From Candidatus Cloacimonadota bacterium (GTDB lineage Bacteria; Cloacimonadota; Cloacimonadia; Cloacimonadales; Cloacimonadaceae): a stretch of DNA of 64,000 nt. Below the pieces are notes generated by a model. It was not told where the DNA came from. It did not search any database and saw only the letters and a list, made by a program, of their open reading frames with translations. Shown here one piece after another: positions 1 through 64,000 of this stretch (within the stretch, counting starts at the first letter, position 1; every line of letters begins with the position of its first letter). Both the position numbers and the translations under genes were made by a program. The stretch is taken from contig JAHDQK010000013.1 of assembly GCA_018433885.1 (NCBI GenBank), positions 1 through 64,000 on the forward strand, in the 5' to 3' direction.

Positions 1-269
1 ACCACTGGAATGAGATTGGAAAGAATGCAATTGGTCGCTTGGCCTAACATAGAATGTGAGAAACGAGGACTATAAGATGTTCTCAAATAACCTGAGAAAC
101 AATGAGTTGGAATTTACACCAACATTTGGGACTTAACACTTTGTATTGAAGGTAAGGATGAGTGTTGGGTTTTTCTTGACATATGTGGCGATTTCTAAGA
201 TTTATATCCCGATTCAGCAATTTGTTGAGTTCTAAGGTCTAATATTCTCTCAAACAAGGAGTTTGATAC
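1..269. other. leader region before the amino-acid dehydrogenase genes
   Basis: No convincing gene lies here; the minus-strand frame running in from the first gene is its shadow. A short imperfect stem (TCTCA at 81-85 with TGAGA at 93-97) and one promoter-like sequence (176-206) are visible. A good Shine-Dalgarno, AAGGAG at 256-261, sits 8 bases before the ATG at 270. The upstream gene, if any, is outside the window. Confidence 0.6.
176..206 (+). promoter_or_regulatory. candidate sigma70-type promoter
   Basis: A perfect -35 box TTGACA (176-181) is followed at 18-19 bases by AT-rich ATTTAT/TTTATA (200-206). The predicted start near 213 would give a leader of about 57 bases before the ATG at 270. 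Other gaps in the window have the same TTGACA box, which supports it. Confidence 0.5.
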
Positions 270-2342
270 ATGAAGCAATTCCGCATTGAGGAGCATCCGA
301 TTCTTGATGTTCCCGAACTCGAACAGGTAAGCTTCTATTTCAATCGGGAAAAATATCTTGCCCGCAAGGGGGAGATGATTTCTTCGGCATTGATAGCAAA
401 CGGCATTAACGTATTTGGTCATCACCACAAGGATGGTAGCGCGCAGGGAATTTTTTGTGCCAATGGTCAGTGTGCCAAATGCACAGTGATAGCAAACGGA
501 ATCGCAGTAAAATCCTGCATGACACCTGTAAAGGAAAACATGATCGTCCATAGCGCGGAAGGACTTCCTGAACTGGCAGAAGATTCCACTCCGATGGATT
601 TTGGTCCGGTGGATGAACTTTCCTGCGATGTTCTGATTATTGGAGGGGGTCCAGCAGGGCTATCTGCGGCTACCGAACTGGGGAAGCATGGTGTGGATAC
701 GCTGTTGATAGACGATAAAAACGCATTGGGCGGCAAGCTGGTGTTGCAAACACATAAGTTTTTTGGTTCGGAAGAGGATAGCCGGGCAGGCACCAGAGGG
801 CACCATATCGGGCAGATCCTTGCCAATGACCTGAAGCAGTTCCCCAGTGTGCGCACATGGTTGAATAGCACAGCCTTGTTTGTATTCAGCGATCAGAAAG
901 TTGGGATCCTGAAGGATGGAAAATACATATTGGTAAAGCCCAAGAGAATATTGAACGCTGCCGGAGCGCGCGAGAAATTCTTACGGTTCCCCGGCAATAA
1001 ACTGGCTCGCATCTATGGAGCGGGCGCATTTCAGACTCTTGTAAACCGGGATCTTGTGCGTCCTACCAAACGGCTGTTTATTGTAGGCGGAGGCAATGTT
1101 GGCTTGATCGCAGGATACCATGCCTTGCAAGCGGGTATTGAAGTAGTGGGGCTAGCGGAAGCTATGCCTGTTTGCGGTGGATATAAAGTTCATGCCGATA
1201 AGCTTCGCCGATTTGGCGTACCAATCTACACCTCGCACTCAATCCTCTGCGCGAATGGGGATGAAACGGTGGAGAGCGTAACCATCACCGCGGTGGATAG
1301 GAATTTCAAAGCGATTGCAGGTAGCGAAAAGAGCTTTTCCTGCGACACAATTCTGATTGCGGTTGGCTTGGATTCTCTCTCGGAGTTTACTCTCGAAGCA
1401 GAAATGGCGGGAATCCCGGTGGATTCTGCCGGAGACGCGCTGGAAATCGCTGAAGCCAGTTCTGCTATGTTCAATGGCAAGATCGCAGGACTAAAGATCG
1501 CCAAAGCTATGTTGGGAGATACAGTAGAAGATATCCCCCAATCGTGGTATGCCAAGGCTGAAGTTCTCAAGGCACACCCCGGAATGATCAAGACTTATCA
1601 GGATATTCCAGCCAAATCGGGAGTAATGCCGATTATCCACTGTCTGCAAGAAATTCCTTGCAATCCCTGCACCACAGTTTGCCCCACAAATTCAATTCAG
1701 ACCGAAGATGGCACCTTATTTGCCCTGCCTCGTTATACAGGAGAATGCATCGGATGCGGTAAATGCCTGCTGATTTGTCCCGGGCTCGCCATCACATTGG
1801 TGGACTATCGCAAAGATGAAGCCCTCCCCAGCGTTACCATCGCGTATGAGATCGGCAACATGGCAGTTAAAGTAGGCGATACGAGAATGCTGATGGATAT
1901 AGAAGCCAATGAACTTGGAGTATTTGAGGTTACTGGCGTAACCGAATACAAGAAACAACACACCGCTTTGGTGCGCTTCGCAGTTCCTGCAGAGCTTGCC
2001 CGCAAGGTTGCAGGATTTCGAGTTCAAGCTCCGGAACTGAGCGTTGCTTTAGATCATGCTGTTATCCCAGAGCGTATTGCCGATGATGCAATGATATGCC
2101 TATGCGAACGTGTTTCTGTAGGTGAAGTAAGAGCTCTTATCCGCAAAGGGATCAACGATATAAATCAGATAAAAGCGATAACCAGGGCTGGCATGGGACC
2201 CTGTGGCGCAAAAACTTGTGAAGTAATGATCAAATCTCTTTTAAGAGAAGAGGGGATCCCTACTAAAAACGTAGTACCAAACACCAAACGACCCATTTTC
2301 GTGGAAGTACCCCTGTGCGTGTTTCCTGCTGGAGGTAAATAA
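270..2342 (+). CDS. FAD/iron-sulfur amino-acid dehydrogenase, fused alpha subunit
   Basis: A 690-residue flavoprotein of the sarcosine oxidase alpha / HcnAB / dye-linked proline dehydrogenase alpha family. Domains in order: a plant-type [2Fe-2S] domain with Cys63, Cys68, Cys71 and Cys83; an FAD Rossmann fold (GGGPAG near 125-130); a second dinucleotide fold (IVGGGNVG near 271); a ferredoxin-like segment (CNPCTTVC near 464 and CIGCGKCLLIC near 493); and a BFD-like [2Fe-2S] domain near 610 (CLC, then CGAKTC). In many relatives the first domain is a separate small subunit, so this is a fused form. The next gene starts one base inside the stop (TAATG) and encodes the FAD-containing partner. The pair probably oxidises an amino or imino acid and passes electrons through the clusters. 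The substrate cannot be read from sequence; proline, hydroxyproline, sarcosine and glycine-like compounds are candidates. Confidence 0.8.
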   Translation: MKQFRIEEHPILDVPELEQVSFYFNREKYLARKGEMISSALIANGINVFGHHHKDGSAQGIFCANGQCAKCTVIANGIAVKSCMTPVKENMIVHSAEGLPELAEDSTPMDFGPVDELSCDVLIIGGGPAGLSAATELGKHGVDTLLIDDKNALGGKLVLQTHKFFGSEEDSRAGTRGHHIGQILANDLKQFPSVRTWLNSTALFVFSDQKVGILKDGKYILVKPKRILNAAGAREKFLRFPGNKLARIYGAGAFQTLVNRDLVRPTKRLFIVGGGNVGLIAGYHALQAGIEVVGLAEAMPVCGGYKVHADKLRRFGVPIYTSHSILCANGDETVESVTITAVDRNFKAIAGSEKSFSCDTILIAVGLDSLSEFTLEAEMAGIPVDSAGDALEIAEASSAMFNGKIAGLKIAKAMLGDTVEDIPQSWYAKAEVLKAHPGMIKTYQDIPAKSGVMPIIHCLQEIPCNPCTTVCPTNSIQTEDGTLFALPRYTGECIGCGKCLLICPGLAITLVDYRKDEALPSVTIAYEIGNMAVKVGDTRMLMDIEANELGVFEVTGVTEYKKQHTALVRFAVPAELARKVAGFRVQAPELSVALDHAVIPERIADDAMICLCERVSVGEVRALIRKGINDINQIKAITRAGMGPCGAKTCEVMIKSLLREEGIPTKNVVPNTKRPIFVEVPLCVFPAGGK

Positions 2343-3490
2343 TGGTTTATGATGTAATCGTGATCGGTGCCGGATCCATCGGACTTCCTACGGCAATGTA
2401 TCTGGCAGAAAAGGGACAGAGAGTATTGGTTCTGGATTCCGAACATGGCCCCGGTCAACAAAATAATAAGAAAGCAATCGGAGGGGTGCGAGCCACTCAC
2501 TCTGATTTTGGCAAGATATCCGTGTGTCTGCGCTCCATAGAGATACTAAGAACCTGGCAGGAAGAGAGGGGAGACGACATCGGCTGGATGAGCAATGGCT
2601 ACAGTTATCCTGCTTATCGTGAGCAGGATGCCAAGGCTTTGAAAGATCTGATGAAGATCCAACATAGCTTTGGCTTAAACATCCAATGGTTAAGCGCAGA
2701 GGACTACAACAAGATAGTGCCGGGCATAAAAATGGAAGGTCTTTTTGGTAGCACCTACTCTCCGGAAGATGGAAGTTGCTCGCCCTTGTTAATGACCAAT
2801 TCTTTCTATTTCCACGCACTTAAGGCGGGAGTAGAATTCCGGTTTCAGGAGACTGTGCAAAAGATACTTACTAAATCAGCTAAAGCCACACATGTGGTTA
2901 CAAACGCAGGCACCTATGAAGCACATACTGTGATCAATGCCGCAGGTAATCACGCCAGGGAAATCGGGGCTCTGATCGGCGATGATCTGCAAGTGTTTCC
3001 GGATAATCATGAAGCGGGAATAACTGAGCCGGTAGCGAGGTTCTTTGGACCTATGGTTATTGATATGCGCAAAGCTCCAGGTAGCGCTAACTTCTATTTT
3101 TATCAAAACATAGAGGGTCAGGTGGTATTTTGCATTACACCAGAGCCACCCATTTTGGGCATCGATAACCGCTCTACTTCAGAGTTTCTGCCGATGTGCA
3201 GCAAACGCATGATCGAGATCTACCCTCGTTTACGCAACCTCAAGGTACGTCGCACCTGGCGTGGACAGTATCCGATGACTCCAGATGGCTTCCCTATTGT
3301 GGGCAGAAGTGAAAACTGTAAAAACGTGATCCATGCCGTGGGGATGTGTGGTCAAGGCTTCATGTTGGGACCTGGAATGGGAGAACTACTTTGCCGAATG
3401 ACGCTTGATCAGCTGAGCGAAAAAGATATCAGGGTACTAAAGAGCTTTGATCCTAAGCGTGAGTTTGGAAAAGAGGAGGCTTTTAAATAA
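2342..3490 (+). CDS. FAD-dependent amino-acid dehydrogenase, beta subunit (DAO family)
   Basis: A 382-residue member of the D-amino-acid oxidase superfamily, like sarcosine oxidase beta, HcnC and dye-linked proline dehydrogenase beta. The N-terminus has the FAD-binding GAGSIG motif at about residues 9-14. The C-terminus has the flavin-contacting stretch GMCGQGFMLGPGMGE. It overlaps the preceding alpha subunit by one base, so the two are made together. This subunit should carry the substrate site, and electrons would leave through the alpha subunit. Length is normal for the family. Which amine or imino acid it oxidises is unknown. In a Cloacimonadota-like amino-acid fermenter a catabolic role is plausible, but that is inference. 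Confidence 0.8.
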   Translation: MVYDVIVIGAGSIGLPTAMYLAEKGQRVLVLDSEHGPGQQNNKKAIGGVRATHSDFGKISVCLRSIEILRTWQEERGDDIGWMSNGYSYPAYREQDAKALKDLMKIQHSFGLNIQWLSAEDYNKIVPGIKMEGLFGSTYSPEDGSCSPLLMTNSFYFHALKAGVEFRFQETVQKILTKSAKATHVVTNAGTYEAHTVINAAGNHAREIGALIGDDLQVFPDNHEAGITEPVARFFGPMVIDMRKAPGSANFYFYQNIEGQVVFCITPEPPILGIDNRSTSEFLPMCSKRMIEIYPRLRNLKVRRTWRGQYPMTPDGFPIVGRSENCKNVIHAVGMCGQGFMLGPGMGELLCRMTLDQLSEKDIRVLKSFDPKREFGKEEAFK

Positions 3491-3550
3491 AGCCATTGAC
3501 AGATTGCGACAATCTATTGCCCTGACACAAAGATAAGAATGGAGAATTGG

Positions 3551-6454
3551 ATGCCGAGATTCAAGATATATGCGGCGCTATTGGTTCTTGGGGTGTTTTG
3601 CATCTCGCATTTGCCAGCTAATGCGAACAAACCTGGCAACCTCGAGAATTATGCCTATAGATACATTACTGAGCTATATAAAAGAGGCGAAAGCGAAAGC
3701 CTAGTAAACGAGATCAATGCTTTTCTGGCAAGATATCCTCAAAGCTATTACCAAAACCATCTGCGAGCATTAAGGGCAGATCTGGCACAAGAAGAAGGCT
3801 TGCACGAAGAAGCTCTTAAAGCATACGACGACCTATTACCGGAGGATCTTGAGCTTCCCTTAAGGCATCGCATCTATTTGCATCGGGCAGTAAGTTTGTT
3901 AGCCTTGGAGCGCAACAGCGAAGCTTTGCAACAGATCCAGATTCTGGAATCCGAAACCAAAGACACCTTTCTGCTATCCCGCGCAAACCTGTATCGGGCA
4001 AGGCTATATAAGAGCTTCAAACAATACTACAGTGCTATGATATCCTATCAAAACTCACTTAAGGAACAGCCTGATCCCGAAGTAGAGTATGAATATATGG
4101 AAGTCCTTATTCAATTGGGGAAAGAGGACGAAGCGAAAGCATTCCTGTTGCAGATAAATGATCAAAGCCACATCTTCATAAAGAGCCATGTTATGTGGCT
4201 CAAACATCTTCTGGATAGTAACAGACTGGATGAGTTTGACCAGCATCTGGAAAGCATCCTCCAGATTCACGGCGTTTCATCCGTGGAGCTTCTCCGTCTG
4301 CGTAAAGCGTTTACCGTACAGGATTATGCTAAAGCAGAAGAGATACTACAACAAAGCAATAACTCCGGAGAGTATTATAGCTTCTACCGGGCGCTTCTGC
4401 AAGAACGTAAGGGAGATTATAGCTCTGCAGATAAAAGCTTCGCAGAACTTGTATCCAGCGCAGGCACGGAGATAAAAGTGCTAAGCTATCTTGAGCGTTT
4501 GAAGATAATCTACAAGAAAGAACCGGTTTCCGCGATGCTACAGCTTGCTCAGTTCATGCAAAGCCCCGCAAGCAATATACTGAAAGCCGAACAGCTGTAC
4601 ACCATGGGATATTTTTTATATTCCAAGCAGGACTACCGCGAAGCCTTAGCGTATCTTGCACAGGCGCGAGGAGAAAGCAAAAACCGCTTACTTCTGGCAG
4701 ACATCGATCTTCTGATAGCTCAGAGTTGGTTGAAGCAAAAGGATTCATCTGCTTCATTGAACTCTTTTAACCGGTATCTGAACCTGTATCCCGCCGGCAA
4801 AAATCGCGATACCGCGTTGTATTATCTGGGATACCTTTACCACGAAGCTAAGGATTATACTTTGGCATCCACAGCCTTTAAGAGCGTGGTATCCGAATAC
4901 CCGTCATCCATACATATCCCTTCCGCAAAGTTCTACCTTGCCGAGATAGATTTTTACATGGCAAACTACAATCTGGCACTCTCCGCATTTTTGGAGATAA
5001 TATCGGAAGAGCCGCACAATTCGGATGCCATCCTGAGAGTAGCGCAGATATATTATTATCTTGGGCGACATGATGAAGCGTTGCCCTATCTTTCCAAGCT
5101 GAGCCCGAGCTATGATTCTTTGATTTTGGAAGGGCATATCAATTTTGTAAAGAAAGATTACGAAAAAGCCCTTAGTGCGTTTCAACGAGCGGAAAACATC
5201 TCCAAGGATGCTCTGAAAGTAAGCGAAGCCAAGAGTTATCGCGCGTTATGCTTGTATCAGATGAAGCGCTTCACGGAAGCCTCCCGCTTGTATATTGAGC
5301 TCTTTCAAGGCAAGGAAAGCCCCGATACATATCTGTATTTGGGAGCCAAATCCGCCTATTCAGCCGGGGACTTTCATCTTGCCTTAGATCTTTTTGACCA
5401 GTTCCTTACCACATACCCGGAATCTCAATACTTCTTGCCAGTTCTGGCGGATGTAGCAAATAGCTATTTTAACATGGGAAACTATGATCAAGCCACTCAG
5501 GACTATATGAACATCCTGCGTAGGTTCAGAAATACAGCAGAGTTCAATTCGCGGGATCAAGCGCTTTTGCGGGAAGTATTTACGGGGCTGGAGCTTTCTC
5601 TATCCCGCATAAGAGATCCTCTGCCCGCTAATGAACTAGCTGATATGACGGATAGCTTCAACAGCCAATATGTGCGCTTTGAGCTAACATTTCTACTTAC
5701 CAAACTCTATGCTGGTAAGCAAAGATGGGCAGATGTTTTGGCAGAAGCAGAAGCTTTGCGGCAAAGCTTTCCTGATCATAAACGAACCGAAATCGAACTT
5801 TTAATGGCAGAAAGCTTGATCAATCTGAACGAATACCACCGGGCTGATTCCTTATTGAGCACCTTGTATTCGGATACTCTGGATCTCCAAGCTCTGGTCT
5901 CTTGGGCAGAAGTGGACGTTCTAACGAATAACTACCAAGATGCGCTACAAAAATTTGTGGACGCACTGGATCTTCAACCGGAAGCTGAGCTCTGGTATAA
6001 AGCGCTCAAAGCCTCTGTAGCAGCAGGGTATCAAGATTTTGAGGTGATCTGGGAAAAGGGATTGCACTACATTCCCGAAGTACCGGAAGCACAAATGCTG
6101 AGGCTTGAGTATCTGATGTCCAAATCCTACTTTGAAGAAGCTGAAGCCTTGGCGGACATCGTGATAAACGAGAGCCTAAACACCCACGATCACGCTCTTG
6201 CATTTTTCTACAAAGCTCAGATTTTGTACGAACAATCAGAGTATAATACCGCCATTCAAGAACTCAGAAAGATCAGCATGCTATTCCCGGACTATCCGGA
6301 TATTCAAGAATATGTAGCTTACTACACGATCCTTTCATATTGGGAAATGGGTGCACATAATGAAGCTAAAATGCAGCTTTGGGACAATGCAAAACTACTC
6401 TCCGAAGAGCATCTGAACTCTCTAAATGAATTGCTGGAGGAGGTTCCGGAATGA
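3551..6454 (+). CDS. large secreted TPR-repeat protein
   Basis: About 967 residues. A start at 3551 is preferred over the in-frame ATG at 3539 because GGAGA at 3541-3545 is a well-placed ribosome site for it; this also gives a compact signal peptide (MPRFK, then a hydrophobic run, then ANA). The rest is almost entirely helical TPR-like repeats, for example repeated Tyr-x-x-Ala-x-x-x-Phe units. The best local relatives are periplasmic TPR proteins such as BamD/YbgF-type repeats. The stop overlaps the start of an outer-membrane barrel gene (ATGA), so it is likely a periplasmic partner of that barrel. No enzymatic motif was seen. The precise function is unknown. Confidence 0.75.
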   Translation: MPRFKIYAALLVLGVFCISHLPANANKPGNLENYAYRYITELYKRGESESLVNEINAFLARYPQSYYQNHLRALRADLAQEEGLHEEALKAYDDLLPEDLELPLRHRIYLHRAVSLLALERNSEALQQIQILESETKDTFLLSRANLYRARLYKSFKQYYSAMISYQNSLKEQPDPEVEYEYMEVLIQLGKEDEAKAFLLQINDQSHIFIKSHVMWLKHLLDSNRLDEFDQHLESILQIHGVSSVELLRLRKAFTVQDYAKAEEILQQSNNSGEYYSFYRALLQERKGDYSSADKSFAELVSSAGTEIKVLSYLERLKIIYKKEPVSAMLQLAQFMQSPASNILKAEQLYTMGYFLYSKQDYREALAYLAQARGESKNRLLLADIDLLIAQSWLKQKDSSASLNSFNRYLNLYPAGKNRDTALYYLGYLYHEAKDYTLASTAFKSVVSEYPSSIHIPSAKFYLAEIDFYMANYNLALSAFLEIISEEPHNSDAILRVAQIYYYLGRHDEALPYLSKLSPSYDSLILEGHINFVKKDYEKALSAFQRAENISKDALKVSEAKSYRALCLYQMKRFTEASRLYIELFQGKESPDTYLYLGAKSAYSAGDFHLALDLFDQFLTTYPESQYFLPVLADVANSYFNMGNYDQATQDYMNILRRFRNTAEFNSRDQALLREVFTGLELSLSRIRDPLPANELADMTDSFNSQYVRFELTFLLTKLYAGKQRWADVLAEAEALRQSFPDHKRTEIELLMAESLINLNEYHRADSLLSTLYSDTLDLQALVSWAEVDVLTNNYQDALQKFVDALDLQPEAELWYKALKASVAAGYQDFEVIWEKGLHYIPEVPEAQMLRLEYLMSKSYFEEAEALADIVINESLNTHDHALAFFYKAQILYEQSEYNTAIQELRKISMLFPDYPDIQEYVAYYTILSYWEMGAHNEAKMQLWDNAKLLSEEHLNSLNELLEEVPE

Positions 6455-7935
6455 GGAGTACTCTGCTATTGATCCTGCTGTCCTTCGCGATTCAAATTGC
6501 CGCTCAGATTCATGTTCTGCCTGACCTGGAAGTAACCGGGGAAAGCCAAGTAAAGATCTATCTCTACAAAAAAGCCCTACCCTACACCCATGATAGTCTT
6601 CCGGGAGATAGTATCAGTGCTTTTCTACCAACTAGCCTACCCAGCCCGCAGGTAGGGGAGATAACCTTATTGAAGAACCCTGTTCGCCACTACTTTCATG
6701 CCGAGGCAAAAAGTAGAATGGCACTGGATGCCGAGTATAGATATATCGGGATCAATGCGCAAATCCGTTCTCTGGGTGCGGGGATGTCTTTATCTTCACC
6801 CAAGGGTAATTTGATTTCAAATCACTTTCAAGCCCGGGGGAACTTTCTCACCTTGTCAGGAGAAGATATTGCTACATTTCTCAAGTACTACAATTCCGAT
6901 GGCAAGAATCTCAACAGCGAATACGGTTCTGCAGAACTATATGCTTATAAAGATCAGTACAAGGCATTTGGTTATGATGTGGATCGCGTTTCTACGGGAT
7001 TCACGGTTTATGGAATCAAACAAAATAATATGAGCCAAGGCTTGGATACTTGGGGAATGGATTTGAACCATCAGAGCACCTTCAGGTTTCCGGATGTTGA
7101 TTGGGGGAACCGCATTCTTCTAAGTACAGACAATTCCGTCTGGCAAAGCTACATCGAAACTCCGGTGAACTTCCTTGAGAAAGCCAGCCTGCACATTATG
7201 TTTGATGGGGAAAACTTCCTGCCCGTACCCGGCTTTGTATGGCGGTATATAACGGATATAGATCAACAGTTTAGCGTCAGCAACAACCCGATCTTTGTTC
7301 GAAACACTTATGATTCTCTTTTAGAAAAATATCGATGGGTGGGTTTGAAGAGTAAGGGTAACAAGCTAAAACATACGCTGATCCCTATTAATATCAGCTT
7401 CAGACTTGAAGATTTTCAGCCAACTACTCAAGAATCCTTTCTAAGAACATTTATGCTAGAAAATAGAACTCAGCTGGCAGTACAGGAATTAAATCCTGTA
7501 ACAAGCATTAATCCGGAACTACCGGGAATAGCCGCGACCGATGTTTTTTCGAATAACAGCACGATATCCGCGAGCTTCGGGCAGGGAACCATCGTGTTTG
7601 ATCAAACCCTATCCTTGAACCTAGCTTATCTTAGCGATCAGAACTGGATTCGCGCGCCCTACCAGCCCTTATTAGCGGCAGAGTCCCAAATCACTTATGA
7701 ATCATATCCTTATGGGGGAGAACTGGAGCTGAATCAACTTTTTTTCGCAGTAGACCACATGCAACGAGATCTGCCCGAAGTGGTGGATTTAAGCTTGGAA
7801 GGCAGATACGATTTTGGTAGATATGATCAAATATATCTCAGGCTGGAAAACATTCTTGGAGCGTCAATCCGTCCTTATCGAACACTTCCCAATCAGGGCT
7901 TCTCGATTACAGCGGGAATCTACCACAGGTTTTAG
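6451..7935 (+). CDS. predicted outer-membrane beta-barrel protein
   Basis: A 494-residue protein with a signal peptide (LLLILLSFAIQIAAQ) followed by LPDLEVTGE, which resembles the start of TonB-linked outer-membrane proteins. No plug domain follows. The remainder shows alternating polar and apolar strands and ends in Phe (IYHRF), the classic outer-membrane C-terminus. The gene starts inside the stop of the big TPR gene (ATGA), implying fixed stoichiometry or a shared complex. It could be a plug-less TonB-type barrel or an unrelated porin; the transported substrate cannot be inferred. Confidence 0.65.
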   Translation: MRSTLLLILLSFAIQIAAQIHVLPDLEVTGESQVKIYLYKKALPYTHDSLPGDSISAFLPTSLPSPQVGEITLLKNPVRHYFHAEAKSRMALDAEYRYIGINAQIRSLGAGMSLSSPKGNLISNHFQARGNFLTLSGEDIATFLKYYNSDGKNLNSEYGSAELYAYKDQYKAFGYDVDRVSTGFTVYGIKQNNMSQGLDTWGMDLNHQSTFRFPDVDWGNRILLSTDNSVWQSYIETPVNFLEKASLHIMFDGENFLPVPGFVWRYITDIDQQFSVSNNPIFVRNTYDSLLEKYRWVGLKSKGNKLKHTLIPINISFRLEDFQPTTQESFLRTFMLENRTQLAVQELNPVTSINPELPGIAATDVFSNNSTISASFGQGTIVFDQTLSLNLAYLSDQNWIRAPYQPLLAAESQITYESYPYGGELELNQLFFAVDHMQRDLPEVVDLSLEGRYDFGRYDQIYLRLENILGASIRPYRTLPNQGFSITAGIYHRF

Positions 7936-7944
7936 GATATTGTC

Positions 7945-8799
7945 TTGCACAAACTGCAGATGATTCTCAGAGCAATCTTAAAAGCAATGTGTTCCAACTA
8001 TAATGGAATACAGGTGTTTATGGATTCCGGTTCGTTGTTTTATTGGTTATCAAGCACCAGCCTGCTTTGGGCATTTACTTCCCTGTTTCAATTGCGCATC
8101 CACTATCTGCCTTTGGTAATGTACCTTATCATGTTTGTGTATGTAGGTTTTATGATTCTAAAGATATACACGAGTCTGTTTGAAGGACCCCATAAACTCT
8201 TTCCGAATAGAATGAACGAGTTCTTCGATTACATCATCAAGCTGCATCTGTATCTCTTCATTACTCTGATGGTGTTGATGGTATTCTATGTGTTTACCAA
8301 GTTTCTCAGTTACTTCTATGCTATAAATCTTCCTCTGAATCGAGGGATATGGATCACCTTCCGGGGTTTCACCATTGTGCTAATCTTAGCATATTATGTC
8401 CGGCATATGTGGTTACTGCCTTTACGACAGCGGGGATATGATGTTGGCAGATGCGAATGCTATTGCCTGGCTTGGATCAAACGGAATCCAATTGCAGCTC
8501 TGAAGTATTCTGCAATTCTGGTAGTTTTAATTGTTCTGGCTGTACGGATGTATCAGATCGTAATTTACTATATTCTGAGTCCTTTACTGGTGTATCTTAC
8601 AACTCTCAGCGGACTTAAACTAAATATCGAGCTCTTGCCTGTCTCCGGAGTGGGCAGTGTCTTCTACAATGTCTTTATGCTGTTCGCAGCGTTTATGCTT
8701 TCCAATCTGTTGTTCTACCCAATTATTCATCTGGCACAGATGCTGGTTACTCCATTGCATCCGATGCGCCTGAAGCAGGTGACAAATGCCCAAAGCTAA
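7945..8799 (+). CDS. multi-pass inner-membrane protein of unknown function
   Basis: Up to 284 residues with roughly six hydrophobic segments. I do not recognise the family. The start is uncertain: 7945 is a TTG codon, in-frame ATGs follow at 7960, 7987 and 8020, and none has a clear ribosome site. A Cys-rich spot (RCECYC) lies in a cytoplasmic-looking loop near residue 170. Its 3' end overlaps the polysaccharide-deacetylase gene by 14 bases, placing it in the envelope operon that starts at 3551. Confidence 0.65.
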   Translation: MHKLQMILRAILKAMCSNYNGIQVFMDSGSLFYWLSSTSLLWAFTSLFQLRIHYLPLVMYLIMFVYVGFMILKIYTSLFEGPHKLFPNRMNEFFDYIIKLHLYLFITLMVLMVFYVFTKFLSYFYAINLPLNRGIWITFRGFTIVLILAYYVRHMWLLPLRQRGYDVGRCECYCLAWIKRNPIAALKYSAILVVLIVLAVRMYQIVIYYILSPLLVYLTTLSGLKLNIELLPVSGVGSVFYNVFMLFAAFMLSNLLFYPIIHLAQMLVTPLHPMRLKQVTNAQS

Positions 8800-10132
8800 G
8801 CCTCTAAAGAAGAAAAGAAAAACCAAAAAGATAAAACGTAGCAGGCCCAGACTTGGGTTATACCTGCTTGCCGGGCTCACTACTGTTCTGATTATGTGGG
8901 CTTTGATTCGTGAACCCATGCCAGCCCCCCAGGATCTGGAGAAGCTGGTAGTTCAGGAAATCACTGAGCGTACCGCAAAAAGGGAAACTAAGAAAAAACA
9001 AGAGAAATCCGAGCTTGCCGTCCAGGAAAAAGCGCCTACTAAAGTAACCCGTAGAACCGATACTATTTTAGATGAAGCTACCGTAGCTCAACCCCCGGAA
9101 GTAAAAACTCCTGCGGTGGTCAAACCGAAAACTGGCGAAACAGAGCTGGATTTGGTGGTACGCGGTGCTTCCGAAAAACTGGGAGTTCCCCAAAACAACC
9201 TCCGCAGACGTAAGCAAGATAATCTGGTACAGTATTCCATACCCATAGATCGCTCGCAGATGGATCTTACATATGCGAACATGATCTTCAAGGGTGAGAT
9301 GGAAAATGCCGGAGCCAAGCTCATCAAAGGTATGGATACCAGAAGTAGACAAACTCTGTTATTCGCCAGAGAAGGCATCACAGAACGTTACGAACTGGAG
9401 TTGAGGCACGATTCATCAGTCTATAAGGATAGTCAAGTGCAGAAAACAATTACTATCGTTGTCGACGATTTTGGAGCAATCGGAGGTAAGCTTTTGGATG
9501 GCTTCTTCGAGTTGGATAAAGAGATTGTGTTTGCCATTTTTCCGGAAGAAGCTAATAGCATCAGTACAATGCAAAGAGCTACAGCCCAGGGCAGAGATAC
9601 CATTATCCATGTACCTATGGAACCCATCGGCTATCCGCGTGTAAATCCCGGCAAAAATGCCATATTGGTGCAACATAAAGAAGATCGAATAGAAAAGCAA
9701 TTATCTGGTTTCATCAATAAAATGCCGGATTGTATTGGAATCAATAATCACATGGGAAGTCTTGCCACTACAGACCCGGATGTGATGCAAGTGGTGATGA
9801 ACACCCTTAAACGGCATGATAAAGTATTCTTGGATAGCCGTACTACAAACGTATCAGTGGCATATCAGACCGCCCAGAAGTCACATATCCGTGCATTCAG
9901 AAACGATTTGTTTCTGGATAGCCCTAACATAAGTCAATCCACCATGGAAGCAAAAATAAACCAGATCATCCAGCTTGCAAACAACCGGCAACATATTATC
10001 GCTATTTCCCACTGTCATAATCAGGAGAAGCTGGATTATCTGAAGAGCCTTGTTAATCGGCTAAAAAAGGCCGGATTCACCTTAGTTCCGCTTTCCGGAA
10101 TCGGAGAGCGCAATCTTCCGGAGATTTTATGA
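8786..10132 (+). CDS. divergent polysaccharide deacetylase family protein
   Basis: A 448-residue protein with a very basic N-terminus (KPLKKKRKTKK), one membrane anchor near residues 28-42 and a Lys/Glu-rich linker. The C-terminal half matches the divergent polysaccharide deacetylase family (DUF610/YibQ-like): VVDDFG, then VPMEP, then NNHMGS, then FLDSRTT and a late SHCH. The domain should face the periplasm and act on a glycan, perhaps peptidoglycan or an exported polysaccharide; its activity in this family is little studied. It is translationally coupled to uppP downstream (ATGA). Confidence 0.8.
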   Translation: MPKAKPLKKKRKTKKIKRSRPRLGLYLLAGLTTVLIMWALIREPMPAPQDLEKLVVQEITERTAKRETKKKQEKSELAVQEKAPTKVTRRTDTILDEATVAQPPEVKTPAVVKPKTGETELDLVVRGASEKLGVPQNNLRRRKQDNLVQYSIPIDRSQMDLTYANMIFKGEMENAGAKLIKGMDTRSRQTLLFAREGITERYELELRHDSSVYKDSQVQKTITIVVDDFGAIGGKLLDGFFELDKEIVFAIFPEEANSISTMQRATAQGRDTIIHVPMEPIGYPRVNPGKNAILVQHKEDRIEKQLSGFINKMPDCIGINNHMGSLATTDPDVMQVVMNTLKRHDKVFLDSRTTNVSVAYQTAQKSHIRAFRNDLFLDSPNISQSTMEAKINQIIQLANNRQHIIAISHCHNQEKLDYLKSLVNRLKKAGFTLVPLSGIGERNLPEIL

Positions 10133-10941
10133 ACATTTTGCAAGCGATTGTTTTAGGTTTGATCCAGGGACTTACGGAGTTTATTCCGGTAAGTTCATCT
10201 GGACATCTGGTGCTGGCGCAGCATCTGTTTGGCATCGAAACAGGTAGTGATATCAGTTTCGAAGTGTTTATGCATCTTGGCACACTCCTTGCAGTGTTGA
10301 TATTCTTCCGTAAACTTATCTGGGAACTTATTGCATCAATGTTTAGCTGGAAGGCAAGTCTGGACGGAGAAACACATCGCAAAAACAGAGCTTTGATTAT
10401 GTATCTTATCATCTCCACTCTGGCTACAGGTGTCTTTTACGTTATCTTCGAAGACCTTCTGAAAGCAGCTTACCAGAATCCATTGTTCGTGGTTGTCATG
10501 TTGGTCATCACCGGAATCATTATCTTCGTGTCTGATTATGTCAAGAATGCTTCAATTCCTGCTTCAAACATCGGTTTCATCAAATCTGTGATCATCGGTC
10601 TCGCGCAAGGGGTAGCCATTATTCCCGGTATCAGTAGATCTGGAACAACCATCGCAACATCACTTTTCTGCGGGATAAAACGCAAGGATGCAGCCCATTT
10701 CTCTTTTCTTTTATCCATTCCTGCTATTCTCGCGGCAAATGTGCAGGAGTATTCCAGCTTCATAAACCTGGAAACATCGATGCTGCATCTTTATATAAGT
10801 GGATTTGTGGCTTCGTTTATCAGCGGATACTTGATAATTGCCTTCCTCATCCGCCTGATTCAAGCTGGTTCACTGAAATATTTCTCCTTTTATCTGTGGT
10901 TCATTGCTTCAATAGCAATTAGTTACTTTGTGATGTCTTAA
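10129..10941 (+). CDS. uppP: undecaprenyl-diphosphatase
   Basis: A 270-residue polytopic membrane protein of the BacA/UppP family. It dephosphorylates undecaprenyl diphosphate so that the lipid carrier can be reused for peptidoglycan and O-antigen synthesis; the family also confers bacitracin tolerance. Both signatures are present: LTEFIPVSSSGH near residue 17 and PGISRSGTT near residue 165. Length is typical. It overlaps its neighbours at both ends (ATGA, TAATG). The location after a polysaccharide deacetylase fits an envelope operon. Confidence 0.95.
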   Translation: MNILQAIVLGLIQGLTEFIPVSSSGHLVLAQHLFGIETGSDISFEVFMHLGTLLAVLIFFRKLIWELIASMFSWKASLDGETHRKNRALIMYLIISTLATGVFYVIFEDLLKAAYQNPLFVVVMLVITGIIIFVSDYVKNASIPASNIGFIKSVIIGLAQGVAIIPGISRSGTTIATSLFCGIKRKDAAHFSFLLSIPAILAANVQEYSSFINLETSMLHLYISGFVASFISGYLIIAFLIRLIQAGSLKYFSFYLWFIASIAISYFVMS

Positions 10942-11945
10942 TGGCATATAATCCAGAGCCCCCGCCTTTTGATACCACTACCGCGAAGCTGGGTGAGAAC
11001 TTTCTATTGATGGGCACCGACGCATGGCTGATCGATAGTTATTTGCGCCGGATACGTGAGACTCTATCCGGAACTCAGGATTTGGATAGTGTTCTTATCT
11101 ATGCCGATGAGGTAAGAGGTGGAGTTCTGGAAGAACACTTGGACACATTCACCATCTTCAGCTCCGCTAAACTGTTGGTCATCAAGAACTGTGAGAAATT
11201 CCCCAAGCGAGAACTTGAGATAATCGCTTCCTATTTCGAAGCTCCGTCCGAGATTCAGACTCTCATCATTGTTACAGAGAAGACCGACGCCAAGTTCAAT
11301 TACTGGAAAAAGATTAAAGATAACTGCAAGATTATCCCCTGCAATCCTCCCAAATTTGCCAGTGAAATCCGCAATTGGCTGATGAATGAACTCAAGCTCC
11401 GAGGCAAGTTAATGGCACCAAAAGCGATTGTCGAGTTTACTTCCCGCACCGAACTTGATTATCTTAGCGTTGCCAATGAACTTGAGAAGGTCTTGCTCCT
11501 AATCGGAGACAGGAAGCAGATCAATGAGAGCGATGTTCTTACCAGCCTAAGCGGATCACGGGCGGGAACTCAGATCGATTTCTTGCGGGCTTTGGGAAAC
11601 AGACAGTGTAAAAATGCTTTAGAATCCATCGCTCTGATGCTGGAGACAGATACCGAACCTCTGCGCATCTTCTTTGGAATCAGCAGATTCTTCATGATTC
11701 TATACAAAATACTTCTTCTAAGGGAACAGCATGTTTCAGACATGGAGATTAATCAGAAGCACCTTACGGAAGTCTTTATCAGCCAGCGTAAGGAGTATCT
11801 GGATTTCTCTCGAAAGTATGATGTGAAAAACTTGGAGAATATCTTTGAGATCTTGCTGGATACTGAATACAAACTTAAAAGTAGCGTGATGGATAAAACC
11901 ATGGCACTTGAGCTTTGCATTATTCAAGCCCTGAGTAGCAAATGA
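10941..11945 (+). CDS. holA: DNA polymerase III delta subunit
   Basis: A 334-residue protein with the delta-subunit layout: an N-terminal AAA+-like fold without a Walker A motif, a middle lid and a helical C-terminal collar. The segment LLMGTDAWLIDSYLRRIRE and the later FLRALGNRQ are typical of HolA. It opens the beta sliding clamp in the clamp loader. It overlaps uppP by one base and malQ by four, so it is read in an operon with envelope and carbohydrate genes, probably for convenience rather than function. Confidence 0.85.
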   Translation: MAYNPEPPPFDTTTAKLGENFLLMGTDAWLIDSYLRRIRETLSGTQDLDSVLIYADEVRGGVLEEHLDTFTIFSSAKLLVIKNCEKFPKRELEIIASYFEAPSEIQTLIIVTEKTDAKFNYWKKIKDNCKIIPCNPPKFASEIRNWLMNELKLRGKLMAPKAIVEFTSRTELDYLSVANELEKVLLLIGDRKQINESDVLTSLSGSRAGTQIDFLRALGNRQCKNALESIALMLETDTEPLRIFFGISRFFMILYKILLLREQHVSDMEINQKHLTEVFISQRKEYLDFSRKYDVKNLENIFEILLDTEYKLKSSVMDKTMALELCIIQALSSK

Positions 11946-13363
11946 AACAGAGCGGAGTGCTTCTGCATATTTCCAGCCTGGAAACAGAGTTTGGTATAGG
12001 TGATGTGGGGCCAGCGGCATATCGGTTTGCGGAATATCTTCAGCAGAATGGTCACAATGTCTGGCAGATTCTACCGTTGAATCTGCCTGGATATGGAGAT
12101 TCTCCCTACAACCCGGTCTCTGCATTTGCGCTGAATGAATATCTCATCAGTCCAGAACTTCTGGTTGCTGACGGTTGGTTAAGAGAATCCGAACTAATCC
12201 GTCTGCCCAAAAGCGACAGGGTTGACTACCCCTCTGTGTATAAGGCAAAAGACGCCATGCACCGCCTGGCGGCAGAGCGATATCTTGCCCAATACTGGAT
12301 TAAAGGGTTTATCGATGAGCATGCTGAGATGCTCAAACCATACTTGTGTTTTATATGGCTATGCCACCGATATGGAAACTCTGAATGGTTCACTTGGGAT
12401 GCCCAACACCGCACTTTTAGTGATGATCTCTTTGATCAGTGTGCAGATGATCCTTATGTCCAAAGAGCTGCAGCTTTGCAAGCGATTGTATGGGACCAGT
12501 TATCGCGCCTAAAAGCGAAATTAAACGAACTGGACATTATCCTCTTTGGAGATCTGCCTTTGTATCTCAGTTACGAGAGCGCGGAGGTCTGGGCATTTCA
12601 GAGCTTGTTTGATCTTGATGAAAACGGAAACAGGCTGAGCATGGCTGGCGTTCCTCCGGACGCGTTTGCAGAAGGTGGGCAGCTCTGGGGAAACCCCACC
12701 TATCTCTGGGAACGTCTTAAGCGTGATGATTTCCGGCTATTTATTGATCGCATTGCCCATTCCTTGCAGTATATGGATATGTTGCGCTTGGATCATTTCA
12801 TCGGCTATGTCAACTTCTGGAAAGTGCCCTGTCCACTGGGTGTAGCTCCTGAGACAGCGGCAAATGGTTCATGGGTGAGAGCTTTACCTGAAGAGTTCTT
12901 TGCCAGATTAAGGGATACTTTGGGGACAGATAGATTTGTGGCTGAAGACTTGGGAATATTAAATCCCGATGTTTGCAGGATCCGCGATGAGCTTGGTTTG
13001 CCAGGAATGATCGTGTTGCAGTTTTGTTTCGAAGAAAGCGTGCCTATTGTAACAGAGTATCCCACGGATCGCTTGATCTATACCGGCACTCACGATAACA
13101 ATACTACAAGGGGATGGTGGGATGATCTCCCCCCAAATTCATCCTCGCGCCAAAATATGATTGAGTATTGCAAGCGCTATCTTGATGGCATAGCTCCGGA
13201 AAGTAATAACATTGCCGATATTATGCTGAGAATTGCCGATCAATCAGCCTGCCAAAGAATGATCTTTCCCATGCAAGATATATTGGGTCTTGATGCATTA
13301 TCAAGAATGAACGTACCCGGAACGGCTCTGGGCAATTGGCAATGGCGGATCTTCAGTAAATAA
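11942..13363 (+). CDS. malQ: 4-alpha-glucanotransferase (amylomaltase)
   Basis: A 473-residue GH77 enzyme that transfers alpha-1,4-glucan segments in glycogen or maltodextrin metabolism. The catalytic motifs are intact: nucleophile in RLDHFIGY (about residue 283), acid/base in AEDLG (about residue 334) and the third carboxylate in THDNNTTRGWW (about residue 383). The start overlaps the holA stop (ATGA). The 3' end overlaps the convergent kinase gene by 11 bases with no terminator between them. Confidence 0.93.
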   Translation: MKQSGVLLHISSLETEFGIGDVGPAAYRFAEYLQQNGHNVWQILPLNLPGYGDSPYNPVSAFALNEYLISPELLVADGWLRESELIRLPKSDRVDYPSVYKAKDAMHRLAAERYLAQYWIKGFIDEHAEMLKPYLCFIWLCHRYGNSEWFTWDAQHRTFSDDLFDQCADDPYVQRAAALQAIVWDQLSRLKAKLNELDIILFGDLPLYLSYESAEVWAFQSLFDLDENGNRLSMAGVPPDAFAEGGQLWGNPTYLWERLKRDDFRLFIDRIAHSLQYMDMLRLDHFIGYVNFWKVPCPLGVAPETAANGSWVRALPEEFFARLRDTLGTDRFVAEDLGILNPDVCRIRDELGLPGMIVLQFCFEESVPIVTEYPTDRLIYTGTHDNNTTRGWWDDLPPNSSSRQNMIEYCKRYLDGIAPESNNIADIMLRIADQSACQRMIFPMQDILGLDALSRMNVPGTALGNWQWRIFSK

Positions 13364-14309
13364 AATCCGTGAGAGATGTATACAAGAAGTGCCGTCTTTG
13401 AATGATGTTTTCGCGAAAGACAGCCAAGTATTGGGGATCATACCTAAGAATCTCTTGATAGAAGATACCAAACATCACTATCGATCGATAAAGGATAAAC
13501 AGCTCAATATCCTCGAGATCCTTTTGGGGTAGAGGATAATGCGCCAGATAACTGTTTATAAATGGACGCAGAAAGATCTCCGGCATTAGCTTGAAAGCAC
13601 CCTTGTGCATGGAGTGGAACCCGATTCTGGAATACTCGCTATAGATGGCATTAGCGATATCTGCGATATAGAAGTGCCTGCAAGCTCGGTCAAAATCTAT
13701 TAAACACAATCCTTTTTCGGAAATCAGGATGTTCTTGGGATGAGCGTCGTTGTGAATGAATCCGAAGTTATCCGTGCCAGCTATCCGACCTTTTAGTTCA
13801 TCCCGCAGATTTCTAAAGCACTTCTTGACCTCTGCATCACAAATCATTTGGTAGGATTGAGTCCATTCATCCAACCAGGTAACGGAGTGTTTACTATTAT
13901 ACAGCTTTGAGAGCTTATGAGTCCTAGCTAGAAGCATTGCCCATTCCTGATAGAATGTTCTCAGTTCCTTTGGGTGAGCATCCACCACCTTTATCGCTCC
14001 GATGTATAGCCAACACTGGCAAAGATAAGTATCCTCATTATTGGCGATGATCTCCAGTTCCTGCCCCTTGAGCGATAGAACATAACTCTGGCAAGGAACT
14101 CCATGTGAGGTAAGAAAACGCGCAAAACGTATCCTTTCTGATAATTCGAGGCATTCATCTTTATGGCAGATAGGAGTGATCTTAAGCAGATGATTACCTG
14201 TTTTCCAGATCTCGCTTCGCGAATGCTCATGACTTTTGGCAAAGAATTGGACATTGTTAGGTAACCCGAACAGGGAGCAGGCTTGGGATAATACGGGTGC
14301 AGGTATCAT
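13353..14309 (-). CDS. APH-fold phosphotransferase (aminoglycoside/choline/homoserine kinase-like)
   Basis: A 318-residue kinase of the APH superfamily. The catalytic loop is FIHNDAHPKNIL (about residue 212), followed by the metal-binding LIDFDRAC. The start at 14309 (MIPAP) is chosen because upstream in-frame codons read through tRNA-Ser and cannot be protein. It begins 6 bases after the tRNA CCA end, so it is probably co-transcribed with the tRNA. The substrate is not predictable; homoserine, choline, fructosamine or a sugar are possible. The last 11 bases overlap malQ. Confidence 0.75.
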   Translation of the reverse strand: MIPAPVLSQACSLFGLPNNVQFFAKSHEHSRSEIWKTGNHLLKITPICHKDECLELSERIRFARFLTSHGVPCQSYVLSLKGQELEIIANNEDTYLCQCWLYIGAIKVVDAHPKELRTFYQEWAMLLARTHKLSKLYNSKHSVTWLDEWTQSYQMICDAEVKKCFRNLRDELKGRIAGTDNFGFIHNDAHPKNILISEKGLCLIDFDRACRHFYIADIANAIYSEYSRIGFHSMHKGAFKLMPEIFLRPFINSYLAHYPLPQKDLEDIELFILYRSIVMFGIFYQEILRYDPQYLAVFRENIIQRRHFLYTSLTDFIY

Positions 14310-14315
14310 AATAGG

Positions 14316-14405
14316 TGGCGGAGAGTCAGGGATTCGAACCCTGGGTACCCGTGAGGATACAACGGTTTTCGAGACCGCCCCGTTCAACCGCTCCGGCAAC
14401 TCTCC
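14316..14405 (-). tRNA. tRNA-Ser (anticodon CGA)
   Basis: A 90-base class II tRNA with a long variable arm. The acceptor stem GGAGAGT pairs with ACTCTCC, and the CCA end is encoded (14316-14318). The anticodon loop reads CTCGAAA, giving anticodon CGA, which reads UCG serine codons. The 5' end lies only 9 bases after the tadA stop and the 3' end 6 bases before the kinase gene. It therefore has no room for its own promoter and must be processed from the operon transcript. Confidence 0.95.
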
Positions 14406-14414
14406 GCATCATGT

Positions 14415-14858
14415 TCAACGTTTTTTTTTGAAGAAATCTGTCAAGGTCAAAGCGCATTCTGATGCAAGAACTCCGCGTTTCAGGATCGGATGATGGTTAA
14501 AGCTCTTGTCCAATAGACTCTGGTAGATTGATCCTGCCGCGCCTGCTTTGGGATCCGAACAACCATACACAACTCTGCCTACCCGCGCCAGGATTATCCC
14601 TCCGCTACACATCAGACACGGCTCCAATGTAATATACAATGTATAATCCTGCAGATACTTAAGCCCCATCTCCTGCGCTTTATCCAGGATCAACTTCTCC
14701 GCATGAGCCAGCGGATTATCCAGTTGCCGGCTCCGATTGTGATCGCGCAGCAATATCTCAGCCCCTTTCACCAAACAGGCTCCCACTGGAATCTCATCTT
14801 CCGCTGCGGCAAGCCTCGCCTCGTCCAAGGCTACTTGCATAAACAATTGATCGTTCAT
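14415..14858 (-). CDS. tadA: tRNA-specific adenosine deaminase
   Basis: A 147-residue CDA-fold deaminase that converts A34 to inosine in tRNA-Arg(ACG). Zinc and catalytic motifs are HAE (PLAHAEKL) and PCLMCSGG; the TadA-specific DPKAGAAGS follows. The start at 14858 is chosen because it overlaps the upstream stop (ATGA) and begins the conserved MNDQLFM. The longer reading to 14909 runs inside the upstream gene. The 3' end contains nine consecutive A on the coding strand (14421-14429), a possible slippage site just before the stop. Confidence 0.92.
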   Translation of the reverse strand: MNDQLFMQVALDEARLAAAEDEIPVGACLVKGAEILLRDHNRSRQLDNPLAHAEKLILDKAQEMGLKYLQDYTLYITLEPCLMCSGGIILARVGRVVYGCSDPKAGAAGSIYQSLLDKSFNHHPILKRGVLASECALTLTDFFKKKR

Positions 14859-16555
14859 GGTTTTACGAAGATCTGAATGCGTGCTTTCTTGTGTTGCTCC
14901 TGCATCCAAGAATCGAACCAGTCGGGAGGTAACTGGCGAGTATAGAGTTTCTTTAACAAACGTGGATCTGCCTTCTGGTTCTTCTGAGGGTAGTAAGCCC
15001 GAGGTAGCATGATCACTTGCACATTTCCCAGCGATTGAACCACTGGGGCTTGCTTATTGATATATCGACGCATGGCGTTCAGATACACCATTTCCAAGGA
15101 GCTCCCCTGATATTGACTGTCGATTCCAGCATTATTATAGCTAAGATATAGATCCCTGCCCGGCACAACCCTTAGCTGCGGATTGTCCCTCAACCAGTTG
15201 CGAGCATTTTGTTCAGCCATTGTTTTCTGCCGGTTCTGGGTAATTTCTGGGATGATTTGCTCGCGCACTTCAGCCAGTGGATACACTCTGTTCACAGTAT
15301 TCTCGGTTAGTTTGATCACCAGCCAACTACCGGTAATGGGGGAATATACGGGATTCAGAAAGTCACCCCTTTTGAAATCCATCAATTGTGCATTTACTCT
15401 ATCCACCACAAGTTTATCGCTATACCAGAGATCTGTCACGCTAAGGTTCCTGTGTTTATGAAGCTCAAGATCCAGTTCTGCAGCAGCTTCATCGGTGCCA
15501 ATGGTGCGGGCAAGACCGATGGTACTTAGCGCATTCTCATATTGATTGTTGATCGAATTCTGCGAGATGATCGGTGGAATCTGGAGTACGCGATAGCTCA
15601 TCATGGATTTTGTACGTTGCAGTTTTTGGTAGATGTGATACCCACCACCGATGGCGATGGGCCTACTGTGAGAATTATCCGGCAAGGGTTCCAAGACGGC
15701 AAGAGCTTCTTCATCGATGTTATCCACGCGCACAAATCCGGGTTCCAGAAGTTTGATTCCAGGCAGCTGTTCGCTGCGTTCCATTTGCACAGTTTCCAGG
15801 CTTTTACCCGCCACAATCTGTTCGTAGATGCTATCCGTTACGGCCTTGGTGAAAAGAAAGTCGTTTTGATTTGCGTTCACAGGTATGCTAATATACTCTA
15901 GAGAGTAATATGGATCCATGGCAAAGCGCTCAAGGTTTCTCTGGTAATATGCCTCAATCTCGCTTTCACTTACGATCGGTTCCATCTGAGAGGGATCGAA
16001 GATCACAAGGTCGAAATCTGCTTTACTGGTGCTAATCTCAGCGATGGTACTGATCTTTCTTTTATCTCTCAGATCATCTTCAATCAAGCTTGCCTTCAAT
16101 TTCTGGACCGGAACATAGTATTCGTAATAGTTACGCCGCACGTTTGCCATGTTCACCGGACTATCGTAGCGCACGGATTGGTAATACAGTTCTGGGTCAA
16201 AGGTGCCATTTACTTGCAGGGAGGCGCTGTTGCGATAGTATCCCGGAATGTTCGTCATCAAGCTGTCGATCACTTCCTGGGGTGTAACTTCGATGTGGTG
16301 TCGCTTGAACTGCTCTTTGAGGATTACATGGGTAGCTATGTTCTTCCAGGTTTCATTGAATAATGCCACCTTTTCGTCGGCATTTGGCATCCGCTTTTTC
16401 TCTAGTTGAAAATTTGCGGTGTGTCCCTGAAGGGAGCGGATAAAATCTGCCTGTGAAATGCGCTGGGAATTTATTATGCCAGCTGAATCTCTGCGAGGTC
16501 CAGCGCAAGAGAATAGGCTGAAGAGGATTACTAAAATGCTGATATTGCGAGTCAT
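14855..16555 (-). CDS. SurA/PpiC-like peptidyl-prolyl isomerase lipoprotein
   Basis: About 566 residues from MTRNISIL at 16555, whose ATG overlaps the mutS stop (ATGA). The N-terminus is a lipoprotein signal (LFSLFSC lipobox near residue 17). A SurA-N-like helical region follows (NSQRISQADFIRSLQG, then the VTPQEVID region). A parvulin-like region follows near residues 260-320 (PGFVRVDNIDEEALAVLEPL, then GGYHIYQKLQ). It probably acts in the periplasm as a chaperone for outer-membrane proteins. The isomerase core is divergent, so catalytic activity is uncertain. Confidence 0.75.
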   Translation of the reverse strand: MTRNISILVILFSLFSCAGPRRDSAGIINSQRISQADFIRSLQGHTANFQLEKKRMPNADEKVALFNETWKNIATHVILKEQFKRHHIEVTPQEVIDSLMTNIPGYYRNSASLQVNGTFDPELYYQSVRYDSPVNMANVRRNYYEYYVPVQKLKASLIEDDLRDKRKISTIAEISTSKADFDLVIFDPSQMEPIVSESEIEAYYQRNLERFAMDPYYSLEYISIPVNANQNDFLFTKAVTDSIYEQIVAGKSLETVQMERSEQLPGIKLLEPGFVRVDNIDEEALAVLEPLPDNSHSRPIAIGGGYHIYQKLQRTKSMMSYRVLQIPPIISQNSINNQYENALSTIGLARTIGTDEAAAELDLELHKHRNLSVTDLWYSDKLVVDRVNAQLMDFKRGDFLNPVYSPITGSWLVIKLTENTVNRVYPLAEVREQIIPEITQNRQKTMAEQNARNWLRDNPQLRVVPGRDLYLSYNNAGIDSQYQGSSLEMVYLNAMRRYINKQAPVVQSLGNVQVIMLPRAYYPQKNQKADPRLLKKLYTRQLPPDWFDSWMQEQHKKARIQIFVKP

Positions 16556-19182
16556 GATTCTCCCAAAATTTCTTTTTGCAGATCCAGAAGTAGTTGCCAT
16601 GCCGATATCGGGCTGGTCTGTTCCAGATCCACTTCCTTTATTTTGTCTAGGATGTGTTCGTGTTCATTTGCTTTATCGATCATCACTTCGAAGATCTCCA
16701 GTTGTGGAGCCCCAGAATTCAATTTTTTACGCAGGCTGGCAGAGAGACCTTGCGGGCTTATCTCGTGTTCTTCAAGATTCTTCAGTATCTCCTGCGCGCG
16801 GCGGATTACTTTATTCGGAATTCCCGCCAGACGTGCCACTTGTATGCCATAGCTTTGATCCGCTCCACCTCGCTCGATCTTCCGGATGAAGATCATCTGC
16901 TCGTTATACAGTTTCACCGCTACATTATAGTTTTTGATCTCCGGATAGATGTTTTCCAGCTCCGTGAGTTCGTGATAATGAGTGGCAAAGAGCGTAAGAG
17001 CTTTGATCTGCTTCTGGATCTGTTCGATTATCGCCCAAGCAAGACTCAGCCCGTCGAAGGTAGAAGTGCCCCGCCCGATCTCATCCAGAAGAATCAGGGA
17101 TTGCGGCGTTGCGGAGTTTAGGATGTTTGCCGTTTCGATCATCTCCACCAGAAAAGTGCTTTGTCCTTGAGCAAGGTTATCCGAAGCACCCACTCTGGTA
17201 AATACTCGGTCGAAGATCGGCAGGAGCATACTTTTGGCAGGTACATAACTGCCCATTTGAGCAAGGATCACCAGAAGCCCCACTTGTCTTAAATATGTGG
17301 ATTTACCAGCCATATTCGGCCCCGTGATCAGTGCCACAAGTGTATCTGGATAATCCAAGGTAGTATCGTTGGGGATGAACTCCGCCTCACCCATCAGTTT
17401 CTCGATCACAGGATGTTTTCCAGCTTCGATCTGCAAGTCTCGTGCGTCGGTAAACACGGGGCGAGTATAATGGTTTTGCCATGCCAGAAATGCCAAAGAG
17501 CTGAAGACATCGATTTCCGCGATGATATCGCTAAGTTTTTGCAAGCGGGGGAGATGCGTTGCCAATTGCATCCGTAAGTCTTTATATAGTTCATACTCCA
17601 GGCTTTTGATCTTCTCTTCGCTGGAAAGCACTTTGGCTTCAAATTCCTTCAATCGGGGCGAGATATATCGCTCGGCATTGGCAAGAGTCTGCTTGGCAAT
17701 ATAATAATCCGGCACTTTACTTTTGTGCGTGGAGGTTACTTCGATATAGTATCCAAACACTCTGTTGTAGCCTACTTTCAGGCTGGGGATCCCGGTCTTG
17801 CGTTTCTCGTCCTCTTCCAAACGAGCGATCCAACTTTTGCCATCGTGCACAAGCTCCATCAGCTCATCCAGATCATCTTGATAACCCTTGCGGAAGATTC
17901 CGCCTTCGGTAATCGTAAGCGGTGGGTTCTCTGATATCGCACGATCAATCATGCTTTCGATATCCACGAAAGTATCCAAAACAGATATCCAGCTCGCAAA
18001 GAGTATTTCCTCGAACTGCTGAAGCTGCTCCTTGATCCTTCTGGCACTTATCAAATAACTGCGTAACGCTAACAATTCCCTAGGGTTGATTCTAAGTGAA
18101 CCTAAGCGCGATACGATCCTGCTGATATCTCCGATTTCCTTCAAGGACATTCTCAGATCTTTCAGATACGGGGTTTTTTGCAGGAAAGCCGAGATATATT
18201 GCTGTCGGACTAGAATCTGTGGAAGATCGATCAATGGGTTCAAAACCCATTGCTGCAACAACCTGCTGCCCATCGGTGTCTGAGTTTGATCGATCACGCT
18301 CAGCAAACTTCCGTGCCTGCTTCCGTAGCGGATGCTGCGGATAAGCTCAAGATTTCGGCGGCTGATCTCGTCCAATTGCATATATTGCGAGATCGAAAAA
18401 TACCTGAGGCCAGTAATATGGGTGAGCGGCACCTGGTAAAGACTCATCACATAAGCCAGAGCCGCTCCCGCCGCGGTAGCTCCTGCGGGGTGATTATGCG
18501 CCCCAAAAGCTTCCAGACTGCTTACTCCATAGTGCTTTTTCAGCAAGTCCTTAGCCTCCGCGGGTTGGAATCTCCAATCATCGAAGATGCTGATCGTGGG
18601 TGAAAACTCCAATCCCAGGCTTTTTATCCACGTTTCGTCTTCCGTGCTTTTTACCAAGATCTCCGCTGGTCTCATGCGCATAAGTTCATTTGCCACATCC
18701 GGTTCTGGCAATTCCGTAAAGAAGAATTCACCCGTGGAGAGATCCAGATGAGCTAAGCCACAGGGTTTACCCTTGTCTGCTCGATACAGGGCACTGAGAA
18801 ACACATTGTTGTGTCCCTCCAGGAGGTTCTGATCCAACACAGCTCCGGGAGTGATGATCTCGGTTACTTCTCGTTTTACCAACCCCACCGCTTTCTTGGG
18901 ATCCTCAGTTTGCTCGCAAATGGCTACTTTCAGTCCGCTCTTTATCAATTTATCCAGATAGTTGTCCAGCGCGTGATAGGGAAATCCCGCAAGGGGGATG
19001 GGATCGTCGTCATTTTTATTGCGTGTGGTGAGAGTAATATTCAAGATTTTGGAAGCGGTGACGGCATCATCGAAGAATGTCTCGTAGAAATCGCCCATTC
19101 TGAACAGGATCAGTTTGTCGGGATGCGCTTCCTTCACCTGATAAAACTGGCGTAGCATCGGAGTGAGCTTGGTTTTATCCAT
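16552..19182 (-). CDS. mutS: DNA mismatch repair protein MutS
   Basis: An 876-residue MutS1-type protein that recognises mismatches and recruits MutL. The N-terminal mismatch-binding signature is LILFRMGDFYETF (Phe-x-Glu contact, about residue 37). The C-terminal ATPase has Walker A GPNMAGKST and Walker B ILLDEIGRGTSTFDG. Length is normal. The start abuts the upstream TPR-SPOR stop with no gap (TAA then ATG) and the end overlaps the SurA-like gene. No mutL is in the window. Confidence 0.97.
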   Translation of the reverse strand: MDKTKLTPMLRQFYQVKEAHPDKLILFRMGDFYETFFDDAVTASKILNITLTTRNKNDDDPIPLAGFPYHALDNYLDKLIKSGLKVAICEQTEDPKKAVGLVKREVTEIITPGAVLDQNLLEGHNNVFLSALYRADKGKPCGLAHLDLSTGEFFFTELPEPDVANELMRMRPAEILVKSTEDETWIKSLGLEFSPTISIFDDWRFQPAEAKDLLKKHYGVSSLEAFGAHNHPAGATAAGAALAYVMSLYQVPLTHITGLRYFSISQYMQLDEISRRNLELIRSIRYGSRHGSLLSVIDQTQTPMGSRLLQQWVLNPLIDLPQILVRQQYISAFLQKTPYLKDLRMSLKEIGDISRIVSRLGSLRINPRELLALRSYLISARRIKEQLQQFEEILFASWISVLDTFVDIESMIDRAISENPPLTITEGGIFRKGYQDDLDELMELVHDGKSWIARLEEDEKRKTGIPSLKVGYNRVFGYYIEVTSTHKSKVPDYYIAKQTLANAERYISPRLKEFEAKVLSSEEKIKSLEYELYKDLRMQLATHLPRLQKLSDIIAEIDVFSSLAFLAWQNHYTRPVFTDARDLQIEAGKHPVIEKLMGEAEFIPNDTTLDYPDTLVALITGPNMAGKSTYLRQVGLLVILAQMGSYVPAKSMLLPIFDRVFTRVGASDNLAQGQSTFLVEMIETANILNSATPQSLILLDEIGRGTSTFDGLSLAWAIIEQIQKQIKALTLFATHYHELTELENIYPEIKNYNVAVKLYNEQMIFIRKIERGGADQSYGIQVARLAGIPNKVIRRAQEILKNLEEHEISPQGLSASLRKKLNSGAPQLEIFEVMIDKANEHEHILDKIKEVDLEQTSPISAWQLLLDLQKEILGES

Positions 19183-20331
19183 TTAATATTGCACGATAAA
19201 GCTGTTGATTTCACCGCCCATAAGCAGGTTGCGGGCTCGATCCGTTTCCTCCCGATTATCGAAAGGACCTGCCAGCACCACCCATGTTGCCTGGCCAGTG
19301 CTACGATCCTCATAGTATTGCGCGGGGATATTCATGCCGCGGATACTGCGGCTCAAACGTTCTGCATTTGGTTCCACGGAAAACCTGCCAGCTTGCAGAT
19401 AAAAACCTGTGTTCGGTTTGGCACTGATCTTGATGGGTTTGCTATTGTCGATAGGAGGAAGCTGGGGAAGAGAAGCGCTGGTTTGGGGTAGCAACTGAGT
19501 TTCTACCTGTTCTTCCGGTTCAGTTCCGGAAACTACCAAAGTAGTATCGGCTACGATCTCCAAAGGTTTATAGGGATACAAAAAGCTCAAATCCAGCGAG
19601 GGCGCTCTGGTGCGTAGAGCAAACAAGCTTTCTTCGATCTGAAACGCGATCTGGGAATATCTATCCAGCTCATAGCCTTCTCGAAACGAGTTGAGAGCAT
19701 CCTTGGAGTTGTTGTTTAGTTCATGCGCGAGCCCAAGTTTATAGAAATAATACTGCCTGTCGTAATCCTTGAGGCGGCTTACTTTATTTAGGGTAGATAC
19801 CGCGCTCTGATATTTCTTTTGACCGATGTAAGAATCGGCTATCAGATGCAGAGTGTTTTCGATCTCCTTGCCGTTGGGATTCAGACGGCTGTAGTTCTCG
19901 GCATTGGCAATAGCCGCAGAGTAGTCCTCCAGCCAATAAAACGTGACTGCCAACCAATAAAAACGCTCCACGATATCCGCAGAACTAATACCTCTTAGCA
20001 GAGTTTGTGCCTGCGTCATATCATGCTCCAGAATGTGAAGTTTGGCTGCTTCCAGCATTGCCAATTGCCCATGATGAGTTTTGGGATACTTCTGAGTACA
20101 CGAGATCAGTAATGCCAGCGCATCGCTACGATCCTTCTTAAGCATGGCATCGTAATATAGAACCAAAGCCCGTTCTTCGTCTTTGTTTGGTTTAAGGTTC
20201 TTTAGTTGTTGCCGCGCTTCGTTCAATTTCCCTGAGTGGTAGTTTTCTTCCAAGGTAACAAATTCTTTGCGTACCTGTGCAAATAGAGTTCCAAAGACCA
20301 GGAGAATCAGAATCAGGATGGTTTTATGCAT
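19183..20331 (-). CDS. periplasmic TPR protein with C-terminal SPOR domain
   Basis: A 382-residue protein with a signal peptide (ILILILLVFGTLFAQ), TPR-like helices to about residue 240 and a linker. A C-terminal SPOR fold (about residues 305-382) begins at GFYLQAGRFSVEPNAERL and includes WVVLAGPFDNREE. SPOR domains bind denuded peptidoglycan at division septa, so a role in cell division or wall remodelling is likely. The start overlaps the end of the U32 gene by 19 bases and the stop abuts mutS. Confidence 0.8.
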   Translation of the reverse strand: MHKTILILILLVFGTLFAQVRKEFVTLEENYHSGKLNEARQQLKNLKPNKDEERALVLYYDAMLKKDRSDALALLISCTQKYPKTHHGQLAMLEAAKLHILEHDMTQAQTLLRGISSADIVERFYWLAVTFYWLEDYSAAIANAENYSRLNPNGKEIENTLHLIADSYIGQKKYQSAVSTLNKVSRLKDYDRQYYFYKLGLAHELNNNSKDALNSFREGYELDRYSQIAFQIEESLFALRTRAPSLDLSFLYPYKPLEIVADTTLVVSGTEPEEQVETQLLPQTSASLPQLPPIDNSKPIKISAKPNTGFYLQAGRFSVEPNAERLSRSIRGMNIPAQYYEDRSTGQATWVVLAGPFDNREETDRARNLLMGGEINSFIVQY

Positions 20332-21521
20332 CGGCGGATGAGACCTCCGGTTCCCTTCTCGAAGGGAACGGGTATCCGGAATCTGGCATTGGGGCGTGTG
20401 TTTGCCACAGAGTTTTTATCGTCGTCATAAATACTTTCTACCTTCAGTAGTTGATCATCGTCCATCTGGGGAAAGATTATCTCCAGAGTATCGCCACAGG
20501 ATATCTTGGTAAGCGCGTCAAAGACGATGCATCCGTCTTCATGTGCAATTACGTTTCCACAATACTCACTTTCTGAGATATATGCCTTAATACTATCTGG
20601 TTCCACGATTCCTGCGGATTGATCCTCAAAATCATAGAAGCCTTCCCAATATGGACGGTGAGACACTTTATCCAGCTCCGATCTCAAGCGTAGCCAAGAG
20701 GTAATATCCGCAGCCGGAGTGCTCATCGCCTGCTTGTAAATCCTTGTAACCTGAGCCACATAGTATTCGCTCTTCATTCTGCCTTCGATCTTTGCCGCAT
20801 GAATCCCGGATGCCATCAATTGCGGAATCCTTTCCAACAGGTTCAGATCCTTGGAGCTAAGAATATGGCTACCATAAGCATCTTCTTCGATGGGAAGATA
20901 CTCTCCGGGACGCTCCTCTTCGGTAAGTGCCCATTTCCAGCGGCAGACCTGAGTACATGCACCGCTGTTTGCACTGCGACGGTTGAAATATGCGCTTAAG
21001 AGACATCTCCCGGAATATGCGACACACATCGCACCATGTACAAAGCACTCCAGCTCCAGATCTGGCAAGGCTTGCCGGATCTCGGTGATCTCGCGGAAGC
21101 TTAGTTCTCGCGCCATCACGATGCGCTTAGCACCCTTTTCGTGCCAGAACTTGGCTGCAGAGATTGAGGTAATATTCGCTTGGGTACTGATGTGAATGGG
21201 GATATTGGTTACTTCTTTTACAAGCTCAAACACACCGGGATCTGATACAATCACAGCATCTATCCCGCTGGATATCAGCTTCTTAAGAAAATCCGTTAGT
21301 GCAGGATAATCCGAATTCCTGAGATATGCGTTTAACGTAAGATACAGTTTTGCGTTATGCTTGTGAGCGTAATCTATCCCAGCTAGGAGTTCATCGTAAT
21401 CCAGATTACCTGCCGTGGCTCTTAAACCAAACAGGTGATAACCGCAATATACAGCATCCGCGCCAAAATCTATGGCTTTTTTTACTTTGGCAAGATCGCC
21501 GCCGGGAGCAGTTAGTTCCAT
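20313..21521 (-). CDS. U32 family peptidase / tRNA-rRNA hydroxylation protein-like
   Basis: A 402-residue member of the U32 (collagenase-like) family. The family signature is complete: ELECFVHGAMCVAYSGRCLLS around residue 165, followed by GACTQVCRWKW. The N-terminal ELTAPGGDLAKVKKAIDFGADAVY is characteristic. Relatives such as TrhP and RlhA are needed for RNA hydroxylation, so a role in tRNA or rRNA modification is as likely as proteolysis. Its ATG directly follows the rho stop with no gap. Confidence 0.85.
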   Translation of the reverse strand: MELTAPGGDLAKVKKAIDFGADAVYCGYHLFGLRATAGNLDYDELLAGIDYAHKHNAKLYLTLNAYLRNSDYPALTDFLKKLISSGIDAVIVSDPGVFELVKEVTNIPIHISTQANITSISAAKFWHEKGAKRIVMARELSFREITEIRQALPDLELECFVHGAMCVAYSGRCLLSAYFNRRSANSGACTQVCRWKWALTEEERPGEYLPIEEDAYGSHILSSKDLNLLERIPQLMASGIHAAKIEGRMKSEYYVAQVTRIYKQAMSTPAADITSWLRLRSELDKVSHRPYWEGFYDFEDQSAGIVEPDSIKAYISESEYCGNVIAHEDGCIVFDALTKISCGDTLEIIFPQMDDDQLLKVESIYDDDKNSVANTRPNARFRIPVPFEKGTGGLIRRCIKPS

Positions 21522-22781
21522 TTAGTTGCTCATCGAGTTCAACAGGTCATCGTTACTCTTAGAAGCTTTCATTTGTTTGCGCAGAGTCTCGATGCCCTGG
21601 ATGGGGCTAATTGTTTTTAGATACTTACGCAATACATACATCCGGTTGATCTCGTTTTTAGTAAGCAGGAGTTCTTCACGCCGAGTACCGGATTTTACCA
21701 GATCTATCGCAGGGTAGAGGCGCATATCCGAGATGCTGCGATCCAGAACCAATTCCATATTTCCAGTACCTTTAAACTCTTCAAAGATCACCTGATCCAT
21801 CTTGGAGCCAGTATCGATTAGAGCGGTGGCTATAATAGTAAGGCTCCCCGCTTCTTCGGTATTACGCGCGGCACCAAAGAACTTCTTGGGTTTGATCAAA
21901 CCGTTGGCGTCGATACCACCAGATAGCACTTTTCCGCTGGATGGGGTGATATTGTTGTAAGCCCGGGCAAGCCGCGTGATACTATCCAAAACGATTACTA
22001 CATCCTGACCCAATTCGATCATGCGTTTGGATTTTTCCAGGATTATCTCTGCTACATTTGTATGATTTTTAGGAGATTCATCGAAGGTGGAGGAGATCAC
22101 TTCGCTGTTGCCTGGCTTAAGAACCTTCTTCATTTCGGTTACCTCTTCCGGGCGTTCATCCACCAGCAGAACTATGAGATACACTTCCGGATGATTACTT
22201 AAGATGGCATTTGCGATATCCTGCAAAAGCGTGGTTTTACCGGTTCTGGGAGCTGCCACGATCAAGCCACGCTGACCCTTGCCCACGGGAGTGAAGAGGT
22301 TGATGATTCTGGTGCTTACGTTTTCGGGATCAAACTCCAGGTTCAGCCTCTCGGTGGGGTAGTAGGGAGTGAGTTCATCGAAGCTACGCATCTCTGCAAG
22401 GTAGGAAGGAGACATATAGTTTACCGCTTCCACCCGTAAGAGGGCATAGTATTTTTCCCCTTCTTTGGGAGAGCGCACCGGCCCGGAGACCATATGACCG
22501 TTTTTCAAGTTGAATCTGCGGATCTGCGTAAGAGATACATATACGTCGTCTTTTCCTGGAAGATAGCTATTGTTCGGAAATCTGAGGAATCCAAAGCCAT
22601 CCTCCATGATCTCCAAACAACCGGTTACAAACGCAAGCCCTTCCTGCGCGGCTTGAAACTCCAGCATTTTAAAGATCAGCTCTGTGCCTTTATATTGTGA
22701 ATAACTTGGAATGGACATTTTTTTCGCCAGCTTGGTTAGCTGGGCTTGAGTCATTGCAAAAAGATCGTCTTCGATTAACAT
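21522..22781 (-). CDS. rho: transcription termination factor Rho
   Basis: A 419-residue hexameric RNA helicase. The N-terminal Rho-N helix bundle starts at [13 protein letters not shown]. The cold-shock-like RNA-binding region contains GFGFLRF near residue 62. The ATPase core has Walker [11 protein letters not shown] (about residue 180), [14 protein letters not shown] and the LARAYN Q-loop region. Many homologues have Lys-Ala where this has Arg-Thr before GKT. An AGGAG ribosome site lies 8 bases before the ATG. The methyltransferase stop is 11 bases upstream, so the two are co-transcribed. Confidence 0.97.
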
Positions 22782-22792
22782 TATCTATCTCC

Positions 22793-23572
22793 TTAGTGTT
22801 TCTTGGCTGTAATCAACAGACGGGACGCACCAGCAAAACCAATCTCACCGATCCGTGAAATTATCATCTCGCCTTCTTGAATAAGTTCACTTTGCTTTCC
22901 CATCAATTCAAGTCTTTTAATGGTATCCTGACAGCCTTTGACGAGTCCTAGGCTGGTTTTATGATCTTTGGGATCATCCGTCTCAGGGTAAAAATCCGTA
23001 ACCTTAATCTCCGTCAGCGGGAGCTTCTCCACCATGCCCAGTATTTCGCCTTTGGTGAATGTGCTGCCATGATAGATCCCACACAAGCTATCCACCTTGG
23101 CTATCCAATGATGCATCATGATGTGGGTCCGTTGAGGTGGGCTCTGAGGTCCATCCGCATACATTTCCGTAAGGATAAAATTGCCGTCCTCGCGCAGAAC
23201 CCGTAGCATCTGGGAAAACACGAGGTCGGGATTCTTGAAATGATGCAGGGAGTTTGATGTGCATACAGTGTCAAAATACCCGTTGTCATATTGCAGGTCC
23301 TCAAGGTTCATGCGATATATCTCTACGTTGTTTTCAGGAAACACCTTCTGCGCATAAGCTACACTTTTCTCCGAAGAATCTACTCCGATGATCCGAGTGA
23401 AGCTTTTGAGATATTGCTTTAAAGTGTTGATGAACTCACCCTTGCCCGTGGCGGCATCCAATACAATTCCACCGTCTATCTGATTCAGGATTTGGAATAC
23501 GTCTTTCACGGCTCTAACCTCGCTTGTGATTATTTGTGGATTGGCAAACTGACCTGCCATAAACCTATGCAT
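22793..23572 (-). CDS. class I SAM-dependent methyltransferase
   Basis: A 259-residue Rossmann-fold methyltransferase. Motif I is VLDAATGKGEF (about residue 36), followed by IIGVDSSEKSV and a UbiE/BioC-like CTSNSLHHFKNPDLV. The substrate is unknown; the fold matches many small-molecule methyltransferases. Two starts are possible, at 23572 and at Met5 (23560). It sits first in the rho operon, behind a candidate promoter at 23604-23633. It does not look like a known rho partner. Confidence 0.8.
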   Translation of the reverse strand: MHRFMAGQFANPQIITSEVRAVKDVFQILNQIDGGIVLDAATGKGEFINTLKQYLKSFTRIIGVDSSEKSVAYAQKVFPENNVEIYRMNLEDLQYDNGYFDTVCTSNSLHHFKNPDLVFSQMLRVLREDGNFILTEMYADGPQSPPQRTHIMMHHWIAKVDSLCGIYHGSTFTKGEILGMVEKLPLTEIKVTDFYPETDDPKDHKTSLGLVKGCQDTIKRLELMGKQSELIQEGEMIISRIGEIGFAGASRLLITAKKH

Positions 23573-23780
23573 ATGCTATCGTGAATGATTACAGAGTACG
23601 GGCTATATTTCTGGCGATATTATTTTCCGTCAAGAAAAATGTGCACTACATCAGGATTTTCCCGTTTCCGTTCTGGCTTAACCGGTACAGATGATGATTT
23701 GCTCAATACAAGTAACTATTAATATCTATGCTCTTAACTATTGCATTACTAATGGATTGGATTATCATACCAAACCCAGC
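23573..23780. other. intergenic region between ribD and the methyltransferase-rho operon
   Basis: 208 bases with no credible gene. It holds the candidate minus-strand promoter at 23604-23633. No terminator with a U-tract was found downstream of ribD, so ribD transcripts may end in a Rho-dependent way or read into the next operon. Confidence 0.6.
23604..23633 (-). promoter_or_regulatory. candidate promoter of the methyltransferase-rho operon
   Basis: On the minus strand TTGACG (23633-23628) is followed after 17-18 bases by AAATAT/AATATA (23610-23604). The expected start, about 23598, gives a leader of roughly 25 bases to the ATG at 23572. Confidence 0.45.
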
Positions 23781-24863
23781 TTACCAGATCGGATAGCCCA
23801 TGATCATCGCATTATCCTGAAGCTTACGAACTGTGATGCCACTAAGCTGAAGAGCACGATCGATGTTCTTGCGATCATAAGCTTTCAGCGCGCTTTTATC
23901 GCCTCCCAGGATCTGGTTTCCATAGAAGATCACGCATTTATCCACCAGCTTTGCTTTCCAAAATGCCTCACTGAGTCTGTTACCCGTTTCTAACAACACG
24001 GAATAGAGTTTCATGTCCCAAAGGGTTTGCATTACTTCAGCCAAATCCAGCTCGTCCCTTTTTCCTGAAACCTGTTTTAACTTCATGCCCAAAGCTTCCA
24101 AGCTTTGAATCTTATCCCGATCCGCGCTGTGATACATAATCATAGCAGGATACTCCTTCGCGCTGCGTACCAAGGCACAAGCGGGATCAATCTCCAACAA
24201 TGGGTCCAGGATCACTCTCAGCGGTTGCTTTACATTGCGTAGCCCTCTTACGTTCAGCATCGCGTCGTCCTTGCTCACGCTACGGATGCCTGCCAGAACC
24301 ACTTCCACTTCTGCGCGCAACCGGTGAACCTGACGGCGGGAAGCCGGGTTCGTGATCCAACGGGATGATCCGTCTGAAGCGGCATATTTGCCATCCAGGG
24401 AAAGCGCCATTTTCCAGATGACAAAGGGACGCTTATTATTCATGAAACAAAGATAATATTCCAATTGGCGCTTGATCTCATCTTCAAAGAATCCATAATC
24501 TGCCTCAATCCCGGCGGCACGCAGAGCGGCGATTCCTTTGCCCGCCACCAGGGGATTGGGATCCAGGATTCCAGCGACCACGCGCTTGATCCCAGCATTT
24601 ATAATGGCATCGGTACAGGGAGGAGTTTTACCATAGTGGCAACATGGCTCCAGGCTTACATACAGCGTTGCCCCCCGGGAAGCTTCACCGGCAGCCTTCA
24701 AAGCCACTATCTCCGCGTGGTCTCCACCATATGCCTGGGTATTGCCTTCGGCGATGATTTTGCCATTACTTACGATAACAGCTCCCACGAAAGGGTTTGG
24801 CGAACATTTCCCGCGGGATTTTTCACCCCTGCGGATAGCCAGCTTCATATAGTATCTATCCAT
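23781..24863 (-). CDS. ribD: bifunctional riboflavin deaminase/reductase
   Basis: A 360-residue RibD. The N-terminal deaminase domain has the zinc motifs HAEIVAL and PCCHYGKTPPC. The C-terminal pyrimidine reductase domain begins at PFVIWKMALSLDGKYA and contains DGSSRWITN. Together they perform the second and third steps of riboflavin synthesis. No other rib gene is nearby. The start overlaps the upstream zinc-ribbon/TPR stop by 8 bases, so this is the last gene of the nadE operon, which groups NAD and flavin cofactor genes. Confidence 0.95.
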   Translation of the reverse strand: MDRYYMKLAIRRGEKSRGKCSPNPFVGAVIVSNGKIIAEGNTQAYGGDHAEIVALKAAGEASRGATLYVSLEPCCHYGKTPPCTDAIINAGIKRVVAGILDPNPLVAGKGIAALRAAGIEADYGFFEDEIKRQLEYYLCFMNNKRPFVIWKMALSLDGKYAASDGSSRWITNPASRRQVHRLRAEVEVVLAGIRSVSKDDAMLNVRGLRNVKQPLRVILDPLLEIDPACALVRSAKEYPAMIMYHSADRDKIQSLEALGMKLKQVSGKRDELDLAEVMQTLWDMKLYSVLLETGNRLSEAFWKAKLVDKCVIFYGNQILGGDKSALKAYDRKNIDRALQLSGITVRKLQDNAMIMGYPIW

Positions 24864-26031
24864 ATAATTCCAAGTTCTTCCTTGCCATCTCGTAATTGGG
24901 GTCTTTGTTTAGAATTTCACGCCATATTTTACGCGCATCCTCTTTTTTGCCCTGAGCGATAAAAGCTATACCGAGGTTATTGGCGGCATCCTTGTTATCT
25001 GGGTCTATTCTGCACAGAGCAGCAAACCACAACTCTGCTTCAGGATAGTTCTTCTCGTTGAGATTTACCATCCCCAAGTTCATGTAGGGAGGAGCAAAAG
25101 AGTTATCCAGCGCAATGGAACTAAAGAAATCTAGCTTTGCTTTGTTCGTATCCTTTGCCAATAGCCAATACAGGGCTCGGTAGTAATATATATCCGCACA
25201 ATCGGGATAGCTGCGCAAGGCTTCCAGGATCTCCGCATAGGCGGATTGAGCTTTTGCTTCTGCCAGATATCCCGCTATCCTCTGAAACACTTCATTTTGT
25301 TTAAAGTAGAGTGCTGGATTACCCATAATGCACTGACGTATAAGCCATTGCTTATCGTGTCTTCGTAATACAAAACACATCTCATCGCGTAAGTTCACCT
25401 CTATAAATACTATAGCTTGCGTTGCATCTTCGGAAAGTCCGGTATGGATAAAGCTGTATTTTTTTAGTTTCTGATACGCTGAAATCTTACTGATGATCTC
25501 GCCATATCGCTCTGCAAGATCCGGCAGGGGAGAATCATTGGTGGTGAGTTTCCTCAGTTGTGAAAAGTCTAGCGCGATTATGTGATCCAAATACTCACTT
25601 ACGGTATCCTCCGCATAGGCTGGCATATCTCTGATCTCGGGCTCGATACCCAGTTTCTGCATCAGATATTCTACCGGGAAGTTACCTGGGTATTGATACG
25701 AGCTGAGGATCTCCAGAGTATGGTTTTTATCTGTTTCCGCCATCTGCTTGGGGCTATAGTTATTAAAAGCGGGGTTTTCTTTGTTTATCCAAAGCCCAAT
25801 AAAGTTCTTGATTGCTTGTGTAGCTTCTCGATTATTATCCGCTTTAAACGCGGGGAAGGGGCTTTCCGCATCGAATCTGGGTTTATAGGGGCAATCCTGC
25901 GGACACTTCAGATCTACGCGAAGCTCGTTACAGCACTTCCAGCAAAAGCCCTTTTGGGTGCGAGGACACATCCTCAGTGCTCGTTCAGTATGGCAGGATT
26001 TACATCTATCCTTGCGGCTCAGAGAGAGCAT
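24856..26031 (-). CDS. Cys-rich zinc-ribbon and TPR protein
   Basis: A 391-residue protein without signal peptide or membrane segment. The first 50 residues carry cysteines in zinc-binding style pairs (CKSCHTERALRMC, then CWKCC, then CPQDCPY). The middle is unclassified. The last 100 residues are TPR repeats (for example YMNLGMVNLNEKNYPEAELWF). It looks like a cytoplasmic scaffold or adaptor; no enzyme motif was found. It overlaps nadE by 13 bases and ribD by 8, so its translation is tied to both. Confidence 0.7.
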   Translation of the reverse strand: MLSLSRKDRCKSCHTERALRMCPRTQKGFCWKCCNELRVDLKCPQDCPYKPRFDAESPFPAFKADNNREATQAIKNFIGLWINKENPAFNNYSPKQMAETDKNHTLEILSSYQYPGNFPVEYLMQKLGIEPEIRDMPAYAEDTVSEYLDHIIALDFSQLRKLTTNDSPLPDLAERYGEIISKISAYQKLKKYSFIHTGLSEDATQAIVFIEVNLRDEMCFVLRRHDKQWLIRQCIMGNPALYFKQNEVFQRIAGYLAEAKAQSAYAEILEALRSYPDCADIYYYRALYWLLAKDTNKAKLDFFSSIALDNSFAPPYMNLGMVNLNEKNYPEAELWFAALCRIDPDNKDAANNLGIAFIAQGKKEDARKIWREILNKDPNYEMARKNLELYG

Positions 26032-26780
26032 GGTGCCTCCGGCATCGGTACGGGAATCCGTTTAAACGCACTGCGCGCCATCAGAGTGTAAACCCTTTTT
26101 ACGTTGTCGTCGTCGTATTTATCCAGATCACCCATGCTTTGGATCGCCCACAGGATTTCGTCCAGATCCCGATAGCTAATCCCCATGTCCGCTTCGTCGG
26201 ATTGTTCCGCCCAGAGATCCGCGGTAGGTATTTTATCGATGATGCACCTCGGCAATCCCATGGTTTCCGAAAGCATCCAGACATCAGTTTTATAAAGATG
26301 TCCCAAAGGCTCTATCGCCGCGGCAGAATCTCCAAATTGGGTAAAATAGCCTGTCATGATCTCGCTGAGATTGCTGGTTCCCAATACCAATGCCCGGTAT
26401 TTTGCGGAAAGATCATATAACACACACATCCTGGTTCTCGCCATCAGATTCCCCCGGCGAAGCTTGTCCGCTTCCGGCTCGTAGGTATCGAACCAAGCAT
26501 CCACCATCGGGCTGATGTCGATCACCTGAAACTGAATTCCCAGATGATCGCACAAAACTCTGGCGTCACCCAGGCTATCCGGATGGCTTTCGCGGTAAGG
26601 CATCATTATTCCGATTACATTTTCCGCACCGCTTGCCTTCACTGCCAAGGCGGCAGACAAAGCGCTGTCGATACCTCCAGATACCCCAACAATGTATTTG
26701 CTGAATCCGCTGGAAACCAAGTAACCCTTCAGAAATTGGCAGATCTTGTCGATCTCGCTTGTGGCATCTATCTTACGCAT
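26019..26780 (-). CDS. nadE: NAD synthetase, ammonia-dependent type
   Basis: A 253-residue protein that amidates nicotinate adenine dinucleotide to NAD. The PP-loop is GVSGGIDSALSAAL (about residue 29). The later region FGDSAAAIEPLGHLYKTDVW is characteristic. There is no nitrilase-type glutaminase domain, so free ammonia is the likely nitrogen donor. The upstream leader on the minus strand is long and hairpin-rich. A weak -35-like TTGACC lies at 26838-26833. Confidence 0.93.
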   Translation of the reverse strand: MRKIDATSEIDKICQFLKGYLVSSGFSKYIVGVSGGIDSALSAALAVKASGAENVIGIMMPYRESHPDSLGDARVLCDHLGIQFQVIDISPMVDAWFDTYEPEADKLRRGNLMARTRMCVLYDLSAKYRALVLGTSNLSEIMTGYFTQFGDSAAAIEPLGHLYKTDVWMLSETMGLPRCIIDKIPTADLWAEQSDEADMGISYRDLDEILWAIQSMGDLDKYDDDNVKRVYTLMARSAFKRIPVPMPEAPCSL

Positions 26781-26877
26781 AGTGATTCTCCCAAATATGT
26801 AGTATGTGCAAAGAACTCTTGAGGCTGTCTCAGGTCAAGCAAAAAGCTTCCCCCCATAGCGGCTCTTCCCACTCATG

Positions 26878-26926
26878 CACATCCTGAGTACATCCCAAGC
26901 ACTTCCAGAACCGCGCTCAGGATGTG
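26878..26926. repeat. 11-bp perfect inverted repeat
   Basis: CACATCCTGAG (26878-26888) is the exact reverse complement of CTCAGGATGTG (26916-26926), with a 27-base loop. It lies 98 bases or more upstream of nadE on the nadE coding strand. There is no U-tract on either side, so it is not a standard terminator. Confidence 0.75.
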
Positions 26927-26954
26927 TTTGGCAGATATCCAAGAGCTACAAAAG

Positions 26955-27059
26955 CGGCATAATGAGATTCTACCCCTCTTCTCGAAGCATTCGTCATGCC
27001 GTACTTAAGCAGTCTGGACTGCATGTTCACGGCTTCAGCACTCGATTGCTGAATGGGGG
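26955..27059 (-). repeat. structured element, copy A (possible non-coding RNA or palindromic repeat)
   Basis: A chain of perfect stems: CGGCAT/ATGCCG (26955-26960 with 26996-27001), or alternatively GCCGT/ACGGC (26998-27002 with 27029-27033) enclosing GCAGT-CTGG-ACTGC (27009-27022), then TTCAGCA-CTCGAT-TGCTGAA (27034-27053). Copy B at 50897-51014 matches it in 18 of 22 bases over 26971-26992 (TACCCCT and CGAAGCA blocks). The next hairpin follows 16 bases later in both, and the ATGGGGG block 30 bases after that in both. Strand is set by the downstream gene (nadE), which is inference. Confidence 0.7.
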
Positions 27060-27323
27060 AGAGATGGATAGAAGAACAATGATCCTCCACTGAAGAACTC
27101 TTTTTATACTATAATAGATGCCGGCTGAGGCAGAGTAATTATAGGTAAATGCTTTTATGAAAGTCGCCCTCGAAAATTGAATAACCATATATATAGTAAA
27201 TATTTGGTGCTTGTATTGGAAAATCTGATGTGATATTGGGGTTCGTAGCGATTCTTTTTTGGTGCTACATGCCCATTCCATCCGATATGTGATTATCCTT
27301 GATGACCGCCCCCGGGACATTTC

Positions 27324-27356
27324 CTGAGTGATTATATTTCTCAGCTCTTTTTTTTT
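27324..27356 (+). terminator. candidate intrinsic terminator with no obvious gene
   Basis: CTGAG (27324-27328) pairs with CTCAG (27340-27344), followed after three bases by nine T (27348-27356). It faces the plus strand, where no gene precedes it, so it may end an unannotated transcript or insulate tRNA-Asp. The stem is only 5 bp with an 11-base loop. Confidence 0.45.
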
Positions 27357-27433
27357 AGCATTCTAAAGTATAATATATGATGAAGATAGGCAGTAGATCG
27401 ATGATCTTCGTAGCCTTGAATGCGATTTTTCTC

Positions 27434-27462
27434 TTGACAAAAACAGCGCCTTTCGCTGTTAT
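27434..27462 (+). promoter_or_regulatory. tRNA-Asp promoter with palindrome in the spacer
   Basis: TTGACA (27434-27439), 17-base spacer, TGTTAT (27457-27462); tRNA-Asp starts 29 bases beyond. The spacer holds a perfect inverted repeat AACAGCG/CGCTGTT (27442-27448 and 27454-27460, 5-base loop) running into the -10 box. Confidence 0.7.
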
Positions 27463-27491
27463 GCAAAAACATTCACATACAGAACAACGCT

Positions 27492-27569
27492 GGGGGCGTA
27501 GTTCAGTTTGGTTAGAACGTCTGCCTGTCACGCAGAAGGCCGCGAGTTCGAGTCTCGTCGCTCCCGCCA
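27492..27569 (+). tRNA. tRNA-Asp (anticodon GTC)
   Basis: A 78-base cloverleaf with encoded CCA. Acceptor GGGGGCG pairs with CGCTCCC (one G-U). The anticodon loop CTGTCAC gives GTC, and the T-loop TTCGAGT is standard. It has its own promoter (27434-27462) and a strong terminator (27578-27602), so it is an independent transcription unit. Confidence 0.96.
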
Positions 27570-27577
27570 TAAACTTG

Positions 27578-27602
27578 GGACGCCTGTAATGGCGTCCTTT
27601 TT
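27578..27602 (+). terminator. intrinsic terminator of tRNA-Asp
   Basis: GGACGCC (27578-27584) and GGCGTCC (27591-27597) form a perfect 7-bp GC-rich stem with a 6-base loop, followed by five T. It ends directly before waaA. Confidence 0.9.
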
Positions 27603-27613
27603 CTTTGATAACG

Positions 27614-28843
27614 ATGAAGATACTATTTTACCTCACGATTTCGCTCTACAGACTCTTTGTTGAGTTGGTTTTTTTTATCAGCCGTCCCTTATTATGGCTG
27701 ATACTTCCTCTTTATCGTTACATACCTGCGCTCAAGGCTCCCACCGCTCGTAAAGATCACCCTGTATTGATCCATTGTGCCTCTGTAGGTGAGATAAATG
27801 CGATCAGCCCTCTGATCAAAAATCTTTTGGATCGTGGAATTCCGGTGCATCTAAGTTTGGTAACTGCCACGGGCTTGGATATCGCAAGACGCAGCTTTCC
27901 AGAACTGGTGTCAGAGCTTGCGGTTCTGGATGTTTATTCGCTTAGAACTGCTCAATTGAAGGCAATCTCTCCCCGTTTAATTATCATCGTGGAAACAGAG
28001 ATCTGGCCGATGCTATTAGAAAGAGCCGCAAAGAACGACATCCCGATAATCTTCATCAATGCCCGCATGAGTGCCACCACATACAAGCACTATATGAAAG
28101 CAAAGGGCTTGATTCGCTATCTTGCGCGTAGTGTAAAGCTGGTGCTGGCTCAAAGCGAGGATGATCGGATGCGTTTTGTTAGCCTGTTCCGCACAGAAAG
28201 CCGGAATGCGGGAAACCTGAAGTACTGCCTTAGATTGCCGGAGTATGATGTACATTCTGTGGTGGAAGAATATGGCTTTGCGCCTGGCGATCGGATCCTG
28301 GTATGGGGAAGTTCCAGACCCGGCGAAGAAGCTCTGATCATCCCCATCTATGGTTCACTGAAGCAGAAGTTCGCCAATCTGAAGCTGATCTTAGCTCCCC
28401 GGCACCCCAAACGTGTACCTGAGGTGGAGAAGATGTTAGTAGGAAAAGACTACAGATTGCTATCTCAAGAATCAAGGAATACGGACATCTTGTTGATCGA
28501 CAGTCTGGGGCAGCTTACCAAAGCTTATGCCATTGCCGAAATCGCTATCGTGGGAGGTTCGTTCTATGATTTTGGTGGTCACAATCCACTCGAACCTGCC
28601 TTCTATAGTAAACCGGTAGTAATCGGCAAGCATCACCATTCATGCAAAGCTTCCGTAAAAAAGTTATCTGCCAGCAATGCCATCTGTATCGCAGATAATG
28701 AAACATTGCAAACGGAGCTTGAGCTTCTTTTGTCGGATGAAAGCTTGAGGATTCAGATGGGAAAACGGGCAAAAATTGTCTTGACGGAAAACGCAGATGC
28801 TCTGGAGAATCACATCCAAGGTATCGATAAATGGCTGAGATGA
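27614..28843 (+). CDS. waaA: 3-deoxy-D-manno-octulosonic acid (Kdo) transferase
   Basis: About 409 residues; GT-B enzyme that adds Kdo to lipid A precursors at the inner membrane. The N-terminal hydrophobic anchor (LFYLTISLYRLFVELVFFIS), the HCASVGE motif, the ETEIWP segment with a conserved Glu and the C-terminal GGSFYDFGGHNPLEP are all family features. The ATG at 27614 is preferred to the in-frame TTG at 27605, which lies almost in the terminator. Its presence, with lpxB and lptD, indicates LPS. Confidence 0.92.
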   Translation: MKILFYLTISLYRLFVELVFFISRPLLWLILPLYRYIPALKAPTARKDHPVLIHCASVGEINAISPLIKNLLDRGIPVHLSLVTATGLDIARRSFPELVSELAVLDVYSLRTAQLKAISPRLIIIVETEIWPMLLERAAKNDIPIIFINARMSATTYKHYMKAKGLIRYLARSVKLVLAQSEDDRMRFVSLFRTESRNAGNLKYCLRLPEYDVHSVVEEYGFAPGDRILVWGSSRPGEEALIIPIYGSLKQKFANLKLILAPRHPKRVPEVEKMLVGKDYRLLSQESRNTDILLIDSLGQLTKAYAIAEIAIVGGSFYDFGGHNPLEPAFYSKPVVIGKHHHSCKASVKKLSASNAICIADNETLQTELELLLSDESLRIQMGKRAKIVLTENADALENHIQGIDKWLR

Positions 28844-29829
28844 AACGCGAAGCGATGTATTATAACAAGATCCGCAAGGGTCTTCTTCAGTGCCAGTTGT
28901 GCCCACATTACTGCATTATTCATGCTGGCGAAAAAGGGCTTTGCCGTAGCCGGGAAAACATCGATGGTAAGCTTTGGGCGGTGAACTATGCCCAGGCAAT
29001 AGGTCTTAGTTTGGATCCCATTGAAAAAAAACCATTATATCACTTTCGACCCGGATCCCGCATTGTATCTTTGGGACCAAATTCCTGCAATATGACTTGC
29101 CGCTTTTGTCAGAACTATAGCATTTCCCAATATGAAAGCCCTACCCATGAGATCAACATAGACGAACTGTATCAGGTAATTGAAGGCAAGGGCTCCCCTC
29201 TGCAAGTGGCGTTCACCTATACCGAGCCGTTTACCTGGTACGAATACATTCACGATTTCGCTACAAAATATCCCCAAGTGGATATAGTACTTATTACCAA
29301 TGGCTTTATCAATCCGGAACCATTGGACGAAATTCTTCCAATGTTAACGGCGATGAACATCGATCTGAAATCCTTCCGGGAAGAATTTTATGCGCAGGAA
29401 TGCGGAGCTAAATTGAAACAGGTAATGCAATGTATCAATAGATGTTGGGAATCCGGAGTGCATCTGGAAGTAACCACTTTATTGATCCCCGGTTTGAACG
29501 ATAGCAGCGCGGAAATCCACGATATCAGCTCGTTCCTGGCATCAATTAGCCGGAACATTCCGCTTCATCTATCCGCCTACCATCCTGATTTTAAGACGGA
29601 TATCCCACCAACCAGCGCGGATGATGTGTTGCGGGCTGTGGAAATCGCCAAAGAGAATCTGAACTATGTCTATGGCGGAAACATCCCACTGGAAGACGCT
29701 ATGCATAGCTACTGCCCAGCTTGTGGCAGCAGAGTGATAGAGCGCGGATGGCATAAAATCGATAATCGGTTGACCACCGAAGCCAAGTGCCCAGATTGCG
29801 GGTTTAAGATCCCCGGAGTTTATGTTTAA
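28840..29829 (+). CDS. AmrS-type radical SAM enzyme
   Basis: About 329 residues. The radical SAM cluster motif is CNMTCRFCQNYSIS (about residue 87). The N-terminal CQLCPHYC and C-terminal zinc-ribbon pairs (CPACG, CPDCG) match the AmmeMemoRadiSam-system radical SAM family, formerly called PFL-activating-enzyme-like. The usual partners AmrA (AMMECR1) and Memo are not adjacent, and its reaction is unknown. The ATG at 28840 overlaps the waaA stop (ATGA); an ATG at 28831 is also possible. It overlaps the NusG-II gene by 8 bases. Confidence 0.85.
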   Translation: MKREAMYYNKIRKGLLQCQLCPHYCIIHAGEKGLCRSRENIDGKLWAVNYAQAIGLSLDPIEKKPLYHFRPGSRIVSLGPNSCNMTCRFCQNYSISQYESPTHEINIDELYQVIEGKGSPLQVAFTYTEPFTWYEYIHDFATKYPQVDIVLITNGFINPEPLDEILPMLTAMNIDLKSFREEFYAQECGAKLKQVMQCINRCWESGVHLEVTTLLIPGLNDSSAEIHDISSFLASISRNIPLHLSAYHPDFKTDIPPTSADDVLRAVEIAKENLNYVYGGNIPLEDAMHSYCPACGSRVIERGWHKIDNRLTTEAKCPDCGFKIPGVYV

Positions 29830-30181
29830 ACGATACCTTTCAAGCCTGAGCCTCAGCGATGTGGCGTTGATCGTTTTCTGCCTGGCAGCGGTTCTCTTTT
29901 TACTTCGCAACAACCAAAGCGATTCTAGAATTGTTCGGATTTACAAGGACGACGCTCTATTTGGGACATATAACCTTAGTAAATCTCAGGAGATTGTAAT
30001 CGATAAGCACAATCGCGTGGAAATCAAAGATGCTAAAGCTAGAATATCATTTAGCGACTGCCCAGATAAACGCTGCGTGAAACAGGGTTTTAACAGCAAT
30101 ATGCCGATCATTTGTTTGCCCAATCACCTGATCTTGGAGTTTGGTGATGAAACTGACGAGCCCAAATTGATACTGCATTAG
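29822..30181 (+). CDS. NusG domain II-containing membrane-anchored protein
   Basis: A 119-residue protein with one N-terminal membrane helix (VALIVFCLAAVLFLL) and a NusG-II fold. The hallmark is DCPDKRCVKQG near residue 80, then IICLPNHL, with conserved cysteines. Proteins of this family often occur near electron-transport or ApbE/Rnf-type genes, but their function is not established. The start overlaps the radical SAM gene by 8 bases. Confidence 0.8.
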   Translation: MFKRYLSSLSLSDVALIVFCLAAVLFLLRNNQSDSRIVRIYKDDALFGTYNLSKSQEIVIDKHNRVEIKDAKARISFSDCPDKRCVKQGFNSNMPIICLPNHLILEFGDETDEPKLILH

Positions 30182-30193
30182 GAATCTTTATCT

Positions 30194-32128
30194 ATGAATA
30201 TTGCACTATATGCTTCAAATCACGGGTACGGCCATGCCTCAAGAGTAGCTGCTATCGCTGCGAGTTTGATTGAATATGGCATCCATGTATATATCTGCAC
30301 AAACCGTCCGCGCTTTCTGTTTCAAGACCTGCCAGATGAGGGCTGGAGCTACAGAGAGACCAGCCTGGATGTGGGCGTGGTTCATAAAGAAAACCTGGTA
30401 AGCGATATCCCTGCCACTAAAACAGCGATCTTGGATCTGTTTAGCAAACGGGAAGAACTGGTGGGAAATGAGATTCTGTTTTTAAGAGAGCATAAAATAG
30501 ATCTGGTAATAGCAGATATCCCTTATCTAGTGGTGGAAGCCTGCCTGTATGCAGAAGTACCTGTAATCGGAGTAAGCAATTTTGATTGGTACTATATATA
30601 TAAAGAGCTCTTTAAAGACGACGAAGATATGGTGCCGCTGCTTAATACAATCTGGGCTCTGTATCGAAGAATGAATGCCACCTATCTACCTATGTTGGGT
30701 AACGTATCAAGCGTTCCCGGGTTCAGGGATCCCGTTCCAATTCAACTCCTGGCGCGAACCAAAGATGATTATCCTGATCTGAGAAGCAAATACGAGATCC
30801 CGGAAAACACCAAAATCCTATTGATCATGTTTGGCGGGGAAGGTAAGATCAGCATCCCTTTGGAGAAAATCTGCAAAGCTTGGGAGGGAATGGTGTTATG
30901 TCCATTTAAAGGTCAGCCCGCTTCCAATCTGATAGCTGTGAATCCGGATGAAGACTTTCTGGCATTGGTCAAAATGGCGGATTTGGTGATCTGCAAGCCA
31001 GGTTACAGTACTTTCGCGGAGATCATGAGCCAGGGCAAAGCCATGCTCTATATTCCTCGGCAAAATTACCCGGAGGAAACCGTGTTGATAGATGGAGCTA
31101 AAAACTACTCTGGCGCAAAACTTATTCAACAATTTCCCGCCGAAGTGGGGGAGATCAGAGCACTTTTGGATACCGTTTGCAAAACCCAGCCCCATCCCGT
31201 AGAGACTTCAAACACAAGCTTTTCGGGGATGATCTTGAATGACTATCTAAGGGTATGTCATCCTGGAGATAAAATCTTGAGTGTCTTCGATCTGGGATCC
31301 AATAATATGAACTACGTTCTCTATAATAAAAGTAGAAACGTCGTGATTCATAGATTCTGGGTAAGCACCGCGCTGGGGATGTATCTTCAGAATAATGTGA
31401 TTACGCAAGAAGGAATTGAGGCTGTGCTTTCCAGCATCGCAAAGCTAATGGAAAGGGATTCATATATTGAGTCCGAAAAATATCTCATCGCTACCGGAGT
31501 GTTTCGACAGGCAAGCAATGCACAGGAACTTCTTGCCAAAATTGAAGACCAGTGGCATATCCCCACCAAGATTATCAGCGCAAAAACCGAAATGAAATAT
31601 GCGTGGTGGGCAGCAAAAGAATATATGAACGGAGCTTACGACTATTTGGTAATGGATATAGGTGGCGCCAGTACAGAACTAAGCTGGAAAAGCCCACGTG
31701 GTTTCCAGACTGGGATTTCGTTTGATTTCGGTCTGTTGAGCTTGTATCGGGAAGAAGTGGACTACGCCGATAGATATACTGATGTTGCAGAGTGTTTTTC
31801 CTCTTTACCGGAGTTTACCCAACCCAGACTAATCGTAAATGGTCTTACCGCTACCGTGCTGGTAAAATATATCCTCAACATCAGCCTACAGCAGAGCCTC
31901 CTTACAAGCGGAACTACCTTCACCCGCGAAAATCTGGTGGAACTGCAAGAACGTCTGACCAGCGATTTTATCAAACAACCCGGTGGTAATGGCTTGAATA
32001 AGCGTGAAATCATTACAATTCAAATAGCTGCGCGGATTGTGCAGCAAATGCTGGACAGATATTACATCTCTGATTTTGTGGTCATTAATGATGGAATTAG
32101 TATAGGATACGCAAAGTGGAAAAGATAA
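30194..32128 (+). CDS. GT-B glycosyltransferase fused to Ppx/GppA phosphatase domain
   Basis: A 644-residue two-domain protein. Residues about 1-345 resemble UDP-glycosyltransferases of the MurG/arabinokinase-N type: NHGYGHASR at 9-17, LIMFGGEGK near 215 and a C-terminal CKPGYSTFAEIMSQGKAMLY donor-binding region. Residues about 370-644 are a Ppx/GppA (ASKHA fold) domain: FDLGSNN (phosphate 1), ATGVFRQASNAQELL, MDIGGASTELS (phosphate 2) and NGLTATVLV. The two are joined in one open frame with no internal stop and a linker around 345-370. I know of no described fusion of this kind. It may couple glycosyl transfer to polyphosphate or pppGpp hydrolysis, but substrates are not predictable. aroF follows with a 13-base overlap. 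Confidence 0.8.
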   Translation: MNIALYASNHGYGHASRVAAIAASLIEYGIHVYICTNRPRFLFQDLPDEGWSYRETSLDVGVVHKENLVSDIPATKTAILDLFSKREELVGNEILFLREHKIDLVIADIPYLVVEACLYAEVPVIGVSNFDWYYIYKELFKDDEDMVPLLNTIWALYRRMNATYLPMLGNVSSVPGFRDPVPIQLLARTKDDYPDLRSKYEIPENTKILLIMFGGEGKISIPLEKICKAWEGMVLCPFKGQPASNLIAVNPDEDFLALVKMADLVICKPGYSTFAEIMSQGKAMLYIPRQNYPEETVLIDGAKNYSGAKLIQQFPAEVGEIRALLDTVCKTQPHPVETSNTSFSGMILNDYLRVCHPGDKILSVFDLGSNNMNYVLYNKSRNVVIHRFWVSTALGMYLQNNVITQEGIEAVLSSIAKLMERDSYIESEKYLIATGVFRQASNAQELLAKIEDQWHIPTKIISAKTEMKYAWWAAKEYMNGAYDYLVMDIGGASTELSWKSPRGFQTGISFDFGLLSLYREEVDYADRYTDVAECFSSLPEFTQPRLIVNGLTATVLVKYILNISLQQSLLTSGTTFTRENLVELQERLTSDFIKQPGGNGLNKREIITIQIAARIVQQMLDRYYISDFVVINDGISIGYAKWKR

Positions 32129-32883
32129 ATGACTTCATACCCGGTTCGCTGAATGTGATCGCGGGACCCTGCTCCGTGGAGGGATACGACTCTTTATATC
32201 ATAGCGCACTCGCTTTGAAAGAGATCGGGATTCGCTATATTCGGGGCGGAGCATACAAACTTCGAACATCTGTGCATAGCTTTAGGGGTTTGGGAGATTC
32301 CGCGATTCTACACTTGGCACAAGTTGCCAAAGAAACCGGGCTGAAGACTGTCTCCGAATGCACCCAGACTGATAAAGTGGAGTTCATGGCAGAACACATC
32401 GACATCCTGGTGGTGGGAACCCGCAACATGCACAATTACCCGCTTCTGGAGCTTCTGGGAAAGATAGATAATCCGGTTATCCTGAAACGAGGAATTGCCG
32501 CCACCTACGACGAATGGATGGCTGCGGCAGAATACATCGTCGAAAACGGAAATCCGAACGTTATCCTCTGCGAAAGAGGGATACGTACTTTTGAACCAGA
32601 GACCAGATACACTTTAGACATCTCTGCCATTCAGGTAATGAAGCAAAAGACAGGTCTTCCGGTTATCGTAGATCCATCTCATGCAGCAGGGAAGAGGGAT
32701 CTCGTACCTTCGCTTGCTTGTGCGGCTATCGCGGCGGGGGCAGATGGACTAATGATCGAGTGTCAGATAAAACCTTGCGAAAGCATCTGCGACGCAAACC
32801 AGACCATCGAACCTGATACTCTGAAACAGCTCTTGGATGCGATACCAGATCTTCGCTTGCATTTAAGTAGGATGGAACTGTGA
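32116..32883 (+). CDS. aroF: 3-deoxy-7-phosphoheptulonate (DAHP) synthase, class I-beta
   Basis: A 255-residue TIM-barrel enzyme that condenses PEP with erythrose 4-phosphate, the first shikimate-pathway step. AGPCSVEG near residue 16, RGGAYKLRTSVHSFRGLG near 43 and VDPSHAAGKRDLV near 190 are family motifs; the His in DPSHAAG is metal-binding. There is no ACT regulatory domain, and no chorismate mutase domain is seen. The start codon is GTG at 32116, inside the previous gene. The stop overlaps miaB (GTGAAA context, 4 bases). Confidence 0.9.
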   Translation: MEKINDFIPGSLNVIAGPCSVEGYDSLYHSALALKEIGIRYIRGGAYKLRTSVHSFRGLGDSAILHLAQVAKETGLKTVSECTQTDKVEFMAEHIDILVVGTRNMHNYPLLELLGKIDNPVILKRGIAATYDEWMAAAEYIVENGNPNVILCERGIRTFEPETRYTLDISAIQVMKQKTGLPVIVDPSHAAGKRDLVPSLACAAIAAGADGLMIECQIKPCESICDANQTIEPDTLKQLLDAIPDLRLHLSRMEL

Positions 32884-34160
32884 AATATTACATAGAAACA
32901 TACGGCTGCCAGATGAATGTGGCAGATAGTGAACTGGTGCTTTCGATCCTGAACGAAGCCGGTTACATCCAAGCAGATAGTATCGATGATGCAGATATCT
33001 TGCTCTTTAACACTTGCTCTGTGCGCGACCATGCCGAACAAAGAGTATTGGGCAGAATCTCGAATGAAAGGCATCGTAAAAAGGATAAACCGCATTTTAA
33101 GATAGTAGTTCTGGGATGCATGGCTCAGAGAATAGGGCAGAGGCTGATAAACGAAGATCTTGGTATAGACTACACGGTAGGGGTAGATCAATATCGAGCT
33201 CTACCCCATATTCTGGCAAGAGAAACAGGCGTTGCTCTGGATTTTAACTCTCAGGAATTATATGAAGAACTGCTACCTGTGCATCAAGGCTCACGTTGCG
33301 CTTATGTGACCATCATGAGAGGGTGCAACAATTTCTGCTCCTATTGCATCGTACCTCACGTGCGTGGCAGAGAACGCAGCCGCCCCTATTTGGATATCTT
33401 GCACGACGTTCAAAATGCGATTGGAAATGGCATGATGGATATCACTCTCCTGGGTCAAAACGTAAACTCTTACCACTACAGAGATATTGAGTTCCCTCAG
33501 CTGCTTAAAAGAATATCCCAGGATGTTCCGGATATGTTACGTTTGCGCTTTGTGACTTCGCATCCTAAAGATCTATCCGATGCCTTGGTAATGGAAATGG
33601 CAGATAATCCCAAACTTTGTGAACATATCCACCTCCCCTTGCAGAGCGGAAACGACGAGATTCTCCATCGCATGAACCGTAACTACAGCTATAAGCACTA
33701 TCTTGATCGTATCCTAGCACTTAGATCAGCCATTCCGGATATCTCGCTCACTACGGATCTTATCGCTGGATTTCCCGGAGAAAGCGAAGCACAATTTGAA
33801 GATACTTTGGCTGCCATGCGGGAAATCGAATACGATTACGCCTTTTGCTTCAAATACAGTTCCCGCGAGGGTACCGAAGCCGCCGGATTCATTGAGCAGT
33901 TGCCAGAGGCTATTCGTCTGGAACGCTTGCAGAGGATGATCGACCTTCAACGGGAGATAACCCTGAAGAAGTTCCGCGAACAAATCGGCAAGCGCGTGGA
34001 AGTCTATGTGGAAGATTTCAGCAAGAAAAGTAAAAGCATGGTTTCCGGCAAGACTCGAGATTACAAGATAGCAGTGCTAAGCGGAGACGGTAGCATGATC
34101 GGTAAACTGAAGACGGCAGAAGTGATCGACGCCACGGCAGGCACCCTGATATGCAGATAG
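32880..34160 (+). CDS. miaB: tRNA-2-methylthio-N6-dimethylallyladenosine synthase
   Basis: A 426-residue methylthiotransferase that thiolates position 37 of tRNAs reading UNN codons. The N-terminal domain has three cluster cysteines (YGCQMN, FNTCSVRDHA, LGCMAQR). The radical SAM motif is GCNNFCSYCIVPHVRGRE, and a C-terminal TRAM domain covers about residues 360-426. Full length. The start is a GTG inside the aroF stop. Confidence 0.95.
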   Translation: MKYYIETYGCQMNVADSELVLSILNEAGYIQADSIDDADILLFNTCSVRDHAEQRVLGRISNERHRKKDKPHFKIVVLGCMAQRIGQRLINEDLGIDYTVGVDQYRALPHILARETGVALDFNSQELYEELLPVHQGSRCAYVTIMRGCNNFCSYCIVPHVRGRERSRPYLDILHDVQNAIGNGMMDITLLGQNVNSYHYRDIEFPQLLKRISQDVPDMLRLRFVTSHPKDLSDALVMEMADNPKLCEHIHLPLQSGNDEILHRMNRNYSYKHYLDRILALRSAIPDISLTTDLIAGFPGESEAQFEDTLAAMREIEYDYAFCFKYSSREGTEAAGFIEQLPEAIRLERLQRMIDLQREITLKKFREQIGKRVEVYVEDFSKKSKSMVSGKTRDYKIAVLSGDGSMIGKLKTAEVIDATAGTLICR

Positions 34161-34260
34161 CCCGTTGTTGCATTAAGACATGTTATGTAAACTTGGACAT
34201 GGCGCGTAATCGCATTAAACACCAAACACATATCCCCTATGGGTTTTCATTGGAGAATTT

Positions 34261-35136
34261 ATGATTAGCATGACCGGCTTTGGTAAAAGCCATCGCAATT
34301 TGCACAATATTGAGTGCGACATCGAGATCAAAAGCGTAAATGGTAGATTCCTCGATATCAAATGCTATTTACCCCGAGAGCTCAGCTTCTACGAATTCAG
34401 CATCCGAAAAACGACCTCCAGATATCTCTCCAGAGGCTCGATCGAGCTCAGGGTAAACATAAATGACTACCGCGAGCCCAAATTGCTTCTAAATGAACCA
34501 AAACTACGTAAGTATCACGATATCATCAAGCAAGCCCAAAATGCACTAGGGATAGAGCAGAATGTCTCTTTGGAGTTTCTTCTTAATGAGCCGGGAGTGA
34601 TCGAAAGTGTGAACCGTCTGGACGACGACCCGTTGATGTTGGAAGTGTTGGAGCTAACTCTGTCCGAAGCTTTGGAGACTGCCAAACTTTCCATGCTTAA
34701 AGAAGCCGATGCTATCAGATGCCACTTGATTAAATCTTTCCAAGCTATAGAGAATTCTCTCATAAATGTTGGTCAACAAATACAGCCTTTCAAAGATGAG
34801 CTCTTCAGCAATCTGTATAAAAGAATCAATGAGATCCTAGCGAGCTACAACATTGATACCACCGAGCAGCGCTTGATGCAAGAGCTTGCAATATATATCG
34901 ATAAATATGATATTCAGGAAGAGCTTACGCGCCTATCTTCCCATATCAAAACGTTCTATGCTACAATAGACAAGGATGATGAGATAGGCAAGACCCTTAA
35001 CTTTATCCTCCAAGAGATGCAGCGAGAGGCAAATACTTTGGGCTCTAAATTTTCCAACAGTAAAACCTTCCAAGACATCCTGGTAATCAAGGAAGAAATC
35101 GAAAAATGCCGGGAGATTGTGCAGAATGTATCCTGA
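34261..35136 (+). CDS. YicC family endoribonuclease-like protein
   Basis: A 291-residue YicC/YloC protein. The conserved N-terminus MISMTGFGKSHRN, the VNGRFLDIKC stretch and the C-terminal EMQREANTLGSKF are diagnostic. The family has been linked to RNA turnover and stationary-phase survival. GGAG at 34251-34254 is its ribosome site. A gap of 100 bases after miaB, without a clear hairpin, may hold a promoter. It precedes a small membrane protein and RNase R, so the group has an RNA-decay theme. Confidence 0.92.
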   Translation: MISMTGFGKSHRNLHNIECDIEIKSVNGRFLDIKCYLPRELSFYEFSIRKTTSRYLSRGSIELRVNINDYREPKLLLNEPKLRKYHDIIKQAQNALGIEQNVSLEFLLNEPGVIESVNRLDDDPLMLEVLELTLSEALETAKLSMLKEADAIRCHLIKSFQAIENSLINVGQQIQPFKDELFSNLYKRINEILASYNIDTTEQRLMQELAIYIDKYDIQEELTRLSSHIKTFYATIDKDDEIGKTLNFILQEMQREANTLGSKFSNSKTFQDILVIKEEIEKCREIVQNVS

Positions 35137-35563
35137 AGCAAAACTAAGCTGGAGATCATGGCCATTTGCAGAACGCCCTCTTGCCTCTTCCCTACTCCTG
35201 TTGTTTCTGCTTTTTCTCACTATCTTTCTGTATAGATTGGCAGTAGTATCTTGGCAGATGCCGCTATTCTACTTCTTGGGCCTCGCCCTAGTATATGGGA
35301 ATCTGCTCCCTTACTTCATAATAACAGAGTATTATATCTACGAGGACAAGATAATGGTACGTTATCTGTTCATAAAAGTTGAGCGTCAATGGAGCGATTT
35401 CGGCTGTTTCTACCAGGACAAACGAGGTATCATGCTCTCCACATTCCAGATGCCCCGCAGGTTGGATCCCTTTCGGGGGCAATCCTTACGCTTCTCCAAA
35501 GATAAAACTGAAGTGCCCGCTCTACTTGAGTTTTTACAGTTGAAAATTGGGCGTAAATATTAA
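35126..35563 (+). CDS. small membrane protein of unknown family
   Basis: About 145 residues with two N-terminal transmembrane helices (SSLLLLFLLFLTIFLYRLA and MPLFYFLGLALVYGNLLPYF). A soluble beta-rich tail follows that resembles a bacterial PH/YcxB-like domain (EDKIMVRYLFIKVERQWSDF). The ATG at 35126 has a GGGAGA site 9 bases upstream; the longer TTG reading at 35117 is less likely. It overlaps yicC by 11 bases. Function unknown. Confidence 0.65.
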   Translation: MYPEAKLSWRSWPFAERPLASSLLLLFLLFLTIFLYRLAVVSWQMPLFYFLGLALVYGNLLPYFIITEYYIYEDKIMVRYLFIKVERQWSDFGCFYQDKRGIMLSTFQMPRRLDPFRGQSLRFSKDKTEVPALLEFLQLKIGRKY

Positions 35564-35572
35564 GGTAAATAG

Positions 35573-37876
35573 ATGATTAACAAAGATATAAGACAGAGCA
35601 TATTAGATATGCTCTCAGATACATATCCTATGGGACTCACATACAGTGAGATATGTGCACGAACTGGAATGACCAAGAAGAACAAAGCATCTGTGAGTCA
35701 GATCCTATCTGAATCGCTCTTGGATGGCTTACTGGTCAAAGAACGCAAGCGTTATAAACTAAGCCCTGCCGAAGCCAAGAACCGCACCGAGGAGCAGCAA
35801 GATAACCCTTCCGTGAAGAAGATCACCGAACCGGCGGCCAGCGTAAAACTTATTGAGGGCATCTTCGACGCTACTTCCCTATCTCGTGATAGGTCTTTCG
35901 CCTTCGTGAGAACAATCGACAAGGACTATTTCATTGATAGTGAGGATACTCTTAACGCCTATCATAACGATACTGTATTGATCGAAGCTCAGAAGAGAGG
36001 AAACCGCGGTGAACACGGAGTTGTCCGCAGAATCGTGAAACGCGCTAATGAACTGATCCCAGGTGATATCTCCAAAGTAAAGAATCGCTGGATCTTTGTT
36101 CCATCAAATCCCAAGATTCATAATTGGTTTGAGATTCTGGATCTGGGTAGCGCGCAACCAGGGGATAAAGTAATGCTTACAGTGAGCAACTGGGGAGACC
36201 ATCTCAGCGGAAAAATGCCAGGGGGCAAGATAACGGAAGTCCTTGGCAAATCCGGCGATCCTCATGTAGAACTGCTGGCTGTAATACGTCAGTATCAGCT
36301 ACCCTTGGAGTTCCCGGACAATGTCTTGAAAGAAGTGAACGCCCTTCCTCTGGAACCAGACCCTCTTGAGATAAATCGGCGGAAGGATCTCCGCAAGCTA
36401 TTTACATTCACGATTGATCCAGCTTCAGCCAAAGATTTTGATGATGCGATATCCATCGAAGCTACTACCAAAGGCTGGAGGTTGTGGGTGCACATCGCTG
36501 ATGTAGCTCATTACGTGGGCTTGGATACTGCTATGTTCGCCGAGGCATCGGTGCGAGGCAACAGCTTCTATTTCCCAAAAAAGGTTATTCCTATGATTCC
36601 AGAACGACTGTCCAATCTGATTTGCAGCTTAAGACCAGATGAAGATAAACTGGTAATGACGGTTGAGACAGAGTTTGATAAAAACGCTAAAGTACTCCAA
36701 CAACGTATATATGAGGCGGTGATTCGTTCAGACTCCAGACTGGCATACGAAGAGGTTGACGACTTTTTTGAGGGCAAGAACTCAGATCTCTCCCCCACCT
36801 TGCAGAAAGCATTGAATGCGGGCAGAGAGCTATCTTCCAAACTCAGTAAAGTCCGGTTGGATAACGGATACGTGTTCTTTGATTTACCTGAAATTGAATA
36901 CGAATACGATGAGGATGGCTTCGTGCATAGGCTAGGTATCGCAGAAGAAACTGAAAGCCATAAAATGATCGAGAATTTCATGTTGGTAGCCAATGAATAT
37001 ACTGCATCACAACTCTCTAAGAAGTCACCAGTATCAATTTATCGCATTCACGAAGATCCCGATACCGAAAAAATCGAACGCTTGGCACAGGTCCTAGATT
37101 TCTACGGGATAGCATATCTGGAACAAGAAAACCTAAATAAAAGCATACAACATCTTCTATCCTCGCTACCCAACAAGGATTACCATCGTGTCTTCGACAG
37201 AATCATACTTCGCAGTATGAAGAAGGCAAAATACTCCACCTTGCATATCAGACACTTCGGATTGTCTCTGGAAGATTATACCCACTTCACCAGCCCCATC
37301 CGTCGTTTATGCGATCTGGTGGTGCATCACCTATGCAAGATTCATATTATACAAAGTAGCTCACATAAGATCCGTAAAGATCAGGTAACGCGTTGGGCAG
37401 CCATCGCTTCAGAGCAGGAACTTCAAGCAGATTCTGCTGAGCGTGATATCGAAAAAGTCTATGGTGCCACTTTTATGAAAGACCGGGTAGGAGAGAAGTT
37501 CAGCGGCTTAGTGATCTCTACAAACAGCTCTGGGGTTTTTGTGCGACTCAACGAACTACCTGTTACTGCGATGTTGCAGAAAGATCAGTTCGGCAAGGGA
37601 AAGTGGCAATACAACGATCGCGAGATGCGTTTCGTGAACCCCCGTAATGGAGGTTCTTTCGAACTTTTGGATAGTGTGAAGGTACACATAATGGAAGTGA
37701 GCGACGATGTGTATCTTGAACTCAGTGGCGATTCAGATAATCACCAACATTATCATCGAGTTAGAAAACCTCTTGCTAAAAACAGAGCTCACAACTCTAG
37801 AAATAGGGTTGACCAAAAAGTAAGCTCCAAAAAAACTGACTATAAATACAGGAAGCAAGGCAGGAAAAAAAGGTAA
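35573..37876 (+). CDS. rnr: ribonuclease R
   Basis: A 767-residue 3'-5' exoribonuclease. Order: an N-terminal winged-helix domain (about 1-65), cold-shock domains, the RNB catalytic core and a C-terminal S1 domain (about 640-720) with a Lys/Arg-rich tail. The catalytic site FTIDPASAKDFDDAI (about residue 278) supplies the Asp ligands, and TSPIRRLCDL is the late RNB motif. It degrades structured RNA. One-base overlap with murI (TAATG). Confidence 0.95.
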   Translation: MINKDIRQSILDMLSDTYPMGLTYSEICARTGMTKKNKASVSQILSESLLDGLLVKERKRYKLSPAEAKNRTEEQQDNPSVKKITEPAASVKLIEGIFDATSLSRDRSFAFVRTIDKDYFIDSEDTLNAYHNDTVLIEAQKRGNRGEHGVVRRIVKRANELIPGDISKVKNRWIFVPSNPKIHNWFEILDLGSAQPGDKVMLTVSNWGDHLSGKMPGGKITEVLGKSGDPHVELLAVIRQYQLPLEFPDNVLKEVNALPLEPDPLEINRRKDLRKLFTFTIDPASAKDFDDAISIEATTKGWRLWVHIADVAHYVGLDTAMFAEASVRGNSFYFPKKVIPMIPERLSNLICSLRPDEDKLVMTVETEFDKNAKVLQQRIYEAVIRSDSRLAYEEVDDFFEGKNSDLSPTLQKALNAGRELSSKLSKVRLDNGYVFFDLPEIEYEYDEDGFVHRLGIAEETESHKMIENFMLVANEYTASQLSKKSPVSIYRIHEDPDTEKIERLAQVLDFYGIAYLEQENLNKSIQHLLSSLPNKDYHRVFDRIILRSMKKAKYSTLHIRHFGLSLEDYTHFTSPIRRLCDLVVHHLCKIHIIQSSSHKIRKDQVTRWAAIASEQELQADSAERDIEKVYGATFMKDRVGEKFSGLVISTNSSGVFVRLNELPVTAMLQKDQFGKGKWQYNDREMRFVNPRNGGSFELLDSVKVHIMEVSDDVYLELSGDSDNHQHYHRVRKPLAKNRAHNSRNRVDQKVSSKKTDYKYRKQGRKKR

Positions 37877-38679
37877 TGAAGAAACCTATCGGGATTTTTG
37901 ATTCCGGCGTAGGCGGTTTAACCGTCTATCGTGCAATTCGCAATGCGTTTCCGGAAGAAGATCTGGTCTATTTTGGAGACACTGCGAGAGTGCCATATGG
38001 ACCAAAATCTCCCAATACCATCATCGAATACTCCGTGCAAAACGCAAGATTCTTATTGCAACAAGGGATCAAGACCCTGATAGTAGCCTGCAACACATCA
38101 TCTTCCGTAGCTATCCCCCACCTGCGTGAGCTTACCGATATCCCAATCATCGGGGTTATTGACCCTGGAAGTGAAGTGGCAGTCCGCTCCAGCCAAAGCG
38201 GAAGAATAGGGGTTATAGGTACTGAGGGCACCATCCGTAGCGGAGCATACAGCAAGGCGATAACCCTGCGTAATCCCCAAGCTGAAGTATTTACGAAACC
38301 CTGCCCCTTATTTGTCCCCATCGTGGAAGAAGGTTGGCAGGATCACAGTATTGCCAGACAAGTGGTAGAAGAATACCTTGGCAGCATGAAAGACCTCAGC
38401 ATCGATACCCTGGTTTTAGGCTGCACCCACTATCCCCTACTATCTCATGTGATACAGAGTTACATGGGAGATAGCGTTAAACTGGTTGATAGTGCAGATG
38501 CCATTACCTTGCATCTCAGTAGCTTACTTCCTCCAGAGCATGATGGGAAACCTGGTAAAGACAGCTTTTATGTAAGCGATAATGAGGATAAATTTGCCTC
38601 CATCGCCAGCAGGATATTGAACAATCCCATGAAAAACCTGAAGCGCGTCCGGCTCTTTGAGAGCTGGTTTATAGACTAA
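37876..38679 (+). CDS. murI: glutamate racemase
   Basis: A 267-residue cofactor-independent racemase that makes D-glutamate for peptidoglycan. Both catalytic cysteines are present, in ACNTSSSVA (about residue 75) and LGCTHYPLL (about residue 185), with the N-terminal FDSGVGGLTV. Full length. No terminator is seen in the 26 bases before kce, which has its own GAGG ribosome site. Confidence 0.96.
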   Translation: MKKPIGIFDSGVGGLTVYRAIRNAFPEEDLVYFGDTARVPYGPKSPNTIIEYSVQNARFLLQQGIKTLIVACNTSSSVAIPHLRELTDIPIIGVIDPGSEVAVRSSQSGRIGVIGTEGTIRSGAYSKAITLRNPQAEVFTKPCPLFVPIVEEGWQDHSIARQVVEEYLGSMKDLSIDTLVLGCTHYPLLSHVIQSYMGDSVKLVDSADAITLHLSSLLPPEHDGKPGKDSFYVSDNEDKFASIASRILNNPMKNLKRVRLFESWFID

Positions 38680-38687
38680 CTTAATAA

Positions 38688-39539
<852 letters not shown>

Positions 39540-39548
39540 GAGGTTTCG

Positions 39549-41798
39549 ATGCATCTAAGCGAAAACGCCCTGACTGTGCTCAAGAAACGCTATTTCCGTA
39601 AAAATGAAACCGGTGAATGCCTTGAGGACTGGCAGGCTTTGATCACCCGCGTTGCGAACAACATCGCTGGATCAAACGAGGATGATTTCAAGAAGTTCTA
39701 CGAACTCTTGGATAGTGGAGATTTCCTTCCCAATTCTCCCACACTGATGAATGCCGGTGGCGATTTACAACAACTTTCAGCATGTTTTGTGTTACCAATC
39801 GACGATAGTATGGACAGCATCTTTGAAACCGTAAAGAACGCCGCGTTGATCCACAAGAGCGGCGGAGGAACCGGATTCTCATTCAGCCGGTTGCGTGAAG
39901 CAAACGCCAGAGTGAGATCCACCAACGGAGTTTCCAGCGGACCAATCAGCTTCATGAAGGTTTTCAACTCCGCTACGGATGCTGTAAAACAGGGTGGCAC
40001 CAGACGCGGGGCCAACATGGCAATTCTAAATGTAGATCACCCCCAGATTCTGGATTTCATCACCTGCAAAAGGGATCCCAACGAACTTACGAACTTCAAT
40101 ATCAGCGTGGGTATCACCGAGAGGTTTATGCAAGCTGTGGCGGATAACACGGATTACGACTTGGTTTCTCCCCACACCGGCAAAGTCGCTGATCGCATCT
40201 CGGCTGCCATGGTCTTCGAATTGATTGTTGAGATGGCTCACAAAAATGGCGAGCCAGGGATTGTCTTTCTTGACCGCATCAATGCCATGAATCCAACTCC
40301 CGCCATCGGTGCCATCGAATCCACCAACCCCTGTGGAGAGCAGCCTTTATTGCCCAACGAGGCTTGCAACTTGGGCTCGATCAACCTTGCCACAATGATC
40401 CTGGACGGAGATGTTGATTGGGAACGTCTGACCAAAGTGATAAGAGACAGCGTGGACTTTCTGGATAAAGTAATCGATTGCTCCAGATTCCCTTTGGAAA
40501 GCATCGAAAAGATGGTGAAAGCCAATCGTAAAATAGGACTCGGCATCATGGGCTGGGCTGATCTACTGTATCAGTTAAAAATTCCTTACAATAGCGAGGA
40601 AGCTATTGAATTGGCAGAACGCATCATGGAAACAATTGACTTTGAAGCCAAAAAACGCAGTATGGAATTGGCGATGATCCACGGAAGTTTCCCCAATTTT
40701 GAAAAAAGTATATATGCTACAGGAGAATTAATACGAGAAGGGAAACCTTGGGCAGAGTTGATCTCAGATATCCGCAAGAATGGAATACGTAACGCTACCC
40801 ATACTACGATCGCCCCCACCGGAACAATCAGCATGATTGCAGACACATCCAGTGGTATCGAGCCACAGTTTTCCCTAGTTTACGTAAAGAATGTAATGGA
40901 TACGGAGAAGCTGCTGTATGTGAACAAATGGTTTGAGGCTGCTTTGGAAGAATGGGGACTACTAAACCAAGATCTACTTGAGGAAGTAAGCCAAAGCGGG
41001 TCGGCAAACCACATCAGTGACCTTCCACAGGAACTCAAGGATGTGTTTCAGACGGCTCACGATATCAGCCCACAATGGCATATCCGGATGCAAGCCGCGT
41101 TTCAAAAATACACCGATAACGCAGTTAGCAAAACGATCAACTTCCCAAATAGCGCCAGTATCGCAGACATTCGAGAAGCATATATTTTGGCTTATAAACT
41201 AGGCTGTAAAGGGGTAACTGTATATCGGGATGGGAGTAGAGACAACCAGGTTCTATCGGTAGGAACAGGTAGCCCTGTGAAAGAATCGTTTGAAAAGAAG
41301 GTTGCGCCTCGCCAGCGTCCAGAGATCACCCATGGCATCACTCAAAGGCTGGAAACTGGTTGCGGACACATGTATGTAACCATAAATACGGATACTCATG
41401 GGGCTTGCGAAGTTTTTGTACAGATGGGTAAAGTGGGTGGTTGCGCATCCGCTCAGTTGGAAGCGATTGCCCGGCTATCTTCGCTTGCTTTGCGTTCAAG
41501 CATCCGGATTGAAGCTATTATCCGTCAGTTGAAAGGCATCCGTTGCCAATCCCCCATGTGGCATAAGGGAAAGATGATAACTTCATGCGGAGACGCTGTT
41601 GGTCAGGCTTTGGAAAACTTCCTCTCTCTTCATGCGAATAAAGAACTAAAATCGCTTCATATAAGCATGGACGGCGAAAGCATATCTACCGACGATGTAA
41701 CCAGACCCATGGCTGCCACTTGTCCGGATTGCGGATCAGCGATCGAGCATTTGGAAGGTTGTCTTAAATGTCCATCCTGTGGTTGGTCGAAGTGTTAA
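39549..41798 (+). CDS. nrdJ: adenosylcobalamin-dependent ribonucleotide reductase (class II)
   Basis: A 749-residue class II reductase that makes deoxynucleotides with B12, oxygen-independently. SACFVLPI supplies a redox Cys; NPCGEQPLLPNEACNLGS holds the catalytic Asn-Cys-Glu triad; a TSCPD-type domain (about 600-690) follows. The C-terminus has CPDCG and CPSCGWSKC, a zinc/thiol-relay tail. Full length. No class Ia or III reductase is in the window, which suits an anaerobe. Confidence 0.95.
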   Translation: MHLSENALTVLKKRYFRKNETGECLEDWQALITRVANNIAGSNEDDFKKFYELLDSGDFLPNSPTLMNAGGDLQQLSACFVLPIDDSMDSIFETVKNAALIHKSGGGTGFSFSRLREANARVRSTNGVSSGPISFMKVFNSATDAVKQGGTRRGANMAILNVDHPQILDFITCKRDPNELTNFNISVGITERFMQAVADNTDYDLVSPHTGKVADRISAAMVFELIVEMAHKNGEPGIVFLDRINAMNPTPAIGAIESTNPCGEQPLLPNEACNLGSINLATMILDGDVDWERLTKVIRDSVDFLDKVIDCSRFPLESIEKMVKANRKIGLGIMGWADLLYQLKIPYNSEEAIELAERIMETIDFEAKKRSMELAMIHGSFPNFEKSIYATGELIREGKPWAELISDIRKNGIRNATHTTIAPTGTISMIADTSSGIEPQFSLVYVKNVMDTEKLLYVNKWFEAALEEWGLLNQDLLEEVSQSGSANHISDLPQELKDVFQTAHDISPQWHIRMQAAFQKYTDNAVSKTINFPNSASIADIREAYILAYKLGCKGVTVYRDGSRDNQVLSVGTGSPVKESFEKKVAPRQRPEITHGITQRLETGCGHMYVTINTDTHGACEVFVQMGKVGGCASAQLEAIARLSSLALRSSIRIEAIIRQLKGIRCQSPMWHKGKMITSCGDAVGQALENFLSLHANKELKSLHISMDGESISTDDVTRPMAATCPDCGSAIEHLEGCLKCPSCGWSKC

Positions 41799-41807
41799 GG
41801 AGAGATA

Positions 41808-42590
41808 ATGAGATGCAAGAAATGTAATAATCGGCTGGCAGATCACGATATCTGGTGTGTGGCTTGCGGAACGCAAACACAAGTGCTGAAAACCTCTCTA
41901 GCAGCTACCGCTAGCCTGCGTAAAACCAGAGAGCACCTGCGAAACAGGATTGGTGAAATGGTGCCCGCTACTGGCTTCAGCATCATTCTGGGAGTGATCC
42001 CAATCGCAGTATTAACCTGGGTGTTTCATAACTATGTGAATACCGAAGGAACTGTTCAGTTGTTCACCGTTTTAGCTATCAAAGCCGTGTTATACAGCCT
42101 GTTTCTCGCGTTTCTGCTGCTTCCCTTCAGCGTGATCGGAAACGATCAGGAATACTGTCTCAAGCTTAAGCAACTCTGGATGAATCGACGTAGTTATCCG
42201 CGTTATCTAGTGTTTTCTCTGATCAACTCAATATACTTCATCATTATTTATCTAGTATGTTTTGGCGTGCCAGGTTTTGCCAGTGATCCTATCCTGCGCC
42301 TAGTGTGGGTAGTTCTGGTGAATTATTGGATGGCGATAGCCCTTCCAGCTCCGGTAATTATGGAAAAAATGAATCTGACCCCATTTCGGGCGATTCTTCT
42401 TAGCTATCGGCACCTCCATGATGCGCGCTGGAACATCTATCTGCTAGTTTTGATTTTGGGTGTGATGAATCTCGTAGCCTTTAGCCTTGCTATCTTCCCC
42501 TTGCTCTTTACCTTGCCTCTCTCTTATTTTGCTCTCCGAGACTACGTGTATTTGCTGGATTCCTTTGAGTTGTTTGAATATAGGATGTAA
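41808..42590 (+). CDS. zinc-ribbon multi-pass membrane protein
   Basis: A 260-residue protein with an N-terminal zinc-ribbon (CKKCNNRLADHDIWCVACG) followed by about five or six membrane helices. I do not recognise the family; similar zinc-ribbon-plus-membrane proteins are common and uncharacterised. It lies 9 bases after nrdJ and 3 bases before apbE, so it is co-transcribed. Confidence 0.65.
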   Translation: MRCKKCNNRLADHDIWCVACGTQTQVLKTSLAATASLRKTREHLRNRIGEMVPATGFSIILGVIPIAVLTWVFHNYVNTEGTVQLFTVLAIKAVLYSLFLAFLLLPFSVIGNDQEYCLKLKQLWMNRRSYPRYLVFSLINSIYFIIIYLVCFGVPGFASDPILRLVWVVLVNYWMAIALPAPVIMEKMNLTPFRAILLSYRHLHDARWNIYLLVLILGVMNLVAFSLAIFPLLFTLPLSYFALRDYVYLLDSFELFEYRM

Positions 42591-42593
42591 TAT

Positions 42594-43595
42594 ATGAACC
42601 GAAGAGAAATAATATCCCTCATAATCCTCATAATCGTAGTCTGTTATGGGGCATATCAATACATAACCAGAGAGTATAGCGAAACTCGCAGCAAATATAT
42701 CCTAGATACGATAGTAGAGATTTCCGCCACCTCAAAATCCAAAAACGTAGGCAATGAGATCGAGAAAGTATTCTCTTTTATCCAAAATATGGAGACCAAA
42801 TTCGATGAATACAACCCCGAAAGCATGATTTCACAAATCAATGCCAGCGACGCCGAGGAATTTCCCATGGACCCAGATCTGTTCAATATGCTGCAAATGG
42901 CAGACAGCCTCTGGCAGATTACTGAAGGCAGCTTTGATCCCACGATTAAGCCGGTATGGGATCTCTGGCATTTTGGGAGCGATACTCCCGTGATCCCAGA
43001 TAGTCTGGTGCTGAAAGAAGAACTGAAGAAAGTGAATTTTGCTGCTCTCAAATACAACGAGACTACCCTATACAAACCTAAAGGGATGCAAATCACCTTG
43101 GGAGCTCTCGCCAAAGGCTATATTCTGGATCAAGCACTGGAATTCATGAGATCACGCCCGCTAAGCCGGGGCTTCATCAACAGCCGGAGTTCGATGAGTT
43201 TTTATGGCTATAAAGTAGCTCCGCTTGTATATATCCAACATCCCCGCAATAACGACGATAGCATCGCTAGCTTTCGTATAAACAACCAAAGCGTGGGCAC
43301 CAGTGGAGATTATCAGCAGTTCTACGAACTGGATGGCAAAAGATATCATCATATTCTAAATGCCAAGACCGGATTACCTGTGGAGAATGTATTCTCGGTA
43401 ACTGTGATCTCCCCACAAGCAGCATGGGCAGATGGTCTTTCCACCGCGCTGTTTACTCTCAGCCCCGAGCAAGCCATTGATATTGTAGGAGAGATGAACG
43501 ACACCAATTGCGTAATCTACTACGAACAGGAAGGATCCATTGTATCCCTAAAGAGCGAAGGCATTCGCCAATTTGAGTTTAGCGAAAAAATATGA
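42594..43595 (+). CDS. ApbE-like FAD:protein FMN transferase with altered motif
   Basis: A 333-residue ApbE-family protein with an N-terminal membrane anchor (IISLIILIIVVCYGAY), so it faces the periplasm. FAD-binding features are kept: LGALAKGYILD (about residue 168), SVGTSGDYQQFY, HHILNAKTG and ADGLSTALF. The usual Asn-x-Gly-Gly-Asp/Asn stretch is replaced by FINSRSSMSFYG (about residue 199), so catalysis may be lost or changed. It normally flavinylates Rnf/Nqr subunits; none is nearby. The stop overlaps folE2 (ATGA). Confidence 0.8.
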   Translation: MNRREIISLIILIIVVCYGAYQYITREYSETRSKYILDTIVEISATSKSKNVGNEIEKVFSFIQNMETKFDEYNPESMISQINASDAEEFPMDPDLFNMLQMADSLWQITEGSFDPTIKPVWDLWHFGSDTPVIPDSLVLKEELKKVNFAALKYNETTLYKPKGMQITLGALAKGYILDQALEFMRSRPLSRGFINSRSSMSFYGYKVAPLVYIQHPRNNDDSIASFRINNQSVGTSGDYQQFYELDGKRYHHILNAKTGLPVENVFSVTVISPQAAWADGLSTALFTLSPEQAIDIVGEMNDTNCVIYYEQEGSIVSLKSEGIRQFEFSEKI

Positions 43596-44368
43596 CGATC
43601 CCAGATATTCAGAGCATGGCAGATACACGTCGCATCCCCATCGACAAGGTGGGAGTGAAGGGTCTGCGCTACCCGATAGTGGTAGAAGACAGGGCAAACA
43701 AGATTCAGCACACGGTGGCGGATCTGAACATATATGTGGATCTTCCCCACTATTTGCGGGGTACTCACATGAGCCGCTTTGTAGAGATTCTTCACCACTA
43801 TCATGAAGAAGCCCTAATCGGCAACCTCGAGAGCTTTTTGCAAGAGTTGAAGAACTCTTTGAAAGCACAAGCTGCTTATATTGACATCAGTTTCCCTTAT
43901 TTTATGGCCAAGAAGGCACCTGTTTCTAAAATATCTTCGCTTTTGGCATACGACTGCGAATTCAGTGCCTCGCTTAGGGATTCATTTGACCTCCTTATCG
44001 GCGTGATCGTCCCCGTTACATCCCTGTGCCCTTGCTCCAAGGAGATATCAGAATCAGGTGCTCATAACCAACGCAGCAAGATAACCATCAAAGTAAGTTA
44101 CCGAGATTTTGTCTGGCTGGAAGAGCTTATCGAACTTGCAGAAGAGACCGCATCCTGCGAGATCTACTCGCTTTTAAAGCGGGTGGACGAAAAGTATGTA
44201 ACGGAACATGCTTATGCCAACCCCAAGTTTGTAGAGGATATCGTTCGCGAGATCACCATCCGCCTGCAGAATGATCCCCGCATCAAAGGCTTCTATGTGG
44301 AATCCGAAAATGCCGAATCCATACACTTGCATAACGCCTATGCGATGATCTCCCGTCCCTTTGTATGA
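43592..44368 (+). CDS. folE2: GTP cyclohydrolase I, type IB
   Basis: A 258-residue FolE2, the version of GTP cyclohydrolase I that can use metals other than zinc, making dihydroneopterin triphosphate for folate or queuosine. The N-terminal IPIDKVGVKGLRYPI, the metal-site region VIVPVTSLCPCSKEIS (about residue 145) with its conserved Cys, and GAHNQRSKITI are diagnostic. Overlaps apbE and the M16 peptidase by 4 bases each. Confidence 0.94.
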   Translation: MTIPDIQSMADTRRIPIDKVGVKGLRYPIVVEDRANKIQHTVADLNIYVDLPHYLRGTHMSRFVEILHHYHEEALIGNLESFLQELKNSLKAQAAYIDISFPYFMAKKAPVSKISSLLAYDCEFSASLRDSFDLLIGVIVPVTSLCPCSKEISESGAHNQRSKITIKVSYRDFVWLEELIELAEETASCEIYSLLKRVDEKYVTEHAYANPKFVEDIVREITIRLQNDPRIKGFYVESENAESIHLHNAYAMISRPFV

Positions 44369-46974
44369 AGATCACCGATATCCCTTCTCAGACGCTGCAT
44401 GAATACACAGCGCAAAATCAGATGCGTTTGCTTTATGCCGCGGTTCCAGAAAATCCTCTGATTTGCCTTCAGCTCTACATCCGTACCGGGTCAGTTCATG
44501 AAAGCTCCGTTCAACGTGGTTACGCGCATTTTTTGGAACATCTCGTCTTCAAGAATACGGCACGATATCCGAACAACAGTTTAAGCTTGGCTGCCTCAGA
44601 GTGTGGTGCTGTTCTAAATGCCTATACAGATTACGACACTACCTGTTATTATCTCACCCTACCCTCAGAAATGCTGGATACGGGGCTGGAGATATTGTCT
44701 CAGATGGCTGTTTACAGCGAGTTCACAACCCACGATGTAGAAGTAGAAAAGAGTATCATTATCGAAGAAATCCATCAATACGAAGCAGAACCAGAGATGG
44801 ATTTCATTGAGTATATCCAAACTAAGTATTTTACGGATAGCCCATTACGCTACCCTGTTTTGGGAGATTCCAGATCCATCAGGATGGCAACAAGGGAGTC
44901 TCTGGTAGATTTCTACAGGCAGCACTACGTTCCCCAAAACGCTTTCCTAGTTGCCACCGGGGATTTCGATGAGAAGACTTTAGAAAGTAAATTCTTACAG
45001 TATTTCGCCGAGTGGAAACCAAGTAACCTAGCAAAGAAAACAGCCCTAACCACACCAATACATGAATTTCGGATATTCAAACGTCGCAAGAGCAGTCGAG
45101 ACTTGATCGCAATCGCTTTGCCGGAACTCAACGAAAGCCATCCCGATAGCGAAGCTCTGCACATTGCCATCCGTCACCTGGCAATAGGTAAATCGTCACT
45201 ACTGCATAAGTTTCTGGTAGAACAAGAAAGACTGTGCTCTTCCGTAAAGGTAAGCTCACTTAGTGGTCTAATGCCTGGTATCAGCGTAGTTTTGCTGGCT
45301 CCCACCCGAAGGGAGAATTTACCGAAGATTGTGGATTTTGTATTCCGCGCCTGGAAGAATATCATGCAAAATGGAGTACCTTCCGAAGCGTTTGAATTAG
45401 TGCAGAAGGATATTATCCACAATTGGCTCTACAGCTTCGATGGCGTAGAAAATCTGGCAAACCTGATCGCAGCGGAAGAGTTCAATGAAGATCTTTCTCG
45501 CATCCACAATTTTGGAGCTTATATCGAATCCATCACAAACACCGCGCTCCTCCAGGCAGTCAGGACACACTGGAAATGGCATGATCTTGCCCTGTTTTTG
45601 CAGACCAAGCTCAGCTATGACGAGAGCGACCTTTCTGGTTTGATATCACAGATGCAGAGTGCTACGTTTCCCTTGCCAAGCATTAAAATCTCGGCACCAA
45701 GCTGGAACAATAATCGGGAGTCGCTAGCTTCTTCGCCAACAATGCATCGCCAACAAGAAGAGTATCATGAGTTTTTGCTACCCGGAGGCATGAAGGTAGT
45801 TTATAATTACCAACCCGGCAGAACTATCTGTGGCTTTGCTCTCAGCTCCAGCCTTTCACAGCTAAATGAGAGCAAGCGTGGCGTGAATTACTTCTGCTCA
45901 GCCCTTATGCTTTATGGTACCCAGAAGCGTAACCATGAAGAGATAATGAGGTTTTCCAGAGAACATGGATTCAACATCCGGGTACTGCATCATCTGGATA
46001 GCACGGTGTTCCGGGGTAGATGCCACAAAAACGACTTGAAGCATGTTTTGGAATTACTTAGCGAGATCATTTATCTGCCTTCCTTCGACGCCAAATACCT
46101 CCGGATGCTACAAAGCGCGGCATCAGACAGTTTACGCAGAGAGCGTGATTATCCGATCAGCGTTGCCTATAAATCCTGGTTCAGACAATTGTTTGGGAGC
46201 TCAAACAACCTCTTCAGTTCCACCGGAAATATTGCAGATATCGCATCGATAAACGTGGAAGATTGCCAAACTTGGCACAGGCACTGGAATCTTGGAAAAG
46301 GCTCTGCTTTGGGTGTGGTTGGTTCCCTCCCTCCCAATGAGGTTAAAGATCTTATTTACAAATACTTCTCTTCCACCATTGGTTCCTCTTCCCCGCTCCA
46401 AAAGCTAGAATACACTCCAGGAAAGGCACATATCATCAAGCGTCAAAGAGGATTGGATCAAGCAATCATCCATGTGGGAGGTTTTGCCTGCCCTGCCAAG
46501 GAACAGACTGATAACTCTGCATTTCACATACTTGCTCACATTTTAGGAGGAGATTTATCGTCCCGTTTGTTCAATTCCCTGCGTGAGGATCTAGGTTTTG
46601 CTTACCAGACTGGCTTCGATTTCTCTTCCATTCGCGATCTTGGCTTTTGGTATGCTTACGCCCTCTGTGATGCCACTATGCATAAACAATGCTTGAATGC
46701 CCTGCAGGATATCCTAGATGAGGTAATCGCAACCGGAATCACCGAACGCGAACTGGTGAGCGCCAAAAACTATCTCTCCGCAATCTCCAGGATGGACAAC
46801 GAAAGCGTTTCCTACAAGGCGACAGGTATCGCAAATCTGGTCTCTTTGGGATATGATCTTTCATACTACTTAGACCGCGAGAAGCGCATTTGCGCCACAG
46901 ATCTAGGCACTCTGCACAATCTGGCTAAACGCTATCTAACTCCAGAAAACCGACAAATCAACATATTGGTATAA
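44365..46974 (+). CDS. M16 family zinc metallopeptidase (two-domain)
   Basis: An 869-residue pitrilysin-type peptidase. The inverted zinc site HFLEH is at about residues 49-53, and the downstream Glu lies in the IIIEEIHQYEAE region. The C-terminal half is the inactive partner domain, with the conserved SSRLFNSLREDLGFAY substrate-binding segment. There is no obvious signal peptide, so it is probably cytoplasmic and degrades peptides. Coupled to folE2 by ATGA. Confidence 0.9.
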   Translation: MKITDIPSQTLHEYTAQNQMRLLYAAVPENPLICLQLYIRTGSVHESSVQRGYAHFLEHLVFKNTARYPNNSLSLAASECGAVLNAYTDYDTTCYYLTLPSEMLDTGLEILSQMAVYSEFTTHDVEVEKSIIIEEIHQYEAEPEMDFIEYIQTKYFTDSPLRYPVLGDSRSIRMATRESLVDFYRQHYVPQNAFLVATGDFDEKTLESKFLQYFAEWKPSNLAKKTALTTPIHEFRIFKRRKSSRDLIAIALPELNESHPDSEALHIAIRHLAIGKSSLLHKFLVEQERLCSSVKVSSLSGLMPGISVVLLAPTRRENLPKIVDFVFRAWKNIMQNGVPSEAFELVQKDIIHNWLYSFDGVENLANLIAAEEFNEDLSRIHNFGAYIESITNTALLQAVRTHWKWHDLALFLQTKLSYDESDLSGLISQMQSATFPLPSIKISAPSWNNNRESLASSPTMHRQQEEYHEFLLPGGMKVVYNYQPGRTICGFALSSSLSQLNESKRGVNYFCSALMLYGTQKRNHEEIMRFSREHGFNIRVLHHLDSTVFRGRCHKNDLKHVLELLSEIIYLPSFDAKYLRMLQSAASDSLRRERDYPISVAYKSWFRQLFGSSNNLFSSTGNIADIASINVEDCQTWHRHWNLGKGSALGVVGSLPPNEVKDLIYKYFSSTIGSSSPLQKLEYTPGKAHIIKRQRGLDQAIIHVGGFACPAKEQTDNSAFHILAHILGGDLSSRLFNSLREDLGFAYQTGFDFSSIRDLGFWYAYALCDATMHKQCLNALQDILDEVIATGITERELVSAKNYLSAISRMDNESVSYKATGIANLVSLGYDLSYYLDREKRICATDLGTLHNLAKRYLTPENRQINILV

Positions 46975-46979
46975 ACTTC

Positions 46980-47738
46980 ATGCACAAACTCGGAATAGAT
47001 ATCGGTTCCCGTAATACAAAGATAGTGTTATTCGACGCTGAACACGGGAAAATCCTGTTCAGCGCTTATCATGCTACAGAGATATCAGCCTCCCGTTCTG
47101 TAGATATCCTGATCGATAAAATGAAACAGCAGCTTGGAAATATCGAAATCGCAACATCCTGCGTTACCGGTTATGGAAGAAAGCTATACACTGCTGCAGA
47201 TAAAGTAAAAAGCGAGATTAGCTGCCACGCCAAGGCTTGTCACCACTTGTTTCCTGAAGCACGCACTGTGATCGACATCGGTGGGCAGGATTCCAAGGTC
47301 ATAACTCTAAATCCGGATGGTAGCGTGAAGGACTTTCTGATGAACGATAAATGCGCCGCCGGCACCGGTAGGTTCTTGGAAATGACGGCTATCCGTTTAC
47401 AATGCAACCTGGATCAGCTATCCGAGCTTGCAGCTTTGAGCGACTCCACGATTCCACTGGGCTCCACCTGCGTTGTGTTCGCTGAATCTGAGATTATCGG
47501 GCTTTTGGCAGAAGGACACAGCGTTGCCAATATTGCCAGAGCCGTGAACATGAGCATCGCAAAACGTATCTTTGCCCAAATGGCACCGCTACAATGCGAA
47601 GCCCCATATGTATTCACCGGAGGTGTAGCTCAAAGCCAAGATCTCGCCCTTTGTATTGCCAAGCTTTTAGATAAACATCTGATAATTCCTGAAGATCCTG
47701 AGACCACCGGTGCCTTGGGAGCGGCAATCCTGGCATGA
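46980..47738 (+). CDS. 2-hydroxyacyl-CoA dehydratase activase-like ATPase (BadF/HgdC family)
   Basis: A 252-residue ASKHA ATPase. DIGSRNTK (about residue 6), VIDIGGQDSK, DKCAAGTGRFLE and PLGSTCVVFAESE are the family motifs; the Cys residues in the last two hold a bridging [4Fe-4S] in HgdC-type activases. Such proteins inject an electron into 2-hydroxyacyl-CoA dehydratases. No dehydratase subunit is nearby, so the client is elsewhere or different. It overlaps the PHP gene by 4 bases (ATGA). Confidence 0.87.
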   Translation: MHKLGIDIGSRNTKIVLFDAEHGKILFSAYHATEISASRSVDILIDKMKQQLGNIEIATSCVTGYGRKLYTAADKVKSEISCHAKACHHLFPEARTVIDIGGQDSKVITLNPDGSVKDFLMNDKCAAGTGRFLEMTAIRLQCNLDQLSELAALSDSTIPLGSTCVVFAESEIIGLLAEGHSVANIARAVNMSIAKRIFAQMAPLQCEAPYVFTGGVAQSQDLALCIAKLLDKHLIIPEDPETTGALGAAILA

Positions 47739-48484
47739 TATTGTACGACTATCATATTCATACAGAGTTCAGTTACGATAGCAATATTAAAGGCAATGAT
47801 CTGATGTGCAAGGCTATCTCATTGGGCTTCAAAGATATTGCGATTACAGAGCATCTGGATCTGTTACCTCAAGAATTATCCGTGTATGGCTTGCCTTCTA
47901 TCCAGAAATATCTTATTTATTGCCAGCAACTTCAGGCTAAATTCCCTGAGCTGCGGTTAAGAATGGGGATCGAGATAGGAGACTATCACAAGGTAAAAGA
48001 CTTTGCCGAAGGCTTGATCCGGGGTTACCACTTCTCCCCCATTTTGGGTTCTGTGCATTTTTTAAGTGACCACACCAATGTGGCTATCCCCTTGGCTCAG
48101 CCTTTGGATCCCAGCCAGATTGAAGATTACTATATTCAAAATTTGGAACTTGTAGCGAATTGCGAGATAGATATCCTCGCCCACTTGGGTGTGTATAAAA
48201 GATACTACACTAGCTCACCTTGTGAAAGCCATGTTCGTCATCTGATAGACCAGATACTGAGGACGATTATAAAGCGGGATATTGCTTTGGAGATCAACCT
48301 CAGCAGTTTGCGTAAACCATATGGAAACATCATCCCCGAACCGGACATCCTGGAACGCTATCGCACATTGGGGGGTAAGAAGATCTCGATTGGATCGGAT
48401 TCTCACCATATCGATCATTTCGGACTTGTATCAGAAGCGGTTATAGCCCATACCCATGGCTTCGAGATGCCTCGGCTGGATTAA
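47735..48484 (+). CDS. PHP-domain phosphatase (HisK-like)
   Basis: A 249-residue PHP-family metal phosphoesterase. Metal ligands are in DYHIHTEFSYD (about residue 4), ITEHLDLL, HLGVYKRY and IGSDSHHIDHFG. It resembles histidinol phosphatase HisK, but no his genes are nearby, so another phosphoester is possible. It begins inside the stop of the HgdC-like gene. Confidence 0.82.
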   Translation: MILYDYHIHTEFSYDSNIKGNDLMCKAISLGFKDIAITEHLDLLPQELSVYGLPSIQKYLIYCQQLQAKFPELRLRMGIEIGDYHKVKDFAEGLIRGYHFSPILGSVHFLSDHTNVAIPLAQPLDPSQIEDYYIQNLELVANCEIDILAHLGVYKRYYTSSPCESHVRHLIDQILRTIIKRDIALEINLSSLRKPYGNIIPEPDILERYRTLGGKKISIGSDSHHIDHFGLVSEAVIAHTHGFEMPRLD

Positions 48485-48516
48485 AGAAAATCCTACTCAT
48501 AAAAATCAACTAACTA

Positions 48517-49110
48517 TCAGCCTAGCCGAACTTCATTCAAGAAATCTCTGAATCTCTGTTCTGCTGTGGGGATATCCTCTTGGCTAAGTAGATAAATGGG
48601 ATCAGAATACACAACTCTTACTCTGGCAAAAGGTTTGGGAAGCCGAAAGCGATCCCAAGAATTAAACACCCATTCCCGATTTGAATCACAACGAACCGCT
48701 ACGATCGGGATCCGCGCCACGATCGCGATCTGCCACAGACCTGGGTGGATGGTTCCGCTGGGTCCGCGCGGACCATCGGGAGTAATCGCCAGGGATTTCT
48801 CTCTCGCCATGCGCAACATGGCTTTTAAAGCTTGGGACCCATGTTTGCTACTGGATCCTCGTACCAAGGTATAACCTAGTTCGCTCATGGGGCCTGCCAA
48901 AAGCTCTCCGTCCCGGGAGGCTGATACCATTACCGCTACAGAATCCCCAGCTCGTTGCAACATGCAGAGCATCAGGTCTCTATGCCAAAAGGCATATAGC
49001 ACGCGGGATTTATCCGGCTGGTTGTGCACCTCAAATCTAATGCTCAACTTCAAAAGCTTCAGGATGCCCGCTGCCAGTTTATTGTATAAACGTGTTTTAA
49101 ACTCAGCCAT
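48517..49110 (-). CDS. DUF374-type lysophospholipid acyltransferase family protein
   Basis: A 197-residue LPLAT-fold protein. The catalytic region AFWHRDLMLCML (about residue 41) and TPDGPRGPSG (about residue 113) are diagnostic of DUF374. It probably acylates lipid A or a phospholipid at the inner membrane. The start overlaps the end of lpxB by 8 bases, supporting an LPS role. Confidence 0.85.
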   Translation of the reverse strand: MAEFKTRLYNKLAAGILKLLKLSIRFEVHNQPDKSRVLYAFWHRDLMLCMLQRAGDSVAVMVSASRDGELLAGPMSELGYTLVRGSSSKHGSQALKAMLRMAREKSLAITPDGPRGPSGTIHPGLWQIAIVARIPIVAVRCDSNREWVFNSWDRFRLPKPFARVRVVYSDPIYLLSQEDIPTAEQRFRDFLNEVRLG

Positions 49111-50248
49111 AGGTGCGTAGTAGGTAGTCTATGATTTTGGGAATTTCCACGCTTGGCTTTTTCTGCCCCAGAATTCCCTTCAGTTTTCGCAGTTCGAGGA
49201 TCACCACATCGCGTCTGGAACTTCCAATCTGCATTTCCCGTATTTTTTCGTTGATGCGTTCCGGATTAGCATCGTGCTGGACCAGTTCCGGCAACAAATC
49301 CTTATCCAAGATGATATTCGGAAGTCCGATATGTGACACCCGGATCAAATGCTTGCCAATCTTGTATGATAAAGGGTTAGCCTTGTAGCAAATCACAGTC
49401 GGAGTTCCTACATAGGCTGCTTCCAGGGTTACGGTTCCCGAAGTGCAGGTAAGCACCTCGCAATGGCGCATCATATCGTAACCATAACCATCTACGATGT
49501 GAAGATTTGGCATCCCGGTGCCCGAAACCAGATGCATGAAGTCTTGGTGATTAACAGTCCGGGATTTTGAGATGAGTATTTCATACTCGGCAGGGTCCCA
49601 CTTCGAGGCTGCTTTCAAAAAAACCGGAAGCATCCTTTTGATTTCGTTGTTTCTGCTTCCCGGAAAGAATCCCAGCCATCTTTTCTGCGGATTCAGATGA
49701 AAGAATCTGGCAAAATGATCCCGTTCCATTTTAAATTCTGTTTCCTCCGAGATCGGATGCCCCACATAGCTGCAGTTAATATTATGCATATTCAAAAGAT
49801 CTTCTTCGAATGGCAGGATACATGCCACATGACGCACACTTGCCTTGAGTTTAAATATACGCTCATGTTTCCATGCCCAGAATTGCGGGCAGATGTAGTA
49901 TAGAACCGGTATGCGATACTCGTCCGCCAGATGAGCGATCCTAAGGTTAAACCCCGGGTAATCTGCCAGTATCACGAGATCCGGCTTGTTTTCCTCAAAT
50001 TGTTTGCGGATGCGTCGTTCAACCTGCATGAAGAAACCGATGTGAGCAATTACTTCCACAAATCCCATCACGGCAAACCGATCGAACGGATATAGAGGCT
50101 TTAGCCCTTGAGTTTGCATTCTGGGGCCACCTATGCCGATATGCTTGAAGCGCACACCCTCTTTTGCAAGGGATTTCATTACCAGTTCGCAATGAAGATC
50201 CCCGCTGCTTTCTCCTGCAAGCCAGAATATCGTTACTTCGTTCTTCAT
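49103..50248 (-). CDS. lpxB: lipid-A-disaccharide synthase
   Basis: A 381-residue GT19 enzyme forming the lipid A disaccharide. WLAGESSGDLHCE opens the protein; GFVEVIAHI, FFPGSRNNEIKRMLPVFLKAA and CTSGTVTLEAAYVGTPTVICYK are family segments. The start at 50248 is chosen because the conserved domain begins there; the longer frame to 50386 lies in the next gene. Only two bases separate it from the upstream stop. Confidence 0.95.
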   Translation of the reverse strand: MKNEVTIFWLAGESSGDLHCELVMKSLAKEGVRFKHIGIGGPRMQTQGLKPLYPFDRFAVMGFVEVIAHIGFFMQVERRIRKQFEENKPDLVILADYPGFNLRIAHLADEYRIPVLYYICPQFWAWKHERIFKLKASVRHVACILPFEEDLLNMHNINCSYVGHPISEETEFKMERDHFARFFHLNPQKRWLGFFPGSRNNEIKRMLPVFLKAASKWDPAEYEILISKSRTVNHQDFMHLVSGTGMPNLHIVDGYGYDMMRHCEVLTCTSGTVTLEAAYVGTPTVICYKANPLSYKIGKHLIRVSHIGLPNIILDKDLLPELVQHDANPERINEKIREMQIGSSRRDVVILELRKLKGILGQKKPSVEIPKIIDYLLRTYG

Positions 50249-50250
50249 GA

Positions 50251-50835
50251 TCAATTTACAGCCATCAATCCCATCAAGGAAAGCGGAGTAACAATCGCCC
50301 CGGCGATAATGACTCCGATCAGAATGTAAAGCATGGATTTCCAAAAACTGATCCCGAATATCCTGGCTGCCAGTGCTCCCGTCCAACCTCCGGTACCCGG
50401 CAAGGGAATACCCACAAACACGGTAAGCCCCACCGCTTCATACTTTTCTATAGCTTTGCCTTTCCTGCGGGTTCGTGCAAATATCCAGTTTGTGAATTTT
50501 GCACCAAGCCTTACCTTACTGATCATGGCAAAAAACCACTCTATAAGTAATAGTAACAGTGGGATAGGCACCATATTGCCAAGCACCGAAAGTAGTACTG
50601 CTTCCTGCCAAGGCATTTTGAAGAGAATGATGGCTACTGGGATTGAGCCTCTTAGTTCTATCAACGGTAACATCGAAATAATCAGTACGATTAGCCTTGG
50701 GCTAAGGCCCTTCGTGCTCAACCACGAAATCGTGGAATCCGAAAAAGAAGACGCATATAACCCCGTTGCTAGTAACATAAGCAAGCCCGTAAGCATCATA
50801 ATCTTTAGATATCTATTATGCAAGTGAATCTCCAT
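50251..50835 (-). CDS. small multi-drug export-like membrane protein
   Basis: A 194-residue protein of the Sm_multidrug_ex family (COG2426). IELRGSIPVAIILFKM (about residue 60) and VFVGIPLPGTGGWTGALAA (about residue 138) are characteristic, with four or five membrane helices. True transport substrates are unknown. It heads the lpxB operon on the minus strand; a TTGACA box (minus, 50881-50876) and structured element copy B lie upstream. Confidence 0.82.
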   Translation of the reverse strand: MEIHLHNRYLKIMMLTGLLMLLATGLYASSFSDSTISWLSTKGLSPRLIVLIISMLPLIELRGSIPVAIILFKMPWQEAVLLSVLGNMVPIPLLLLLIEWFFAMISKVRLGAKFTNWIFARTRRKGKAIEKYEAVGLTVFVGIPLPGTGGWTGALAARIFGISFWKSMLYILIGVIIAGAIVTPLSLMGLMAVN

Positions 50836-51167
50836 TGTATTTATTTGAAACTTGTTTCACCACCGCTAGGTTTTTTGTCAATCAGAAAAGACACAGTTCA
50901 GCGCATTCATCGGCAAATTGCTTCGTACCCCTTTTACCGAAGCACTCTCCCAGCGCTGAATATGCAGTGCCAACTGCTACCACACCGCACAGGAACTCCT
51001 GAGATAAATGGGGGTCGATGATGAGTAACAAAAGCCTAAACAACATTAGTTTCCATGAGGAGCTCAGAGTTATAGAATAGCCTTGGTAGCCATGAAGATC
51101 AGCTTTCGGCCTGTTAGCCTTATATTTTCTTGCATATTCCTTTGACAAAGAACCTAATGGTTATTTA
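50836..51167. other. non-coding gap with structured element copy B
   Basis: 332 bases between divergent genes. It holds a minus-strand TTGACA (50881-50876) without a clear -10, the nested hairpin element (50897-51014) and the plus-strand Nudix promoter (51142-51169). Short frames on both strands (88 codons minus, 67 codons plus) are not supported by homology I recognise or by ribosome sites. Confidence 0.6.
50897..51014 (-). repeat. structured element, copy B (possible non-coding RNA or palindromic repeat)
   Basis: The outer stem TTCAGCGC (50897-50904) pairs with GCGCTGAA (50953-50960). Inside it TGCTTCG (50919-50925) pairs with CGAAGCA (50938-50944). Then come GCAGT-GCCA-ACTGC (50964-50977) and CAGG-AACT-CCTG (50990-51001). 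Blocks CGGCA (50911), TACCCCT plus CGAAGCA (50926-50947) and ATGGGGG (51008-51014) match copy A at equal spacing. The next hairpin is 16 bases beyond the main block and ATGGGGG 30 bases beyond the hairpin, as in copy A. Confidence 0.7.
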
Positions 51168-51169
51168 AT
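51142..51169 (+). promoter_or_regulatory. candidate promoter touching the Nudix gene start
   Basis: TTGACA (51142-51147), a 16-base spacer and TTTAAT (51164-51169). The spacer contains AACC-TAAT-GGTT (51151-51162). The -10 overlaps the ATG at 51168, so transcription would begin near 51176-51177, exactly at the in-frame ATG of codon 4. Confidence 0.5.
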
Positions 51170-51176
51170 GGATTTT

Positions 51177-51713
51177 ATGATCGAAGTAAAAACAGTTAAA
51201 GACCTTTATCACAATGCAAACTACTGCCAGAGTTGCGGTAGCCGAATGGAGATCAAACACGATCGGGAAGATAAACTCCGCGCGATATGTCCCGCTTGCG
51301 GCTTTATCTTGTATAAAAACCCGATTCCTGCGGTTGCAATTCTTGCCTTGAATGAAAACAACGAGATTCTACTGGTAAAGCGGCTTTATGAGCCAAGAGC
51401 CGGTATGTGGGCATTACCCAGCGGATATATCGAGATTGATAAAAGTCCACAAGAAAACGCCATCGCAGAAATGAAAGAAGAGACCGGTTTAGATGGAGCG
51501 ATAGATCACTTCATTGATTGGTATTATGGTTATAGCCCGATCTATCTGCGTACCTTGAGCATTGGCTTCCGCATGATTATCAAAGGAGGCAAACTCGAAG
51601 CGGGGGACGATGCTGAGGACGCTAGATTCTTTCCCCTAAATTCGCTACCACCCCTGGCATTTGCCGCCCACAAACATTTTGTGAAGCTGGAGACAGGGAT
51701 CGACTCTCCCTGA
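51177..51713 (+). CDS. zinc-ribbon Nudix hydrolase
   Basis: About 178 residues. An N-terminal zinc ribbon (CQSCGSRM, then CPACGF) precedes a Nudix domain that hydrolyses nucleoside-diphosphate derivatives. The Nudix box starts at GYIEIDK and ends in MKEETGL (about residues 91-113). Two usual box residues differ: the first Glu is Lys and the Arg of REuxEE is Ala, so activity may be altered; the two metal-binding Glu of EE remain. The in-frame ATG at 51168 lies in the -10 box, so the start at 51177 is preferred; the mRNA could be leaderless. Confidence 0.8.
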   Translation: MIEVKTVKDLYHNANYCQSCGSRMEIKHDREDKLRAICPACGFILYKNPIPAVAILALNENNEILLVKRLYEPRAGMWALPSGYIEIDKSPQENAIAEMKEETGLDGAIDHFIDWYYGYSPIYLRTLSIGFRMIIKGGKLEAGDDAEDARFFPLNSLPPLAFAAHKHFVKLETGIDSP

Positions 51714-51723
51714 GAATGTGTTT

Positions 51724-52398
51724 ATGATATTGAGATATTTTGCCCATGCAGCTTTTCAGATAACTACAAACAACGGTACCAGGATCGTAATCGATCCCTG
51801 GTTTGATGGTAATCCACTGTCTCCGGTGAAAGCTCGGGATGTATCTGCTGATTACATAATAATCTCACACGGTCATGGCGATCACTGCGGAGATGCCCAA
51901 AAGATTGCCACTCCTGAAACCACAATCGTAGCTGTTTCGGAACTAGCAGGATACTTCAAGGAAGCTGGAATAAAGACCCATGCGATGCAGATCGGGGGAT
52001 GTCACTGCTTTCCCTTTGGCAGAGTATGTCTTACCAAAGCCGAACATGGCAGCATGACTCCCGACGGTCGTTATGCCGGGCTTGCCGCGGGGATTATTCT
52101 GACTATCGATGGTAAAAGCATATATCATATGGGAGATACCGGGCTTTTCGGAGATATCAAGCTAATCAAGGAACGATTCGATATTGATTACCTTCTGATT
52201 CCGATCGGTGGGAACTATACGATGTCTCCTGAGGATGCAGTTCTTGCAGCCACATGGCTCAAACCGGGTTTGGTGATCCCCATGCATTACAATACATTTC
52301 CTTTAATAAAGCAAGATCCCCTGCACTTCGCGAAATTGTGCGAAGCACAGGGGATCTTGGTTAATGTAATGGAGCCTGGCTCCGAGATCAGCCTTTGA
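51724..52398 (+). CDS. UPF0173 metal-dependent hydrolase (beta-lactamase fold)
   Basis: About 224 residues. The metallo-beta-lactamase metal motif is SHGHGDHCGD (about residue 46), with AEHG, MGDTGLFGD and a late PMHYNTFP. The ATG at 51724 fits the family start better than the GTG at 51718. The substrate is unknown. A long hairpin (52313-52358) lies inside its 3' end, and the gene overlaps the convergent tpx by 11 bases. Confidence 0.87.
   Translation: MILRYFAHAAFQITTNNGTRIVIDPWFDGNPLSPVKARDVSADYIIISHGHGDHCGDAQKIATPETTIVAVSELAGYFKEAGIKTHAMQIGGCHCFPFGRVCLTKAEHGSMTPDGRYAGLAAGIILTIDGKSIYHMGDTGLFGDIKLIKERFDIDYLLIPIGGNYTMSPEDAVLAATWLKPGLVIPMHYNTFPLIKQDPLHFAKLCEAQGILVNVMEPGSEISL
52313..52358. repeat. 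19-base-arm hairpin inside the UPF0173 gene
   Basis: AAGATCCCCTG (52313-52323) pairs with 52348-52358 and CTTCGC (52326-52331) with 52340-52345. A 2x2 CA/CA mismatch lies between the two stems, and the loop is 8 bases. 17 of 19 positions pair. It is coding and has no following U-tract. Confidence 0.85.
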
Positions 52399-52891
52399 GA
52401 GCTTTCAGAGCAGCATCATAATTTGGTTCATGCACAATGTCGTCCACCAGTTCGGTATAAACCACTTTGCCTTGTTCGTCTATTACAACCACGCTACGAG
52501 CCAGTAATCCCGCCATGGGACCATCCGTGATTTCCACGCCATAAGCCTTGCCAAAACTGCGGTCTCGCATTTCGGATAGGGTTAGCACTCTGTCTATGCC
52601 TTCCGCGCCGCAGAAACGTCCCAAGGCAAAGGGTAAATCGCGAGAAACGCCCAACACCATGGTGTTTTCCAGAGCAGCAGCCTCAGCATTGAACTTGCGT
52701 ACGCTCATTGCGCACACACCGGTATCGATAGAGGGGTATATGTTCAGAAGCACTTTCTTCCCTCTGAAATCTGCCAGGTCGATATCTTTTAGTTCACCTG
52801 TGGTAAGCTTAACACCCGGTGCCAATGTACCTATAGCTGGCATTTCGCCAGTCGTGGTTACGGGTGATCCATGTAGTTTTGTATGTGCCAT
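52388..52891 (-). CDS. tpx: thiol peroxidase
   Basis: A 167-residue peroxiredoxin that reduces peroxides with thioredoxin. The peroxidatic Cys is in PSIDTGVCAMSVRKFN (about residue 60; family members usually have Pro where this has Gly), and the resolving Cys in LPFALGRFCGAEG (about residue 94). GAGG lies 9 bases before the ATG, and upstream TATAAT-like sequence (about 52910) could be its -10. It is the only obvious oxidative defence gene here. Confidence 0.95.
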   Translation of the reverse strand: MAHTKLHGSPVTTTGEMPAIGTLAPGVKLTTGELKDIDLADFRGKKVLLNIYPSIDTGVCAMSVRKFNAEAAALENTMVLGVSRDLPFALGRFCGAEGIDRVLTLSEMRDRSFGKAYGVEITDGPMAGLLARSVVVIDEQGKVVYTELVDDIVHEPNYDAALKALKG

Positions 52892-52928
52892 TTCTTTACC
52901 TCGTTAATGATATTATATATACATAATA

Positions 52929-52992
52929 GGCATTTTTAACGGAAATGCCACGAAAATCTAGCAAGCATCACAACACATCGGGATGATGTGTT
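52929..52992. repeat. two hairpins between tpx and xdhC-like gene
   Basis: GGCATTT/AAATGCC (52929-52949, 7-base loop) and AACACATC/GATGTGTT (52972-52992, 5-base loop) are both perfect stems. Neither has a clean U-tract on the minus strand, so they are weak as terminators of the xdhC-like gene; the first lies in the tpx promoter area. Confidence 0.6.
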
Positions 52993-53046
52993 TAGCTGAT
53001 TACAAGCAATTATCTGAAAGGGCTATTAAGCTGGATACCGAACGAG

Positions 53047-53850
53047 CTATTCAACTCCAAGGCGATAATGTCTGATGATCTCTGCCATGATGCTGACGGC
53101 GATTTCGTAGGGGCTTTGACTACCGATGCGGATCCCGATCGGAGCATGTACCTTTGCCAGATCTTCTGCCGTGAAACCTTGAGATAACAGATTATCGAAA
53201 GTTTGATTCACCTTGTTGCCGCTGCCGATCATACCCAGATAAGCGAACTCTCTACGCAGGCATTGTTGCAGCACTTGTTTATCGTGGATATGCCCATGGG
53301 TCATGATCACGATCCGAGCTTGAGGGTTGAACTCAATAATGCTGGATAAATCGTGATAGTCGCTATGGGAATATGCATGATAGCATTCTGTTGGAGCGCT
53401 TTGTAGGATGTCCTCCCGGTTATCGATCAAATGGACCCAATACCCACATAGTTTTGCCAATTTTCCCAAGGCTTTGCCGCAATGTCCAGCTCCAATAATA
53501 TAAAGACGATGTGGATTGTGCAATACCTCAATGAAGACATGCGCACTTCCCCCGCAGATCATTGAAGTATCGGTGTATCCGCTCAAACTTCCAGAACCAA
53601 GGCTGAAGCTAAGCTGAAGAGCTTGGTCTGGTTGATTATCCCGCACATAGGCTATGATTGCGTGCTCCATCTCGCCCCCACCAAGGTTGCCTATTAGCAT
53701 ACCACTTTGGGAGATCAGCATCTTCATCCCGGCTTTGGCAGGGGAAGATCCGTCTGTAGCAGTGATTATTGCCTGCCACAAAGGGCGGTTTGTTTCTTGA
53801 TACTCTATAAGCTTGTTATAATATTCGTTATGCTCCATTTTTTCCTCCAT
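53047..53850 (-). CDS. XdhC/CoxI family protein
   Basis: A 267-residue XdhC-like protein. Family members insert or modify the molybdenum cofactor of hydroxylases. The N-terminal domain has VRD, SLGSGSLSGY and CGGSAHVFIE; the C-terminal Rossmann domain has YIIGAGHCGKALGKLA (about residue 117) and YLGMIGSGNKV. No molybdenum hydroxylase gene is near. It overlaps the spoU-like gene by 23 bases, which is a long overlap. Confidence 0.85.
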   Translation of the reverse strand: MEEKMEHNEYYNKLIEYQETNRPLWQAIITATDGSSPAKAGMKMLISQSGMLIGNLGGGEMEHAIIAYVRDNQPDQALQLSFSLGSGSLSGYTDTSMICGGSAHVFIEVLHNPHRLYIIGAGHCGKALGKLAKLCGYWVHLIDNREDILQSAPTECYHAYSHSDYHDLSSIIEFNPQARIVIMTHGHIHDKQVLQQCLRREFAYLGMIGSGNKVNQTFDNLLSQGFTAEDLAKVHAPIGIRIGSQSPYEIAVSIMAEIIRHYRLGVE

Positions 53851-54634
53851 AAAGACATTGATAAAGAGCTACTGTGGTGGCTATGGACACGTTCAGGGAG
53901 TTCTTCCAGCCCAGAACCGGCAGATGGATAATCTCATCACAGTGTTCCAAGATCATGGGATCTATGCCCAGGGCTTCGTTTCCCACCACCAATGCCATGG
54001 GGAACGAAAATGCGGCTTTGAACGCGCTTTGTGAAGGTTCAGCGGTTTCCAGTGCGTAGATTCTTCTACCATTGGCTTTAAGTTCCATGATCGCGTCCAA
54101 AGTATTCTCTTGTTTGCGCCAGTTTACCCGTGAACAAGTGCCAAGGGCTGTTTTTTCCATGTTTGGATGGGTGGGATCCGGACTGATGCCACACAACCTG
54201 AGTTCTCCTATCGCCAAACACTCGCAAGTCCGGAATAATGAGCCTACGTTGAAGACGCTGCGTAGATTGTCTGCTACCACACATACTTCTGCCGCAAGAG
54301 CTTTTATTATAGGATCCGCGTCCACAGAACCATCTCCGGTGCGCAGGGCAATCTGGCTATCTTTTAGTGGGTTTTGCTTATGATATAGCGCCAGCTTTCT
54401 CATTAGCCTATGAGGGTCTCGAGGAAGCTCTGCGATAAGTTCTTCCATGCGTTGGGGGAGGGCTTGCTTGGTTAGCGGTTTCAAGAACGTTATCTGGCCT
54501 ATAATCCGCTCTCTGGCTGTCCTATCGGCGATGTTTGTTTCCAGCTCTTTAAGAAGTTTCGCCAAGGTTTTGAGCTGAGCATCAAAGCTGAAGTTACAAT
54601 ATTTTTCTTGGCTGTAAAGGGCGAGATACTTCAC
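53828..54634 (-). CDS. SpoU/TrmH family RNA 2'-O-methyltransferase
   Basis: A 269-residue SPOUT methyltransferase for rRNA or tRNA ribose. Conserved motifs are VVADNLRSVFNVGSLFRTCE (about residue 120), ALVVGNEALGID and HLPVLGWKNSLNVSIATTVA. The GTG start at 54634 overlaps the gmhB-like stop (GTGA); the longer frame to 54682 begins inside that gene. The N-terminal helical region is not found in the smallest family members. Confidence 0.88.
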   Translation of the reverse strand: MKYLALYSQEKYCNFSFDAQLKTLAKLLKELETNIADRTARERIIGQITFLKPLTKQALPQRMEELIAELPRDPHRLMRKLALYHKQNPLKDSQIALRTGDGSVDADPIIKALAAEVCVVADNLRSVFNVGSLFRTCECLAIGELRLCGISPDPTHPNMEKTALGTCSRVNWRKQENTLDAIMELKANGRRIYALETAEPSQSAFKAAFSFPMALVVGNEALGIDPMILEHCDEIIHLPVLGWKNSLNVSIATTVALYQCLYGGKNGA

Positions 54635-55224
54635 GGATAGAACTTCTTGATCAGTTCCGCAGCACAGAGGATGTTTTCGCAAATGAAATCCGGTTTGATT
54701 CGGCTACAGCCATTCACAAGATTGTCAAATTCATCCTTTCCGTTTCCTGTGAGCAGAAGGATGCTTTTCATGCCTGCATTGTGGGCAAACTCGATGTCGG
54801 TGGCACGATCGCCAATCATGAAGGATTTTCTGGGATCAAAGGGGTGATCCTTTTGGGCTTGTTTATACATTCCAATGCCCGGTTTGCGGTCTTCGTGATG
54901 CACATTATACGGTGCCACAATCCCATCCTTGTGATAAGGAGAAAAGTAGATACCGTCTGGCTTCACTCCGCCTTCCTCAAGTAGATTCCGCATCTTTTGA
55001 TGAACCTGAGATAGTTGATCCAGATCCAGATACCCTCTGGCAATGCCACTTTGGTTGGTAACAATGAAGATCAGATATCCAAGCTCTTGCATAATACCAA
55101 GCGCACGACAGCTATCGGGATACAGGTGGTAGCCCGCGGGGTCTTTGATGTAGCCAAACTCATCCGGGCTGATCGTGCCATCCCGATCTAAAAATATACT
55201 GCGTCTAATATCTTTTACTATCAC
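54631..55224 (-). CDS. GmhB-like HAD phosphatase lacking the usual zinc ligands
   Basis: A 197-residue HAD-IIIA phosphatase like D-glycero-D-manno-heptose 1,7-bisphosphate phosphatase. Motif I is FLDRDGTIS (about residue 11), motif II VTNQSGIARGY and motif IV MIGDRATDIEFA. The zinc loop of GmhB (Cys-Pro-His and Cys-x-Cys-Arg-Lys-Pro) reads SPYH and HHEDRKPG here, so the zinc cysteines are absent. Coupled to lptD by a 20-base overlap, which supports an envelope-sugar role. Confidence 0.82.
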   Translation of the reverse strand: MIVKDIRRSIFLDRDGTISPDEFGYIKDPAGYHLYPDSCRALGIMQELGYLIFIVTNQSGIARGYLDLDQLSQVHQKMRNLLEEGGVKPDGIYFSPYHKDGIVAPYNVHHEDRKPGIGMYKQAQKDHPFDPRKSFMIGDRATDIEFAHNAGMKSILLLTGNGKDEFDNLVNGCSRIKPDFICENILCAAELIKKFYP

Positions 55225-57613
55225 GTGTTTGGAACCTCAAGGCGTCTGGGAATTGGGTGTTGAAGAACACTATCCGGTAGTCCCAGTATTCATTTCGTTT
55301 TGAGAAAGAGACATCCAGCTTCCAACAATGCAGATCCCGGATCAAGCGTATGCTCTGAGAGATAAGCCGCATATCTTTTAAGTTATAATAATTAGAATAA
55401 TTTAAGCTGAAATTCTTGCTTAATTTCAGGTTCGCACCCATACGTAGGTTTTGGCTGCTGCTATGAAACAACTTCTCTGCAGAATGGAAATCATGGCTGA
55501 GATCTACGCTCCATGCTTCATTTTTAACGCTGGGTTCTACTTCGTTATCCTCACCGGAAAAGCTCTCGAAACTACGGTTCTTTCTATCCGGAAAGTAATC
55601 TCCATAAGGGGCTGTTCCGCTGAGAGATATCCCCTGAGAGAAATAGTAATTGCTCAGCGCCAATCCCTCGTGACCTATCTCGTATGGCTTTTGTAACATG
55701 CTGAAGCGGTTACTATAACCCAAGCGAAGCCCATCCAGTTTCCAGTCCTGCAGCTCGATGGTCTTTAAATTCATTGTACCTGGGCGGAAGGCGAAACTGT
55801 GGCTGATATCTCCAAACTTCTTGTCATCCCGGTACAAGTTTGCCGAGACGCGGCTATCCCAAGTAAAGAGATCGTTTATCTTGCGCTCAGTGCCACCGGC
55901 ACTCAGTTTCATTTGCCACTTCTGAGCTAGGGAAAAGATGAGGTTTGCCTGTTTTTCCCCACTGCGCAGTGAGACTCCCCCAAAACCGTAATAGATATCG
56001 TTTCGGCTGTGATCAGGCAGAAAGCTGAGCCCGACCCCGGGAGTCACCACATGCCGCACGGCTTTTATCTTTGGGTGATTGTAGGTGTTTAATCCATATA
56101 TGTTGAAGCTTCCGTTCAAGGAGGCGGAATAATCGTTGCCTCTCACCCATTTTTTATCTTCTTTATCGCGATCAAACCAGGCTTCCGAATAATCCACACT
56201 TTGGCGCAGGTTTAGCCAACCGCGGTAGTTGTAATTGTTCGATAAACCCACAGAGTGTTTCATGCCTAGGTGATGTTCCACCAAATACTTATCCGGGTCG
56301 TTAGGATCTCTGGTATTTGCCCAAAGATAGTCCATCAGCTCCGGATCCGGATCCAGGATCACTCCGCTGTGATCCATGCGGTAGTTGTAATAGTATGAAA
56401 GATTCGAGTACCAGGAATCTGCCGGCAAACCGAGAAGCTCATATACCGGACGGGTGCTAACGCTCCAGCTAACGCTGGGTAGATTCAAACTGGCTGTATC
56501 ATTGATCAGATCTTGATTGTACAGCGCGCCGGCGTTGAAGTAGGTACTTCCTATTGGTTTGCGATATGCAATGCTGGAGTTCAGCCTTTGGGCAAGAGAT
56601 TCATCTATGGTGTCGCTACTTTCCCAGATACGTTTGTTGCTGATGAAATCCAAAGATACATCGAGTGCGGATTTCTCGGGAAGATCATGATGATGATTTG
56701 CCCTCAAGGACCAATCGTAAACAGTGGAACCTCCCGTGATGTTTTTCTGGTAACTAGCCCGAAATGCTCCATTGTACAAATAGCGCTTTGTATAGGTTGA
56801 GTTAAAATGCGTTTTCCAGCCTCTCTTCTCCATCAGATCAACACCGAGCGAGAAATCCGCATAGTCTTTGTAAGGGTAGTAATAAGCAAGATCCCGGATG
56901 TACTTCCCGTCAATGCTGTTGTAGCCGGGCTCGGGGATCAGAAAGCCCGGATGTCTGCCACGCTTGATGCTCATTGTCAAAAAAGGAAAATAGAATATCG
57001 GCAGGTGATTCACATATGCCAATACGTGTCTGCCCACTACCTTGTCTCTTTGATAGATACGCATATCCCGCGCCCAAAACCAATAGCTAGGGGATTCCAG
57101 ATCACAGGTGGTAAAGCTACCACCATCGATATCGTAAGTACTGGAACCAACTTTACGGATTTCTTCTCCACTGTAGTAACCGTTTTCGATGAAACTTAGC
57201 CCTCTATGCATGAGACCCGTCTGGCTGCGAACATCGTAGCGCACATCATCACCTATCAAGAGCTGGTCGCCATCCTGCATTCTTGTTCTACCCATGGAAG
57301 TAGCTTGTTCGCGTTTGATATCCAGAAACAAAGAATCCGCCATGATGCGAGAACTGCCATAGTCTATAACGGTGTTTCCATAAAGCCATATCTGTTCTTC
57401 TTCGTAATATGCCCGGATGCTATCCGCTTGGTAGAAGAGCGAATCTATCCTATCCGGAGTTTCGAGATCTACTTTCAAACTATCTGCCAGTACCGAAGGG
57501 TCGGTTGCGGAAGGCTCACTATCGTTTGAAGATACAACCCCACCGTTGCCGTCTGCGGCAACTAGATAAGCGATCATAAATAGCATCAGAAAAACAAGTG
57601 ATTTCTTCATCAT
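55205..57613 (-). CDS. lptD: LptD-like LPS assembly outer-membrane protein
   Basis: About 802 residues. Signal peptide (KKSLVFLMLFMIAYLVAA), a periplasmic OstA-like beta-jellyroll (EEQIWLYGNTVIDYGSSRIMADS near residue 75) and a long C-terminal barrel typed by PIFYFPFLTMSIKRGRHPGFLIPEPGY (split here) and many aromatic-rich strands. It inserts LPS in the outer leaflet with LptE, which is not visible. The start at 57613 is chosen because a promoter at 57625-57653 overlaps the longer reading (57628). Confidence 0.85.
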   Translation of the reverse strand: MMKKSLVFLMLFMIAYLVAADGNGGVVSSNDSEPSATDPSVLADSLKVDLETPDRIDSLFYQADSIRAYYEEEQIWLYGNTVIDYGSSRIMADSLFLDIKREQATSMGRTRMQDGDQLLIGDDVRYDVRSQTGLMHRGLSFIENGYYSGEEIRKVGSSTYDIDGGSFTTCDLESPSYWFWARDMRIYQRDKVVGRHVLAYVNHLPIFYFPFLTMSIKRGRHPGFLIPEPGYNSIDGKYIRDLAYYYPYKDYADFSLGVDLMEKRGWKTHFNSTYTKRYLYNGAFRASYQKNITGGSTVYDWSLRANHHHDLPEKSALDVSLDFISNKRIWESSDTIDESLAQRLNSSIAYRKPIGSTYFNAGALYNQDLINDTASLNLPSVSWSVSTRPVYELLGLPADSWYSNLSYYYNYRMDHSGVILDPDPELMDYLWANTRDPNDPDKYLVEHHLGMKHSVGLSNNYNYRGWLNLRQSVDYSEAWFDRDKEDKKWVRGNDYSASLNGSFNIYGLNTYNHPKIKAVRHVVTPGVGLSFLPDHSRNDIYYGFGGVSLRSGEKQANLIFSLAQKWQMKLSAGGTERKINDLFTWDSRVSANLYRDDKKFGDISHSFAFRPGTMNLKTIELQDWKLDGLRLGYSNRFSMLQKPYEIGHEGLALSNYYFSQGISLSGTAPYGDYFPDRKNRSFESFSGEDNEVEPSVKNEAWSVDLSHDFHSAEKLFHSSSQNLRMGANLKLSKNFSLNYSNYYNLKDMRLISQSIRLIRDLHCWKLDVSFSKRNEYWDYRIVFFNTQFPDALRFQTRDSKRY

Positions 57614-57624
57614 CAGTTCTATAC

Positions 57625-57653
57625 TCAATTATTTCGAGGGGACTTCGTGTCAA
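57625..57653 (-). promoter_or_regulatory. candidate lptD promoter
   Basis: TTGACA on the minus strand (57653-57648), 17-base spacer, AATTGA (57630-57625). A 6-bp inverted repeat (AGGGGA 57637-57642, TCCCCT 57659-57664) brackets the -35 box and may be an operator. The predicted start near 57618 is only a few bases before the ATG at 57613. Confidence 0.5.
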
Positions 57654-57693
57654 GGATTTCCCCTTTATAATCGAACAATGGGCATGTACAGAC

Positions 57694-57725
57694 AAAATAA
57701 AGGCTCCTTGCGGACAAGGAGCCTT
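57694..57725 (-). terminator. intrinsic terminator of the secreted protein gene
   Basis: A perfect 11-bp stem: AAGGCTCCTTG (57700-57710) with CAAGGAGCCTT (57715-57725), 4-base loop. The minus strand then reads a TTTATTTT tract (57700-57694). It sits 17 bases beyond the stop of the 1299-residue gene. Confidence 0.93.
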
Positions 57726-57741
57726 GCAGTATTATTGGTTC

Positions 57742-60700
57742 TTATTTCATCAACATCATTTTGATGCTTCTGTTGCTATTTGGGGTTTTGATTCTGGCAA
57801 AGTAGATGCCACTGGCAACACTGCGATTGTTGTGATCTTTACCATGCCATTGCAATTGGTGGTTACCTGCTTTTAAGCTACCCTTGTGCAAGGTGGATAC
57901 TCTTTGCCCGCGAATATTGAAGATCTCAATAGTGCAATCCTGAGCATAAGGCAGATTGAATGCGATGTTCACAGAGGGATTGAAGGGATTGGGAAATGCC
58001 TTCAGGTTCATGATTGGGCTTATTACCAGATCATGGTTATCAACAGGATAGTTGTAGATAATCAGTTGGCCGTTGTAGGAACCGGCTTCAGGGATTTCGA
58101 AACTAATGGTCTCGTCCAAAGCGAGTCCATCGATGTGGGGAGCTACACCATTGAAGTGGAGCCGCGCAGTCCAGTTTTCCGGGAAATTGGTCTTCGCAAA
58201 AGAGAATTCCACATTTCCAGCTTCGGGAGCTTCCAAAGTGAAATCAAACGCCATCTGGTTTTCTTCGGTAGTGCTGAAGTCTTTGCGGAATTCCTCTCTC
58301 AGGTAAGGCTCGGTAAAATCTGTATTCCCTTCCTTGTTGAGATATATTTCGGTTCCGGCGAACAGGGTCTTGGCAGGAGCTTTGGGAAGATCCGTACGGA
58401 AATCATAACCCTCCGAAGAAATGGGGCTAACTCCCACCTTGAAACTATCTTTATCGGTCATGGATGCTAGCACTTCAATCGACCATCCTGGAGCTGGCGG
58501 TGTAATCGCTGGAGCTTCATAATAGGGATAGAAGTTCAAGAGTACGGAATTTCCCGGGCTGGCATAGCTCTTGATATAGAAAGCTTCATGAGGAAGGATA
58601 TTGTCCACCATCTCAAAGCGGGAATTGCGATACACATATACTGCGCGGGATATCATTTTTTGAGAGATCATTTCGCTGAAGCGATACAAAATTCCATTTA
58701 CTTTAAATCTCAAATCGCTGATCTCGTATGCACACAGATGCGGGTTTGCCACAAAATTCCAACCGGGAAGAAGTGTCTGCTCTGTCTCGTTGCGCACTAC
58801 ATCTGCAATGCTGCTATTGAACACATAATCTGTAGCATTTACAAAATATCCATTACCAAATGCGAAATCGGCTGCTTCCTCCCAGGTGGTATCCCAGACA
58901 TAGCCTACAGAACCAGCACCAAAGATCTCGTTCATTGCAAAACTATGCTGAGGGAAGGGATTGGATTTCGTAGCCCAACCCGGTTCGTTGTACAGAAGGT
59001 TCATGCGAGGCACAAATGCAAGTGTGTGAGGGGATTGGTAAACTCTGCGAACGCCATCTGTAGCAACCAGCTCCAAATGTACTTTGGTAGAGGGCATATC
59101 CAAAGTCTGTGGAGTAATATAGGTAAAGTTATAGGTTGTTGGCTGGATGTTCGACGAAATCATGAGGGAATCTGCTGCATTCTTGAGATACAAGTTCATG
59201 TGATCGATTAGGAAGGGATTTTGTGGACTCCAAGCGAAACTGATCTGGCTTCCACCTTGAATGATCTGGTTTGCCATCGCGCCATGAGTGAGAGTGGGTT
59301 GCAAATTGCCCCAATATAGCGTCATAGTGCGATAATTCGAGTTTGGCACCGTAAATTGGTACGCACCATTCTGCAAGTTGTGCCAGGCACCGGTTCCATT
59401 GTCGTATAGATACATCTTTTCACTTCTGTTTGCAGTGGGCACGCTCAGGAATAGAGGAACATTAAACTGGTCAGATCGTACTCGGACCACCCATGTCTTC
59501 AATTCGGTTTCGGGATTGTATCCGCCCTTCACTTCTCTGGCAAGATACACTCCGGATTGGCTCCAATACTGTTCAAAGAAAGAAACCCACACATAGTTTG
59601 CGGAGGGGCTGGGTTTGGTTTGATCCCAATAGCTATCCTGACCATCTGTAGCATAGTAGTTTTGTGAGAATGAGGCGGTATCGGTGAGGTTTCCTGCCTG
59701 ATTTCGCATCTGGAGATCGTGAACAATGGAGGGGCTTGCGGGACGTGGTACGTTGTGGATGGATTCTACGCCGCTGTTGTTTACAATCCCGACCCGGTAA
59801 GTATAGTGATTGCCGTTCTCCACTTCAAAATCCCAATATTCATAATTGTAAGAACCAGAAGCGAGGGTGCTGTTTGTCTCATAGCTATCTATCATTACAT
59901 ATTCACCAGTACTGGGTTTGCGATACACCCGAAAACCTAAGAATCCTGTGGGTGGATTCGTACCCCAGCTAAGGCGTACAGAGGATGTCATCCCGTGGGC
60001 GGCAAAGCTGGATACACTAGTTGGAGCAGGTACGGAGCTAACTTCGTTGGATAGATCAGAGTAATTGCCGTTTTTGTCTCTGGCGCGTATTTTGAAATAG
60101 TAGTTGTTTGCGCTATTTAAGCCTGTAACATCTATGGATTCGCAAGCTTGAGAAGCGAGAAACGCATTGTTGCTACGGTCAAATATCTGATAATTGCCAT
60201 CCACTATAGGGCTGGTGGCATAGAGTATCTCATAGGAGTCAAAATCGTATGCATCACTTCGTTCCCAAGATAGCGTTACATATTGCATCGAGCTGTTTTC
60301 TACGATTAACATCTGCGGAGTGGGAGGAACCATATTATCGTTCATTGCAAACAGGTCATCGTAAAGATCATTGAGATCGTTAATCCAACGTTTGTAATAT
60401 GCTCTGGGATGGCGAAATAAATTATCATAGTCCCATCTTCCTTCATCTTCATTCCAACCATAGAACCACTTATAGTTGTTCTCGGTTTCCTCGTAAACAT
60501 TTGGCAATTCATCCATCTCAATGTGGAAAAACGGTTCATAACTATCGTAGTCGTTCCAACCACTCAGTGTATAAAGCATCTGGCGATTCTGAGAATATGC
60601 CGGAAGATCTACCATGTCGTTCACGGGATACTCCACTTCTCCATCGGAATATATGAAGTCGTGAACGCTGTAGTTTACGGAGTAGTATTGATTTAAGAAT

Positions 60701-61641
60701 ACATCTTCGTGGATGCCAATCGTATTGGCGGGTATCATCAGATGATCACCCTTGTGGATGAGGTCTTGCTTCAGGCTACTGAGATCCCGGATCGGGAGAT
60801 TGGGGCAAAGCCTGTTGTTTCCAGCCGAGATCTGATTATCTGTATAACCCTGGTGACGGTTCCAATCATATGAATGGATTTGAAAGGAAAACTCACGGGT
60901 GTTGAAATCATCGCGGATCTTATCGGCAAACTTCTTATAAGCTACATTGAAGGGATGAGCTTCGGTACGGGTAGGATCCGATATGGATTTTGTATTTGTA
61001 TAAGAACCGGAATTGGTCCAGCGAACTTCGCGACCTGCTCCGGCTATCATAAGATAGCTGGCGTTCCACAAACTATAGGCATCGTAACCGATAATAGGAG
61101 TGGGAAAATCGTCCCCGGGATGAGGTACAGTAACGATAATGGGACGGGTTGCAGCGGGGTTGAAGATATATAATCCCCATCCATAATGAAACGCACCAAT
61201 CTCGTCGTCGTAGGTATCCACTGTGCCATTATCATCGTAGTACATATCGTTGGGGATTTCACGGAGCATGTAATAGGTTCTGCCACTGTCTGTATCGTTA
61301 AACTCAACTGCTTGGTAGGGGAACGATGCTTCATCAATCGCAGTCTGAGCGGCATCGAGCATACCCATAAGGAAGAGGTCGATGATGTTTCCCCATTGGG
61401 TTAATTCAGCAGTAGTGGGAACCCGGTAATTTCCGAATCCATTGGTCTGTCTGTCATAAGGAGCATAGATATTGTAGTTCGTAATGGCGATACCTTCGGC
61501 GATATGGGAAACCCAATTGTCGTAGGTACTATTTTCTTCACTGCGGATCAGAAAGTTTTCTAGCGAAGCTGTTTCAGTGATGTAAGCCGATAGGGTTAGT
61601 AGGATGGAAAGCATCCCAATCAAGAGCAAGGATTTCTTCAT
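57742..61641 (-). CDS. secreted multidomain protein: hydrolase-like domain, fibronectin III, C-terminal sorting domain
   Basis: A 1299-residue secreted protein. Signal peptide (KKSLLLIGMLSILLTLSAY). About residues 165-300 resemble the N-formylglutamate amidohydrolase/M14-type zinc hydrolase fold: IIVTVPHPGDDFP, then TRTEAHPFN, then FSFQIHSYD, giving candidate His and Glu ligands. Two fibronectin III domains cover about 440-650. The last 90 residues are an FlgD-like/Por-type C-terminal domain (AFPNPFNPSVNIAFNLP, then SGIYFARI). AGGAG precedes the ATG. It probably acts outside the cell or at the surface. The substrate is unknown and the catalytic assignment is inference. Confidence 0.7.
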   Translation of the reverse strand: MKKSLLLIGMLSILLTLSAYITETASLENFLIRSEENSTYDNWVSHIAEGIAITNYNIYAPYDRQTNGFGNYRVPTTAELTQWGNIIDLFLMGMLDAAQTAIDEASFPYQAVEFNDTDSGRTYYMLREIPNDMYYDDNGTVDTYDDEIGAFHYGWGLYIFNPAATRPIIVTVPHPGDDFPTPIIGYDAYSLWNASYLMIAGAGREVRWTNSGSYTNTKSISDPTRTEAHPFNVAYKKFADKIRDDFNTREFSFQIHSYDWNRHQGYTDNQISAGNNRLCPNLPIRDLSSLKQDLIHKGDHLMIPANTIGIHEDVFLNQYYSVNYSVHDFIYSDGEVEYPVNDMVDLPAYSQNRQMLYTLSGWNDYDSYEPFFHIEMDELPNVYEETENNYKWFYGWNEDEGRWDYDNLFRHPRAYYKRWINDLNDLYDDLFAMNDNMVPPTPQMLIVENSSMQYVTLSWERSDAYDFDSYEILYATSPIVDGNYQIFDRSNNAFLASQACESIDVTGLNSANNYYFKIRARDKNGNYSDLSNEVSSVPAPTSVSSFAAHGMTSSVRLSWGTNPPTGFLGFRVYRKPSTGEYVMIDSYETNSTLASGSYNYEYWDFEVENGNHYTYRVGIVNNSGVESIHNVPRPASPSIVHDLQMRNQAGNLTDTASFSQNYYATDGQDSYWDQTKPSPSANYVWVSFFEQYWSQSGVYLAREVKGGYNPETELKTWVVRVRSDQFNVPLFLSVPTANRSEKMYLYDNGTGAWHNLQNGAYQFTVPNSNYRTMTLYWGNLQPTLTHGAMANQIIQGGSQISFAWSPQNPFLIDHMNLYLKNAADSLMISSNIQPTTYNFTYITPQTLDMPSTKVHLELVATDGVRRVYQSPHTLAFVPRMNLLYNEPGWATKSNPFPQHSFAMNEIFGAGSVGYVWDTTWEEAADFAFGNGYFVNATDYVFNSSIADVVRNETEQTLLPGWNFVANPHLCAYEISDLRFKVNGILYRFSEMISQKMISRAVYVYRNSRFEMVDNILPHEAFYIKSYASPGNSVLLNFYPYYEAPAITPPAPGWSIEVLASMTDKDSFKVGVSPISSEGYDFRTDLPKAPAKTLFAGTEIYLNKEGNTDFTEPYLREEFRKDFSTTEENQMAFDFTLEAPEAGNVEFSFAKTNFPENWTARLHFNGVAPHIDGLALDETISFEIPEAGSYNGQLIIYNYPVDNHDLVISPIMNLKAFPNPFNPSVNIAFNLPYAQDCTIEIFNIRGQRVSTLHKGSLKAGNHQLQWHGKDHNNRSVASGIYFARIKTPNSNRSIKMMLMK

Positions 61642-61693
61642 GGATTCTCCTATTATGTGCTTAGTAACTTAAGTATATTTTCAAGACTGTGCC

Positions 61694-61722
61694 ATTGTGG
61701 CGATTCTATATCCTAAAGTCAA
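61694..61722 (-). promoter_or_regulatory. candidate promoter of the secreted protein gene
   Basis: Minus-strand TTGACT (61722-61717), 17-base spacer, CACAAT (61699-61694), giving a leader of about 45 bases. The -10 box is weak. Confidence 0.35.
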
Positions 61723-61823
61723 GCACAATTTGTTCCGAAATCCTTTGTGAACTCCAGTTATCGTTGTTTACTGTTCGAAATATCGGGCATTTCATATTCT
61801 GCTCATTAGTTTTTCGAAATTGC

Positions 61824-61852
61824 TTGACACCCAAGCGGGTGTTTTGGAATTG
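61824..61852 (+). promoter_or_regulatory. tRNA-Gly promoter with palindrome in the spacer
   Basis: TTGACA (61824-61829), 17-base spacer, GAATTG (61847-61852); the tRNA starts 13 bases on. The stem ACACCC/GGGTGT (61827-61832 and 61837-61842, 4-base loop) begins in the -35 box and continues into the spacer. Confidence 0.6.
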
Positions 61853-61864
61853 TGTCTTCTGCGA

Positions 61865-61940
61865 GCGGGCATAGCTCAGATGGTAGAGCATCAGCTTCCC
61901 AAGCTGAGGGTCGCGGGTTCGAGCCCCGTTGCCCGCTCCA
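61865..61940 (+). tRNA. tRNA-Gly (anticodon CCC)
   Basis: A 76-base cloverleaf with encoded CCA. Acceptor GCGGGCA pairs with TGCCCGC; the anticodon stem TCAGC/GCTGA encloses TTCCCAA, giving anticodon CCC; the T-loop is TTCGAGC. It reads GGG. No terminator hairpin is evident before the convergent gene end at 61959. Confidence 0.96.
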
Positions 61941-61958
61941 AAATTCTATCTAATACCC

Positions 61959-63065
61959 TCAATGAAAGAAATCACAGAAATCCATCTTCAGTAAATCTAA
62001 CAGCACATTTCTATCTTCGGTTTCGATATATGCAATCCCAAACACAGGGTTAACGGTGTGGTCGAGCCTCACATAATCCACCACTCTGGCTGTTTTGCCC
62101 AAATACTCCAAGAATTTGGCATGATCTGGTTTACTTTGTACAGGATCTATTCCCTGCCCGTTGTACGCAAGAATAAAAGCGTATATCTTATCTTGTTTGC
62201 TCTTCCAGATGCTCTCCCAATCAGGGATAATCGCATCAAAGTAAGCTTGAATAGGTAGAAATCCATAACTAAGATAACCAAGATCAGCTAGCCCAAAACC
62301 ACCATATCGCATGGGATTGAATTCGATTGGGATGAACTTTCCCTGCTTGAGTTTGAACTCGGCATGAATCGGGAAGTTACGAAGATTCAGACTTTTCCCT
62401 AGTTGCTCGAACAGACTAGTGAAATCCCCAAGATAGTCGCTGAACAGGGTTACATCTGAGTAATACATCAGATGTGCATAAGCGGAAATCTCTGGCTCGG
62501 GGTGACGATAGATGTTTATGATGATAGGAACACCCTGATCATTGTAATACATATCTACCGCATATTCATCGCCATCGATATACTCTTCCAAGAGAAACTC
62601 CTCTTTGCTAAGTATCGAATCCGGGAAGAATTTGGAGTTCGCCTGAACATCCCGGATCAGTTCTTCAGCCAGAAGCTTCATATCGGTATTGGCATCAGCG
62701 AGGCGTACTCCCGTGCCAAAAAACCCTTTCTGGGGTTTTATTACGAATCTGGACTTGGGAAAAGTGAGCTCTGCCAGATCATTGATCACGCATTTCTCAA
62801 AATGAAAATCTGGATACAGGGATCTTAGGGTTTCCCGGCAAAGATATTTATCCTTCAAATTCAATATCCCCCTGCGAGTATCCTGATCGTCGAGGCGGTC
62901 GATTACCAAACTCAGAGCCGTTTCTGATGGAACATACAGTTTGTCACCTTTGGAAAAGCGGATATCTGATTCTTCCAAATCTGATGCAGTCAAAACTCTG
63001 ATGCCCGACCCCAGTTTCTTCAGGAATTTCCCGTTATAGGTATCTCCACATATTATGTAGTTCAT
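61959..63065 (-). CDS. ATP-grasp family ligase
   Basis: A 368-residue ATP-grasp protein of unknown substrate. The nucleotide-binding lysine and glycine-rich loop lie in FVIKPQKGFFGTGVRL (about residue 107). EEYIDGDEYAVDMYYND supplies acidic residues, and the metal-binding IEFNPMRYGG is near residue 260. The family joins carboxylates to amines; carnosine-synthase-like or D-Ala ligase-like roles cannot be separated. It lies 29 bases after tsaD on the same strand. Confidence 0.8.
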   Translation of the reverse strand: MNYIICGDTYNGKFLKKLGSGIRVLTASDLEESDIRFSKGDKLYVPSETALSLVIDRLDDQDTRRGILNLKDKYLCRETLRSLYPDFHFEKCVINDLAELTFPKSRFVIKPQKGFFGTGVRLADANTDMKLLAEELIRDVQANSKFFPDSILSKEEFLLEEYIDGDEYAVDMYYNDQGVPIIINIYRHPEPEISAYAHLMYYSDVTLFSDYLGDFTSLFEQLGKSLNLRNFPIHAEFKLKQGKFIPIEFNPMRYGGFGLADLGYLSYGFLPIQAYFDAIIPDWESIWKSKQDKIYAFILAYNGQGIDPVQSKPDHAKFLEYLGKTARVVDYVRLDHTVNPVFGIAYIETEDRNVLLDLLKMDFCDFFH

Positions 63066-63094
63066 ATATAATCTCTTCTTATTTAGATGATTGT

Positions 63095-64000
63095 TTATAA
63101 TAGCCTTGTGCCCTTGATGGAATTTGCATTAACGGATAGCGGCGCAAAGATGCCTGCTTTAAATTTGGGAATTGCAGCCGCTGCCACCATCGCAGCGTTA
63201 TCCATACATAACGATAGGGATGGGTAGAAGACCATGATTCCTTGTTTGGCGGCTCTGGTGCTCAATCCTTGCCTCAGGGCACTGTTTGCTGCAACTCCGC
63301 CGGCAATTAGTATCTGTGAAACACCCAAGCTACGAGCCTTACGGATGCTTTTGGAGATTAGAGGTTCCACTATTGCCCGTTGAATACTGGCTGCGATATC
63401 GTGCTGATGTTTTTTTAAGAAATCATCGTCCTTGCTTTGGATATATGTGCGAATAGCTGTTTTCAAGCCACTGTAACTGAAGTTGAAGTTATCTTTCTGT
63501 GCCAACGGATTGGGCAGCATCACGAAATTGGGATCCCCGCCCTGAGCAAGTCGATCGATCACGGGTCCTCCAGGAAAACCCAAACCCATCAACTTTGCGG
63601 CTTTATCGAAGGTCTCCCCCGCTGCATCATCGAGAGTCTTGCCTAAAACTTCAAACTCGGTATCTGTCTTAAAATGCACAAGTTCGGTATGTCCTCCGGA
63701 TACGACCAGCGCCAAAAAAGGGGGTTTAAGCTCTGGATACTCAATATAGTTCGCAAAAATGTGGCTTAGCAGATGATTAACTGTAATCAACGGCTTCTGC
63801 AGGCTCCAAGCCAGACTCTTGGCAAACGCCAAGCCCACGATCAAAGATCCGATCAATCCCGGGTTGATGGATACTGCAATGGCGTCAATCTCTCCCAGGC
63901 CTACATTAGCCTTCCTCAATGCCAATTTGCAGAGGTGCATGATATTCTTCATATGCAGGCGGGAAGCAAGTTCTGGTAACACTCCACCAAAATCCAAATG
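63095..64000 (-). CDS. tsaD: tRNA N6-threonylcarbamoyladenosine synthase subunit TsaD, 5' end cut by the window
   Basis: The reading frame is open to the window edge and lacks about 35 N-terminal residues. An apparent start at 63997 is a TTG inside the conserved region (HLDFGGVLPELASR). TsaD transfers the threonylcarbamoyl group to A37 of ANN-decoding tRNAs. Metal ligands are in NHLLSHIFANY and in the later AGGVAAN/DNAAMVAAA region; VVSGGHTELV is the family signature. Partial. Confidence 0.94.
   Translation of the reverse strand, partial: HLDFGGVLPELASRLHMKNIMHLCKLALRKANVGLGEIDAIAVSINPGLIGSLIVGLAFAKSLAWSLQKPLITVNHLLSHIFANYIEYPELKPPFLALVVSGGHTELVHFKTDTEFEVLGKTLDDAAGETFDKAAKLMGLGFPGGPVIDRLAQGGDPNFVMLPNPLAQKDNFNFSYSGLKTAIRTYIQSKDDDFLKKHQHDIAASIQRAIVEPLISKSIRKARSLGVSQILIAGGVAANSALRQGLSTRAAKQGIMVFYPSLSLCMDNAAMVAAAAIPKFKAGIFAPLSVNANSIKGTRLL

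Follow-up and report, generated by a model that had tools for sequence, protein, structure and literature searches.

Directly upstream of nadE in the window (the whole stretch of 64,000 nucleotides that was analysed) lies a long imperfect palindrome, element A. A homologous palindrome, element B, lies further along the same stretch. The features are the following:

26962–27068, no meaningful strand (two-fold symmetric): element A, 107 bp, full match to the family model
26973–26979, no strand: left end motif of element A, CCCCTCT (consensus positions 12–18), most conserved end block
27009–27022, no strand: dyad centre of element A, GCAGT-CTGG-ACTGC (consensus positions 48–61), axis between 27015 and 27016
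27021–27053, forward strand: right-arm modules of element A, three 11-bp steps (27021–27031, 27032–27042 and 27043–27053)
27052–27058, no strand: right end motif of element A, AATGGGG (consensus positions 91–97)
50917–51023, no strand: element B, 107 bp, full match to the family model, axis between 50970 and 50971
50964–50977, no strand: dyad centre of element B, GCAGT-GCCA-ACTGC
51007–51013, no strand: right end motif of element B, AATGGGG

Compared without gaps over a 92-bp core, A and B are identical at 54 of 92 positions (59%), against 23.1 ± 4.3 for random window pairs, which confirms the homology proposed in an earlier reading of this DNA (hereafter the sequence-only reading). Several of its details were also exact: positions 26971–26992 and 50926–50947 agree in 18 of 22 bases, both GCAGT-NNNN-ACTGC centres exist, and ATGGGG, from 27053 in A and from 51008 in B, lies at the same distance from the centre in the two elements. 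The several small hairpins that it described were not recovered as such. Set side by side, the copies show one colinear palindrome with its dyad in GCAGT-NNNN-ACTGC, and the stems TTCAGCA/TGCTGAA and CAGG/CCTG, said to be kept, are not conserved across the family. Self-complementary pairs number 25 of 46 in A and likewise in B. Element A scored 79.7 and 42.2 bits on the two strands with a covariance model and 65.6 and 50.6 bits with a model of sequence only; element B scored 78.3 and 39.4 bits with the covariance model.

The two elements belong to a dispersed family in the source genome of the window (Cloacimonadota; G000). As a first step, a DNA search of this genome with the element gave further partial matches, which were printed side by side. 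A family model built from seven rows found about 90 places, mostly matched on both strands, as expected since the element is a palindrome, and scanning contiguous stretches directly brought in a few more, for 96 matches in all (one of them counted twice, in the near-identical duplicate pair L095/L102). The sequence-only reading had proposed a search for further copies, whose absence would have spoken against it; A and B do belong to a multi-copy family and proved to be two of about 95 copies, each a single long colinear imperfect palindrome of about 92–107 bp. The length is exactly 107 bp in 66 of the 96 matches, and the next longer classes, 118 bp (6 matches) and 129 bp (2 matches), are longer by 11 and 22 bp. 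An alignment of 62 copies runs over 100 columns with zero gaps, and the 66 ungapped copies have a mean pairwise identity of 57 ± 5%, with no subfamilies except one duplicate pair. The total information is about 92 bits and is densest in the end block AATGGG and at the centre, ACTGC. The right end motif carries 1.6–2.0 bits per base, its last base excepted, while the four central bases of the dyad carry little; the left end motif is CCCCATT in the family consensus versus CCCCTCT in element A. One copy outside the window (C70:101284) is a nearly perfect palindrome of 90 bp.

The copies are intergenic in 95 of 96 cases, in agreement with the earlier view that they do not code. Among 95 copies, 38 lie between tandem, 20 between divergent and 19 between convergent genes, with 18 at the edges of stretches, so that no orientation rule emerges. 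The genes adjoining the most perfect palindromes are housekeeping genes. A search for exact element patterns in IMG/VR found none.

We asked whether the symmetry reflects base pairing, as a structured RNA or riboregulator, the first proposal of the sequence-only reading, would predict. Over 66 copies, the arms pair at 54.6% of positions, against 53.9% expected with independent arms. In the 62 gap-free copies, 69.7% of cells are paired versus 69.2 ± 0.5 after shuffling, and the covariation score between the arms, a check that the sequence-only reading had itself suggested, is 0.159 versus 0.156 ± 0.007 (165 of 500 shuffles were as high). When the partner column was moved by 1–3 positions, the paired cells fell from 70% to 35–45%. 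This drop, together with the lack of covariation, indicates that the symmetry is real, but that it is a symmetry of the consensus, composed of two half-sites, and not base pairing. The pattern fits a two-fold symmetric site in double-stranded DNA rather than an RNA gene. Both elements can be folded on paper (−41.5 kcal/mol for A and −40.7 kcal/mol for B, in 151-base stretches), which would suit an RNA; however, the arms are independent, the orientation relative to genes is inconsistent, one in four of the copies whose context is known sits between convergent genes, and an Rfam search of the window at gathering thresholds returned three tRNAs only. We thus regard a structured RNA as highly improbable.

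The arms are built from modules of one helical-turn length. In G000, the sequence within an arm repeats best at a lag of 11 bp (37%, versus 18–28% at other lags). A DNA similarity search with element A in 40 relatives gave no match outside its own genome; since the families of the relatives are too diverged for such a search, we used a palindrome scan that is blind to sequence. Genomes were counted as carriers from modest stretches of each, and the relatives examined include G003, G006, G008, G013, G014, G018, G020 and L177. The architecture is common to eleven genomes of the phylum, with 11 bp as the best lag in ten of them and a tie between 10 and 11 bp in G013, and the module sequence is particular to each genome. 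The left-arm modules of G003 read AAGCTGATTTC-AAGCTGTTATC-AAGCTGTG, those of G020, G018 and G014 are repeats of CCATTGCTTAC, CTTGATCTGCT and GTCATCAGGGA, respectively, and L177 has AGTTCNAGTGG-like steps. The purine-rich end motif varies least between genomes (AATGGGG, CAAAGGGGA, AAGGAAG and AAAGGGAGG), and in G006 and G003 it lies exactly 11 bp farther out than in G000. At some places in the modules, only the class of base pair, strong or weak, is kept (A/T at positions 8 and 19 counted from the dyad, for instance), as would be expected if a protein contacted one face of the helix and the remainder merely bent. The scan found nothing convincing in about 100 kb each of the order-level genomes G026 and G028, nor in 192 kb of G008, which belongs to the same genus.

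Blocks of 3–4 bases within modules switch to complementary versions (GCTT/CGAA and AGC/TCG, in the G000 alignment and in G006 and G003 sites), as though nothing but strong/weak identity or groove shape were recognised at these places. G018 has two iteron types, of the CTTGATCTGCT and TCACTAGGGAA kinds (L237:15839 versus L233:119 and L236:8135), perhaps two parallel systems. In G020, short CGATACTTGTCATTCCT-like tandem repeats occupy L188:14248–14625, a few hundred bases from an element.

Positions persist between species while the recognised sequence changes. For G000 elements with both neighbouring genes mapped in G006 or G003, a small set, in 5 of 8 testable cases the orthologous gap is occupied by an element of the family proper to that relative, compared with 6 of 131 gaps without a G000 element (Fisher p = 5.7e-5). 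With long gaps only, p is 0.028, or 0.008 if L059, a case misclassified because the gene caller placed the element inside an ORF, is counted as present. The G000 elements without a match usually have an element 2–3 kb away. In L177, from the Cloacimonadota MAG Go_SlDig_bin_399, an element whose modules differ precedes nadE by about 300 bp, and nadE is also the gene that follows element A. Few neighbourhoods are shared between G000 and G020 in gene order. G008 has an element-free gap of 162 bp where G000 and G006 each carry an element; judging from this gap and the 192 kb scanned, G008 appears to lack the elements, which would then not be essential in the genus.

The sites are also evenly spaced along the chromosome. 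On eight contigs of G000, 36 gaps average 16.3 kb and are never shorter than 9.05 kb, with a coefficient of variation (CV) of 0.40. Sites placed at random have a CV of 0.88, and their smallest gap has a median of 0.33 kb; not one of 20,000 simulated sets reached the observed evenness. The same holds for G006, where 17 gaps average 10.7 kb and the shortest is 5.8 kb (CV 0.36; 0 of 20,000 random sets as even), and for G003, where 16 gaps average 12.0 kb and the shortest is 6.2 kb (CV 0.44; p = 4.5e-4), the random sets for the three genomes having CVs of about 0.9 and median minimum gaps of 0.3–0.5 kb. The closed chromosome of G020, a single contig of 2,246,820 bp, has 44 sites with a minimum gap of 10.55 kb, not reached in 20,000 random sets; the spacing is otherwise wide and irregular (CV 0.84). 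The half of this chromosome nearest parS holds 27 of the 44 sites (p = 0.17), and a bias towards origin or terminus is not significant. An artefact of the search tool was considered as a source of the even spacing and rejected, as the direct scan of contiguous stretches gave the same spacing.

The reading that we hold with moderate confidence is that the sites form an array along the whole chromosome, bound by a modular DNA-binding protein that evolves fast and serves to organise or segregate the nucleoid. Each element would be a double-stranded docking site for a dimeric protein assembly, which would contact one face of the helix once per turn and extend outward from the dyad in both directions through the 11-bp modules, ending at the fixed purine-rich motif. 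The roughly 100 sites, about one per 10–20 kb and at least about 9 kb apart, would serve as anchor points that organise, segregate or tether the nucleoid, as Noc, SlmA and MatP sites do, with a different and much larger site. The protein would be modular or polymeric, its specificity changing together with the sites. Protein binding, the nature of the protein and a role in chromosome organisation rather than gene regulation are what we infer from the arrangement of the sites; ordinary gene regulation would fit poorly with sites that are evenly spaced and indifferent to how the genes are oriented. A scan for internal repeats in 2,726 ORFs (about 45% of G000) gave no tandem-repeat DNA-binding protein, only TPR, S1, beta-propeller and similar proteins. 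This result counts against the reading, as do the apparent lack of elements in G008, the less regular spacing and missing origin or terminus bias in G020, the small number of cases in the comparison of positions, and the near-identical copies in G006.

Other explanations account for part of these observations. A palindromic mobile repeat had been the second suggestion of the sequence-only reading, and a non-autonomous palindrome of the MITE or REP type, moved by a transposase with short-range target immunity, would produce a minimum spacing. What stands of it is the dispersed, intergenic, palindromic nature of the copies and the near-identity of some of them in one relative: groups of G006 copies are 85–99% alike over about 130–145 bp, with flanks that drop to background, and the empty orthologous gap in G008 would suit an insertion. 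Such sharp-edged, closely similar copies are rare in G000, where, the duplicate pair aside, the copies are about equally diverged, and ectopic gene conversion would give the same picture; the G006 groups do show that copying or gene conversion of sites can occur as well. Target-site duplications were not seen at the ends, the best direct-repeat enrichment being 36% identity (3-mers), near the 25% background, with no consistent offset. The Y1 (RAYT) transposase PF01797, found in five of seven genomes searched, is absent from G000. These two results and the persistence of positions among species with different consensus sequences argue against a merely mobile element, which we consider unlikely. 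REP/BIME and REPIN sequences with RAYT are likewise dispersed intergenic palindromes in about 100 copies, but REP sequences are short and depend on a Y1 transposase, and neither 11-bp iterons nor even spacing is described for them in the papers found.

The sites could also be strong gyrase sites similar to Mu SGS or BIME-2, with DNA wrapped about a dyad, a composition phased at 10–11 bp and a placement that would let supercoils be relaxed in each domain. The E. coli gyrase motif covers 130 bp with phased G/C variation, and BIME-2 elements are gyrase sites (PMC6379681). Like the elements, Mu SGS and BIME-2 are long and dyad-symmetric with a phasing of about 10–11 bp (PMC6379681). The resemblance extends to the four poorly conserved bases at the dyad, to the module positions that distinguish only G/C from A/T and to the total span of about 140 bp in G006, close to the dyad-centred, phased gyrase motif of about 130 bp (PMC6379681). 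The gyrase motif is degenerate, however, whereas the elements are far more base-specific (about 92 bits) and differ in specificity between genomes, which a conserved enzyme such as gyrase leaves unexplained; we judge this quite improbable. Slightly less probable again is that a global transcription factor uses the elements as operators, or that they act as bidirectional terminators or as insulators where operons meet. The elements do lie between operons, and convergent gaps are over-represented (19 of 77 element gaps versus 19 of 156 long gaps), but their position relative to gene starts is not fixed and a regulon would not predict even spacing. Nor does element A contain an intrinsic terminator (a G+C-rich stem followed by a T run); one is found in the region, at 27487.

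Under the reading as protein docking sites, the closest functional analogues would be the Noc and SlmA sites and, for the arms, the stbDR repeats of plasmid R388 with their 11-bp period. Noc sites (NBS) number about 70 per genome and SlmA sites (SBS) 24–52, so that both, like the elements, are palindromic protein sites found in tens of copies across a chromosome (PMC4726725). NBS are 14 bp long and depleted at the terminus, whereas the elements are evenly spaced iteron palindromes of 92–107 bp or longer, for which the closed chromosome of G020 shows no significant depletion there. Each of seven genomes has exactly one PF02195 (ParB_N) match, and hence no second ParB-family protein that could be a Noc paralogue, and MatP (PF06303) is absent from all seven, with a positive E. 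coli control. The parS/ParB system also uses a palindromic chromosomal segregation site, but a search with the parS consensus gave sites of a different sequence, only one or two in each genome, and none of them coincides with an element. These near-consensus sites (G020:C1:23670, G000:C66:52876, G006:C1:127410, G003:C7:18389 and 18804, and G008:C1:139912) are usable as origin markers in these draft genomes.

In stbDR, the direct repeats are asymmetric and recur every 11 bp (9 bp + 2); a single small protein, StbA, binds them for segregation (PMC3098194). The element arms have the same direct-repeat period, but stbDR is a single plasmid-borne locus flanking a promoter, whereas the elements are inverted about a dyad, have a specific end motif and occur in about 100 chromosomal copies, with no candidate protein. 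ParR/parC of R1 is a further iteron centromere alongside StbA/stbDR. No candidate for a StbA- or ParR-like cognate was found among the ORFs scanned (about 45% of G000).

A more specific and more doubtful form of the docking-site reading, which we offer tentatively, is a dedicated chromosome ruler, in which a fast-evolving multi-module protein would use one module per helical turn on inverted iteron sites selected once per 10–20 kb, the site sequence turning over with the protein while positions persist. In logic, such a protein might resemble CTCF or a TALE. Open-access papers on palindromes in this phylum, or on evenly spaced palindromes, contained no description of the elements. In the same literature, we found no bacterial element in which a long iteron site of dyad symmetry goes together with an even spacing of about 10–20 kb, an exclusion zone, and positions kept across species despite a changing sequence, although an earlier description may exist elsewhere; this agrees with the statement of the sequence-only reading that it recognised no known class. 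If the role is architectural, the sites would encode in the DNA itself a unit length by which a bacterial chromosome is folded or segregated, and would point to naturally occurring DNA-binding modules whose specificity changes rapidly. As the site sequence can be read for each genome, the prediction is directly testable.

Two further observations concern the surroundings of the elements in G000. Many elements lie about 200–800 bp from contig ends (C6:204, C13:317, C62:371, C63:247, C67:276, C77:364 and the ends of C12 and C87), more often than a 16-kb spacing would lead one to expect, and the assembly may break near them. At three loci (L042:15742–16400, L057 and L121; C12:135.8 kb, C14:35.2 kb and C78:53.2 kb), a repeat beginning AAATTAGCCAC adjoins the element just outside the palindrome. 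It is 94% identical over 269 bp in one pair and is possibly a second repeat associated with the element.
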